Below, in pieces: positions 1 through 64,000 of a stretch of DNA of 64,000 nucleotides (position 1 is the first letter of the stretch; every line of letters starts with the position of its first letter). Source of the DNA: Deroplatys truncata. Its lineage: Eukaryota > Arthropoda > Insecta > Mantodea > Mantidae. The translations under genes and the position numbers were made by a program. Under the pieces are notes generated by a model. That model was not told where the DNA came from, searched no databases, and saw only the letters and a list, made by a program, of their open reading frames with translations. The DNA lies in NCBI GenBank assembly GCA_030765065.1, contig CM060979.1, positions 14,289,001 through 14,353,000 of the forward strand. The letters are read 5' to 3'.

Positions 1-487
1 GATAGACAAAATTTTACTACACAAGCAATGTAGCTCGCGTTAAAATACACAATTTATGTCATATACATTTTTGTTTGTTGAGTGAACCATTTTCGAGATA
101 TTGCTTGTTATTCCCTTAAATTTTCCAATACTTATTTTCTAAATGGGAATTCGTTATTCATTTTTTTGTCTTGGATATGCAAAGAGTATTAATTTGTGGC
201 AAACAGAATGGTGCTGCACATAGCAACCAGCTATTAAGAGATATGTATGTGCTTATATTGGCCTTGCAAATACAAAACAAGGGGAACATATTAGGCCTTA
301 AGGGATGGTTAAATATTTTTAGAACCGGTCGATATGTGTAAAATGTAATTCTCTTTGCATGTCAAAAGATCGTTTCTGCAAATGTTTATCTCGATTAATA
401 TGAAATAGATGGAGAATAAGTGTTTGTAAAAATAGTTTGTACAAGAGTAGAGAAAGTCATGTGAGTGTAACACATCAGATTTTTTTT
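1..487 (+). mobile_element. HINE/DINE-1-like element, 3' part
   Basis: 3' half of the window's dominant non-autonomous repeat, cut by the window edge. It ends with the family's 3' signature: the subterminal motif AGTAGAGAAAGT (about 449-460), a short hairpin (ATGTG...CACAT) and CAGATTTTTT. The body carries the family landmarks: GTAAAATTTTGTCTATC reversed at the very start, and the TTGTCTTGGATATGCAAAGAG block near 167-187. Orientation is given with the ACTTTCTCTACT end as 5'. Confidence 0.75.
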
Positions 488-931
488 AAGTGTAATACAT
501 TTTAAAATTTTGAGGATTTTAGTTAAAATATTTAGATGTAAATTTAAGTTAATTTTCTTCGCAGATGAGGGAAAAAACATCATCATTAGAATAGAAATAC
601 CATTGATGGCTTAATTTCCTTAATTCAGTAGTATGAGGCAGAATGTCTTCATATTTTTAGAAGTTAAAAATGTTTTCAAGCAAACTAAATAACTTATATA
701 AAGAGAGATACAGGCATATATACAGACAATACAGTAGTTTCGTTAAATTGATCAAATACAACCAGAAATGTCCGTGTTTTTTGGGTTAGCTGCATGGCCA
801 TGTACTGCTCACAGTTTCCAATTGCCTTAAACAAATAAGATACATTAGTATTTGTTGCCTTTTTGACATTCTTCAAAGGTCCAGTGAAGTATGTGTTCTC
901 AAATCTATGTTAATACTAATGTAACTTGCAG
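488..931. other. AT-rich intron sequence, nothing recognised
   Basis: Intronic sequence upstream of the first visible TCHP exon. It ends with a splice acceptor (taacttgcag, last G at 931). I see no repeat signature, RNA gene or convincing reading frame here. Confidence 0.5.
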
Positions 932-1214
932 TATAGAAGCCTATAAGAAGGCTGTTGAGACAGAAGAAAAGGTGAAGAAGTTAGAGGAAAGGCGACAACG
1001 TCTCTCTGCCCTGTTGTTCTCTGAGGCGAAGCAGTATGAGCTAGAATTGGTTAGTCTCAGAAGCCGTCCTAGGTCATCACGTAACCGATTGCCACTGGAA
1101 GAGCTGAAGATAGTCAACTATGAACTGAGGCGACGCGAGGAGGAGGCTCAGAGGAGAGAGGCAGAATTGAGACTCTACCATCATTGGAGGGCGAAGCAGC
1201 CCGCCCTTAGGCAG
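932..1214 (+). CDS. TCHP: Trichoplein (TCHP) exon, N-terminal coiled coil
   Basis: First visible coding exon of trichoplein, a coiled-coil protein of keratin filaments, centrioles and the ciliary base. It is bounded by acceptor ttgcag and donor cag|gtaaga. It enters with the third base of a codon and leaves in phase 0. It encodes about 94 residues of heptad-rich, Lys/Glu/Arg-rich helix starting IEAYKKAVETEEKVKKLEER. The last 15 residues, RLYHHWRAKQPALRQ, align by eye with LLYEHWKKNNPKLRE as I remember human TCHP, and the spacing to the next exons also fits. The true N terminus (about 60 residues in human) must lie in exon(s) upstream of the window. Only 7 bases separate the donor from a HINE insertion. 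Confidence 0.9.
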
Positions 1215-1221
1215 GTAAGAT

Positions 1222-3246
1222 TTACTTTTTTCCTAGTAGAAACTACACTGCCGATTGTGAAAATTGCAACACGAAGAAAGAATTTCCCGAATAACTCCAA
1301 ACTTGGTGGAAGTGTAGAAGAGTGTGCAAGCAAGAGTGTGGCGAGCAGGGCTGCCTCTTGTCAGTCCGACAAGGTCAGTGTTGCGCCCAGTGTAGTGAGT
1401 GCAGAGCTGTCAGACAAGGTGGAAACAATAAAGTGAGTGCCAGTATACCTCTTCGACGTCAAAGGGAGCCGTATTGGCATGTGAATGAGTTCGAACGGGG
1501 CAGAATGATCGGTCTCCGGGAGCAGCGAAGAGCGGGTTCTGAACCACGGAACATGACCACAGCATGGGATGACCGTCATCTTGTCCGCATGGCCATAACG
1601 GACCGTACAGCTTCATCCACAGTGTTGCCTCGACGCTGGAGCACTGCAACAGGTGTGAACTTGTCTGCATCATCGGTTCGTTGCCGTCTGCTGTAGGTTG
1701 GACTGGTTTCATGCGTGCCATTACGTTGGCTGCCATTGTCCACAAACCACAAGGCAATGGCACGTGAACACCATCACTGGGGTGTTGAGTGGTAAAATGT
1801 AGTCTTTTCGGACGAGTCGCGCTTCGTGTCCTACAGTGGGTGAGCGCAACCTGGAGGGCTGCATTGTTGAGCGGCATAGTGGAGAAACACCAGGTGTGAT
1901 GGTTTGGAGCGCCTTTGTTTACAACAACCGGTCTTGCCTCCTACGAATTGAGGGCACTTTGAGCAGCAACCGGTACCTAACGGTGGTTGTAGAGTCTGAG
2001 GTACTCCCCCTGCTTCAGGCATCTCTACAGGCCATATTTCAACAGGACAATGCCCGGCCACATATTGCGAGTAATGTATAAGCCTTCTTCGAAGAGCGAT
2101 GCGTACCATTGCTTCCCTGGCCTGCACGTTCACCTGACATGTCGCCCTCGAACATGTCTGGGATATGGTTGGTCGACACCTGGTCCTCCAGTAACCAGTG
2201 TCACGGATTTGTTGGCTCGAATACAAACTGCGTGGAGGGAAATCCCTTAGGAACTTATTCAGAACCTTTTTGATTCAGTGCCACAGCGTATAGCAGCTCT
2301 AATTGCAGCACATGGAGGCTGAATATTAGGGTTCAAAGGTCATGTATAGATTTGAAAAGTTTATCATTTGTTACTTGTCGTGTACCTAACCTGTGCTATT
2401 AAATTCATGCGTTTCCTTCTTGGTGTTGCAATTTTCACAAACGGCAGTGTATTTATTCCACCCAAAAATTTTCAGATTTCTCTGGAAATACATATTTTGA
2501 GCCTTGTAAATCTAAAAAAAAATGCATTTTTAGAAAAAGGTCCTATGTGTATCTGTCTTGTCTGTACATCTATGCACAGCATAACCCTACAGTGAAGTGC
2601 TTGAAAAATACCAAACTCGGTAATTATTTTCAATATCTTAATATTTTTGAATTTCTCAAAAATGGCACTTAATGATTTTGAATAAAATATCTATATTTAA
2701 GATATCTAGATGACAAATAAAATGTATATCTTGAATTTTCTGGGAATGTCTCCAAAAGTATTCTTCATTGTGAACGACTTTTGCATAACTGGTAAACCAT
2801 AAGAGATAGACAGAATTTTACTACACAAAAGATGTAGATCGCGTTAAAATACAGAATTTATGTTATATACTTTTTTGTTGTTGAGTGAACCATTTTCGAG
2901 ATATTGCTTGTTATTCCCTTAAATTTTTCAATACTTATTTTATCAAATGGGAATTCATTATTCATTTTTTTGTCTTGGATATGCAAAGAGTATTAATCTG
3001 TGGCAAAGGGAATGGTGCTGCACCTAGCAACCAGCTATTAAGAGATATGTATGTCTTTAAAGGCAATGTATTTCGATACTGCCCTTGTAAATATATATTC
3101 CCCTTGCATCTACAAGAAAATTAGCTATAAGATAGAGTCTGCAAATGTTTATCTCATTTAACATGAAGTAGATGGAGAATAAGCGTTTGTAAAAATAGTT
3201 TGTACAAGAGTAGAGAAAGTCATGTGAGTGTAACACATCAGATGTT
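1222..3246 (+). mobile_element. HINE/DINE-1-like element split by a Tc1
   Basis: The 5' start (tttactttttt...tagtag, 1222-1245) lies left of the Tc1 and the body resumes at 2450 with the family motif ATTCCACCCAAAAATTT. The 3' end at about 3246 has AGTAGAGAAAGT, the hairpin and CAGATG. The CA-microsatellite zone is degenerate and partly deleted. The element begins 7 bases after a TCHP splice donor. The 5' assignment is less certain than the 3' part because only about 24 bases remain. Confidence 0.65.
1246..2449 (+). mobile_element. Tc1 transposon, degenerate transposase
   Basis: A Tc1-family DNA transposon with inverted terminal repeats of about 33 bp (CACTGCCG[A/T]TTGTGAAAA at both ends) and TA duplications at 1244-1245 and 2450-2451. 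The + strand carries a broken Tc1 transposase. The N-terminal HTH region (1481-1696) includes RGRMIGLREQRRAG and DDRHLVRMAITDRTASSTVL. The catalytic region (1836-2081) includes GVMVWSAF and IFQQDNARPHIA. After a frameshift the C terminus (2086-2320) reads LLARIQTAWREIP, then a stop. At least two frameshifts and stops make it a pseudogene. It sits inside a HINE. Confidence 0.9.
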
Positions 3247-3904
3247 TTTAACTAGTGCTCAAAAACTTTTAAATTTATAATTCCTAAGCTCTCTTGAAAA
3301 TTTCAAGCTAATAAGTCATAAACTGTGGTTCAAGGAACATTTTGAATACTGAAAAATGTTTAAAAAGGAATTGAGAAAAATGGAGTTTAAAGTTTAGTGC
3401 AGTGCTTTACCTAAATGGTAAGGTAAAGCACCAATTAAATAGCCGTTTGTAGCTTTAAATGTTGTTTGTTTTATTTATTCCATCTGTATGCCACCTTTAA
3501 CATCTGAGGTCATATTGGGGGCTTTGCCTTTGGAACAATTGCTCATCGGCAATAATATTCGCTGGTTTTACAATCTGTTAATCTTTTGGGTTTTCTGTGT
3601 AAACTTTGATTTTACACCCACATTTACACTCCCACTCACACTTCCACACTCTAGGCAGGACAGGAAATAATCCTGAGTAAAGAAAAATTCTATCAAATCT
3701 GGGGCCTCTGGGTTTGAAAGCTAGCATACTAACTACCAGACTATAAAGGCGGTCCCTTTAAAATTGTTGATACTAAAAGAAGAACTCATTTTGTAGCACA
3801 AAAGTACAAGTTGAGTATAATAAACATGCAAAAAACAAAAATTGAAAGTTTCCACAAATTTTACAAAATTTCACCACTGCATTACCTTAAAGTGCTGTTG
3901 CTAT
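3247..3904. other. Intronic sequence with a SINE-like piece
   Basis: Mostly unremarkable AT-rich intron. It includes a candidate tRNA-derived SINE on the minus strand (about 3590-3745), whose tRNA-like head reads TCTGGTAGTTAGTATGCTAG followed by a B-box-like TTTCAAACCC. Nothing else was recognised. Confidence 0.4.
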
Positions 3905-5075
3905 TCAACTGCTTCTCACAATTTCATGGAATGAGTAAGGAATTTCAAGTCCAGCATATAGCGTTCTGCTTTTGACTACTGATTTGGTTTTCCCTATCCC
4001 CCTTGTATTGACAGTAAAATGTGTAATAAAACTATTTCTGCAGAGGTTTATTTTGATTAACATGAAGTAGATAGAAAAAAAATCTGATGTGTTACACTCA
4101 CATGACTTTCTCTACTCTTGTACAAACTATTTATACAAACCCTTATTCTCGATCTACTTCATGTTAATCGAGATAAACATTTGCAGACTCTATCTTATTG
4201 CTAATTTTCTTGTAGATGTAAGGGGAATATATATTTACAAGGGAAATTTGGAAATACAGTAGCCTTTAAGCACATACATATCTCTTAATAGCTGGTTGCT
4301 AGGTGCAGCACCATTCCCTTTCCCACAGATTAATACTCTTTGCATATCCAAGACAAAAAAAATGAATAACGAATTCCCATTTGAGAAAATAAGTATTGAA
4401 AAATTTAAGGGAATAACAAGTAATATCTCGAAAATGGTTCACTCAACAAAAAAAATGTATATGACATAAATTGTGTATTTTAACGCGATCTACATTTTTT
4501 GTGTAGTAAAATTTTGTCTATCTGTTATGGTTTACCAGTTATGCAAAAGTCGTTCACAATGAAGAATAGTTTTGGAGACATTCCCAGGAAATTCAAGATA
4601 TACATTTTATTTGTCATAAAAATATCTTAAACATATGATATTTTAATCAAAATCATTAGAGCCATTTTTGAGAAAATTAAAATTTTTGAAAAATCTTCCA
4701 TGTAAAAGGTAATCTGGGGTGGGGGGATTTTCTTGAAAACCTTAGTGTCGCATCCTTGGAAGATACTGAACATAAATACCAAGTTTGGTGTTTATCCGAC
4801 TGTTCGTTTCTGAGTTATGCTGTTCACAGACAGACACACAGACACACACACGGACATGTTTCCAAAAATGCTTTTTTGGATTCAGGGGGTCTCAAAACAT
4901 GTATTTCCGGTGAAATCTCGGTATTGAATTTTTGGGTGGAATACTATACTTCCCCTACTTACTATACGTAGTAGAGAAAGTAATAAACTTTTGTAAGAAT
5001 TAGTTTAGAAGCTATATAAAAATAAGCCGTGGATAGAGAAGGTCATGTAAATGTAACATATAATGCTTTTGTGGT
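3905..5075 (+). mobile_element. Older HINE subfamily copy, host of another HINE
   Basis: Fragments 3905-4075 and 4985-5075 form one diverged HINE-type element of a second subfamily. Its markers are CCAGCATATAGCG, a block like TGTAATAAAACTATTTCTG, and an end resembling GGTCATGTAAATGTAAC. The same order of blocks recurs near 27600-27865 and 55030-55565. It is interrupted by the younger copy at 4076-4984. Confidence 0.6.
4076..4984 (-). mobile_element. HINE/DINE-1-like element, near full length
   Basis: One of the best complete copies. On the + strand it begins AAAATCTGATGTGTTACAC (3' hairpin end) and finishes TACGTAGTAGAGAAAGTAA (5' end reversed). The 12-mer ACTTTCTCTACT appears near the 3' end and its complement at the 5' end. 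A short CA/CAGA microsatellite lies at about 4829-4852. It was inserted into an older HINE. Confidence 0.8.
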
Positions 5076-6190
5076 TATGAATTACTTTACAATATCAAGA
5101 ACATTTATCCCTATGTTTTACAATAACTGTTGAACTGGCTCAGATTTGCTTGAACTGCTATCAAATGGAATGTTCTAAGTCCATAAGACGTTTAACTGCT
5201 ATAAGTCCGTAAGCAATAGCATAGCAGGAAAAATATAAATGGGGAGCTTATGCATAGGGATCACATTTTTTAAATAATTTATATCAATTCAAATGATAAA
5301 TATGAATTAATCCTGAGTTGAAATATTTAAGTAAATCGATATCACAGATTAAGGTGCAGTAATTGGAATTAAAATTAGGATAATTCTACTGAGCTGTAGC
5401 AGGCAACCCAGCTCCGCTCCAGGGAGGCGAACCTCCTTGGGATTTTCCATTATAACGACACCTGTTATATACACAGACCCACCTGTTTTCACAGGAATAG
5501 AAGTGGATACGCCGCTTACGTGCATCAGCCCCTGAGGGGAAGAATACCGAACAACCTCTGTGGGGGCAACAGTATCTAGTCACCATCTATCAACTCTCCA
5601 GGTTGGTGCTGGAGGATACTGAGCTGTCTCACAAGCCCACCTGGTTTTGTCTGGATGTATCTAATCTCCCATGAGTGTTGGGAAGCTTTTCCCCGCCGAG
5701 TTCAACCCAATCTGAACAAGTCCTTTTCAGGAGGGGCTCAGATGTTTGGCCCAGAGTTCTTTTAGTAATGTTAGAATCACCACAGTGCTAGGATTGAATG
5801 TTTTGCGTATTCTAATAGGAAATTTGTTGTGACATGAGAATTAATGACTACTGTGAAGTATTTTATATTACTGCTGCAGGACATTTTATGTCACTACAAA
5901 ATAGGGTTTCTAGTTATGTTCTAAATTGGGAGTATTTGCACTTATTTGGAAACCACTCAAACTTAGCACCAGAACAAAAACGTGCCCGTGATATATTAAT
6001 AAGGTTGTACCCACTCCATCTTAAGTGTAGTTTCTGTTACTGTCATCTTCAGGGATATTGTCTAAGATATGTTGCTCAAATATAGAGCCACCACTTGCAT
6101 GATTAGGAAATATCATATTCCTCCCAACCTAGAGAGATACCATTATTTTAACAATGCTATTTTGCTATTAATTTTTACATTTTTTTTTAG
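5076..6190. other. Unclassified intronic sequence
   Basis: There is a GC-richer block at about 5390-5770 with a Cys-rich minus-strand frame of 66 codons (5386-5586) and no recognised domain. It could be part of an unknown SINE or repeat. No other copy of this block was seen in the window. The rest is AT-rich sequence with no recognised feature. Confidence 0.35.
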
Positions 6191-6401
6191 CAAGGGGTTC
6201 CAACCCCCAAAACCCCTACCTAACTATGCTTCTTGAAGGAGTATTAATTGTTGCGGTTTTACAACATATGGGCACCTATTTGAAGCAAGGTGTTGGGCCA
6301 TGTTTGGGTGCCAAACTTGCGGGAGATATGTTTCTAGGAGTGTTTGCCCCACATATGATACAAACCTTCCAGTGGCCTTCACCCCACGTTTTGAACCAAC
6401 T
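6191..6401 (-). repeat. LTR-adjacent leader with repeated PBS-like motifs
   Basis: Read on the minus strand, this follows the LTR 3' end and starts AAAGTTGGTTCAAAACGTGGGG. It then repeats diverged versions of a TTGG(T/C)..CCC...GTGGGG unit roughly every 45-60 bp (for example around 6265-6285, 6300-6325 and 6345-6375). The motif resembles a retroelement primer-binding site plus its downstream GTGGGGC box. A similar array adjoins the LTR at 21945. Confidence 0.45.
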
Positions 6402-7140
6402 TTTTATTTTAATGTTTATTTATTTATGTATGCCTCGGCTTCATCATTAGTATTTTGCAGAACATGTATCTCTTAACAGGGCTGGTATGGCTAAAGAATC
6501 AAGCTTACTCAGATTATAATTGTATTTTTACTTTGTTTATTAATCCTTCACACGATTAAATAACACTTCACTGATGTATCCTACTGTAGAGCTGTGAGAT
6601 TATTGTTAATTGTACTTTTAACACGTAAACTTTATATTATTCTCACCGCAATGAATTTTCATGTCTCACTCTGAACACGTACCGAACCGAACTGCTTGGT
6701 TACGCTTTCTAGTAGTGTCTACTGTTTGAATTTATACATTTTCTCTATTTTTAGTCTCTGATTGGCTAAATCTACTCCAATAGAATACCTTTATTTAACT
6801 TAGCTTTTCTTAGTTGTTGATTGGCTATTTATAAACTGTTTTAAATATTACATTATTATTGTTCCAAGAACTATTAGTAGCCTTTTTAAACTTTCTAATT
6901 TATTGTTGTCTCAAGGTTATCTTATTGTTAGCAACTTTCGGCTTCTACCTTGTAATTCTGTTTGCTATGGAAAGCAGCTTGCTTCTATTCTCACAGCTCC
7001 TACATTGTTAAACTACGTAATACATCCACATAATATTTTATACATGTACATAATAAAATAAACATAATACAATGACTGTAATATACACTTACATTATATA
7101 ATTAGACTGATATCATTTAAGTGATAAAAATACTGCCTCA
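6402..7140 (-). mobile_element. LTR (solo or truncated LTR retrotransposon)
   Basis: About 740 bp related to 18313-19076 (opposite strand) and 21945-22707. On the minus strand it begins TGAGGCAGTATTTTTA and contains CCAAT-like and TATA-like boxes (GATTGGCTA blocks, TTTATAAATAG). It ends with AATAAA-rich sequence just before the PBS-like leader. No gag or pol frame is attached, so it is a solo LTR or a truncated copy. Confidence 0.6.
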
Positions 7141-7244
7141 CTCTGTGTATAGGAGTTTATAAGCATAAGCGTTTATAATTATATTTTAAATGTTAAACAT
7201 ATTAGGACATTTTATATATCAGTCACAATGTTGTGTGCTTTTAG

Positions 7245-7471
7245 TTGGAGGAGAAGCAGCACAATCACTTTGTTCGTGAGGCATGGGTAAAGCAAGTCCT
7301 AGAGAGGAAAGAGGAGAGAGAAAAATCAGAGAGAGAACAAATGGAAGCTTTCAAGCAGAGGGAACAATATAGGCTTCAAGAAGAGCAGAAACTAAAAGAT
7401 GAACAGGAAAGGAAAAAGCAGAAGGCAGTGGATCTTCAAGAACAATTAAAGCAGCAAATACAAGAGCTAAG
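7245..7471 (+). CDS. TCHP: Trichoplein (TCHP) exon, coiled coil
   Basis: Second visible TCHP exon, with acceptor gcttttag and donor taag|gtagag. It enters in phase 0, as the previous exon requires, and leaves with two bases of a codon. It encodes LEEKQHNHFVREAWVKQVLE followed by about 55 residues of Glu/Lys/Gln-rich helix (TPH, trichohyalin-plectin-homology type). This matches in position the human segment that follows the NPKLRE motif. The flanking intron is filled by an LTR on the left and a mariner on the right. Confidence 0.9.
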
Positions 7472-7640
7472 GTAGAGGTTGTAAATGTGAATTTGTACCA
7501 GAAGTTTAGCATACTATGTCTTTAGGGAGGACAAAACAGTTGATCTCCTCAAGTATTTTATAAGTAAAACAATATCACACTGTTCATGCTCTAAGTCAAA
7601 AGCTTAATTCACACAGTGAAAATATATTCTTCTCTGAGGG

Positions 7641-9813
7641 TTGGGGCAAAAGTCATGGCAACTATTTATTTTCTTGAAGATACCAGTCTGGTTGGAAAAT
7701 GTGACATATACAGACAAAAGAATAAGGTGTTAGCTACCTGTGTGGACAACAAATAGCACTGAAATATCGCAATGCACTAATTTATTACGGTAGTAATAGG
7801 GCAATATGGCCTTCACGGTGCAAAAGAATGACAGCATGGTATACATACAGTTGACACGACAAACCTGGGCCTAAAGTAGTCCCCTGCTACTGTCACCACA
7901 CGCTGGGAGGCGCTGAATACCATCTGCCTCAGCATTTGCCGCACCATGTGTGAATTGGGTCACCTGTTCGCGCACAGCATTAGCAATGTCCTCTTGTGTT
8001 ACAAACCGCCTACCACGTAGTGGTTCCTTAATCTTTCGAATGAGATCAAAGTCACAGGGTGAAATGTCCGGAGAGCACGGTGGGTGCTCCAATTCTTCCC
8101 ATCCCCAACGTCGCAGTACCTGCCCTACACACTTTGCTTTATGTGGTTTTGCATTTCTCGTGCAGGATTATTGCTTTGTCCACAAGATCCGGACGTTTCT
8201 CCCGAACGCCACGTCATACCTGTTGCACCAGGAAGTTCCTGTAGTACTGTATGGTCACTGTTCTGCATGTGGAACAAAGTGGGCGGACTGACGTTTCAGT
8301 TCTGGTTCGTATGCCCTGGCCCAAAATTCATCGATGGTGATTATTCGTGACAAGAATTGATCGCTGACCTGTTGCCAGCGTGCAAGGTGGTCAGAGCATA
8401 TTGTATAGCGCATCCACCTTTGAACTTCCGTCAGTGCATGCAGTACCCACCGCGATGCGATTTTGCGTAGTTGCAGCTCATTATACAATATCCTGTGGAC
8501 GGTGCATTTCTCAATACCACTTGCCATCTCTAACTCCATTAGTGTCCATGGTCTATCTTCATTCAGGAGCTGCTCGATGACGGCACGTGCCACGTCGGTC
8601 CGCACACTGACAGGTCGTCCCGAACGTTGCTCATCACTTGCTGAAACTTTCCTTCCCACCGTGCTACTGTACGGTAAGGTAGGGCATTATTCCCAAGGGC
8701 TTCCACTAATTCACTGTGACATTTCATCGCATTTCTCCCCATGAGAAATTGATGTAAGCGTGCTGCTCAACACTGGTTATTTCCATCTCGCACGACACTC
8801 ACGAACTAACTGATTTCACAGCCCTCACTGTTCTAATACCAGCTATCACAGAGCCATCTGTTGTTCTGCATACACACTATACCTGCAGAACTCCACATGA
8901 CACATATGTTTGTGATCCGTTCACATATCTACAAGTAAAAAAAATCTGATGTGTTACACTCACATGATTTTCTCTACTCTTGTACAAACTATTTTTACAA
9001 ACGCTTATTCTCCATATGCTTCATGTTAATTGAGATGTCAATCTTATTGATAATTTTCTTGTAGATGCAAGGGGAATATGGTAGGTTTTAAGCGATAGTC
9101 AAATCTTTTAAGAGCTGGTTGCTATGTGGCGCATTCCATTCTTTTTGCATGTCCAGGACATAAAAAAAATGAATAAGAATTTGAGAAAAAGTATAAGTAT
9201 TGGAAAATTTAAGGGAATAACAAGCAATATGTCGAGAACGGTTCACTCAACAAAAGATATGTGTATGACATCAATTGTGTATTTTATCGCGATCTACATT
9301 TTTCGTGTAGTAAAATTTTGTCTATCTCTTATGGTTTACCATTATGCAAAAATCGTTCACGATGAAGAATACTTTTGGAGACATTCCCAGAAAATTCGAG
9401 ATATACATTTCATTTCTCATGACAATATCTTAAACATATCATATTTTAATCAAAATCGTTAGAGCCATTTTTGAGAAAATTAAAATTTTCGAAAAATGTT
9501 TTATGTAAAGGGTAGTCTGGGGTGGGGGATTTTCTTGAAAACCTTCGTGTCGCATCTCTGGAAGATACTGAACCTAAATACCAAGTTTGGTGTTTATCCG
9601 ACTGTTCATTTCTGATTTATGCTGTTCACAGACACGCACGCAGACAGACACACACATGGACATGTTTCCAAAAATGCTTTTTTTGGATTCAGGGTGTCTC
9701 AAAACATATATTTCCGGTGAAATCTCGGTATCGAATTTTTGGGTGGAATACAATACTTCCCCTACTTACTATACGTAGTAGAGAAAGTAAAAATAGTTGC
9801 CATGACTTTTGCC
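7641..9813 (-). mobile_element. mariner transposon, internally deleted, split by a HINE
   Basis: The ends are matching inverted repeats: TTGGGGCAAAAGTCATGGCA at 7641 and its complement ending near 9813. The minus strand carries a mariner transposase in pieces. The N-terminal HTH region (8744-8580) reads ELVEALGNNALPYRTVARWE. A central part (8659-8255) includes SGRPVSVRTDVARAVIEQLL and IITIDEFWARAYEPELKRQS. The C-terminal part (8092-7871) includes EHPPCSPDISPCDFDLIRKI. A piece of the catalytic core is missing between 8255 and about 8130, and a frameshift lies near 8640, so it is not functional. A HINE interrupts it close to its right end. Confidence 0.88.
8934..9788 (-). mobile_element. HINE/DINE-1-like element inserted in a mariner
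   Basis: A near-complete copy, starting AAAATCTGATGTGTTACAC at about 8938 and ending TACGTAGTAGAGAAAGTAAA. It contains a CA/CAGA microsatellite at 9631-9657. Comparing the two mariner ends shows that it entered the inner edge of the right inverted repeat (flanks ctacaagtaaa and atagttgccatgac), an AT-rich target. Confidence 0.8.
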
Positions 9814-9825
9814 CCAAGCCTTATA

Positions 9826-9990
9826 TCTTTTTAGTTTCTCTACCACGTACATAGTAGGTAGATAAGGTATTGCATTCCACCCAAAAATTCATTACCAAGA
9901 TTTCACAAGAAATACATGTTTTGAGAACCCCTGAATTAAAAAAGTTAGAAAAAGATGTATGTGTGTATCTGTGAACATTGACATAAGATT
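9826..9990 (+). mobile_element. HINE 5' fragment
   Basis: The 5' end of the family (AGTTTCTCTACCACGTACATAG, then ATTCCACCCAAAAATTC and ATACATGTTTTGAG) truncated soon after the position where the CA tract would start. The sequence to 10477 holds nothing I recognise. Confidence 0.6.
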
Positions 9991-10477
9991 TTATTCGAAT
10001 GCACCTAGTTAAAAAACAGCTGAAATGGTGTTTCACTAGCTCGAGCTGAAGAACTGCCCCTTGGCCAGTTTGAAACAGCAATCTTTAAAACACAATGATT
10101 AGTTAACTAGAAGCCCATAAAATTCAAAGTACTTGCAGTATAGCAGCTTGACTTTAAAGTGCAATATCTCAGAGTAACTGAGAGCACTTTTGAAAGTTCA
10201 TAAGAATGTATAAGTCGGATGCAAAAATGATGTTCATGTATCTTCTCGTGGTAGCCAATTAGTAGTGTATAAGCAAAGAAAGCCAGAGATTAATAGTTTG
10301 CATCCCAGCTGTAGTATTGAAGCTTACAAATCTGGTTCAGCTTTCCAATTTTCCTAAATGGTCTAACTCCTTATGTATGTGAATGAAAGAATAGCATCTG
10401 ATAAACATACCTTGATTGTACGTTTCTTCAGTATACGATATTCACACAGAATTTTTCAATGATGGAAAATGCATACA

Positions 10478-10972
10478 GAAGGTATTGCATTCCACCCAAA
10501 AATTTATACAAAGATTTTAATAGAAATACATGTTTTGAGGCCCCCAGAATAAAAAAAGCATTTTTAGAAACATCTGATGTGTTATACTCACATGACTTCC
10601 TGTACTCGTGTAGAGACTATTTTTACAAACACTTATTCTCCATCTACTTCATGTTAATTGAAATAAACATTTGCACACTATCTTATTGCTAATTTTCTTG
10701 TACATGCAAGGACAATTGGTAAGCTTTAAGCTATAGTCAAATATTTTAAGAACTGGTTGCTATGTGGAGCATTCCATTCTCTTTGCATGTTCAGGGGGGG
10801 AAAAAAAAGAATAACAAATTCCTATTTGAGCATACAAGAAAATTAGCAATAAGATAGTTCCTGCAAATGCTTATCGCAATTAACATGAAGTAAATGGAGA
10901 TAAGCGTTTGTTAAAACAGTTTGTACAAGAGCAGAGAAAGTCATGTGAGCGTAACACATCAGATTTTTATTA
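10478..10972. mobile_element. Composite of three HINE fragments
   Basis: A + strand 5' fragment (10478-10568, ATTCCACCCAAAAATTT) runs directly into a minus-strand 3' fragment (10569-10840, starting catctgatgtgttatactc). That is followed by a + strand 3' fragment (10840-10972, ending AACACATCAGATTTTT). This looks like nested insertion followed by deletion. Confidence 0.6.
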
Positions 10973-11326
10973 GGAAACACACCCACGTTTACTCCATATT
11001 CATGCTTCCTGATACTGCAAAGGGTAGGGTATCAACCTAATTGCCCCACCCGATTGGGAATCTAACGTGGTTGAGAAACCAGAACACGATCCCTTGGCTA
11101 CAGGTGCAGTTCACTCCATTCTTATAGTAACACATTTAAATGAATTTCATTATATAGTTAATCAGCTAATAATGCTCACAATGGTTGTAGTATCTAATAA
11201 AAATAATAATATTAACTTTCTATTAATTTCTTCAGAAGATGAGTTCCAATAAAATAAACTTCATTTAAAATAAAGAGAGTTGAAGGTTGTTACACTACAT
11301 CGCTAAACTGTTCTTACTTGAACGCG

Positions 11327-11356
11327 TTTCGGGAGACGGTTTGCTCCCATCGTCAG
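11327..11356 (-). ncRNA. Hammerhead-ribozyme-like core in a Penelope end
   Basis: On the minus strand the segment reads CTGACGA, a GGGAG...CTCCC stem, then GAAAC. It has the same layout as the three copies in the other Penelope family of the window, with a compensatory change in the stem (A-T there, G-C here). Penelope-like elements are known to carry hammerhead ribozymes in their terminal regions. One extra U lies between CUGANGA and the stem, and stems I and III are not clearly canonical, so the assignment is tentative. Confidence 0.45.
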
Positions 11357-11935
11357 CATGTTTTCAACTGATTTTGCCAGTTATTGTCTGGGGAATGTGT
11401 GTGGCTAGTGGTGTTCTCTGGTACTGGGCTGATGAACCTCCAAAGACTGCTGCGTGGCTGCAGTTTGAAATTCATTAGGTGATTCCTGTGTTTGACAATA
11501 TGTATTTTTTCCCAGATGTCCAATTCATTGCTGCTGTTGATCGGTTTTAAGAGTTTTATGTTCGGAGTGATATGGTTTGAAGACCAGAAATGATGTGCTA
11601 CTGCTGATTTATCTGGCTGCTTTTGGTAAATGCATCTCATATGCTCTTTAAGTCTTATTTCAAGATTTCTTTTGGTTCTTCCTATGTATACCAGGTTACA
11701 GTCATTACAAACAATTTGATATATACCCAGCTGATTTATCGTTGGGGATAGGATCTTTTGTTTTGTTGCATAGTAGTTTCTGTATATTGTAGTTATTCTG
11801 TGGAGACAGGGTGATGTTTTATTTCTTGAAAATCCTTTGAAATTTATGATGTGTCCAAGGGTGATAAGTGAATTTCCTATATGCTTGTGGTTTTTGTTGT
11901 CTGAGTAAAGTAGTAGTTTGTTGGATGTATTTCTG
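11353..11935 (-). pseudogene. Penelope-like polyprotein, C-terminal GIY-YIG fragment
   Basis: An open frame encoding the end of a Penelope-like polyprotein. A linker (HIINFKGFSRNK) leads into a GIY-YIG endonuclease domain with LGIYQIVCNDCNLVYIGRTK, then RLKEHMRCIYQKQPDKSAVA and HHFW. The reverse transcriptase part is missing. The domain normally nicks target DNA during retrotransposition. A mirror copy of its last part lies at 11946-12274 on the + strand, with frameshifts. Confidence 0.85.
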
Positions 11936-12586
11936 TCTTGAAATATGACATGAGATGCATTTACCAAAAGCAACCAGATAAATCAGCAGTAGCACATCAT
12001 TTCTGGTCTTCAAACCATGATCTCACTCCGAACATAAAACTCTTAAAACCGCTCAACAGCAACAATGAATTGGACATCTGGGAAAAAAAAAATACATATC
12101 GTCAAACACAGGAATCATCTAATGAATTTCGAACTGCCACCACCCAGCAGTCTTTGGAGGTTCATCAGCCCAGCACCAGAGAACACCACTAGCCACACAC
12201 ATTCCCCAGACAATAACCAGCAAAATCAGTTGAAAACATGGGAGCAAACCATCTCACGAAACACGTTCAAGTAAGAACATTTTAGTGATGTAGTGTAACA
12301 ACCTTCAACTCTCTTTGTTTTAAATTATGATACATCACTGTTACTAGCTTCTAAATCTTCAAAGTTAATTAATAAAATAAACTTATTCTTATCAATAATT
12401 TGAGCAGTTGCTAGCTTTTCTATAAGGGTTTTTTATTAGGTCTACAGTAATATGTAGTTAGTAAAGGCTGTTTTAAATAATTTAGCAAACATTAGTCCAA
12501 AAGTATGAAGCCTAATGGGCAATGAAAATTATGTAATAAACTAGAAAATATTCAACTTATAGTGAAGCTTTCTTATGGTGTTACAG

Positions 12587-12715
12587 AGAAAAGGAAAGAA
12601 GAACTGAAGAGTTGCAGAAGTTAGAACGTGAAGCACTCTGCCGGAAACTTAAGCTTGAAGATCTAATAGCTGAAAGAAAACTTATTGAAGAACGTCAAAA
12701 GAGTGTTAAACTAGG
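12587..12715 (+). CDS. TCHP: Trichoplein (TCHP) exon, short coiled-coil exon
   Basis: Third visible TCHP exon, 129 bp, too short to stand out as an open frame. It has acceptor ggtgttacag and donor agg|gtatgt. It enters after two carried bases (completing AGA, Arg) and leaves with two bases (GG). It encodes EKERRTEELQKLEREALCRK and then LKLEDLIAERKLIEERQKSVKL. This fits the human segment of alternating Lys/Glu/Leu helix that ends in ...AELG. The phase agreement on both sides with the neighbouring exons is strong support. Confidence 0.88.
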
Positions 12716-13090
12716 GTATGTAATTTTTTTTGAACATATGTATAGAGCCTCATACTTACGCTGTTAAAACTAGTAACAGTGAAACAGCTGCATATATTAT
12801 AAAGCACTTATATATACTTTTCGACAATGCTTCACTTATATTTTTACATTCTCTAACTATGGACAGTAAGTAGGGAAAGTATTGTATTCCACGAAAATAT
12901 TGGATGCCAATATTTCACTAGAATTATATGTTTTAATACCCCCTGTACCCCCCTGCCCCCAATTTTTTTTTGGGGGAAAAAGGCGCGTGCGAGCATGTAC
13001 GCACGCTTTGTGGCATTGACCATTTTGAAGATATCTGTCGTTAATGGTTTGAATTGTTCAATAATTTTATCATTCTTTTAAGGTTCTGTT

Positions 13091-14667
13091 TTTTTTTTTG
13101 TTTTTTTTTCAAGTGGAGGAGAAAATGATTTAATCACTGACCCCAGCCCCGATGGGAGTCGGGACTGAGAGTGTGGGACTCACCAATAGTCGGCATACCC
13201 ACTAAAAACTCCTCCACCGGTGGAAAAAGGAAGAAGGTAAAAGTGGAATGGCGTGGCTTTTTGCGGTCCCGCATAGCACCCGCGTTAGTAAGTGATAGAT
13301 GGATGTCTCCGCCCTATGGACTGGAGCGGGATAGGTGGTTACTAGGTTGCAGCCATGAAACCTGACTGCAACACTAGTGAAAAATGGCATGGGTTTAGGT
13401 AAGAGTTGGAAAGGTGATTGTATGGAAGGTGTAGGTTGGCGTAGAACTTACTTCCTGTGAAGTTGCATCCTGCTGATATACTCTTGTGAGTATGCTACGC
13501 TGGGCGGAGGCCTTCAGCGGTTGCTTGGGGCCTCCGGTATGGCTGTCTGCTGGAAGTAGGCCTGAAGTTTGTGCTGCTGTGCTTCCAGAGATCTGACTGT
13601 GATATCGATGGAATCTAGATGCTGTGTTATGGTGTCCGTTGCTGAAGATGAGTTCTGGATGGAGTTTTCGATGGTGCTGAGTCTGGAAGTGAAGGTCTCG
13701 AACTGTCCAGCTAGAAAAACTTGCTGAGCAGCTGAGGTGTCTTGAAGGTCCCTGATGAGTTCCTCCAGGGCTGTAAGCTTTGTCGTCATGTTCAGGAACT
13801 CCGCATGGAGATCCTGAACGACGTCGCGTAGGCCCTGGACTTCCTCGATGATTGCTGCTGAAGATGATGGTGTCGGCGCTGGTGATGGAGCTGGTGTCGG
13901 CATCTGTGAAGGTGATGCTGGCTGTGATGAAGGTGCTGGCGGCTTCGGCGTTGCCTTCCTGCGAGGATGCAGGGGGCAGAGCGCTTGGCCGGTGAAATGT
14001 GTCCACCCTCCACAGGTCGCACAGTAGCGGCGTCGGCGGCGAAGGTCGTGTTGCGTGCACGAAGTCATGGTGCTGGAAGCGCCACAGTAGTGGCACCTTG
14101 GTTTCTCCGTGCAGGAGCTCTCGTTGTGCCCGTAGGCACAGCAGCGTCGGCAGGGAGCCTGGCGTTCCACTAGGCTGGCCTCAATGCGTAAGCACCGCCC
14201 TAATAAGGGCCTGCCCACCCTCAAGGCCGCTTCCTGGTCACCAGGGTCTGCGAACTCGATCCTGACGAGCGATGTGGGTCCCTGTGCTCCGTGGATCCGA
14301 GCGGCCTTCATGACTGATGGCCACTGTTGGTGTGCTGCGCTGATGAGGAACCTGACTGGCAGGTCCCTCGGGACCCCTCGGATCACAGCACTGTACCTCC
14401 CATGAGGCACAGGCTGTATCTGCGCTGGCTGGACAGTATCCAGGATAGGCGGCGTTGGCTGCGGTGGAGCTGGCGGCAACTGCGGTGGCAGTCCCGGCGT
14501 AGCTGCGCTGGCACGTGGCGAAGCGGCGGTCGCTGCGTAGGTGCCCTAGGCTGCGGCGGCTGCGGTGAAATCTCTTCGGCGGATGCCGGAGGAGATGAAG
14601 AGGTTCCTGCCTTAGCAGGAGCAGCGACAGAGCGACCCTTCTTCCTCGCCATCTCGGAGCTGATTGA
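13091..14667 (-). mobile_element. ORF1-only LINE-like retroposon
   Basis: On the minus strand the unit starts about 15 bp before an ATG (14652), carries a single gag-like ORF1 and about 400 bp of 3' sequence, and ends in an A-rich tail (poly-T at 13090-13109 on the + strand). The flanks show a 12-13 bp target duplication with one mismatch (ttaaggttctgtt at 13078-13090, ttaaagttctgtt at 14668-14680). No reverse transcriptase or endonuclease frame is present. It is markedly GC-richer than its surroundings. The structure suggests a complete retroposed unit, like mammalian half-LINEs or an internally deleted LINE. Confidence 0.75.
13514..14652 (-). pseudogene. LINE ORF1 (gag-like, CCHC zinc knuckles), one frameshift
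   Basis: Gag-like nucleic-acid chaperone of a non-LTR retrotransposon. It starts MARKKGRSVAAPAKAGTSSS (14652) with a Pro/Ala-rich N terminus, shifts frame between about 14480 and 14545, and continues as a 321-codon frame. That frame has an RRM-like segment (YSAVIRGVPRDLPVRFLI) and three zinc knuckles: CRRCCAYGHNESSC (C-X2-C-X4-H-X4-C, residues about 110-123), CHYC...C, and CATCGGWTHFTGQALC (about 153-168). A Pro/Ser-rich linker and a C-terminal coiled coil (VQGLRDVVQDLHAEFLNM and a heptad series) follow. It is typical of the I/Jockey-type ORF1 class; the exact clade is not determined. Confidence 0.75.
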
Positions 14668-14850
14668 TTAAAGTTCTGTTGATTTTCAAGTATTTTTCGC
14701 AATGTCCTGGAAAGATTATGGAAGTTTAAGGCCAGCATATAGCGTCCAATTCTTAAACATTTGATTCTCGCTGTTCCCTTTGTATCTATAACAAATCAAA
14801 CAACATTCAAATAGAAAGTCATATGAATGTGTCGTGTAAGCTTTTTTAAA

Positions 14851-15300
14851 ATAGAAATTCAGAAGAAGATATTTTGTAATTATTTGATTGCATCATCAGC
14901 TTCCTTTTCTTTGTTTAGTTGTTTATTTGCATCATTAAGGTTATTGCTGCTAGATGATGGAGTGTTTGCTATAGTATTGCCATCTGCTGGAAGAAAAACA
15001 AATTTGCTGTTATTGAATCAGTTGGCAATATTTCAAAATACATTACATATCTCTATTCTTTAAAATAAATATTTTTTCCCAATCATTAAATATAGAGATC
15101 TATTAAATTTTTTAATAATTTAACTTCTGGGTTTATTTCATGATCAAATGACCTGAAATGATCTGCTACAGCTGATTTATCAATTTGTTTGCATTTAATG
15201 TCTCTAAAATGCTCCTTTACTCTGGCATTGTAATTTATGTTTAGTTTCTCCAATGTAAACTTGGTTACAATTCTAAACGATTTAAATGATTAGTTAATTA
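14851..15300 (-). pseudogene. Decayed Penelope-like GIY-YIG fragment
   Basis: Read on the minus strand, 15290-15130 gives fragments of the Penelope C terminus: CNQVYIGETK, a frameshift, then KEHFRDIKCKQIDKSAVADH and F. It is the same order as the intact copy at 37856-40360 but belongs to a third, more diverged lineage. The remainder of the interval is AT-rich and uninformative. Confidence 0.6.
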
Positions 15301-16059
15301 TAAGTTAAATGCAATCTTATTCCACAATGATCAGTTTTATTTTATATCTGTAACTCCATATATATTTTGTTTATTTTAATATTTGGATCGGTAATATTGT
15401 CGTAACCTCTCATATTCTTACATATTGGGGGGGGAGGGGGGTAGAGCATGGTACTGGAGTTTAACTCATGGCAATCTACACGAGGTCCGACGGGGCCTAA
15501 ACACCTGAAAACTCTTAATAATATCCCTAGGTCATTATGGGGAAGGGAAGAAGGATCAAACTACATCAAATAACGACATGGCCGGAATTTAGATTGACAG
15601 TATATATATTGAATTAAAACTGATACATGTTACCTTCTGCTTGACGGAGCGTCCTTTCCTAACATCCACACTGTTCACTACATTTCAAGAGACAGAGTAT
15701 CCTAGACGCTTCCACAATATACAACCGGTTTACCCCCACTCCTATCACGTCATTCCGGTTCGTACTACCAACCTAACAATCGCCAAACAATGTTGCCATA
15801 ACCGCATATGTTCTTACAGAGTTGCCACAACCAAAATGCCACAATATGCAGTGGCAAATTTAATAATAATTATTATTCTTATTATTCATTGTATATTTTT
15901 TATTATTAGCTTTGTGTTTATTTAAATGGAATGAGCTTTCATAGTCATAAGTATTCAAAATTGAAACTCACCATTTCAAACTCTCTCTACTGGTTGCTAC
16001 AAGATCAGATTGATAAGTCAGTCTAAAAAATCAATTTTATTTCTCAACATAGTCTCCTT
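15301..16059. other. Intronic sequence, nothing recognised
   Basis: Includes a G-rich run at 15427-15442 and an AAT/ATT-rich stretch at 15860-15910. No coding, RNA or mobile-element signature was seen. Confidence 0.4.
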
Positions 16060-17067
16060 TCAATTTAATACACATTGCCCAACGTTTCTCCAGGTTTTTA
16101 ACCTTCCAAAAAATATGATTTTTTTGAAGTCTGTAAAATATGAGATTATTTCTGCCATGGTGTGTTCACTGGATGTGAATTTCTTCCCAGCAAGCCATTT
16201 TTTTAGTTTTACGAAGAGAAAGAAGTCGCTCGGAGCCAAATCTGGAGAATATGGTGGGTGAGGTAGCAGTTTGTAGCCCCACAAATTTTGCAATGGCAAT
16301 GGCTGACTTGTGTGCAGTGCATTATCCTGGTGAAAGAGAACCTTTTTTTTCACCAAATGGGGCCATTGCTTTAACAGTTCCTTGTGAAACTGATCCAGCA
16401 TTGTGGCTTAATATGAACCTGTGATCGTTTTAGCTTTTTACAGGTAGTGGATGTCTATCACCCGTTGTGAATCCCAAAAGACAGCTGCCATGATTTTTCC
16501 TTCCAATGGAATGGTTTTTGCTTTTTTTGGAGCAGGTTCGCCTAAGGAAATCCACTGTTTTGATTGTTTTTTGATTTCAGGTTGATAGTAATGGACCCAA
16601 GTTTCATCAACCGTGATACAACACTGCAAAAACGCATTTGGGTTGCGCTGGAACATTTTCAAACATCCTTGTGATATGGTCACACAATTCCGCTTGTTCT
16701 CAACTGTGAGCAGTTGCGGCACCCATCTTGCTGACAGCTTTCTCATACCCAAAAATTCGTGCAGAATGTTATATACCCGTTCACTCAAGATGTTTACGGT
16801 CTTGGCTATCTCACGGATTTTCACTCGGTGGTCTTCTAACACAGTATCGTGAACTTTGTTCACCATTTCTTCTGTTGTGACCTCACCAGCCATCCTGTGC
16901 ACACGGCATCTCTTGTACTCGAACGGCCACATCGAAATTCTGTGAACCATGTCATGTGATGGAGCAGAGTCCCCATAATACTTGTTCAGCTTTTCTTCCG
17001 TTTCCTTCACCGTCTTACCACACAAAAAGTAGTACTTTTTCAGAACACGAAATTCACTTTTCTCCAT
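16060..17067 (-). pseudogene. mariner transposase, interrupted
   Basis: A nearly full-length mariner-family transposase (cut-and-paste DDD enzyme). It starts MEKSEFRVLKKYYFLCGKTV, runs through the HTH half (GEVTTEEMVNKVHDTVLED) and the linker (LSARWVPQLLTVENKRNCVT), and reaches the first catalytic Asp in CCITVDETWVHYYQPE. A stop occurs at 16438, a frame change follows, and the second half contains LFHQDNALHTSQP (second Asp) and HPPYSPDLAPSDFFLF (third). It ends at 16060. I could not find convincing terminal repeats. The stop and frameshift make it inactive. Confidence 0.88.
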
Positions 17068-18312
17068 TTTCTATGAAGGAACACACGTTTGGTTATTTTA
17101 AATGCTCTCAACAGTGTTCTAAGAAACAAATGACGATGAATTTCTGCAATTATACCCAGAATAGACGTAAGTCTTGGGTGCAAACAAGAAACCTGTTATT
17201 AGAACGCTGCATCTTGTTGAAGTTATGGACTTATCAGAAGTATGCGCTTATAAATAAGTTTCTAATGTTTCTTAAAGAAGATATATGGCTAGTGTTTAAT
17301 GTAAGTGTCAAAAGCAGTGGATAGCATAAGGGTAGACTTTGAGACTGAGTCTATGTAAATAAATTGCCAAGAAAGTAAGTAAAATTTTTTAAACATGTAA
17401 ATAAAGACAGCCTCAAACAAGTGATGAAAAACTAATTAATACAATCACCTTCATCGCTGCTTACCCCAATGCCCCAACCCCTAATGCTTAGTGTCAGATT
17501 GTAGTGCTGCGTACTTAGGCAGCTTCGAAATCTCATGATCTGGCAGCAAAATTGAATAGAGACTGGGATGGCTGAGCTAATGCAAGTCTCATCAAGAGTG
17601 GAGATATACAGCTTTTCCCACTAAATTTTGACCTCTCGTTGTAGGAAGACATGCCTATACTTGGCTGTGCATTAAGGGCACAAAGGCAGCAGCAGAGACT
17701 TAACACGTTTAATGAGGTGTTTAGTCTCTGTGTATCTGCTCTCTCCAAGGTTCGGAAACAGGCCAGTAGTAGGGCAAGGCAGTGTAACATAAACATTTCA
17801 TTCCTCAGTTTTTGGTGAACCAACATTATGTGCGTGCAGCTGTGAAGTGCATAAAGTGCTCATTTTATGTAGATCTGTGTATTGTTTTGTTTGTGCGTGT
17901 TTTATTTATGATTTTAGAAATATGGACAATTCCATCAATTTAGTGGATTACTTATTAAAAACTCAGTTTCGACTCTATCTTATGAAAAAAGGTGTGAACT
18001 TAAAGGCAAAAGACCGATTCCTAAGCTTGGCATTGTCTTCCAGGAAAAGAACCAAAATTGGACATTTCAAACCTCCTGATACAGTAAATTTAATTAACTG
18101 GCAATTACATTCATAACAAAGTGTATTGCTTTGTATGTTTGCTTTTGGGCAGTGAAAAGGAATGGGGTGTTGAAGGAAACATTAAAAACATTGAAAGAAA
18201 AGCTTGCAATAAAAATTGCAGATTGGAGCTTATATACAAGAAAATCTAAGTGAATACCTACATTATTTTCATGATTTACCATCATACAGTGGTTTGTAGG
18301 CATTTTGTAAAG
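17068..18312. other. Intronic sequence, two uninterpreted frames
   Basis: There is an open minus-strand frame at 17533-17826 and a + strand frame at 17847-18116 (ending HFKPPDTVNLINWQLHS). Neither has a recognisable domain, splice context in phase with TCHP, or repeats. This stretch may be an old unidentified element. Confidence 0.35.
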
Positions 18313-19076
18313 TGAGGCAGTATTTTTAACACTTAAATAATAACAGTCTAATTATATAATATAAAATTTAATAACAGCCTACCTAAAGGCAATATCTGTA
18401 TAGTATAATATAATATATAAAGTGTATGTTACAGTCATTGTATTAATGTTTATATTATTATGTAGATGTTTAATAATGTTATGTCAATGTATTATGTAGT
18501 TTAACAATGTAGGAGCTGTGAGAATAGAAGCGGAAAGTTGCTAACAATGAGGTAACCTTGAGACAACAATAAGTTAGAAAGTTTAATAATGCTACTAATA
18601 ATTCTTAGAACAGTAATGTAATATTTAAAACAGTTTATAAATAGCTAATCAACAACTAGAAAACCTTTAAGTTAAATAAAAGTATTCTATTGGAGTAGGC
18701 TTAGCCAATCAGTGACTTGAAATAGAGAAAAAGTACAAATTCAGTCGGGAAACGCTACAAGACAGCGTTCCCAACCAGTCAGATTAGATTGCATACCCGA
18801 TCGGTACGGACGTATTCAATGTGAGACATAAAAATTTATTGCAGTGAAAATAATATAAAGTTTACATGTTAAAAAGTGCAATTAAACAATAATCTCAGAG
18901 CTCTACAGTAGGATATATCAGTGAAGTGTTATTTAATCGTGTGAATACAATTATAATTTGGGTAAGCCTTGTTCTTTAGCCGTACCAGCCCTGCTAAGAG
19001 ATACATGTTCTAAAATTTACTACTGACGCAGCCAAGGCATACATATATAATATTTAAATAAACATTAAAATACAAA
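18313..19076 (+). mobile_element. LTR (solo or truncated LTR retrotransposon)
   Basis: The + strand relative of the LTRs at 6402 and 21945. It begins TGAGGCAGTATTTTTAACAC, has GCCAATCAGTGAC and TATAAATAGC boxes mid-way, and AATAAA near the 3' end (GAGGCATACATATATAATA region in the other copies). It is followed by a weak PBS-like segment. No gag or pol is attached. Confidence 0.6.
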
Positions 19077-19645
19077 GCTGATTTTTTAAACATGGGTGCA
19101 AGGCCACTGGAAACTTTGTACCATACGTGGTGCAACAACTACAACAATTAAACACTTACAAAAGTCACACCTAACGTTATATTTTTATAATCTATTTAGT
19201 GTAAAATGTGTGTTCAGTCAGTTTCAGCAATTAGTAGTGACGCTAATGACTACTAAAACAACAACTAACAATAATAGTAATAATAACAACAATAACAATA
19301 ATCAAATCGATATGGGGAATTCACACTATTTTATGAGACACTAATGTATGGGAATTTGTTCATCATTTAAAAATTTCTAAACTCAATTTTTAAAATCTAG
19401 TATACACAGAACACAGTATCAAGCTACGCCACTGGTCAAAACTATTGAGTTTCTTGTTTGTTAAGTGTAAATAAGATAATATTAAAATGTGAAAATGATG
19501 CAATTTATACCTGGTATCACGCTCTAGTCCAGCATGAATATAGGAACTTGTGTTTCAGCTGTGAATTTGGAAGTAAATTCTGATCATTGTGCAACTGACC
19601 AATTGTTAAGACAGCCATTTACTAAACTTTTTCACCAAAAAAGGT
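19077..19645. other. Intronic sequence with an AAC/AAT-rich stretch
   Basis: 19250-19305 is a degenerate run of AAC and AAT triplets. The rest shows no recognised feature. Confidence 0.4.
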
Positions 19646-20613
19646 AAAAAAATCTGATGTGTTACACTCACATGACTTTCTCTACTCTTGTACAAACTAT
19701 TTTTACAAACCTTATTCTCCATCTATTTCTTATTAATCGAGATAAGCATTTGCAGAAACGATCTTTTGACATGCAAAGAGAATTACATTTCACACATAGC
19801 GACCAGTTCTAAAAATATTTGACTAGCGCTTAAGGCGTATTATGTTCCCCTTGTTTTGTATTTGCAAGGGCAATATAGAAAAACAGTAGCCTTTAAGTGT
19901 AGACATATCTCTTAATAGCTGGTTGCTAGGTGCAGCACCATTCTCTTTGCCACAGATTATAACTCTTTGCATATCCAAGACAAAAAAAATGAATAACGAA
20001 TTCCCATTTGAGAAAATAAGTATTGAAAAATTTAAGGGGATAACAAGCAATATCTCGAAAATGGTTCAGTCAACAAAAAAAATGTATATGACATAAATTG
20101 GTATTTTAACCCGATCTACATTTTTTGTGTAGTAAAATTTTGTCTATCTGTTTTGGTTTACCAGTTATGCGAAAGTCGTTCACAATGAAGAATACTTTTG
20201 GAGACATTCCCAGAAAATTCAAGATATACATTTTATTTATCATGAAAGTATCTTAAACATATGATATTTTAATCAAAATTGTTAGAGCCATTTTTGAGAA
20301 AATTAAAATTTTCGAAAAATGTTCCATGTTAAGGGTAATCTGGGGTAGGGGGATTTTCTTGAAAACCTTCGTGTCGCATCTCTGGAAGATACTGAACCTA
20401 AATACCAAGTTTAGTGTTTATCCGACTGTTTGTTTCTGACTTATGCTGTTCACAGATACACAGACAGACACACACACACGGACATGTTTCCAAAAATGCT
20501 TTTTTTGTATTCAGGGGGTCTCAAAACATATATTTCCGGTGAAATCTTGGTATCAAATTTTTGTGTGGAATACAATACTTCCCCTACTTACTATACATAG
20601 TAGAGAAAGTAAA
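19646..20613 (-). mobile_element. HINE/DINE-1-like element, full length
   Basis: A complete copy from AAAATCTGATGTGTTACAC to the reversed 5' end (ATACATAGTAGAGAAAGTAA). It includes the alternative middle block (GATCTTTTGACATGCAAAG, TAGCGACCAGTTC) also present at 52636 and 61310, and a short CA microsatellite at about 20457-20480. Confidence 0.8.
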
Positions 20614-20636
20614 AAGTAAAATTACTACGGATTATA

Positions 20637-21149
20637 CTGGGTCTTCAGATTTATTCGGCTACCATAAGTTTAATGAATAACATAATCATTAGTTCAGCAA
20701 GCCCCTTTCTCAAAGGGGAGAATTGAACCACTTGGACTACATGCATTTCTGACAAAATATGTTGATGCACTGAAGCAATGCATAGTTTTCACTAGGACAT
20801 ATTGTGCGTTCTTTGCTTTCGAGATCGAAGTGACCACCAATCATGGAATTTGCATGGTTGAGTGCTAAACCGAGACACTCTGTGCTTCAAAAACTGTTCA
20901 ATCATTTGAGTTATCCATCAGCAAGCATGCTGAGGTTGTGAGTTAAGTAAAAGACATCCCATATGTAAATACTGGATAGGTGTGATGCAAGTCCCATTTC
21001 ACTGAGGTGACCTCGAAACTGTTTATATCCACCCCTTCCACTTATCTTTTGCTAGTCCTCTGCTAGAGGCACTGGTAACAAACTCACTACAAAGTGTCTT
21101 GTGCAGACAACCGACTGACGGCAACAACTGAATAAATCTGAAAACCCTG
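20637..21149. mobile_element. MITE with 24-bp inverted repeats and TA duplication
   Basis: The ends CTGGGTCTTCAGATTTATTC and (reverse strand) CAGGGTTTTCAGATTTATTC match over about 24 bp. They are flanked by TA at 20635-20636 and 21150-21151. There is no coding capacity in 513 bp. The TA target suggests mobilisation by a Tc1/mariner-type transposase. Confidence 0.6.
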
Positions 21150-21404
21150 TACATATTAATGTACATAAATCATAAAATTATTAATTAGTTTTTTAAATTT
21201 GGCATAAGTAGTTTTGGTATTAATCGCTTGGTCTGTGTTGACTGTCTCTCATAATTTTTTAATCAGTTACATCCTCTTACCCAAGCTAGGAGTTACACTA
21301 ATAAGATGCTTGTAATCATGATCTCTTATCATCCATATTTTATTATACCTGATACTCTATATACATTTTAACACTGTCCATTGCTGCTCTAAGCTCAATG
21401 ACAG

Positions 21405-21481
<77 letters not shown>
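21405..21481. repeat. (ATT)n microsatellite
   Basis: About 25 perfect ATT units. Confidence 0.95.
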
Positions 21482-21482
<1 letters not shown>

Positions 21483-21589
21483 ACTGGGAGTAATAAATCT
21501 CATAATTTAGCTCAATGTTTCATTATAATATTGTGAAATCATAAACTGCCAAAGTCAGATCTGTGCTGCATGTTTAAATACTATCTCTT

Positions 21590-21944
21590 GAAGATGTTAC
21601 ATTCACAATACTTTCTCTGTGCTTTATTGTTTATTAGTAAGTTGTAGTAGATATTTGCCCCACGTATGGGTGCCAACTTGAGATAGGTGTTTTGCTTACG
21701 TAATTTATTTACGTAATTTATTAGCCTCACGCTTGGGAAACCAACTTGAGATAGGTGTTTTGAGTTTACGTTGTTTAAGGAGTTTGCACCACTTTGGTAA
21801 GCCAATTTGAATTTGTTGATTACATAATAGTTACTGTTGTTACGTAATATGCTGCTACGTATGAGAAGCTGATTTGAAGATGTATTTTTTTTTTTATACT
21901 CCAAGTTTAACAAATATGACTTAACTTTGTTATTAAACTGCTTC
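21590..21944 (-). repeat. LTR leader with diverged tandem PBS-like units
   Basis: Three or four units on the minus strand each carry an ACTTGGAG/CAAGTTGG(C/T)..CC..A(T/G)..GTGGGGC-type core: around 21657-21695, 21722-21760, 21785-21812 and a weaker one at 21850-21880. One unit reads TTGGCACCCATACGTGGGGC. Units share AAAACACCTATCTCAAGTTGG. The array adjoins the 3' end of the LTR at 21945. Confidence 0.5.
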
Positions 21945-22707
21945 TATAGATAGTATTTATGTTTATGTTTGCCTCGGCTGCTTCAATAATGTTTGTAGAG
22001 CCACATTTCTGTTAGGCAGGTTGTGGTGCAACAAGAATATAAGCTTACGCATATTTTTAACTTTAAATTCACTTATTTTTATTACTCCTTTGCACAAATT
22101 AATAAAGCACTACACTGATTTTAAGAGCTGTGAGATTCTCTAATACTTGCACTTTGTTAACACGTAAACATATTTATGATTCACACGAATACATAATATT
22201 TCTCTAGAGAACACATCTTCCATCCGGTCACTACCAAGGTCTGCAGGCAACTGAACATATTTCAACTGTCAAAACCCGTAAGCTTCAGTATTTCAAGTCT
22301 CTGATTGGCTAATTCTAGTCCAGTTGAATACCTGCATTTTACTTAAAGCTTTTTCTTTGATTGGCTGTTGATTGGCTAATTTTAAACTGTCACAGAATTT
22401 ACATTATCGTTGCTCTAATCATGACTAGTAACATTCAAACTCAATTTTGCCTCAAGGTTACCTTATTGTTACCTCATTGTTAGCAATGTTAAACTTAATA
22501 TTCTCACAGCTCTTGCATTATTAAAATATATAATGCATTCATATAACATTATTAAACATGTTTTACAATAATATAAGCTTATGCAATGACTGTTACATAT
22601 ATTTCTTACAAATTATTACATACATATTGTCTCAATGAGGGCTGTTATTGAAATTATATATTATATAATACAATTAAAATTATTCAAATATTAAAAATAC
22701 TGCCTCA
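21945..22707 (-). mobile_element. LTR (third copy of the family)
   Basis: On the minus strand it begins TGAGGCAGTATTTTTAATA. It shares the internal order of the other copies: the CAATGAGGTAAC block, two GATTGGCTA-type boxes on the + strand, and the GAGCTCTGTAG-like block near AATAAAGC. It ends close to GCCGAGGCAAACATAAACA. It is diverged from the copies at 6402 and 18313. Confidence 0.55.
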
Positions 22708-22734
22708 AAGTATACAAATTATTCTCACGAAAGT

Positions 22735-26640
<3,906 letters not shown>

Positions 26641-26649
26641 AATGGTGGT

Positions 26650-27865
26650 TTAATTACTTTTTCTATCATGTGCTTAGGTAGAGTAGTATTACATTACACC
26701 CAAAAAAATTCAATTTCAGATTTCACTGGAAATACATGTTTGGAGGCCCCCTGAATCCAAAGAATGTAGTTCAGCAAAAGTTCCACGAGAGTAAAGATGA
26801 AATAAGGTTTTCAAGAAAATGCTCCCACCCCAAACTGTCTTTTACATGGAAAACTTTTTGTTGTATTTGATTTTCTCAAAAATGGCTCAAACAATTTTGA
26901 TTAGAATGCTATATACAGGGTGAACCAGAACTCCATTGACAAGCTTTCAGAGGTTGTTCAGGGATACCTTCTGAGTATTTTGGTTTAAGGGACTCACAGT
27001 CTCTGCCGGCTCATTACAGAGTAACTGCATTTTCTTTGGTTTCTTGCCGCAGTTATCTTTGTATCTGTATTGCACTAAAAATACTGCACAACAGTGCAAA
27101 TTCGATGGTGTGCGCTCACGGTACCTGTTGTCGACAACAATAATGCCCTCTTTAACTCGTTGCCTTCAAGTTGAGTTGGCTGATATGCACCTCGTGTATG
27201 GATTCCCTGAATGTAATGGAAGAGTGGCACGATGACGCTGTGCTGAATGTTCCTGCACCAATGGCAACCACGTCACATTTCTTTTGCATCTGAATCCTTC
27301 CATGTTAGAATGGAAGATACTGACCGTGCGACGTATGCCAGAACACCCAATCTGAAAGAGAATGCATTACATGTGATTGCTGATAATCCTGCCAGTAGTA
27401 GTTGTAAAAGTGTCTATCTTGAAATTTCTGGAAATAACCTGTGAAGTCGTCATCATTTGCAAGGAATTTCATATAATTTTGCATAACTGGTAAACCATAA
27501 GAGATATAAAAAAACATACTGCATAAAAAATATACATCTCTATAAAATATACAATTTATTTAAAGAATTTTTTTTGTGGCATCAGGCATTTCAGAAATTG
27601 GTTTGAAATTTTCAGTGTTTTTCCATTTTCAGTTATTTCATGTAATGTCGTAGAAAGGTTATGGTATTTTAATGCCAGCATATAACGACCAGCTTTTAAA
27701 TATTTGACTATCTCTTTTCCTGTATTCCCGTGTACCTACAATGAAATATGTAATGAAACTATTTCTATTAAGGTTTATTTCAAGTAACATGAAGTAGTAG
27801 AAGTATAAGCGTTTGTAAGAAGCTATAAGCGATAGTAGGTAGGGGAGGTCTTGCAAATGTAAACA
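26650..27865 (+). mobile_element. Older HINE copy with two insertions
   Basis: Parts 26650-26930 (CTTTTTCTATCATGTGC, TACACCCAAAAAAATTC) and 27406-27865 (GTCTATCTTGAAATTTCTGG, ATAACTGGTAAACCATAAG, CCAGCATATAACG) form one second-subfamily element. It is interrupted by a DUF4817-type transposon fragment and cut at its 3' end by the LINE at 27866. Confidence 0.65.
26931..27405 (+). pseudogene. DUF4817-type transposon, 5' fragment
   Basis: It starts TACAGGGTGAACCAGAACTC after TA, comparable with the end of the better copy at 56666. The coding remnant reads VELADMHLVYGFPECNGR (27167-27225). This is the start of the helix-turn-helix DUF4817 domain found at the N terminus of insect DDE transposases. 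Stops and frameshifts follow, and the catalytic part is absent. Confidence 0.6.
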
Positions 27866-27874
27866 TGTGAGGTC

Positions 27875-30031
27875 TTGCCAGGTATCAGTGACCACCATTG
27901 TGTGCAATTAGAAGTAAACTGGGGGGGACGATTAAACCGGTTTGAATTAGAACAAACATCAATTAGCTGGAATTTCCAGAAAGCGGACGGGGCTGCTATT
28001 CAGAATTTTCTACGCGAGCAATATTGGTCTTTCGTAAAATCTGCCACTAGTGTAAATGAAGCCTGGGCTAGTTTCAAAACACTTACTTCGGAAGCAATTA
28101 TGAAACATGTACCTTTTAAAGTTATGAAAAATAACGCTGATCCAGAATTTTATACAAAACGTATTAGGTCACTTAAAAGGAAAACAAGGCGCGCGTATCA
28201 TAAAAGGAGGAAATCAGAATGGCATTTTATTAAATTTAAAGAATTAACCAAGAATTTACAAAACGAAAAGTTGCAAGCGCAGGAGCGGTTTTTAGAACAA
28301 ATTTTAAATAAGGAAAGTGATGGATGGAAAGCATTTTACAATTATGTGAGGAGACGCAGGGGTAATAAAGAAGGCATACCAGATTTCAAAGTTAACGGGA
28401 CTGCCGTAATAAATGATAAGGAAAAGGCGAACATATTAAATGCACATTTTGTATCGGTCTTTCATCAAATGGATGATAGTCCTGAACGGGAAAATAGGAG
28501 TGGTGGAGAATCGCTTTTTCAAATAATGGCGCCAAAATTACGTAAAAGGATCAAGATGCTACAGAATCGAAAATCAAGAGGGCCGGACAACGTACCTACT
28601 GAAATATTAAAAATAGGGGGAGAAGCCATGATTCCCTACCTAATGCTATTGTTTAACATGTCAATTAACAACCGTGCACTACCGGAAGACTGGAAATCCG
28701 CTATTGTAGTTCCAATATACAAAGGGGGTAATAAAACAGAAATAAATAATTATCGGCCTGTTAGCCTAACGTCGGTAGTGTGTAAAGTAATGGAGCATCT
28801 AATTGCAGAATACATACGGGAGGATTTAGAAAACAAACAGTGGTTCAACAAAGCGCAACATGGGTTTAGATCCGGGTATTCATGTGAAAGTCAAACAACT
28901 TCATTAATTCAAGATTTGGCAGATGAGGTGGATGCAGGGGGAAGGATTGATGCAGTGGTGATAGATTTTTCTAAAGCTTTTGACGTAGTGCCACATAGTT
29001 TACTCATCCGGAAACTAGCAAATGCGGGACTTGATAATCGCGTTGTATTGTGGGTAGAACAATTTTTGAAAGGGAGGACGCAAAGAGTAAGAGTAGGTAG
29101 AGAACTGTCAGAAGGGGGGACCGTAAGTTCGGGCGTGCCCCAAGGCTCGGTACTGGGCCCGTTACTGTTTCTTATCTTTGTTAATGATATCCATATAAAC
29201 ATTAAATGCCAGATAAGACTGTTCGCAGACGATTGTATTATTTACAATAAGATTAGGAATTCCATGCATGAGACTGCTCTTCAGGACGACCTAAATGAAA
29301 TCAGGCGGTGGGCCGAAGCAAACAAAATGACAATTAATGCTGGGAAAAGTAAGTCCATTGTTTTTAGCAGAACTAAGGGGAAGATTATACATAACTATCA
29401 AATGGGCAGGGAACCAATTCCACAGGTGGACAGCTGCAAATATTTGGGAGTGTGCTTGTCAAGTAATGCTGGATGGGGGGAACAGATAAATAGTACATCT
29501 AGGAAAGCGTGGAAAGCATTGCATTTCGTAATGAGAATACTGAAAAAGGGGAGCGCAAAGACCAGGGAACTAGCCTACAAATCTTTAGTGCGGCCGGTTA
29601 TGGAATATGGAGTAGCATGTTGGGACCCATACAGAGTCAATCAGATTGATTCCTTAGAAAAAGTGCAGAGAAGGGCTATAAAATTCATAAGGAGAGGTAA
29701 AGATTTTGGGTTTACAAAAGGTGAAGAGAATGAATGGGAACCGCTAAAAGTTAGGCATAAAAAACATAGATTAGTTGCGTTATTTAAAGCTTATACTGGT
29801 TCAAATGCTTGGGCGGATGTTAGAGAAAGGTTAGAGAATCCAGCACACTACGGTCGAAACGATCATCTGTTTAAAATTAGGGGTAGAAAGTGCAGAACCG
29901 ACGTGGGAAAATTTTCTTTTGTTAATAGAACCATTGAGGAATGGAATGAATTGCCTGTAGCAGCCTTTCAGGGCTGTCCTCTGACCTTAAAGCAGTTCAG
30001 AAATAATATTAGCGGAATAAATGTTGGTTAA
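27875..30031 (+). CDS. LINE reverse transcriptase ORF2 fragment
   Basis: 718 codons, open throughout. The ATG is not the original start: the frame opens in the last motif of the AP endonuclease (PGISDHHCVQLEV, the SDH box) and the rest of the domain was lost by 5' truncation. The reverse transcriptase follows: NNYRPVSLTS (about 291-300), HGFRSGYSCESQ, motif A VVIDFSKAFDVV (361-372), motif B SSGVPQGSVLGPLLFLIFVN (418-437), catalytic LFADDCIIY (449-457) and CKYLGVCLS. The C-terminal region (SLVRPVMEYGVACWDPY, LEKVQRRAIKFI) is typical of arthropod CR1/Jockey-type elements. The catalytic residues are present, so decay is slight, but without the endonuclease it cannot mobilise itself. Confidence 0.9.
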   Translation: MPGISDHHCVQLEVNWGGRLNRFELEQTSISWNFQKADGAAIQNFLREQYWSFVKSATSVNEAWASFKTLTSEAIMKHVPFKVMKNNADPEFYTKRIRSLKRKTRRAYHKRRKSEWHFIKFKELTKNLQNEKLQAQERFLEQILNKESDGWKAFYNYVRRRRGNKEGIPDFKVNGTAVINDKEKANILNAHFVSVFHQMDDSPERENRSGGESLFQIMAPKLRKRIKMLQNRKSRGPDNVPTEILKIGGEAMIPYLMLLFNMSINNRALPEDWKSAIVVPIYKGGNKTEINNYRPVSLTSVVCKVMEHLIAEYIREDLENKQWFNKAQHGFRSGYSCESQTTSLIQDLADEVDAGGRIDAVVIDFSKAFDVVPHSLLIRKLANAGLDNRVVLWVEQFLKGRTQRVRVGRELSEGGTVSSGVPQGSVLGPLLFLIFVNDIHINIKCQIRLFADDCIIYNKIRNSMHETALQDDLNEIRRWAEANKMTINAGKSKSIVFSRTKGKIIHNYQMGREPIPQVDSCKYLGVCLSSNAGWGEQINSTSRKAWKALHFVMRILKKGSAKTRELAYKSLVRPVMEYGVACWDPYRVNQIDSLEKVQRRAIKFIRRGKDFGFTKGEENEWEPLKVRHKKHRLVALFKAYTGSNAWADVRERLENPAHYGRNDHLFKIRGRKCRTDVGKFSFVNRTIEEWNELPVAAFQGCPLTLKQFRNNISGINVG

Positions 30032-30123
30032 TTAACTAGTGTACTCATTTCACAAACTATACTATTAAAGTTGACACTACCAGGTTGAAAATACTGGTAA
30101 CTAAATATAAGGACCAATTGTAA

Positions 30124-30294
30124 ATAGTTAAGTACCTCGAAAATAGTTACGTACTTTGTAAATTGTTAAGTACTTTGTAGATAGTTAAGTAAATTGAGAA
30201 TAGTTCAGTAAATTGTGAATAGTTAAGTAAACTGTGAATAGTGAAGTAAATGGTGAATAGTTAAGTAAATTATAAATGGTTCAGTAATTAGGGA
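30124..30294 (+). repeat. 19-bp tandem array in a LINE 3' UTR
   Basis: Nine consecutive units of ATAGTTAAGTAAATTGTGA with few differences, starting about 90 bp after the RT stop codon. Confidence 0.85.
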
Positions 30295-30777
30295 TTTTAA
30301 AAACTTTGTTAATATTTAAGATTAATCATTTTGTATTGTTAGTCTTGTTTATTATTATTATTATTATTATTGTAAGCTAGTCATGGTGATGTAAATTTTG
30401 TACGGTTTAATTCTGCCACCGGGGAGTACCCAATTGCAGAATATAAATAAATACATACATTCATACATACATGAGATTTTATGATGTAGATTGAGTCATA
30501 CTTTTTTAAACTCACCTTCACTAATTAAAAGTTAAATAAAACAGAAATGTTTTTGAGGGCATTCGTCCTCATCGTCAGCGACTGGGTGACTGGGTTAATA
30601 GTGCTTCTGTTTTTAATCTTTAATGAGATTTTATTCTTTTATGTTTATTTAACATCTTACAAATCCAATTACATGAGCTATAAGTTGTATTATCTGCAGT
30701 ATAATAATATATTTCATTTCTATGTTGACTATTACAGCATGTTTCTGTGTATGACTGTAGGTATGGCATAATTGCAG

Positions 30778-31017
30778 GTCATTTCTACAGCGGCAGTACC
30801 AGCTGAAACTGCGCCAACATGCTAAAGAGGTTCAGGAGCAGCTGGCTGCCGACTTGAAGTTATTGGAACGTCTGCTAGCTGAAGAAGTTAGGGAAGAAGA
30901 GCTGAAGAGTGAGGGCAGAGCAATGGCACGCCAAGAGATGCTGCATGCTTATGAAGCTCTCGCCTATCAGGCTCAAGTAGAGAAAGAGCGGGAGCGACAA
31001 ATGGAATTTTTATTTCA
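30778..31017 (+). CDS. TCHP: Trichoplein (TCHP) exon, central coiled coil
   Basis: Fourth visible exon. Phase decides the acceptor: attgcag|G at 30778 completes the GG carried from the previous exon. The alternative AG at 30790 would shift the frame into a stop. The donor is ca|gtaagt. It encodes SFLQRQYQLKLRQHAKEVQE, QLAADLKLLERLLAEEVREE, then a segment ending QVEKERERQMEFLF. This corresponds to the human RFLRHQYNAQLSRRTQQIQE segment (recalled) and its helical continuation. It leaves with two bases (CA). Confidence 0.92.
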
Positions 31018-31277
31018 GTAAGTTGGACATTAGCAAGTATATGCTTTGGGGAAACTTCAGTATGTGGTATTGAAACTAAAAATGCTCACTTAAGGGGAGA
31101 TTAGAAGCTGCATCCTACCAATATTAAATCTGCTAAATCCAAGAAACAATTTGTAACATAACACTGAAATTTTTAGAGGTAATAGATTTATGCCTTCTAA
31201 GTTACTCATCTATTTTTATATGATTATTTTGTTTATTAAGGAAGATAGGATTTGTTCTCAATTATGCCATCTTTTGA

Positions 31278-31505
31278 TTGGGATGCCAGGATAGTGCAGT
31301 GGTTTTGTTTCTGGCTCTTGCATTGAGGGTCCAGGGTTTGATTCCCAATTCTGGGGTGACATTTTAAGTCGGCTCTATCCATGCTATCACCTCTGACTTG
31401 CCGATATGAAGTATCTCCAAGACCCAACATGAGTCCACGGTAAAAGCTGTAGGCCCTTTCATTCCACTACCATTGAAGGCAGAAGCTTCCACCTGCTATT
31501 AACAC
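31278..31505 (+). mobile_element. tRNA-derived SINE
   Basis: Pol III-type head: A-box-like GGATAGTGCAGTGG followed 30-40 bp later by B-box-like GGGTTTGATTCCC, then an unrelated body. It lies in the intron between two TCHP exons. It is not a functional tRNA gene because the cloverleaf does not close. Confidence 0.55.
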
Positions 31506-31659
31506 AGAGAAAACAGGTCATTTATATCAGAAAATGTCATTCACAGAAAAAGCTGTTGAAAACAAAAATGGATGCGACGGACCTCCTCGTGGCGTCGTCT
31601 TCCTGGAATTCAAGCCAGCACACTTGTGTGTTGCCCTATTTCTAAACTCTTTCCCAGGG

Positions 31660-32209
31660 TGTGGTGACGGTAGACGAAATGAAACTCCAGATAACTTGAA
31701 CTTTAATTTATTGCATTGTGATAATACTGTTTTGTGATGCCGCTAGCCATGTGTTTTAAACCTATGTGCGATTCAAAGGGGCCTATCTTCAAAGATTTAC
31801 CTTCCCAAGCTAGCTGTGTCTCCTGTATCTAACTTCACACGCATCGCCACAAACATGGCGTGAATTGTTGCCTCTTCTTCAGGACCAGACGAAAAAGAAC
31901 AGACGCGCGAGCTGTGCACGTGTGCGCTTTTATACTCGCTTAGGGGACGCTAAGTTCGCCTAGCTATTTTCTAATCTTTTCTGTTATTGGTTCTCCCCTA
32001 AGCGTGCTATGAAAACATTTGCCTCCAAATCTGCAGTCTTGACAAGTTTGGGATTTCCAAGGTGTCAAAATCTCTCTCCCTCTCTTTCTATCTTATTGCT
32101 ATCTTATTGCCTGTGACTGTTTAGCTGTGTTGCCAGACCTAAACCCCTTTCTACCTGCCTGTTTCTCTTCTCACGGCTAGCTAGCTTCACATCTTACATA
32201 TATGTTACA
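31660..32209 (-). mobile_element. Possible LTR with a strong core promoter
   Basis: On the minus strand it starts TGTAACATATATGTAAG and carries GAGTATAAAAGCGCACACGT, a textbook TATA box and GC-rich start region. An AATAAA lies about 220 bp further on (near 31712). This order (TG start, TATA, polyadenylation signal) suggests a solo LTR unrelated to the other LTR family here. The 3' boundary is not defined. Confidence 0.35.
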
Positions 32210-32394
32210 ATACTCAGCTTATTTCCTATTACATTTACGTTCCGTATATATCATAGTTCCCGCTACATGGAGAAAACAAACTTGCACTATTTGCATAGAA
32301 AGAAACCACATAGCTTGAGCACTCAGAAGCTGCCCTGTTTAACAGTAGTACCAATTTGTAGGAAAAAACTGGGATAAAGTTCAGCTTTCTACTT

Positions 32395-32530
32395 CTTGGA
32401 TAGGAAGACATGGACCAATCTCATGGTCATCCAGATTACTTGAGCTTTCACCTCTAGATTTCTTCATCTGGGGTTATTTAAAACAACTATGTATACAGAG
32501 AAGCTAGAAATTCATACAGCCTGTATCAAT
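32395..32530 (+). pseudogene. DUF4817-type transposase, C-terminal scrap
   Basis: In one frame the sequence reads ELSPLDFFIWGYLKQLCIQR, the block around the last catalytic acidic residue of DUF4817-type insect transposases (SPDLTPLDFxLWG). It is short and followed by another transposase remnant. Confidence 0.55.
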
Positions 32531-32599
32531 TTATCACAGTGCCCTGTAGTTCCGTTATACATGAAATTCGAGTCCAAATTTCCATTCAAGAATGAAAGT

Positions 32600-33165
32600 G
32601 TTAAAAATACTGCCTCACCTTCCATAGGCCTATCTGTTGCACCCACCTTGAATGATTTGCTTGCACATTTGCAAGAAATCTGTGATTTTCCTTATGGGCG
32701 TTGCGCCCTGCAGGGCTTTCTGAAGGAGCTGGGTTTCAAATACTGTAATTTGGATAAGAGAAGAGTTATTATGGAATCCAGCAGAATTGTAGCTTGGCAT
32801 TATATGTATTCACCAAAACTAAGAAAATTTCGCAGTGATGGACCTAAAACAATTTATTTAGATGAAACCTGGTCAATACACATGATGTATCCAGGAAAGA
32901 ATGGGATCGTGACTTGTGTGTTTGCACCTTACCTGCTCCTGTGTCCAGGGATAAAAGGAGTATGCTGCTTCATGCTGGGAGCACCGAGGGATGGGTAAAA
33001 GACCCTTTCTTTTCATTGGGCACAATAAACATTGGTGCTGCAATGGCTGATAGTCATGATGATATAAATGTAGCAGTGTTTGAAGAATGGTTTGTTGGTA
33101 GGGTTATGACAAACCTGCCAAGTAACAAAAAATGTGTAATTATTTTGGATACCATTCATACTTAA
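32600..33165 (+). pseudogene. IS630/Tc-like DDE transposase remnant
   Basis: Two overlapping frames carry parts of one transposase. FLKELGFKYCNLDKRRVIME leads to VAWHYMYSPKLRKFRSDGPK and the first catalytic motif TIYLDETW (about 32854-32877). After a frameshift, MLLHAGSTEGWVKDPFF and FEEWFVGRVMTNLPSNKKCV lead to ILDTIHT, where the family has a VMDNAPYHS-type second catalytic motif. The altered second motif and the frameshift indicate decay. The HTH half of this protein class appears separately at 51524-51748. Confidence 0.7.
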
Positions 33166-34047
33166 AATATGTAACACCTACAATGTCTAATAAGTAATAA
33201 TAATAAGAAGAAGCATAATAATATTAACAAAAATAATTATAATTTTCTATTGAATATGATATTTTTCTAATCGCTTTATTTTGATTCTTAAGCAAAAACC
33301 CAGTCCTTTGCGCAATGTTGCTCACTTCATGTTGTTCTGAGAGAGAAAGTCATTCTAGAAAGAGATGGTGATGTTAAGAGGTTGCAACTCTACAGAAGGG
33401 ACCAAGGAGGGAAGGTTCATGTTGTAAAACGATTATAAGGGTTTCTCAAACAAGGATGTCGAACTGCACACACGTTAACCAGACAGACTTTACGTATGTT
33501 ACTCTTTGAGTCTCTTTGTCCTGGCAATAAACTAGGAGTCTAAACACTACACACATATATGAGAAACTGCCAAATTTTTATGTGACATTCTTTAACACAA
33601 AATGCACAGCCTTCTCACAATACAACGTTCAAAACAACAGACAACCTTTAAGGAAAACACACATTTGCAGCTGTGATCCCCTTGATGCAGTCTCTGTTCA
33701 GGTATGTAAGTTTCCAAAGAAATTGCATTTACTTTAATAACATACATTTGCAGTTTCTTTGGAAGCCCAGCATATCCCAAAACAGATGTGTTTTAATGCT
33801 GCATATTTCTGCTTTAAGCAGTTGGACATAGTTTCCATTTCCATGTTAAGCAGTTTCATATTATTCAGAAAATTACACGTTAACTGTATGATTTCCACTG
33901 TGGCTGAAAGTTTTTTTTCTGAAATAGACAGGATTCTGTCTTATTCAATGTCTGTTTGGCCAGGTTTCACTGTAAATTATAATAAGCACTGAAAATTAAT
34001 TCCAACGGTGTTCTATATGAGGTTACTAATTGACTAATTCCTTTTAG
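33166..34047. other. Intronic sequence, nothing recognised
   Basis: AT-rich, with no repeat signature or domain. It ends with the acceptor ccttttag of the next TCHP exon. Confidence 0.4.
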
Positions 34048-34315
34048 CGAGGAGGCAGAGAGAATGTGGGTGAAGCAAAAAGAACAGTGGGAGCTGGAAA
34101 AAGAAGCAAGAGAACAGCTCATGTCTGAAGTAATGGCAACTTTACAACGTCAACTAGAGGAAAAGCTTGAAACAAATATAACTGAACAAAGGGAGTTGGT
34201 GAGAGAGAGGGAAGAACTTGTTGCTCGGTTGGAGCAAGCAAATGCAGAACTACAAAATGAGCAGAAGGAAAGGGAACATGCAAAAGAGAAGCAAAGAAAA
34301 GAAATGGATTCACAG
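34048..34315 (+). CDS. TCHP: Trichoplein (TCHP) exon, TPH signature region
   Basis: Fifth visible exon and the most diagnostic one. It enters after CA (completing CAC, His) and leaves in phase 0 at cag|gtaact. It encodes EEAERMWVKQKEQWELEKEA and REQLMSEVMATLQRQLEEKL, which align with [20 protein letters not shown] and [20 protein letters not shown] as I recall human TCHP. Further heptads end in KQRKEMDSQ. The segment is the conserved end of the TPH coiled coil implicated in filament and centriole binding. Confidence 0.95.
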
Positions 34316-34580
34316 GTAACTGGAGTTGTAATATTTTGTTTAAATTCTCCAATGAGGTTAAATGCTATACTGCCCTCATAAAACTTTTTTAAAAAGTTGA
34401 GTTAAGGTGATTTTCTTCATGCGTAGGACATTAAACATCATATTCCAGGGTAAAAATACTGCATTTCACATTTTAATGCCCTATAATGAAATACATTTTG
34501 GTTTATCTCCATATGTTTTACAATATTACTACTTTAAAAAACCTTAACTTCTTATAATAAATCAGATAACCTCAAGTATA

Positions 34581-35878
34581 AGGTATTTCAACAAGAGTGT
34601 CCTATCTTTGAACTTAAATAAAACACGTTTTATAAATGATAGAAGTTTATTTCTTTTTTTTATTTTGGAACATAATTAATTTCTTTACGTGTGGAAGAGA
34701 ACATCAATTAAGTGACCGCCGCGACTTCGTTGGTTGTGCGTATACGGTCAACCCAATTTTCAATGACAGAAGAACGTAAATTAGGTCCAACTTCACGCTT
34801 AACACACGTGATGATATTCATAAGATCATTTACTGTTTTTGGCTGTTGAGATAAACTCGAGATTTCACATAACCCCACAAGAAGTAATCCAACAGCATTA
34901 ATTCACATGACCTCGGGGGGCCAGTTAACATCACCCCAAGGGAAATGATGAAACCTCTGAACTTCTCCTTCTAAAGATCGATTGTTTCGAAAGCAGTATG
35001 ACATGTGGCACCATCTTGCTGGAACCAGATGTTTTTGAGATCCATACCATTCAATTGAGGCCAAAAAAAGTCCCTTATAAGAGCCCGGTGTCTTTCTCCA
35101 TTGACAGTTACAGCTTCTCCATCTTCATCTTGGAAAAAATATGGACCAATGATTCCACCATACCAAAATCCACACCACACAGTAACCTTTTGGGGATGAA
35201 GTGGTCGTTCTTGAATCTGCATTGGATTGTGATTGCTCCAATAACAGCAATTTTGTTTGTTAACACAACCATCCATCCAAAAGTGGGCTTCGTCGCTGAA
35301 GACGATTTTTCAACAAAAATCCGGGTCAGCTTCCAATTGCTCCATAGCCCAGTCAGTGAATACACGGTGCAACCTATGGTCGTTGGGCTTCAGTTCTTGA
35401 GTTAACACCATTTTGTAAGTGTGAAACTTCAAATCCAGATGCAGAATTTGCCAAGTTGTGGTCAGCAAAAGTCGCAATTCTTGCGCTTGACGAGCAATTG
35501 GTTTGTTTCCGTTCTCGCATACACTCTGACAAACGGCGCCTATGTTTTTGTTGGAGCGCTTATGTCAATTACGTATAGGCGTTCTTGATCGCCGACAGAA
35601 ACACTTCTTTCAAATTTATCGATCAAATGCCGAATCATTCTCTCGTAGGGACGATTATGCACACCGCAAACTTCACGCAATACACGGAAGGTTTGGCGAA
35701 CAGATGATCCATTTTGATAATAAATTTTCACAATTCCTACGCATTGCTGAATGCGCTAACGTTCCATGGCTATTTGTCAATAACAACTGTAACCACATGA
35801 AAAAAATGACTGCTGTAACTCAATAACAAGGACATCTATCACATATTAAAGATAGGATACTCTTGTTGAAAGACCCTT
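34581..35878 (-). mobile_element. Tc/mariner-like transposon, degenerate
   Basis: The termini match as inverted repeats (TTTCAACAAGAGTGTCCTAT and its complement with one change) and are flanked by TA (34579-34580, 35879-35880). Minus-strand remnants of a DDE transposase are present. The N terminus (35731-35640) reads MKIYYQNGSSVRQTFRVLRE. The core (35300-34971) reads FGWMVVLTNKIAVIG in one frame and then ERPLHPQKVTVWCGFWYGGI, IGPYFFQDEDGEAVTVNGER and IWFQQDGATCHT in another, where QQDGATCHT holds the second catalytic Asp. The C terminus (near 34700) reads RGGHLIDVLFHT. Several frameshifts make it inactive. Confidence 0.85.
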
Positions 35879-35880
35879 TA

Positions 35881-36330
35881 CAATGGAATTAAGGCATTTT
35901 GTTTTGGAAATTGGACTTATGGATGTTTTATGGTGCATCTAAATGTTGTGCACATACTAATGTTGGTATTAAACTGGCAGTGTGTTGAGATGTTTTATTT
36001 TATTGCGTTGGTAGACTAACTTCTGTTTTTAAGAATGTATAAGATGTTAAGTTGAGAAACGAATTATTAACGAAGTGTGCCGCTGGAGAGCACTGGTTCT
36101 ATGAAATTGTAGTTGTGTTAAAATCTATGTAGTGCTCCGAGAAACATGTAACAAAGTGTTCACTTTCATGCCTAAAAATCCACCTAAATTTTGGGCTGAT
36201 ATTGAGGTTTCAGATGTGCTTGACCTAGTGCATAGTTATAAGAATATGTGAAACTCCAAATTAAATGAGTTAGGATGCTGAAGTAGAATATTTTTTGTAG
36301 TTGGAAGATGCTTCATGTTTATCTGCCCCA
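35881..36330. other. Intronic sequence, nothing recognised
   Basis: No coding, RNA or repeat signature seen before the LTR leader motif at about 36327. Confidence 0.4.
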
Positions 36331-37250
36331 CGTATGGGAGCCAATTTGTCGCAGTAACTTCGTGTTATCTTATTGCTGAGCGCCTGTTATTGTTTTACTA
36401 CTTTGAATGTTGGGTTCTTTGTCCTCTGGCTAGCTATTATTACTACTCAGTCGAGCATGTCTCATGAACAGGGTGTGTAAATGGAAAGGATTTTTACTGA
36501 AAGATAACACTTATAAAAGAATTTGTTTTTAAATTTTTATTACCGTCACAATTAATTAATTTCACATATTGACTCTTGATACACGCCAGACTGAAACTGT
36601 TATAATTTCTAATATCACTATAATCACTTATTTGCTGCACATTATTAATTTGCGTATTTCACATTTGTAACTAACTTTACAACGCCAGAGATTCTGTAGA
36701 ATTGCGCGACGTATAACGCGTGAACGATTCTCTTAAACTGTGCGACGTATAACCTTTGTATGATTCTGTTGGACTGAACGACGTATTACCCGCGAATCCT
36801 TCTGTTGGACTGAACGACGTATTACCCGCGAATCCTTCTGTTGGACTGAACGAAACCTGTCTCTGGCACGGAATTTATACTCCCTCACCCGATATGCCTA
36901 AAGATTATAACCGAGCTGCTATTGGTTAATAAAACGCGCCAACATTAGCGTCTATATTTATATCCAATCAGAATTACAAACACGTATGCTCTAGGGAAGA
37001 AATTCCCTCCATTTCTAAAGAAACGTGCGCTACTCTGACATCATTTGCTTGTCTCTAATAATTGATAAACAACTCACCCCCTCGCTCATTGTTGCCCGCT
37101 CTTATTGTCAGTTTTAATGAGGCCGTGTAAACTTATTTCCTAACAATGCTTATAATTAACAAACATCTCAAATCATTGTCATACAATAATGCTTATTTAC
37201 ACTACAATCACTCTGGCATTTACATTGTTGTGATATAAAATACTGCCACA
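36331..37250 (-). mobile_element. LTR with PBS-like flank, related family
   Basis: On the minus strand the LTR begins TGTGGCAGTATTTTATATC (37250), sharing its first bases with the TGAGGCAGTATTTTTA family. It ends near 36355, immediately followed by AATTGGCTCCCATACGTGGG (PBS-like; 36331-36354). It contains a four-unit 36-bp tandem array. It is a solo LTR: no gag or pol follows. Confidence 0.6.
36706..36849. repeat. 36-bp tandem repeat, four units, inside an LTR
   Basis: Units start at 36706, 36742, 36778 and 36814 with cores GCGACGTATAACGCG or ACGACGTATTACCCGCG. The last two are identical. Confidence 0.9.
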
Positions 37251-37821
37251 ATGCAAAGAGTGTTACAATTATGTGTAGTGCAGACTACTAGCCTCCTGTG
37301 AAACAATATTTACATTTAAAACCCTTGTCGTTTAGTCAAAACAGGAGTGTGCACCTTTAAATAAGTTGTAGTAATACTGTAATACATGTTTATTGTTAAG
37401 TAGTTTATATTTTGTGTATGAGTTTAAATGCTAAAAACGTATGACTAAATTGTTTATTAATTTATTTGGAGTTAAGGTAAACTAATAGGATTTTTGTACT
37501 GGTTTATAATGAATCTTTAAATTAGAAAGTTTATGTCCTTTCTATTCTAGTCTTTCTCTACTACACATAGTAAGTAGGGAAAGTTTGCATTCCACCCAAA
37601 AATTTGATACATGGTATTTGAGTTTAACATCTTTCAAGGATGCGACATGCAGATTTTCAAGAAAATCTCCCACTCTGGTCTACCCTTTACATGCAACATT
37701 TTTCGAAAACTTTGATTTTCTCAAAAATGGCTCGTAACGATTTTGATTAAAATATCATATTTTATTTAAAGGTGAGTCGAAATTGTTACACTAACATCAC
37801 TTAAGTTTACTCACTTAACAT

Positions 37822-37851
37822 GTTTCGGGAAACCGTTGTTCCCATCCTCAG
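37822..37851 (-). ncRNA. Hammerhead-ribozyme-like core, Penelope 3' end
   Basis: Minus strand: CTGAGGA, then GGGAA...TTCCC, then GAAAC, followed by a possible stem (TTAAGT...ACTTAA). It lies just after the polyprotein stop. See the covarying copy at 11327-11356. Cleavage activity is inferred, not shown. Confidence 0.5.
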
Positions 37852-37855
37852 AAGG

Positions 37856-40360
37856 TTAACTCGACTGGCCCGTGTTGTTGGTGTTTCCGTTTTTTGGACT
37901 GGATCCTGTGGTGGCATCTTGTGGTGGAGAAATGTACTTCCAGAGAGGATTTGGTGGCGGCAAATCAAAATTCATTAGATGTGTGTTGTGTTTTAGAATG
38001 GTGATCTTCTCCCATGCATCTAATTCGGCTGCAAATTTGGCTGGTTTGACTAATGTAATATTGGGTTTGATGTTGTGATTAGTGATCCAAAAATGGTGTG
38101 AAACTGCAGATTTGTCCATTTGTTTGTATTTAATACATCTCATGTGCTCCTTTAGCCTAGTTTCTAGGTTTCTTTTTGTCTTACCTATGTATACTTTATT
38201 GCAATCTGAACAATTGATTTTATAGATTCCAGCTTTTTTGTCTTGTGGAATGGGGTCTTTTAACTTGTTACAAAGTAATTTCTCTATGTTAAATTTGTTC
38301 TGTGGAGCTAGGCTGATGTTATGTTTCATGAAAATCTTCTTAAATTTGTGAAATGTTCCTGGGTGGTATGTGAATTTCTTGAACTTTAGTTCTTTATCTT
38401 GCTGGCTGAGATTAGTTGTGTTTCTGATGTGCATCTGTCGTTTGAATTTTGCAATTTTTTTGTCAATAGTTGCTTTGTTGTACCCATTATGTATTGCTGT
38501 GTCTACTATATGCTGGTATTCTAACTGGTATTCTTTTTTATTTAAGGGGGTATATACCAGTCTATGTGTTAGGCTGTTTAGTACTGCATGTTTGTGTGTG
38601 GTTGGATTGAAACTCTTATTTTTTATGTAATTAGTAGAGTGTGTTGGCTTCCTGTATATGCCAAAGGTTAGGTTCTTTTGTTCTCTGATGATTTTTAGGT
38701 CTAAAAATGGTAGCATGCCTTCTTTTTCTATTTCTATGGTGAATTTTATTGATTGGTTCTGTAGGTTTAGTAAGGCTAAGGAGTCTTGTATGAACCTATT
38801 AGGGACAACAGCGAAGATGTCGTCAACATATCTGTGCCAAACTTTAAACATGTATGGAAAGGAAGTTGTTATGTGTATTTCTAAGTAGCTCATAAATAAA
38901 TCTGCCAAGAAGGGTGAAAGTGGGTTGCCCATGGTTAGACCAGTTGGTTGTTGATAGAACTTCTTATTGAAACTAAAACAATTTTGTCCAATGCATAAAT
39001 TGGTAAGTTGTATGAGGTCTTCTATTTCTTCTTCAAGTAGGTTAGTCTGCTGTAGCCATTTCTTTAATTGACGCAGGAGTTGATCTGTAGGGACACTTGG
39101 AAATAGTGCAGTGACATCAAAGGAAACTAATCTGTCTTCTGGTTCGAGTTCCAGGGATTTTATCTTCTGTATTAAATCTTCTGAATTCATTATGTTTTTG
39201 CTGTTGAATTTTGGTAGTGAAGAGAATCTCTGTACTAACCATTTTGCCAGTTTGTAGGTAGGAGAATCAATATTGCTGACGATTGGTCTCATCTTATTAC
39301 CCGGTTTGTGTATTTTAGGTAGAGCATACATTCTTGGTAAAATGGGGTGGTCTGGTTTTAATCTAGATTTATCAGTGTCTGTTATAGTTTTGCTTTCCTG
39401 GATGGTTTGATTGAAGGCTTTTAAATGTGATTTTAATGGGTCTTCTTGAATTTGTATGTAATTTTCTTGTTGCAGCATATTTTCTACTCTGGTAATATAA
39501 TCATCTTTTTGAAGTACAACTAGTTTATTTCCCTTGTCAGCTTTTGTGTATACTACTGGTTTTGATTTTAATGTTTTGATCACATGTTTGGTTGGGAAAT
39601 TGTTATGTTTATCTGCTTGTATTTCTTGGAGAACTATTTCACATTCTTTTTTTATAGTGGTTTTACTATTTTCATTTAGGTTGTAAGTAGCAATCTCAAT
39701 GTCTGCGACTATTTCATCGGTTGTTTTTGTGTAGCCAACACATGTTTTTAGGCCAAGGTTTAATACCGATAATTCTGCTTTGGTGAAAGTTACATTTGAA
39801 AGATTAATTACGTCAGAGTATGGCGTCGTTTTTTCATTTTTTAGGTTAGGTTTATATGAATGTTGCTTCCGGCGTAGTATGTCTAGTTTTTTCTTTAATT
39901 TCAGCGTTTTTGTTTTCATCCTGTAGCTAAGAATAGTGAGGAATTTTGATTGCATGTTTTGCCAAAGTGGATAGCCGAGTGTGTCCGTTAATTTAAGGTG
40001 AAGAGCATATAATTCCAGTTCCAATTTTTGTAATTTTGCGTAGTGGTTGTTTCTCTCAATTATTATTACTTTTTTATCGGCTGATGTTTGGTGTTTGCTG
40101 TTTTTGTCGTATTTTACAATTCTCCTTACAAACTTTGGTGTGACTTTGCTTTGTATGCATAGGTTTAAAAAACGGATGTCCGCAAATGTGTTTTTTCTTT
40201 TTTCTTCAATTTTTTGGTATCTTTTGATGTCACTTTTTATTCCACTGAAATCTGTATTGAAATTTAGGGTTTCTAATCTTACCTTGTTTTTTGCCATGAC
40301 TTGCATCTTTTCCACGTGGTGGCCAATTATTAATTTTGCTTCTTGTGACTTGTTGGTCAT
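37856..40360 (-). CDS. Penelope-like polyprotein (RT + GIY-YIG), intact
   Basis: 834 codons without interruption. Residues 1-200 are a Lys-rich N-terminal region. The reverse transcriptase spans about 250-620: TKADKGNKLVVLQKDDY (272-288), ALPKIHKPGNKMRPIVS (346-362), motif A SFDVTALFPSVP (413-424), motif B GLTMGNPLSPF (474-484), catalytic RYVDDIFAVV (510-519), LPFLDLKI (550-557) and IYRKPTHSTNYI. A linker follows, and the C-terminal GIY-YIG endonuclease has GIYKINCSDCNKVYIGKTKR (711-730) and the RLKEH and HHFW motifs. All diagnostic residues of both enzymes are present, so the protein may be active. The start codon at 40360 opens 50 bp inside the element's upstream terminal region. Confidence 0.95.
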   Translation of the reverse strand: MTNKSQEAKLIIGHHVEKMQVMAKNKVRLETLNFNTDFSGIKSDIKRYQKIEEKRKNTFADIRFLNLCIQSKVTPKFVRRIVKYDKNSKHQTSADKKVIIIERNNHYAKLQKLELELYALHLKLTDTLGYPLWQNMQSKFLTILSYRMKTKTLKLKKKLDILRRKQHSYKPNLKNEKTTPYSDVINLSNVTFTKAELSVLNLGLKTCVGYTKTTDEIVADIEIATYNLNENSKTTIKKECEIVLQEIQADKHNNFPTKHVIKTLKSKPVVYTKADKGNKLVVLQKDDYITRVENMLQQENYIQIQEDPLKSHLKAFNQTIQESKTITDTDKSRLKPDHPILPRMYALPKIHKPGNKMRPIVSNIDSPTYKLAKWLVQRFSSLPKFNSKNIMNSEDLIQKIKSLELEPEDRLVSFDVTALFPSVPTDQLLRQLKKWLQQTNLLEEEIEDLIQLTNLCIGQNCFSFNKKFYQQPTGLTMGNPLSPFLADLFMSYLEIHITTSFPYMFKVWHRYVDDIFAVVPNRFIQDSLALLNLQNQSIKFTIEIEKEGMLPFLDLKIIREQKNLTFGIYRKPTHSTNYIKNKSFNPTTHKHAVLNSLTHRLVYTPLNKKEYQLEYQHIVDTAIHNGYNKATIDKKIAKFKRQMHIRNTTNLSQQDKELKFKKFTYHPGTFHKFKKIFMKHNISLAPQNKFNIEKLLCNKLKDPIPQDKKAGIYKINCSDCNKVYIGKTKRNLETRLKEHMRCIKYKQMDKSAVSHHFWITNHNIKPNITLVKPAKFAAELDAWEKITILKHNTHLMNFDLPPPNPLWKYISPPQDATTGSSPKNGNTNNTGQSS

Positions 40361-40460
40361 AAATTACGTATGTATTGTAATGAAAAGAAGCTAGAAACAG
40401 TGATGTGTATTGAATTTATTTAAAGGTGAGTCGAAATTGTTACACTAACATCACTTAAGT

Positions 40461-40784
40461 TTACTCACTTAACATGTTTCGGGAAACCGTTGTTCCCATC
40501 CTCAGAAGGTTAACTCGACTGGACCGTGTTGTTGGTGTTTCCGTTTTTTGGACTGGATCCTGTGGTGGATCTTGTGGTGGAGAAATGTACTTCCAGAGAG
40601 GATTTGGTGGCGGCAAATCAAAATTCATTAGATGTGTGTTGTGTTTTAGAATGGTGATCTTCTCCCATGCATCTAATTCGGCTGCAAATTTGGCTGGTTT
40701 GACTAATGTAATATTGGGTTTGATGTTGTGATTAGTGATCCAAAAATGGTGTGAAACTGCAGATTTGTCCATTTGTTTGTATCC
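40461..40784 (-). pseudogene. Penelope pseudo-LTR: C-terminal fragment
   Basis: The last about 90 codons of the polyprotein (YKQMDKSAVSHHFWITNHNI and onward) in the same orientation as, and upstream of, the full copy. A one-base deletion near 40568 changes the final residues. It supplies the upstream pseudo-LTR. It breaks at 40782-40788 against the inverted copy through a short TATCC(A) microhomology. Confidence 0.85.
40477..40505 (-). ncRNA. Hammerhead-ribozyme-like core, upstream pseudo-LTR
   Basis: Second copy of the CTGAGGA - stem - GAAAC motif, 130 bp upstream of the polyprotein start. In this position a self-cleaving RNA would define the 5' end of the element transcript. Confidence 0.5.
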
Positions 40785-40786
40785 AC

Positions 40787-42904
40787 TATCCACTTTGGCA
40801 AAACATGCAATCAAAATTCCTCACTATTCTTAGCTACAGGATGAAAACAAAAACGCTGAAATTAAAGAAAAAACTAGACATACTACGCCGGAAGCAACAT
40901 TCATATAAACCTAACCTAAAAAATGAAAAAACGACGCCATACTCTGACGTAATTAATCTTTCAAATGTAACTTTCACCAAAGCAGAATTATCGGTATTAA
41001 ACCTTGGCCTAAAAACATGTGTTGGCTACACAAAAACAACCGATGAAATAGTCGCAGACATTGAGATTGCTACTTACAACCTAAATGAAAATAGTAAAAC
41101 CACTATAAAAAAAGAATGTGAAATAGTTCTCCAAGAAATACAAGCAGATAAACATAACAATTTCCCAACCAAACATGTGATCAAAACATTAAAATCAAAA
41201 CCAGTAGTATACACAAAAGCTGACAAGGGAAATAAACTAGTTGTACTTCAAAAAGATGATTATATTACCAGAGTAGAAAATATGCTGCAACAAGAAAATT
41301 ACATACAAATTCAAGAAGACCCATTAAAATCACATTTAAAAGCCTTCAATCAAACCATCCAGGAAAGCAAAACTATAACAGACACTGATAAATCTAGATT
41401 AAAACCAGACCACCCCATTTTACCAAGAATGTATGCTCTACCTAAAATACACAAACCGGGTAATAAGATGAGACCAATCGTCAGCAATATTGATTCTCCT
41501 ACCTACAAACTGGCAAAATGGTTAGTACAGAGATTCTCTTCACTACCAAAATTCAACAGCAAAAACATAATGAATTCAGAAGATTTAATACAGAAGATAA
41601 AATCCCTGGAACTCGAACCAGAAGACAGATTAGTTTCCTTTGATGTCACTGCACTATTTCCAAGTGTCCCTACAGATCAACTCCTGCGTCAATTAAAGAA
41701 ATGGCTACAGCAGACTAACCTACTTGAAGAAGAAATAGAAGACCTCATACAACTTACCAATTTATGCATTGGACAAAATTGTTTTAGTTTCAATAAGAAG
41801 TTCTATCAACAACCAACTGGTCTAACCATGGGCAACCCACTTTCACCCTTCTTGGCAGATTTATTTATGAGCTACTTAGAAATACACATAACAACTTCCT
41901 TTCCATACATGTTTAAAGTTTGGCACAGATATGTTGACGACATCTTCGCTGTTGTCCCTAATAGGTTCATACAAGACTCCTTAGCCTTACTAAACCTACA
42001 GAACCAATCAATAAAATTCACCATAGAAATAGAAAAAGAAGGCATGCTACCATTTTTAGACCTAAAAATCATCAGAGAACAAAAGAACCTAACCTTTGGC
42101 ATATACAGGAAGCCAACACACTCTACTAATTACATAAAAAATAAGAGTTTCAATCCAACCACACACAAACATGCAGTACTAAACAGCCTAACACATAGAC
42201 TGGTATATACCCCCTTAAATAAAAAAGAATACCAGTTAGAATACCAGCATATAGTAGACACAGCAATACATAATGGGTACAACAAAGCAACTATTGACAA
42301 AAAAATTGCAAAATTCAAACGACAGATGCACATCAGAAACACAACTAATCTCAGCCAGCAAGATAAAGAACTAAAGTTCAAGAAATTCACATACCACCCA
42401 GGAACATTTCACAAATTTAAGAAGATTTTCATGAAACATAACATCAGCCTAGCTCCACAGAACAAATTTAACATAGAGAAATTACTTTGTAACAAGTTAA
42501 AAGACCCCATTCCACAAGACAAAAAAGCTGGAATCTATAAAATCAATTGTTCAGATTGCAATAAAGTATACATAGGTAAGACAAAAAGAAACCTAGAAAC
42601 TAGGCTAAAGGAGCACATGAGATGTATTAAATACAAACAAATGGACAAATCTGCAGTTTCACACCATTTTTGGATCACTAATCACAACATCAAACCCAAT
42701 ATTACATTAGTCAAACCAGCCAAATTTGCAGCCGAATTAGATGCATGGGAGAAGATCACCATTCTAAAACACAACACACATCTAATGAATTTTGATTTGC
42801 CGCCACCAAATCCTCTCTGGAAGTACATTTCTCCACCACAAGATGCCACCACAGGATCCAGTCCAAAAAACGGAAACACCAACAACACGGGCCAGTCGAG
42901 TTAA
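40787..42904 (+). CDS. Penelope-like polyprotein, inverted 5'-truncated copy
   Basis: Open from codon equivalent about 130 (YPLWQNMQSKF) to the normal stop. An apparent start at 40751 reads through the junction and is accidental. As far as I can compare, the about 705 shared residues are identical to the minus-strand copy, including the YVDD and GIY-YIG motifs. It lacks the N-terminal region. The DNA forms an inverted repeat of about 2.2 kb with 37768-39974, with an interval of about 0.8 kb. Confidence 0.92.
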   Translation, partial: YPLWQNMQSKFLTILSYRMKTKTLKLKKKLDILRRKQHSYKPNLKNEKTTPYSDVINLSNVTFTKAELSVLNLGLKTCVGYTKTTDEIVADIEIATYNLNENSKTTIKKECEIVLQEIQADKHNNFPTKHVIKTLKSKPVVYTKADKGNKLVVLQKDDYITRVENMLQQENYIQIQEDPLKSHLKAFNQTIQESKTITDTDKSRLKPDHPILPRMYALPKIHKPGNKMRPIVSNIDSPTYKLAKWLVQRFSSLPKFNSKNIMNSEDLIQKIKSLELEPEDRLVSFDVTALFPSVPTDQLLRQLKKWLQQTNLLEEEIEDLIQLTNLCIGQNCFSFNKKFYQQPTGLTMGNPLSPFLADLFMSYLEIHITTSFPYMFKVWHRYVDDIFAVVPNRFIQDSLALLNLQNQSIKFTIEIEKEGMLPFLDLKIIREQKNLTFGIYRKPTHSTNYIKNKSFNPTTHKHAVLNSLTHRLVYTPLNKKEYQLEYQHIVDTAIHNGYNKATIDKKIAKFKRQMHIRNTTNLSQQDKELKFKKFTYHPGTFHKFKKIFMKHNISLAPQNKFNIEKLLCNKLKDPIPQDKKAGIYKINCSDCNKVYIGKTKRNLETRLKEHMRCIKYKQMDKSAVSHHFWITNHNIKPNITLVKPAKFAAELDAWEKITILKHNTHLMNFDLPPPNPLWKYISPPQDATTGSSPKNGNTNNTGQSS

Positions 42905-42908
42905 CCTT

Positions 42909-42937
42909 CTGAGGATGGGAACAACGGTTTCCCGAAA
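42909..42937 (+). ncRNA. Hammerhead-ribozyme-like core, inverted copy
   Basis: CTGAGGA, GGGAAC...GTTTCCC, GAAAC immediately after the stop codon of the inverted copy. It matches the other two cores of this insertion. Confidence 0.5.
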
Positions 42938-43585
42938 CATGTTAAGTGAGTAAACTTAAGTGATGTTAGTGTAACAATTTCAACTCACCTTTAAATAAAT
43001 TCAATACACATCACTGTTTCTAGCTTCTTTTCATTACAATACATACGTAAAATATCATATGTTTAAGATATTTTCATGGCAAATGAAATTTATATCTTAA
43101 ATTTTCTGAGAATGTCCCAAAAAGTCCTCTTCATTCTGAATGACTTTAGCACATAACTGGTAAACCGTAAGAGATAGACAAAATTTTACTACACAAAAAA
43201 TGTAGATTTCGTTAATACACACAATTTATGTCATATACTTTTTTTTTTTTTGGGTTGAGTGAACCATTTCTAGATATTCATTGTTATTTGTTTGAATTTT
43301 GCAGTACTTATACTTTTTCCCAAATGGGAATTTAATATATATATATCTTGGACATACAAAGAGAATGGAATGCTCCACATAGCAACCAACGCTTAAAACA
43401 TTTGACTATTGCTTAAAGCCTAGCATATTCCCCTTGCACCTACAAGAAAATTAGCAATAAGATAGTTTCTACAAATGTTTATCTTAATTAAAATGAAATA
43501 GTTGGAGAATAAGCATTTGTAAAAACGGTTTTTACAAGAGTAGAGAAAGTCATGTGAGTGCAACATATCAGATTTTTTTTAGACA

Positions 43586-44837
43586 TCTATGTGATTGTCA
43601 TATGCTCCATATTGCATACTTATTTATTTTCTCTGTTGTAATGCCTTCAAAACAGTCTAAGGGTATTCATTTAGAGTAAAAACTTGTGTGGTTAGAAATA
43701 AAGGTCTCCTGCAAGATTGTGTAAAGTGGAGTTAAGGTCATTTTGATTATGAGGGCAGTATACCAACATTCTGTTTTTTAAATGCCTGCTGCATTATGTT
43801 TGCAGTAATGCAGTTATACTCGCTGCCAAAGAAGAAAGGGATTGACATTTTGTGGATAGAGAGAGAGAGAGGCGACATTGCCGCTTATCGTGACCACGTG
43901 GAGAGTGTGTTAGAATTGTGTATGAAGGCAACTGGGTTGCATCTGCAATGTAGGGAGGGTATTATTTATGTTCGTATATGAAGAGAATTATAAAATAATG
44001 AATCTGCATGCAAAGGATAGAACATGCAAGAATATATCAGTTTAAAGATCTGTGTTAACTAGAGAGACATACCTGTGAAATATTGATAATTGCTGTAACA
44101 CGAAAATGCCGCTGGTTCTTTCATAGACCATATTATTTCCCATGCTTGTTCTTTAATTGGGATGCCTTTACCAAATACATTTTATTCGGTTACCAAGTGC
44201 ACTCAGTTTTTCGTTTGACTCACTGTCTTTGGCACTATTTTTGGATATTGTTAAATATCCATTAACACAATTGCAAATGCTCACAACACACACTCAGATA
44301 CATGGACTCAAACACGTGTAAACATAAAGCAAATAACTGTACAAATAGGATGATGCAAAATAACTTCTCAGCACACGGGCTATCTCTAAACTGATGTAAA
44401 CACATTGCAAGCTGTGGCTAGAGGAAGGCACTGTTTATAACTGCAGCGACAGCAGAAGATAAGATGTACAGTTCATGTTATTGCAACGGTCGTTCGCCAG
44501 ATGCGTCATGCTAATGACGTGTTACAGTATCGGCAACAAGGTTTTTGCGTCTGTTGTTGCTATGGAAATGTCTTAGTTCTAATTGTTACTATGATGACCG
44601 TTATGACATATGCATCCCCTCCCGTTCATTTAAAGCTTTCCGCCATGTGGTTAGTAACTGTCAATCACCTTCATGATTGGTGCAGACTATAGTAAACTTT
44701 CTTGCTGCTGTTCTGAAGTTTCCTGCTAGCTTCTAATCAACGTATTTTTTAATAAGATTCTTCAATCTATCCATAACCTGGTGTCTGTGTGCCATTGTGC
44801 ATGTCTAAGGTTTTGATTATTAATTAAGAAAATGCAT
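43586..44837. other. Intronic sequence, nothing recognised
   Basis: Contains a short GA run (43859-43870) and a small + strand frame (43796-43981) without domain or conserved splice phase. No repeat identified. Confidence 0.4.
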
Positions 44838-45443
44838 GATACATTCACATGACTTTCTCTACTCATACTTCTAATAACTATTCTTACAACAGCTTATTCC
44901 TCTCTACTTCTTGTTAACTGAGATAAACGTTTGCAGAAATGCTTTCATTACACATTTTGTTTTATATACAAGAGGAATACAACAGGTTTAAGTGATACTC
45001 AAATACAGTGGAATCTCGTTAGCACGTTCCTCATTAACACATTTTCCCGTGTATTGCGTTGAATTATAAAAGTCCCAGCACAAAATGCATCAAATGCATT
45101 AATAACGTTCGTTTAGTACGTTTTCTCGCTCCCGCTTACTACGTTCGAAGTTTGATGCCCTCATTCGCTATAAAAGTAACGGTCCAGCGGGAGTAGATTT
45201 ACTACATTCAAAGTTAGACGTTCTCATTCGCTACTTTGGTCAAACCAGGCGGGGTGGAACCGGCAGCCAATACCATGCATGTACGTATTTGTGGGACGTG
45301 TTTTGTGTGTGTGTGGGGGGGATGCTTTAGTGACGCTCTTTGGTGTTCTGCGGTGACGCTTTAGTTTAACAGTGGCTTCGTGTGGTTAGTTTATGCTGTT
45401 GAGTGTTGACGAAACGTAAAAGTATTTTAACTTTTTGTTCGCA

Positions 45444-45743
45444 ATGGAGAAAAAGAAAGTGCGGCAAATAACCAACAGTGAAAAATTGAAAATCCTTGAG
45501 GAAGTAGATCGCAATCCAAATATGAAACGTGTGGATATAGCGCGGAAGTTAAACATTCCTCCGTCAACCTTAAACACAATTGTTAGCAAACGTAAACTAA
45601 TTGAAACTGCTTTTGAAGAAGGAAAAAATGCTAAAAGAAAACGTAATCGCCCTGGCCAGTTTCCAGAATTAGAAGATGTTCTGCTAAAGTGGTTTACACA
45701 AGCTAGAGCTTCAAATGTGCCAATAGACGGTACTGTGGCATAA
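45444..45743 (+). pseudogene. Tigger transposase N terminus (CENP-B HTH)
   Basis: Starts MEKKKVRQITNSEKLKILEE and contains the pogo/CENP-B-type helix-turn-helix (RNPNMKRVDIARKLNIPPST, LNTIVSKRKLIETAFEEG). The second HTH begins at FPELEDVLLKWFTQARASNV and breaks off at PIDGTVA, where the internal deletion falls. It could still encode a DNA-binding peptide able to bind element ends. Confidence 0.85.
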
Positions 45744-45751
45744 TTCGGTGC

Positions 45752-46306
45752 ATGAAACATGCGTATCGTAAGAGGCTGGTACAGAGAAGGTTGGCTGCAC
45801 TGAAATCGACGACAAGAAAAATCACCGTCTTAGATGCCATGCATTTTATTAGAACTGGTTGGGATTGTGTGACGCAAGATACCATTAGGAACTGCTTTAA
45901 TAAAGCCGGTTTTTGCCGAGTTCTTGGTGATGAAATTACGCAGGAAGACGAGTTTTCCGAGAGTGAAGAATGGCACCAAATAGCAGACGATGCCAGCGTG
46001 TCTTTCGAAAACTATGTAAACATTGACAATGAAATTCCAGTGTGTGAAACAGCGACGATAGATGAAATACTTGAACAAGTGAAAGATGAAGCATTAGTGG
46101 GAGACGAAAGTGACGATGAACCAGATCCTGAGCCAGTACGTACAGTGTCAGAAGCCATGCAGGCAATGGACATAGTGAAGCGATATGTGTGCAGTTTCGA
46201 AGTTGATGATGATGTAATGACTTTACTAAACAAGATGGACAGTAAAATTTTGGCATTAAAACCAACAAAGCAATCAACTATCGATATGTATTTCAAACCA
46301 ATGTAA
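45752..46306 (+). pseudogene. Tigger transposase C terminus
   Basis: KHAYRKRLVQRRLAALKSTT, then ITVLDAMHFIRTGWDCVTQD and TIRNCFNKAGFC. This is the region that follows the third catalytic Asp in Tigger/pogo transposases. An acidic tail follows (DEPDPEPVRTVSEAMQAMD), ending TIDMYFKPM. It is open to its stop and out of frame with the N-terminal piece. Confidence 0.85.
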
Positions 46307-46600
46307 ATAGTGTCTATATTTCACATCCGTTTTTGAGGTAAGATGTATTATTAGATTTTATTACATAAATATGTTCTTAAGTTGCAGATTATGTATTTTC
46401 GTTAACACGTTTTCCCGTCTATGACGTCCAAATCCTTGGGTCCCCGCAAAAACGTACTAACGAGATTTTACTGTATTTAAAACAAGGGTCTCTATGTAAG
46501 ACTTTGAAATTCAATTCTGTTTGCATGACCATGAGAGAAGAAATTGAACAGCAAGTTTCCATTGGAAAAAATATAAAACAGGGAGTCAAATGAAAACCTT

Positions 46601-47430
46601 AAACATCTGATGTGTTGCACCCACATGACTTTCTCTACTCTTGTACAAACTATTTTACAAATGCTTATTCTCCATCTATTTCATTTAATCAAGATGTTAA
46701 TCTTGATGCTATTTTTCCTGTAGATGCAAAGGGAATTGGTAGGCTTTAAGCGATAGTCAAATGTTTTAAGAGCTGGTTGCTATGTGGGGCATTCCATTCT
46801 CTTTACATGTCCAGGACATAAAATAAATGAATAACAAATTCCCACTTGAGAAAAAGTATGAGTATCGCAAAATTGAAACAAATAAGAAGTAATATCTTAG
46901 AAATGGTTCACTCCAGAAAAAAAATGTACGTGAATAAATTGTGTGTTTTAAAGAGATCTACATTTTTTTATGTAGTAAAATTTTGTCTCTTACAGTTTAC
47001 CAGTTATGCGAAAACCATTCAAAATGAATGGGCTTTTGGGGACATTCCCAGAAAACTGAAGATATACATTTCATTTGCCATAAAACATCTTAAAACATAT
47101 GATATTTTAATCAAAATCGTTAGAGCCATTTTTTAGAAAATCAAAATTTTCGAAAAATGTTCAATGTAAAGGCTAGTCTGGGGTGTCACATCATGTTGCA
47201 TCCTTGGAAGATAGTAAACTCAGGTACCAAGTTTGGTATTTATCCGACTTTTCGTTTTTGAGTTATATTGTCCACAGACAGACATACACACACACATGAG
47301 CATGTTTCCAAAACTGCTTTATTTGGATTCAGGGCACCTCAAAACATGTATTTCCGGTGAAATCTCGGTATCAAATTTTTGGGTGGAATACAATACTTCC
47401 CCTACTTACTATATGTTGCAGAGAAGGTAA
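46601..47430 (-). mobile_element. HINE/DINE-1-like element
   Basis: From ACATCTGATGTGTTGCAC to TATGTTGCAGAGAAGGTAAA. The ends and middle are diverged (GCAGAGAAGGTAA instead of GTAGAGAAAGTAA). A short CA tract lies at 47283-47296. It abuts the older HINE fragment on its left. Confidence 0.75.
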
Positions 47431-47499
47431 AAATGTAATAAATATTTCAATCTTTGTGCCATTGCTCTGACAGTTGACAGTATTGTTATCAATGTTTTA

Positions 47500-48480
47500 A
47501 AGAATGCCCAACAGATGCTACCACAATACTGGTTTAAAATGGCTGTCTCGCTTGCGACGTGCATCAACGAAGAACAATGTTCTGTCATACATTTTCTGAG
47601 CAGTGAAGGTACGAAACCTATTGAAATCCATCAGCAAATGAAGGTCCAGTATGGTTATGCATGTTTATCACTGCAGCAAATGCACGAATGCAGTAGAAAT
47701 TCAGATGCTCCCCGCCCAGGTCACGCACACTAGAGTCTATTGCAGCAGTTGAAGCCATTGTAATGGAAAATCGCTGTGTGATGGTGGATGAAATAGCCGC
47801 AAATCTGAACATAAGTCATGACTCAGCACATCATGTTATTCATAAGTTTCACATAGTGTCTGCAAGGTGGCTGCCACAGCAGCTCACTCCAGAGCTAAAG
47901 AACGACGCGTGGATGCCTGTGAGGAACGTTTGCAGCACTTTGAAGCAGAAGGTGATGACTTCCTTGCAAGAATTGTTACAGAAGACGAAACCTGAGTACA
48001 CTACCAGGAGAGTAAGTAAGGAATGATGCCATTTCTGCTCACCAAAATTCAGGAAGTTCCGGATGTAGCCATCTGCAGGGAAGGTTATGCCAACTCTCTT
48101 ATGGGATAAACAAGACATTATCTTGGAACATTGCATGCCTAGAGGAAACATCATCACCAGTGCATCATATTCCACTACATTGAAAAATCATCTTCAGTCT
48201 GCAATCGGATCAAAGCGATATGGATGTCTGTCTACAGGTGTCATTTTGCAACATGACAGTGCTAAGCCTCATACTGCATCTGTCATGCTCACCAGACCTC
48301 ACCCAAGTGATTACCATATGTTCACACTACTCAAAGAGGTGATGGGAGGAAAGAAATTTTGTTCCGATGAAGGGGTACGGCAGACAGTGCTTGTACACGA
48401 ACCACAAGGTTTTGTTTTTTTCAGAGGAATCCATGCACTTCCAATGCGCTAGAGGACATGTGTTGAACGTCATGAGACTA
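47500..48480 (+). pseudogene. mariner transposase, degenerate
   Basis: Pieces in order on the + strand: MAVSLATCINEEQCSVIHFL (HTH 1), EGTKPIEIHQQMKVQYG, then VMVDEIAANLNISHDSAHHV (HTH 2), SARWLPQQLTPELKNDAW, TLLWDKQDIILEHCMPRGNI, STGVILQHDSAKPHTAS (second catalytic Asp region) and HPSDYHMFTLLKEVMGGKKF. The first catalytic motif region is present only as decayed sequence near 47980 (TEDETW-like). Multiple frameshifts. Terminal repeats were not located. Confidence 0.85.
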
Positions 48481-48658
48481 TGTCGAAAAATTATACACTG
48501 CATTCCCCAGTTGTTCAATAAATTAAATTAAAAGGAATATTTAAAGTTTTCATTTGACTTCCTCTGTACATTATTTGAAAAGTAGTGCATAATATACTGT
48601 ATATAGCATATTTAATAATTTATGCAGTTTTTTAATCAATTCTTATTTTGTTTTAAAG

Positions 48659-48802
48659 GTGGCAGAAAAACAGAAAAGGTTGCTAGCAGAAGCTAGAATT
48701 GCTGAGCTTGAAGCAGAAAAGAAGAAGGAGGAGGCAAAATTGGAAGAGGAGAGGCTTCTAGAGGAATTACGGAAAATGGAGACTACAGGATATAATCCTA
48801 AG
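48659..48802 (+). CDS. TCHP: Trichoplein (TCHP) exon, near C terminus
   Basis: Sixth visible exon, 48 codons, phase 0 at both ends (acceptor ttttaaag, donor aag|gtgaat). It encodes VAEKQKRLLAEARIAELEAE, an acidic/basic helix, and finally LRKMETTGYNPK. The VAE start and GY-x-PK end match the human C-terminal region (VAERRLQ... and ...QGYRPKPYG, recalled). A last short exon of about 10 residues is expected, and I find no in-phase candidate before 64000, so the final intron is probably longer than 15 kb. Confidence 0.9.
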
Positions 48803-48889
48803 GTGAATGCTTTTTCCTCTACTTGGTTTTTATTACCGTTAATGTTCTGGGTTTTAGCAAGGACATTATCATACTCTTAATCTTCTAGC

Positions 48890-49075
48890 TTCAGACTACT
48901 CACCAACATGAGTACCTGAGACTGTTAAGATAAGGACTCGTGAATGGGAGCTCTGCGGTTCAAATACTGCCAGGACCGTTCTCCCTGCCTGAGGTTCCTC
49001 ATAACTGGCAAATGCTGGACAAGTACCCTGAAACTTAAGCCTGGAGCATTTCCTTCCCAACATTTGTTTTCCCAA
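48890..49075 (+). mobile_element. Possible tRNA-derived SINE
   Basis: Contains GATAAGGACTCGTGAATGGG and a B-box-like GGTTCAAATACTGCC about 50 bp later, followed by a pyrimidine-rich body. It is adjacent to the better-supported SINE at 49085. Confidence 0.4.
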
Positions 49076-49084
49076 TTATAATTT

Positions 49085-49330
49085 AATTTCATGAGTTTTA
49101 TTTATGGACGCTCTTTAACTGCGGTGGTCCATTCTATATTGGGCGTAAAAGACCGGTAATTTTGCTCAGAGGCCTCTTTATCAGGCTTGGGGTTCTTTTA
49201 TGTGCTGTAAATCTACGACACGGGACCACCGGCTTTACTTCCCTTCCGAAGGAAGCCATGCTAAGGATTTTTATGCCCGAAAAAAAATTCGTCGCCGTCC
49301 GCCTGGTTTGAATCTGCGACCTTGGGAACT
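49085..49330 (-). mobile_element. tRNA-derived SINE, family of 55196
   Basis: Minus-strand copy of the SINE whose complete version lies at 55196-55497. It shares CATGGCTTCCTTCGGAAGGG, GAGGCCTCTGAGCAAAATTA and the tail AAAGAGCGTCCATAAATAAA. Part of the tRNA head (GGTCGCAGATTCAAACC, B box) is retained. Confidence 0.75.
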
Positions 49331-49503
49331 TTTAATGATCTAAAAACAGCAAAACATTTAAGCATTTATGACCTAAAACTTTATAAATATGACCTTAAAA
49401 GATAAAATATGACTTTATATAAGTTTATTTAAAAACATTCTTGTTGATCTTTTTTATATACCATGTAATATAAAATTCACTTCAGGACAAATTGTGAGTA
49501 CAA
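49331..49503. other. AT-rich stretch with TATGACC/TATGACT repeats
   Basis: Short motifs TATGACCT, TATGACCTT and TATGACTTT recur. Similar wording reappears at 52370-52450 (ACATGACCTATTATT, ATATGACTTTATA). This may be the other edge of the hAT remnant. Confidence 0.3.
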
Positions 49504-49505
49504 TA

Positions 49506-50670
49506 CAGTAGAATCTCGTTAGTACGTTTTTGCAGGGACCTAAGTATTTGGACGTCATAGGCAGGAAAACGTGTTAACGAAAATGCAAAATCTGCAATTT
49601 AAGAACATAGGTAATAAAAATCTAATAATTACTACGTCTCCATGGGCAATTTAAATCGATTTTGAGTACAATTTCATAGTGAATACGATCCGCATTTCCA
49701 TGTTAAATTCAATATGTTTAAATGGATTTGGATACACAAAGCCTGAGAATAAATAATTTAAGCTTTTATTTTGGTCAACTTGGATTTTTTAGGTTATGAA
49801 TGTTTTTGAGAAAATAAATTGCGAATTGTGGAAGCGGCAATAGTGGTTTTGCTGTGTGTATTATTACACACGTGATAACAATTTCTGCTAAAAAAGAAAA
49901 AATTATGAGCGTGCATCGTGTTACGAGTACAATAGACGATATTATCTTTGGTGTATACAAGACGATTTGAATACGGAGGTGTTTCCATGCAACAAATTTC
50001 GTTCCGGTCCTCTTCTGATCCTATTTTCCAAGAGAAAAGTTTTGTTTTAGCATTTTTCCCTTCTTTAAAAGCAGTTTCAATCAATTTAGGTTTGCTAACA
50101 ATCGTGTTTAAGGTTGATGGAACTTCCGCACTATATCGACATGTTTTATATTTGGATTGTGATTACATCAAGGATTTTCAGCTTTTCACTGTTGGTTATT
50201 TACCTACTACACTTTCTTTTTTTCATTGTAAATGAAAAGTTAAAATACAATCTACGGTTGTTTGGTCATCACTCAACATTAGAAACTATCGTTAGCGTTT
50301 ACCGCGTTTACCACGCCAAGGTAAAGCATTCTCTATCCCGCCCACAGAAATCGTGTCACACAAGTATTTAATGGATGCATGTGATTGGCTGCCAATATCC
50401 ACCTCGTGACCAAGGATTGACCAAAGTAGCAAATGAGGACGTCAAACTATGAACGTGTTATAATAAACGTCTACTCCCACTGTACCGATCAAGGATTGGC
50501 CAAAACAGCGAATGAGGACGTCAAAATTCAAACGTAGTAGGCGGGACCGGGAAAACGCACTAAGCAAACATTATTTATTATATTTGGTGATTTGGTGCCG
50601 GGACTTTTATAATTCAACGTAATACACGGGAAAACGTGTTAATGAGGAACGTGCTAACGAGATTCCACTG
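49506..50670 (-). mobile_element. Second Tigger/pogo-type element, decayed
   Basis: Termini CAGTAGAATCTCGTTAGTAC and (reverse) CAGTGGAATCTCGTTAGCAC, TA at 49504-49505 and 50671-50672. These are the same termini as the element at 45006. The minus strand (50230-49980) retains the CENP-B-type HTH coding region in fragments (ATTVNSEKLKILD-like, LNTIVSKPKLIETAFKEGKN). The C-terminal half is replaced by unrelated AT-rich sequence. Confidence 0.8.
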
Positions 50671-50689
50671 TAGTTACTTTTTGTAGTGT

Positions 50690-51145
50690 TTGAAAGTAGC
50701 TAGCGCTTATTTTTGAAATGTCTGCATGTGTCTGAAACAAATCAGAAGTGCAGTGAAAACAATAACATCTATCCAAACAATAACATGTTTTTACTACTGT
50801 ACACCACTTGTTTAAAGTATGCCAAATTAGTTAACATGTCCTGTCAATCTTCAGTTTCTGCAGAGTTGCACTGGATCACAAGGTGCATTTTCAAGTTTTC
50901 CATTTTCAAAGACATACGCTTGTCGCTGAGGATACTGGAAAAGCTGCTCTCCACATCACAGGAGTATATTTGATGGTGGCGAGGTCACTGCAGGCCAGCT
51001 TTGGTTCATTGCCGTCAAATGTTGTGGCATTAATCCCAGAAAGATTCACTAATTGTGCACATTGTAGAATATTCAGGATTCCGCTGGAGAACACTTTGCA
51101 ATTTGTTGTTCACCCCACACAACAATGTCTTACATCAGTGAACTA
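50690..51145 (-). pseudogene. hAT transposase C-terminal dimerisation region
   Basis: Read on the minus strand with one frame change: NEPKLACSDLATIKYTPV, then CDVESSFSSILSDKRMSLKM and ENLKMHLVIQCNSAETED. This is the conserved hAT C-terminal dimerisation motif, as in CGGBP1-like hAT proteins. The catalytic part is missing. A TIR element is inserted right next to it. Confidence 0.7.
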
Positions 51146-52232
51146 ACTACTGTCCATTCCAAACCAGAGTGCCTTTCACTGAAAACAAACTCCTTGTGTT
51201 ATCCGCGCGAAAGTAGTTTGCAATCCCCGCCCCTCCCACGTGCTCGTTGAACACTATTTAATCTATAAAAATGCGCCCTGTGTGAGAATCATAGTTCAAA
51301 ATGCAACCTGAGGTAACAATCGATTTTATAAGTATGCGACACTGAACATTTTACTTATGTCAATCACAATCCTCGGGCAAAAGTGCAACACCCAAATCCG
51401 AATCCTCCGAACATGACTCAGCTGCCGTATCGGAATCAGAACTACTCTCCAAAATAATGACAAGCTTATCTACAGCACTGTCACACTTAAAACAAGTTCC
51501 CACATTTTATCCTATTCTAAGCTCTATTGTGTCTGTTTACATTCACTGCACGCTTTGGTTACACTTCTCACCGAAACGCCTGTTAAATCCGATATTAGTT
51601 TTGTAATATGCACTAATGCAAGTGTCGCATATTTTTCTAATAGTGAGTTGAATATATGAAGTATTGTTTGTTTTTCGCCACTTTTTAACTGTTTCCCGCT
51701 TTTGTGTTTGAACAGTTTGTTCGCACTACATGCACCTTCCTCTGCCATGAGAACTGTAATACCAACTGACTAAACCACACGATTTGACCTGAGCTGAGCA
51801 TATGTGTGTTAGTGTATTATGAATGACTGCTCGCTTATCATATATCCTGTGTTACGCAAAGTGTTTATTCTGTACTCAGATAGCACCTCTGGAAATTCAT
51901 TGCTGCATTTCTTGTATATGTAAGAGAGTGGCAGTCATGCATATGGTTGGTCTTAACAAGCAAGATGCTCTTCGTGTTAGCGCAATAGCAGACGAAAATC
52001 ATATTTTGTAATCTCTTAACAGCTAGTATATATCCATTACCTTTAGCAATGAGTTCTTATGATAACCACAATAAAATGTGCAGTTATATATTTTTCCTGC
52101 ACTAATATTTCAAGGTACAATACATGTATTAAGGAACTATTTACATAAGAGTGTGTTCTTGGGTTCGTGACAAGCAGAAGCACATGCTTCTGTGTACATC
52201 AGAGGGAACTCTGGTTTGGAATGGACAGTAGT
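51146..52232. mobile_element. TIR element carrying only an HTH protein fragment
   Basis: Inverted ends ACTACTGTCCATTCCAAACC (about 26 bp match at 51146 and 52232). The only coding trace is a minus-strand HTH (51524-51748). A GC-rich promoter-like stretch with TATAAAAATGCGCC lies at 51265-51280. It appears to be a non-autonomous derivative of an IS630-like transposon. The target duplication was not resolved. Confidence 0.6.
51524..51748 (-). pseudogene. Transposase N-terminal HTH fragment
   Basis: 75 codons from MAEEGACSANKLFKHKSGKQ. LKSGEKQTILHIFNSLLEKY followed by LISDLTGVSVRSVTKACSE has the shape of the N-terminal helix-turn-helix of insect IS630-type transposases, whose catalytic half resembles the remnant at 32600-33165. 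No DDE domain follows. Confidence 0.6.
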
Positions 52233-52635
52233 GTATTACGCTGCTTCTTTACTACAGAGCTTTATTAGTAGAGCTTTGTAGTAAATGTTGCATTTATTTG
52301 TAACAATATCACATGAAATATTGTCATGTGAGCAACATCTTCATGTTTTTATTTTTGTGTCCTTGAACATATGACAAAAATATGCATTTTTGGCAAAAGT
52401 TGGCCAAAACATGACCTATTATTAAAAAAGGTGTAAATATGACTTTATAAGCACAATAAAAATACATTTTTCTACATTACAATGCCTGGATTCATGCATA
52501 AATTGTTGTAAAATTCACCCTAAGGTTCAGGTAAGACATATGATTTGTCATTAAAATCTGGGCCTTAATCACCTGTGGTGCCATATCCAGTAAGTACAAG
52601 TGTTAACACTACCAAAAGAAACAAACAAATGGAAG
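52233..52635. other. AT-rich intronic sequence
   Basis: Possibly the distal flank of the hAT remnant (AT-rich, ATATGACTTTATAAG). Nothing else recognised. Confidence 0.35.
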
Positions 52636-53493
52636 AAAAAAAGTCTTATGTGTTACACTCACATGACTTTCTCTACTCTTGTACAAACTATTTTTACAAA
52701 CTCTTATTCTCCATCTATTTCATATTAATCGAGATAAACATTTGCAGAAACGATCTTTTGACATGCAAAGAGAATTACATTTTACACATAGCGACCAGTT
52801 CTAAAAATATTAGACTATCGCTTAAGGCGTACTATGTGCCCCTTGTTTTTGTATTTGCAAGGGCAATATAGAAATACAGTAGCCTTTAAGCACATACATA
52901 TCTCTTAATAGCTGGTTCCTAGGTGCAGCACCATTCCCTTTCCCACAGATTAATACTCTTGCATATCCAAGACAAAAAAATGAATAACGAATTCCCATTT
53001 GGGAAAATAATTATTGAAAAATTTAAGGGAAAAACGAGCAATATCTCGAAAATGGTTCACTCAACAAAAAAAAAAAGTATATGACATAAATTGTGTATTT
53101 TAATGCGATCTATATTTTTTGTGTAGTAAAATTTTGTCTATCTCTTATGGTTTACCAGTTATGCAAAAGTCATTCACAATGAAGAATACTTTTGGAGACA
53201 TTCCCAGAAAATTCCAGATATAATAAAATTCAAGATGAAAATTTCTTAAACATACGATATTTTAATCAAAATCATTAGAGTCATTTTTGAGAAAATTTAA
53301 AATTTTTGAAAAATGTTACATGTAAAGGGTAATCTGGGGTGTAGGGATTTTCTTGAAAACCTTCGTGTAGCATCTCTCGAAGATACTGAACCTAAATACC
53401 AAGTTTGGTGTTTATCAGACTGTTTGTTTCTGAGTTATGCTGTTCACCGACACACACACACGCACACGCACACGCACCCACCCACCCACGCAT

Positions 53494-53544
<51 letters not shown>

Positions 53545-53675
53545 CATGTTTCCAAAAATGCTTTTTTTGGATTCAGGGGTCTCAAAATATATATTTCCGG
53601 TGAAATCTCGGTATCGAATTTTTGGGTGGAATACAATACTTCCCCTACTTACTATACGTAGTAGAGAAAGTAAAA
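52636..53675 (-). mobile_element. HINE/DINE-1-like element with an enlarged CA tract
   Basis: Complete copy from TCTTATGTGTTACACTCACA to the reversed 5' end (TACGTAGTAGAGAAAGTAAA). Middle block as in the copy at 19646. Its internal microsatellite has grown to about 94 bp and become compound. Confidence 0.82.
53449..53542. repeat. Compound (CA)n/(CACG)n/(CCCA)n microsatellite
   Basis: CA units, then CACG-, CCCA- and GCACGCA-type units, then CA again. It lies at the standard microsatellite position of a HINE copy. Confidence 0.9.
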
Positions 53676-53764
53676 AGAAGCTATTCACACAGGCTAACTT
53701 TTACAACACAATCTCAGAACATTGAATAGGTAAATTATTCTTTTATGTGTAACTTGAGAGAAAT

Positions 53765-54058
53765 TAAATTGAATTGAGTTTTATTTATGGACGCTCTTTA
53801 ACTGCTGTGGTCCTTAATGTCCCATTCGATATTGGGCTTGAAAGAATGAAAGTTTTGTTCAGAGGCCTCTTTATCAGGCTTGAGGTTCTTTTGCGTGCCA
53901 TAAATCTACGACACAGGACCACTGGCTTTACTTCCCTTCCGAAGGAAGCCATGCTAAGGATTTTTATGCCGGAAAAAAATTCATCGCCCTCCGCTGGGTT
54001 TGAATCTGCGACCTCGGGAACTAGAGGCTAACATGGTAACCACGGAGGATGACACTTG
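53765..54058 (-). mobile_element. tRNA-derived SINE, same family
   Basis: Nearly complete minus-strand copy. It begins (reverse) with the tRNA-like head GTGTCATCCTCCGTGGTTAC and CATGTTAGCCTCTAG, includes the B box GATTCAAACCC and ends AAAGAGCGTCCATAAATAAA. Confidence 0.8.
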
Positions 54059-54114
54059 AGAGAGTGGAGATGCTGCATCCCAATACAAGAGCATAGAAGT
54101 AAGTAACACATTAT

Positions 54115-54640
54115 ACCAATCAAACAAGGCAGCGCTGCAGTAATGTGTATGACCCGCAATCAGGAGGCTCTGGGTTCAATCCCCAGTGACTGCCCAGTCT
54201 GATCCATGGTTCTTTGTTTCCATGGGTCAGCAGGTGAATGCTGGGGTGGTTCATCTTCTACCGCCATTCTTCTGCCAACTCCCCATTTCCTGTATTCATC
54301 ACCTTCCTTGTCATCTGTTTCAGGGTTGTAGGTCCAGGTGACAGTGTTCGGAGGGCTGCAGCTGTGTGATGGCTGTGTACTCTGCAGAAGTTTCATCTTG
54401 ACATCCATGGACTGTTTGGCTGGAACCCGCCTCTGGGAGCTCCTTTGGGGGACTCCTGGAGGCTTGGGGCTCAATAGAGTGGGCTTGGACAGCGTTGGAA
54501 GGATTCAGTCTGGAAGCATTAGAGACCCCATCTGGCTTTGTGCCTGTTGTCATCCAGATCTGGCCACTCTTCTTTCCCCTCATCGCTTTCCCCTCCTGCG
54601 CATGTGTGCGTCCCCACCCCAACTAACTATACCTGGAATG
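54115..54640 (+). mobile_element. tRNA-derived SINE, second family
   Basis: Head with AGTAATGTGTATGACCCGC and a clear B box GGGTTCAATCCC about 30 bp later. The body is GC-rich and extends to about 54640. The 3' boundary is uncertain. Confidence 0.5.
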
Positions 54641-54701
54641 TTTTTCAAAGGTTTTTATTTTCTAAAAAGTGCTTCTAACGTTTTGGATTAAAATATCATG
54701 T

Positions 54702-54703
<2 letters not shown>

Positions 54704-54765
<62 letters not shown>
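54704..54765. repeat. (TA)n microsatellite
   Basis: About 31 TA units, at the position where related copies have AAGATATTTTTATGA. Confidence 0.95.
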
Positions 54766-54766
<1 letters not shown>

Positions 54767-55195
54767 CAAATAAAATGTATATCATCAATTTTGTGGGAAT
54801 AGCCTCTAAATTCCTCTTCATTGGGAAGGAATTTTCTATAATTTTGCATAACGGAAAAACAGTAAGTGATAGACGAAAACGTGTTACAAAAAAATATAGA
54901 ACTCTTTAAAAGGCACAATTGATTTCAAATAACTTTTTTTGTTGCATCAACCATTTCTAAGATTTCTGTCATTAATGCTTTGAGTTATTCAATAATTGCC
55001 ATCCTTTTAAAGTTCTCTTGATTTTCAGTTGTTTGTTGCGATGTCATGGAAACAGTATGGAATTTTAAAACCAGTATATAGCGTCCAGTTGTTAAACATT
55101 TGACTATCGCTGTTCTCTTTGTATCTATAACGAAATGTATAATGTAGCTGTTTCTGTAAAGGTTAAGGATTAAAGTGAATTAGAGAAAGTAGACT

Positions 55196-55497
55196 TTTCT
55201 GTCACTCTCCGTGGTGTAGTGGTTACCATGCTAGCCTCTAATTCCCAAGGTCGCGGGCTCAAACCCGGAGGAGAACGATGGCATTTTTTGGGCATAAAAA
55301 TCCTTAGCATGGCTTCCTTCGAAGGGAAGTAAAGTCGGTGGTCCCGTTTCATAGATTTACGGCACATAAAACAACCTCAAGCCTGAAGAGAGATCTCCGA
55401 GCAAAATTATCGGTCTTTCATGCCCAATATAGAATGGACGCTAAGGACCATAGTAGTTAAAGAGCGTCCATAAATAAAACTCAATTTAATTTAAATA
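55196..55497 (+). mobile_element. tRNA-derived SINE, complete copy
   Basis: The best copy of the family. The tRNA-like head reads CTCCGTGGTGTAGTGGTTAC (A box) and GCGGGCTCAAACCCGGAGG (B box). The body includes CATGGCTTCCTTCGAAGGGA, and the tail ends AAAGAGCGTCCATAAATAAA followed by ACTCAATTTAA. It is transcribed by RNA polymerase III by analogy and depends on a partner LINE that I cannot identify. Confidence 0.85.
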
Positions 55498-55571
55498 GAG
55501 TTTAGTAAGAATAATTTTTTACCCACTAGTAAGCGATAGAGGCTAGAGGAAGTCATGTAAATATAAGGTTA

Positions 55572-56325
55572 GATTTTTACTTTCTATATGGCGTACATAG
55601 TAGGTAGAGAAGGTATTGCATTGCACCCAAAAATTTGATACTGAGATTTCACTTGAAATACATGTTTTGAGGCTCCCTGAATCCAAAAATACATTTTTAC
55701 TTTCTCTACTACATATAGTAAGTAGGGGAAGTATTGTATTCCACCCAAAAATTCGATACCGAGATTTCACTGGAAATACATGTTTTGAGATCCCCTGAAT
55801 CCAAAAAAAGCATTTTTGGAAACATGTCCGTGTGTGTGTGTCTGTGTGTCTGTCTGTGAACAGCATAACTCAGAAACGAACAGTCGGATAAACACCAAAC
55901 TTGGTATTTAGGTTCAGTATCTTCCAAGGATGCGACACGCAGGTTTTCAAGAAAATCCCCCCACTCCAGATTACCCTTTACATGGAAGATTTTTCGAAAA
56001 TTTTAATTTTCTCAAAAATGGCTCTAACGATTTTGATGAAAATATCATATGTTTAAGATATTTTTATGACAATTAAAATGTATATCTTGAATTTCCTGGG
56101 AATGTCTCCAAAAGTATTCTTCATTGTGAACGACTTTTGCATAACTGGTAAACCATAAGAGATAGACAAAATTTTACTACACAAGAAATGTAGATCGCGT
56201 TAAAATACACAATTTATGTCATATACATTTTTTTTGTTGAGTGCACCATTTTCGAGATATTACTTGTTATTCCCTTAAATTTTTCAATACTTATTTTCTC
56301 AAATGGGAATTCGTTATTCATTGAG
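55572..56325 (+). mobile_element. Two HINE 5' ends in tandem
   Basis: 55572-55695 is a 5' fragment (ACTTTCTATATGGCGTACAT, TGCACCCAAAAATTTGATAC) truncated before the CA tract. It is followed at once by a second copy (55697-56325: ACTTTCTCTACTACATATAG, CA/TG tract at about 55830-55852) that breaks off in the 3' half at GGGAATTCGTTATTCATTG. Confidence 0.75.
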
Positions 56326-56665
56326 AACATTAATCACTTTATTGCTAGACATGAACATCAAACAGCAGAATTTGACAGATATTTTTGAAGCAGCCGAGTT
56401 TTCTTTTCCATCGTATATTTATAATGCTTAATCCAGCCAGTCATGTGTATTTCAAATGGGGATTCTTGAGACACTTAATTACAGCATTCTACTAAAACGT
56501 ATAACAAGCTTTTGGCTTATCTTGAAAGAGTCCGTACTCTAGATTGCATCTAGATCTTATTGCATATAAGATATTAAAATAAAATTTAAACTTCTCCATA
56601 GCTGAGTGTTTCCAAAGTGAAGTAGTGTTTTGCTAGCTAAAAGTAAAGCACTGTGCAATCAAGTA
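56326..56665. other. Intronic sequence, nothing recognised
   Basis: AT-rich. No domain or repeat signature seen. Confidence 0.4.
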
Positions 56666-57309
56666 TACGGGGTATGCAGGTATTTTTTCAAAAATAGGGG
56701 GCATAAATTCAGGTATGCATTCCCCATATGTAGACACTAAAAGAAGCCCATTAAAACGTCTGGAAGTGCTTGATTTCTGAGTTATGGCTTTCAAAACAGT
56801 GATGTTCAATGGAACGTTTTTCTTCCCGCAGATAGTTGCCGTGACAGAAGATCTTAGCAGGACACTCTGACAGTTCATTCTGAGGTGAAGGGTACATTGA
56901 GTGTTGTGTTTGGCATTCAACTGAGCGACATGTACTCAAATTAGGAGTTGGTAGAAATGCACTTCATGTATGGTAAGCTGGACGACATTTCTGTGGTGAC
57001 TCGTCGTTCGTAGCAAAAGTGGTACCTACAGCAAAGATGTCCAGATTGAATGTCTTCATTGCTGTCTGTGTGCTCATGGGAAGTTTATAGTTTGGGGAGG
57101 GGATGACCAAGATCTGCAACTCCTGATGTAGAGAAGCAGATTCTGGATTCTGTGTGCACTACTCCTTCAGTCAGTACACGTAGGTTAGCATTACAAGTAA
57201 ATGTTCCTCATACGACTGTGTACAGGCAGATTACCCTGCTCAATTCATGTTCTGCCAGTGATTTATGCAGCACTGTGCTGCAAACCCGAACTTTCTTGCC
57301 TTAGTAGTA

Positions 57310-58999
57310 CGAGGTGCATTCAAGTTATAACACCTCCGATTCTTTTTCTCACTAACTAATCACATGAAAATTATGAAGCTTGTGTCACTTCTTGACGTAA
57401 TCTTCCTGCAGCCGTAAACATTTTTCGCAACATTGACGCCATGATTCCATGGCCGCTGTGAATGCTTCTTGAGGAGTCTGTTTTGACCACTGGAAAACCG
57501 CTGATGCAATAGCGGCACAGCTGGTGAATGTGTGGCCGCAGAGAGTGTCTTTTATCATCAGAAACAGCCAAAAGTCGCTAGGAGCCAGGCTGGGTGAGTA
57601 GGGAGCATGAGTTGTTTGCACAAAGAAACTGCTATGTAACGTTCGCCCGATGTGCTGGTGTGTTTTCTTGGTGAAAGAGCACACGTGCAGCCTTTTCCGG
57701 CCTTTTTTCACGCAATACTGGAAGGAGTTTCTTCTTCAAAACATCTTCGTGGGATGCACCTGTCACCGCAGTTCCCTTTGGAATGCAATGAGTAAGGATT
57801 ACGCCATCGCTGTCCCAGAGCATGGCCACCATCATTTTTTCAGCACTGGCGCTTACCCGAAATTTTTTTGGTGTTGGTGAATCTGTGTGCTTCCATTGAG
57901 GAGACTGGCGCTTCGTTTCTGGATTGAAAAACGGCATCCACGTCTCATCCATTGTCACAATTGATGAAAAGAAAGTGCCATTCATGCCTTCATCTTGCGT
58001 CAACGTTGCCTGGCAACATGCCTCGCGTGCAGCCTTGTGATCATCCATCAGTATTCGTGGCACCCACCTGGAGGACACTTGTCGCATTTTCAGTTCGTCA
58101 TGCAGGATTGTGTGCACAGATCCCACGGAAATGCCATGTGTAGGCGATCTGTTCCACAGTCATTCGGCGATCCTACAAAACAGGTTTCTCCACTCGCTTG
58201 ATCATGTCATCAGACCGGCTTGTCCGAGGTCGAGATTCTCTTGGTTTGTTATCACACGACGTTCTGCCTTCTTTGAACAAACGCACATTAGACACACCCA
58301 TGACACCATCACCACATGTCGCACTTAACTGGCGATGAATTTCAATTGGTGTCACACGACGTTCCGCCTTCTTTGAACAAACGCACATTAGACACACCCA
58401 TGACACCATCACCACATGTCGCACTTAACTGGCGATGAATTTCAATTGGTGTCACACGACGTTCCGCCTTCTTTGAACAAACGCACATTAGACACACCCA
58501 TGACACCATCACCACATGTCGCACTTAACTGGCGATGAATTTCAATTGGTGTCACACGACGTTCCGCCTTCTTTGAACAAACGCACATTAGACACACCCA
58601 TGACACCATCACCACATGTCGCACTTAACTGGCGATGAATTTCAATTGGTGTCACATGACGTTCTGCCTTCTTTGAACATATGCACATTAGACACATCCA
58701 TGACACCATCACCACATGTCGCACTTAACTGGCGATGAATTTCAATTGGTGTCACACCACACAAATGTAGATAACGAATGATTACACGCTGATCATGTAA
58801 TGAAAACGTCACCATTTTAATATACAAAACAATCCTCACTCTTGCTGTTGCCATGAGAGGTTCTGCTGACATACAGTGCTACCATCTCTGTCATGCATTA
58901 GCAAAGAGTGCCTGCTTACTTTAAAACAAACCGCATGCTTCTATTTGTTTCCACTTCTGAGAAAAAAAATCGGAGGTGTTATAACTTGAATGCACCTCG
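57310..58999 (-). mobile_element. mariner transposon with complete TIRs
   Basis: Inverted repeats of at least 31 bp (CGAGGTGCATTCAAGTTATA at both ends) with TA duplications (57308-57309, 59000-59001). The minus-strand transposase starts about 58860 (MATARVRIVLYIKMVTFSLH) and continues HTH VTPIEIHRQLSATCGDGVMG. A five-fold 100-bp duplication follows, then SVHTILHDELKMRQVSSRWV, catalytic SSIVTMDETWMPFFNPETKR, VAMLWDSDGVILTHCIPKGT, LFHQENTPAHRA (Asp to Glu at the second catalytic position) and HAPYSPSLAPSDFWLF. The duplication, frameshifts and catalytic change show it is inactive. Confidence 0.9.
58252..58757 (-). repeat. 100-bp tandem array inside a mariner transposase gene
   Basis: Five units of exactly 100 bp (starts near 58252, 58352, 58452, 58552, 58652). 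The inner ones look identical and the outermost differ at a few positions. Each unit codes for the HTH stretch TPIEIHRQLSATCGDGVMGV followed by RLFKEG, so the period shifts the frame at every unit. Confidence 0.95.
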
Positions 59000-59837
59000 T
59001 ATTTACAGATGAAGCTCAGTTCACACAAGGTTGCACTACAAATTTCCAGAATCAGCATGTATGGACATATGAAAAACCACATGCAATTGTTCCGTCTCAT
59101 CACCAAGTGTGGTTCACTCTCAACATGTGGGCCAGTGTCATTGGCGATTAGATACTTGGACCCCATGTACTTGCAAAGAGACTTACCTCATGTGTATTAA
59201 GACATTCCACTGAGCTTACTTCTTGCATGATGGCGCTCCTACACACTTTAGTTGTACCGCTCATCTGTACTTGGATCGAAGGTTTCCTGATTGATGGATA
59301 GGTAGTGGTGGCCCAATTGCTTGGGCACCACACTCACCTTATTTGACCCCTGTTGATTTCTGTTTATGGTGCCTTACATGGAATCCCTTCAGAATTGAAT
59401 TGTGGCACGTTGTGAGGAAATATGCAATACTCCTGGAATTTGGGGTCATGTTCGCACGGCCATTAGACGTTGATGTAAGGCTTGTATTCAAGCAGAGGTG
59501 GACACTTTGAACATCTGTAAATTAAACTACCTGCAGCAAGAAATATGTTCTGGTGAATATCACTGTTTTTAAGGCCATAACTCAGGAACCAAGTATTTCC
59601 AGACCCATGTTTTAATGGACTTTTTTATTGTCTACAGGTGGAGAATGCATACTTGAAATTATGCCCTCTGTTTTTGAAACACTCTGTATACATGATGGAT
59701 TATAAGCTGAGGGGAGATACATCAGCTGTTTTACTCAAATGATGTTTATCATTAGAGGTGAAATACAACCACAATACAATCTTATCTAGCAACCATAATG
59801 GTAGCCTGTGATGTAATGAAGTTTGATGGGGTTTGAT

Positions 59838-60745
59838 ACCATACCATTTCATTTCATTTCATTTTTATTGATCCAGTGAATTGTTACGTACAGAAGTACA
59901 TTCAATATTGGATATGTCAAAGTAAGATAACAAAATATTTACAAGATATTACAAAAATTAATAAACCAAGATATGTATAAGTTTACAAAGAAAATAAATT
60001 ATGATTACATATGTACAAAGGTGCAATCTATGCTGGATACATCAAAGTAAGTTTACAAAATATTACAAAATTTATCAAACCAAAATATGTATAAGTTTCT
60101 AATAATAAATTATAATTACATGTTACAGTACTTATAAATTCTGTTTAGTTAAGAATTCTTGAATAGAGTAAAAGCAGTGGTTAATCAGATATGCTTTTAA
60201 AGAGTGTTTGAGAGTATTTTCTTGCTCAATTCCTTTTATAGATTTTGGTAGACAGTTGTATATCTTTAGCCCAGAATGTAATATACTTTTTTGGCACACA
60301 GAGGTATTACGTTGAGAAATATGTAGATTATTGGTTCGCCTTGTATTATGCTGGTGCACTGTTTCATTCCTCGTGAAGGGGGAATCTGTATTGTTTGTAG
60401 TTTTGTGGATGAACATTATTGTTTCAAATATATAGATGCAAGGGAGTGGAAGTATGTTTAATGATTTAAACAGGGGTTTACATGATGATCTTAAACTTGC
60501 CCCAGTCATGGCTCGAATTATTTTCTTTTGCATTATAAAGCATGTTTTGCTTGCTGCTGACTCACCCCAGAATATTATGCCATTTCGTAATAAAGAATGG
60601 ACGTATGCAAAATAAGCCATTCTGGTGGTCTCTATCCTTGTGCTTCCTGCTAATATCCGCATCATGTAACATGCTGTGCCTAGCTTTTTATTAATATGAT
60701 TTATGTGGTTTTCCCATTTTAAATTGCAAATATAATTTTTTCCTC
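59838..60745 (-). mobile_element. LINE 3' fragment (RT C terminus)
   Basis: The minus strand encodes the end of a LINE ORF2: LKWENHINHINKKLGTACYM (60745-60650), RMAYFAYVHSLLRNGIIFWG, IMQKKIIRAMTGASLRSSCK, LFKSLNILPLPCIYIFETIM, and a stop at 60132. The 3' UTR holds a diverged duplication of about 115 bp (59895-60010 and 60015-60125). The end is a GAAAT-type tail (ATTTC units at 59847-59868 on the + strand). It is 5'-truncated before the catalytic RT motifs and belongs to a different family from the LINE at 27866. Confidence 0.82.
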
Positions 60746-60929
60746 TCTCTTCTGATAGGTTGTATACTCATTTAACTGCTACTTTGTCAACAACCACAAT
60801 TATTATGCTTTCTAATTTACATTTATTGCATTGAGAATGTGCTTAGGTATGCCAGAACCAGGAATGATGGCATAGCAATGACAGAGTCCCTAGGTTTCCA
60901 GATTGAGACTCCCCAACGGTCAGAAAAAT

Positions 60930-61085
60930 GGAATTTTGAGTCTTATTTATGGATGCTCCATAACTACTAGGGTTCTTAGGATATCATTGTATATTGGGCA
61001 TTTAAGTCCGGAAATGTTGCTCTGAGGCCTCTTTATCAGACTTGAGATTCTTTTATGTGCCATAAATCTATGACACAGGACAAAA
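60930..61085 (-). mobile_element. Truncated SINE, family of 55196
   Basis: Shares GAGTCTTATTTATGGATGCT, GAGGCCTCTTTATCAGACTT and GTGCCATAAATCTATGACAC with the complete copy, on the minus strand. The tRNA head is absent. Unrelated sequence with no recognised feature follows to 61309. Confidence 0.7.
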
Positions 61086-61309
61086 AATGGGGTGGTCCAT
61101 TTACCCTGGCAACCAGCCGAAAGCCGAGGGACGGAGAAACTTCCTTTTTCCCTGCTAAGAACACTATAGCCGGTACTTTCAACCCTGAAAGTCATCTAAC
61201 AGGGTGAAGGATGAATAAAATGATGAATGGAACAAGATGGAGGGATAAGACATTCAAGGAGTGAAAGAAATCACTACAGCATTCACCTAATAACCTGTGA
61301 AAAACCCTA

Positions 61310-63147
61310 AAAAAAATTCTGATATGTTACACTCATATGACTTTCTCTACTCTTGTACAAACTATTTTTCCAAACTCTTATACTACATCTATTTCATATT
61401 AATCAAGATAAACATTTGCAGAAACAATCTTTTGACATGCAAAGAGAATTATATTTTACACATAGCGACCAGTTCTAAAAATATTTGACTTTTGCTTAAG
61501 GTGTACTATGTTCCCCTTGTTTTGTAATTGCAAGGGCAATATATCAATACTGTAGCCATTAAGCATCGACATATATCTTAATAACTGGTTGCTAGGTGCA
61601 GCACCATTCTCTTTGCGAATCCAAGACAAAAAAATCTGATGTGTTACACTCACATGACTTTCTCTACTCTTTTACAAACTATTTTTACAAACGCTTATTC
61701 TCCATCTACTTCATGTTAATCGAGATAAACATTTGCAGACTCTATCTTATTGCTAATTTTCTTGTAGATGTAAGGGGAATATATATTTACAAGGGCAGTA
61801 TCAAAATACAGTAGCCTTTAAGCACATACATATCTCTTAATAGCTGGTTCCTAGGTGCAGCACCATTCCCTTTCCCACAGATTAATACTCTTTGCATATC
61901 CAAGACAAAAAAATGAATAATGAATTCCCATTTGAGAAAATAAGTATTGAAAAATTTAAGGGAATAACAAGTAATATCTCGAAAATGGTTCACTCAACAA
62001 CAAAAATGTATATGACATAAATTGTGTATTTTAACGCGATCTACATTTCTTGTGTAGTAAAAGTTTGTCTATCTCTTATGGTTTACGAGTTATGCAAAAG
62101 TCGTTCACAATAAAGAATACTTTTGGAGACATTCCCAGGAAATTCATGATATACATTTTATTTGTCATAAAAAATCCTAAACATATGATATTTTAATCAA
62201 AATCGTTAGAGCCATTTTTGATGAAATTAAAATTTTCGAAAAATCTTCCATGTAAAGGGTACTCTGGGGTGGGGGGATTTTCTTGAAAACCTTCGTGTCG
62301 CATCTCTGGAAGATACTGAACCTAAATACCAAGTTTGGTGTTTATCCGACTGTTCGTTTCTGAGTTATGCTGTTCAAAGACAGACACACAGACACACACA
62401 TGAACATGTTTCCAAAAATGCTTTTTTTGGATTCAGGGGGTCTCAAAACATGTATTTCCGGTGAAATCTTGGTATCGAATTTTTGGGTGGAATACAATAC
62501 TTCCCCTACTTACTATACGTAGTAGAGAAAGTAAAAATAAATAACGAATTTCCATTTGAGAAAAGTATTGAAAAATTTAAGGGAATAACAAGCAATATCT
62601 CGAAAATGGTTCACTCAACAAAAAAAATGTATATGACATAAATTGTGTATTTTAACGCGATCTACATTTTTTGCATAGTAAAAGTTTGTCTATCTCTTAT
62701 GGTTTACCAGTTAAGCAAAGTCGTTCACAAAGAAGAATACTTTTGGAGACATTCCCAGAAAATTCGAGATATACATTTTATTTGTCATGAAAGTATCTTA
62801 AACATGTAATGTTTTAATCAAAATCGTTAGAGCCATTTTTGAGAAAATTAAAATTTTCGAAAAATGTTCCATGTAAAGGGTAATCTGGGATGGGGAGATT
62901 TTCTTGAAAACCTTCGTGTCGCATCTCTGGAAGATACTGAACCTAAATACCAAGTTTGGTGTTTATCCGACTGTTCGTTTCTGAGTTATGCTGTTCACAG
63001 ACACACACACGGACATGTTTCCAAAAATGCTTTTTTTGGATTCAGGGGGTCTCAAAACATGTATTTCTGGTGAAATCTCGGTAACGAATTTTTGGGTGCA
63101 ATACAATACTTCCCCTACTTACTATACGTAGTAGAGAAAGTAAAAAA
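61310..63147 (-). mobile_element. HINE copy split by a second HINE
   Basis: The outer copy consists of 61310-61632 (3' part, TCTGATATGTTACACTCATA to CCAAGACAAAAAAA) and 62536-63147 (5' part, AATAAATAACGAATTTCCAT to TACGTAGTAGAGAAAGTAAA). Joining them restores the block order of other copies. A short CA tract lies at 63001-63010. Confidence 0.85.
61633..62535 (-). mobile_element. HINE inserted into a HINE
   Basis: A complete, apparently young copy: TCTGATGTGTTACACTCACA to TACGTAGTAGAGAAAGTAAA, with a CA/CAGA tract at 62381-62400. It entered the poly-A (T-rich on the other strand) stretch of the outer copy, consistent with the TT targets of Helentron-related elements. Confidence 0.85.
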
Positions 63148-64000
63148 AACGCATTGGTCAGAATGGGATCAATTTTTAAGTCTCGAACACAAAAGACATT
63201 TCGAGCAGTGAAATACACAGATAGGAGAATGTGTTGGTGTTCTAATGTTTCATCTTATCTGTTGTAATGCTGACGATTATGCTTCAGTTATGGCTTCTCG
63301 GGCACCACAGGCGGTGGATTTTGGTGATAAATGCAATGAAATTGTATTTGGGAAAGGAAGTTTGGGAAGGAAGTATTCCAGGCTGAAGCTTAAGATACTC
63401 CTGGAATTTGCAAATTTTGAGGATGAAATTCTTAGGCTTGGGCCAACCTGATCTGAACCAAGCCCGAGTAGTACCCGATCCAGCATGATTGTCTAATTTT
63501 GTTTTAAATAGAATTATATTGATTACTATCGTCATCAGTCCAGTAACTGTTGCTGCCTACAGTACAAAGACTCGAGTTTGGTTTCCAGTACTGACACGCA
63601 AGTTTTTTCCCCTTGCTGGAGGCCCTAGTAAGAGATGTACTCATGTCCTTGGGACCAATTGAGGGGCCACTTTACAGAAATAATCACAGCTGAGTCTTAC
63701 AATCCACATGTAGTAAGTGGCATACTACCTTATTGACCACATGCTACCCGTATTACTGTACCATGTCCTGGGTGTGGGTGGATGGAGGAAGGTGAAGGTT
63801 TCACTCATGCTGTTGTTATTATTATCATCATCTGCAATTGGTTAAAGCAAAGATGTTTTACTTATTAATACTCGTATTACTACTGCTATGGATGTGTGCA
63901 TGCTGCGATAATTGTGCTATTCCCGGGATCTCAACATTGCTGACAAAAAATAAAAGTGATCAACTAATACTTTTTATTTTTACTTTCAAGCCTGCACTTG
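63148..64000. other. Intronic sequence, possible SINE piece
   Basis: A SINE-like stretch may lie at about 63560-63740 (GGTTTCCAGTACTGACACG and GGAGGCCCTAGTAAG). A small frame at 63245-63451 has no recognised domain. No candidate for the last TCHP exon was found. Confidence 0.3.

Follow-up and report, generated by a model that had tools for sequence, protein, structure and literature searches.

Minimal type I hammerhead ribozymes have reportedly been found in metazoan Penelope-like elements (PLEs) and Terminons by Cervera & de la Pena in 2014 and by Lunse et al. in 2017. In the available portions of later papers, these hammerheads are described as the same motif lacking helix III, located in pseudo-LTRs, present in thousands per genome and proposed to act as dimers (PMC7761336, PMC6155905, PMC7229834), a description that also fits the motif of the present case; judged by these descriptions in citing papers, the families reported below are new. 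In the passages accessible to us, the same reviews present PLE hammerheads as minimal motifs that possibly act as dimers and whose role is unknown (PMC7761336, PMC6155905, PMC7229834), and one calls the role "still a mystery" (PMC7761336). Poseidon PAc from Anolis carolinensis is likewise a PLE with the motif in its terminal repeat (PMC11167929). As far as that report is available, the PAc hammerhead is described with stems I and II only and its stem II opens with the ORF start; mutating the core left insertion in vitro unaffected, and RNA-seq showed no ends at the cut site (PMC11167929). For PAc, cleavage is reportedly abolished by either C3G or G8C and regained in part by the double change. 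Because the mutants inserted and RNA ends at the cut were not seen, the hammerhead role may be dispensable. Amphibian satellite hammerheads, in the descriptions at hand, have a weak helix III and are active as dimers, the same palindromic-helix-III dimer logic as here, and they sit in repeats of ~330-350 bp, not in RT-coding elements (PMC7229834, PMC6155905). Hammerheads in Penelope elements are therefore already known, and the motif described here is ordinary in kind. Since one genome holds thousands of matches across many lineages, constraint on the motif can be read position by position. The value of the present case lies in this depth of covariation within one genome, in an explanation of a non-canonical U through overlap with an AUG, in the tie to the dimer form, and in a donor-like sequence located beside the predicted cut.

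The window, which is the whole 64-kb stretch of DNA analysed here, contains a family A Penelope-like insertion at 37761..43047. It consists of a minus-strand copy and a truncated plus-strand copy placed head to head, has inverted arms of 2214 nt at 100% identity, and is flanked by a 13-bp repeat, TAAAATATCATAT (37748-37760 and 43048-43060). The minus-strand copy carries an intact ORF of 834 aa encoding RT and GIY-YIG (37856..40360, minus strand; Pfam RVT_1 1.4e-11, GIY-YIG 1.3e-5), and a second, 5'-truncated copy of this ORF lies at 40751..42904 on the plus strand (RVT_1 1.1e-11, GIY-YIG 6.2e-6). The insertion thus shows the features of a PLE, namely a single ORF combining RT and GIY-YIG, tandem or inverted terminal repeats, and a target-site duplication. 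No relatives of the family A protein outside this genome were confirmed in genome_contigs or viral_contigs. When 54 distinct family A 3' sequences were compared, similarity ended 54-60 nt behind the reference start in 12 and 98-115 nt behind it in 28, while 11 reached the reference end and 3 ended elsewhere. Two 3' ends are thus preferred, which further supports PLE biology and is reminiscent of the pair of start sites for reverse transcription that the available part of the PAc work reports (PMC11167929). The window also holds family B, including a decayed inverted repeat at 12238..12325 (plus strand, read by eye) from which the core is deleted, so that CTGACGAT is absent.

Four sites in the window carry the motif. 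In the minus-strand copy of family A, the 3' hammerhead occupies 37817..37851 (minus strand; CUGAGGA-U-GGGAA..UUCCC-GAAA-CAUGU), with H17 = U at 37817 and the predicted cut just 3' of it, and the 5' hammerhead, in the upstream terminal repeat, occupies 40471..40505 (minus strand; H17 at 40471), 2,654 nt from the first. The plus-strand copy has its hammerhead at 42909..42943 (plus strand; H17 at 42943). The family B hammerhead is located at 11321..11356 (minus strand; CUGACGA-U-GGGAG..CUCCC-GAAA-CGCGU), with H17 = U at 11321. All four motifs named in the original prediction are present as described, and the compensatory change from A-T to G-C that it noted between families A and B is real and falls on stem pair 5. 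Its statement on the ends of the insertion needs one correction: the site at 40477-40505 lies inside the insertion, in the 5' terminal repeat that belongs to the minus-strand copy. The CUGANGA and GAAA core is found at all four sites, and a scan of the window for CUGANGA, a spacer of 0-2 nt, a stem no shorter than 4 bp and then GAAA returned exactly these four, with a Markov expectation of 0.2. Because the three family A sites are copies of one sequence, the window alone gives two families and one compensatory pair; further families were supplied by the genome.

A match to the Rfam hammerhead covariance models had been proposed as a check, and here the outcome was negative, which by the original prediction's own criterion speaks against it: nothing in the whole window scored above the gathering threshold, and two 301-bp stretches, one with a family A site and one with the family B site, gave no Rfam hammerhead at E<=10. 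These models would presumably penalise the absent stem III and an extra nucleotide after A9. The motif was therefore tested directly. The pattern CTGANGANGGN{8,16}CCGAAAC matched 16,069 times in the 4.29-Gb genome, and the reversed pattern 19 times; the first matches listed belonged mostly to families A and B. Freeing the third stem pair gave 381 matches versus 13 for the control, and freeing the second stem pair with ACATGT added gave 543 versus 2. Because the core letters were required by these patterns, the presence of the core in the matches is not an independent test. We also built a covariance model from 18 representatives that excluded families A and B. With this model, the four window sites ranked first, with E-values of 3.1e-7 at three sites and 1.7e-4 at one, and the next match had 0.011.

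Stem II was analysed in the matches listed, which are a part of all genome matches. Conservation of the stem across family members was a test set by the original prediction, and pairing is kept far above the shuffled level: among the matches listed, at least 5 contiguous pairs form in 44 of 63 distinct sequences from the second-pair-freed search (1.3 when shuffled), and at least 5 pairs, one bulge allowed, in 34 of 46 from the third-pair-freed search (3.7 when shuffled), strings within one family not being independent in these counts. At the second pair, which the search left free, 51 of the 63 have A-T, 5 have T-A and 2 have C-G, with a mismatch or wobble in the other 5. For the 18 representatives without A and B, which were hand-picked and so biased toward good stems, the covariation score was 0.745 versus 0.234 shuffled (0/500 shuffles). 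A set of 15 representatives including A and B scored 0.389 versus 0.205 (0/500).

Stem II follows A9 directly in the canonical hammerhead layout, with no extra nucleotide between them. The motif departs from this layout, which is also that of Rfam, by one position. This extra position is T at all four window sites and, among the matches listed, in 55/63 and 41/46 distinct sequences, the remainder having another letter there since the patterns demanded one extra position; N7 varies (A 22, T 21, G 12 and C 8 in the 63). A9, the extra U and G10.1 of stem II spell AUG, so the U may be kept, at least in part, because it belongs to this AUG. The core AUG of family A (40497..40499, minus strand) opens, unspliced, a 12-codon frame, and in the family C copies examined the frame has 10-42 codons. 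In contrast, at one family D locus (L089) it runs without a stop for 508 aa, as far as the locus extends, and includes RVT_1 at E 2.4e-9; in the other D-type copies examined it stops after 27 to 246 codons. Thus the core AUG would open only a short frame in families A-C and the RT frame in family D, as in anole PAc. In 33 chosen strings, stops are 3 in 271 codons of the AUG frame, and 18 in 259 (biased by the fixed TGA) and 6 in 250 in the other frames. Twenty further 5' regions were read by eye: the core lies upstream of the ORF in 14 and is absent in 6, with GAAAC changed in L111, and ATG stands directly before ACCAAC/ACTAAC in 14 and not in 6. In 5 of the 63 sequences, TAA or TAG follows right behind the AUG and the U is still kept; AUG use therefore does not cover every case, and the U may also have a structural reason. 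Constraint from coding alone, that is, from the AUG and the first codons, would be consistent with the retention of an AUG from which, in one family D copy, the RT frame begins. We regard it as a very improbable reason for the whole motif, since the frames in families A and C are so short, stem II letters vary while pairing persists and covary across families, and the 3' repeat copy, which follows the stop codon, is non-coding. By our count the cut site is 29 after the AUG, compared with 26 bp in PAc, and unlike PAc, as far as its report is available, family A begins its RT frame elsewhere than at the core AUG, and a donor-like sequence follows (PMC11167929).

The palindromic stem III is a further difference, in families A and B, from PAc as described in the accessible part of that report (PMC11167929). 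In representatives of 11 lineages, the letters after GAA are ACAUGU in A, C, G, H, I, J and K, ACGCGU in B, and ACGU in D, E and F; the four window sites all have ACAUGU or ACGCGU. Every one of these representative segments is self-complementary and too short for a hairpin, and copies L062, L096, L101 and L103 depart from them. Since a self-complementary stem III is unable to fold back, two copies would have to pair. The cut-site triplet is GUU at all four window sites, which conforms to NUH. In hammerheads H17 is not G, and H17 is U, C or A, never G, in the 11 chosen lineage representatives; copy L001 has G at this position. If exactly one nucleotide is placed after the palindrome, the mean paired run of stem I is 2.06 in 17 rows; the other registers tried gave 1.06, 0.76 and 0.24, and re-dealing the partners gave 0.83. 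Of the 17 rows, 15 form the first pair, and E100 and F103 do not. In the 11 lineages, which we chose leaving out E100, F103 and four further subfamily rows, stem I has 26 contiguous pairs versus 9.0 when re-dealt (0 of 20,000). With E100 and F103 kept, the values are 26 and 10.1 (1 of 20,000), and the first pair forms in 11 of 13 rows, which was reached by 59 of 20,000 re-deals. Stem I is short, with 3 contiguous pairs in A, 2 in B and 1 in J. Folding of 60-63 nt pieces gave stem II, together with the palindrome in A and B dimers, and no complete hammerhead; a three-way junction was reproduced in 0/4 monomer folds.

This weakness of stem I, the monomer folds and the report, in its available part, that PAc RNA alone is uncleaved without protein (PMC11167929) are what would be expected of a real structure that is a protein-binding or replication hairpin, resembling a hammerhead and not catalytic now. 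However, a hammerhead specifically predicts a register with a single nucleotide, H17, between the palindrome and stem I, flanks that pair as stem I, and an H17 other than G, as in the 11 representatives. A binding hairpin would need none of these, and we consider such a hairpin improbable. The motif is very probably a hammerhead ribozyme of minimal type I, such as has been reported from PLEs. This reading is based on sequence, location, covariation, the stem I register and the AUG-RT frame in one family D copy. Hence the hammerhead-in-Penelope reading of the original prediction is supported by the genome count, stem II covariation, the stem I register and the model from other families. Its doubts about the extra U and about stems I and III are largely answered by the type I order, by a minimal stem III whose palindrome requires a second copy, and by the place of the U in an AUG.

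As a type I hammerhead, the motif would run from the 5' strand of stem I, around the ORF stop, through CUGANGA, the extra U, stem II, GAAA, stem III and H17 to the 3' strand of stem I. Cleavage, dimer action and a role in processing are predicted from this arrangement. Two ribozymes in successive terminal repeats, or in two transcripts, would pair through stem III, and each paired ribozyme would cut after H17. Cuts in a tandem transcript would then release unit-length RNA of 2,654 nt. In the genome, a tandem array of family A repeats of about this spacing exists (L019-L025 on contig C7, near 245.06-245.08 Mb), with steps of 2,651-2,654 nt or double.

Past the predicted cut of family A lies GTGAGT (40463..40468, minus strand), a splice-donor-like sequence that starts at the third position after H17. 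A possible intron of 78 nt would end in ATCACTGTTTCTAG; its acceptor-like end, ACATCACTGTTTCTAG (40391..40406, minus strand), is also the 3' arm of the AGTGATGT..ACATCACT hairpin. GTRAG occurs within 34 nt 3' of GAAAC in five of the eight lineages with a 6-nt palindrome (A, B, C, I and J). It is absent 3' of the palindrome in G, H and K and from 7 of 7 other rows (D, E74, E100, F102, F103, L088 and L101), and of 16 rows compared over the 34 nt upstream, 1 contains it. An acceptor-like ATCACTGTT[TA]C[TA]AG is common to family A and four of the five distinct B copies that reach that far, and family I has TTTTTTCTTCCCAG as its acceptor-like sequence. Taken as a candidate splice site, the donor-like GTRAG just 3' of the predicted cut is suggestive, and it would link two oddities of PLEs, retained introns and ribozymes. 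That PLEs contain introns and retain them is known from the available part of one report (PMC3846280), and no link between ribozyme and splice site was found in the accessible portions of the open literature surveyed.

A real intron with its 5' splice site 3-10 positions past the predicted cut, in one family group, would be compatible with the hammerhead. The bias of GTRAG to lineages with a 6-nt palindrome, the shared acceptor-like sequence and the introns known in PLEs argue for it, and we hold it tentatively, as a possibility that is doubtful. Against it, the spliced AUG frame of family A fails to join the RT frame: in silico and read by eye, 16 of 19 matches are out of frame and 1 is stopped, and the remaining 2 match the frame of the first codons and no further, since a frameshift precedes RT in those copies (the 19 matches come from partly overlapping loci, and copies may repeat). 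The genome holds no intron-less family A copy at up to 2 mismatches, although intron retention predicts the same. The acceptor shares sequence with a hairpin whose role may be in reverse transcription, and G, H and K are without the donor. It is rather unlikely that in one large PLE group a spliceosomal 5' splice site follows the cut site at a distance of 3-10 positions, with splicing and self-cleavage mutually exclusive. If it were so, splicing would give mRNA and self-cleavage of tandem transcripts would give an intron-bearing template of unit length, which would jointly explain why introns and ribozymes are both retained in these PLEs.

Other features of the window were also recorded. A dispersed repeat of the form CTGAATC (or CTGAATA)..hairpin..GGAAACATGT was rejected as a hammerhead, being without G8 and A9. 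Its copies are located at 9660-9692, 20482-20514, 53544-53576, 62404-62436 and 63013-63045 on the minus strand and at 55795-55827 on the plus strand; five of the six are identical across 33 nt, and a similar sequence lies beside the family I locus. At 30547-30578 (minus strand), CTGACGATGAGGAC..CCCTCAAAAACAT (E 0.011) may be a hammerhead that has decayed, its GAAAC being altered. Another retroelement lies at 27875-30031 (plus strand), with a 718-aa ORF (RVT_1 E 9.7e-34), and a mariner-like ORF at 16438-17067 (minus strand) has a partial DDE Transposase_1 domain and a Mos1 HTH domain. A perfect (CA)n repeat at 23382-26526 (3.1 kb, ~1,572 units, 100% identity) is unusually long and pure, and may be an effect of assembly. 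Tandem repeats are found at 58252-58757, with a unit of 100 bp (98% matches, 5.1 copies), and at 36690-36853, with a unit of 36 bp.
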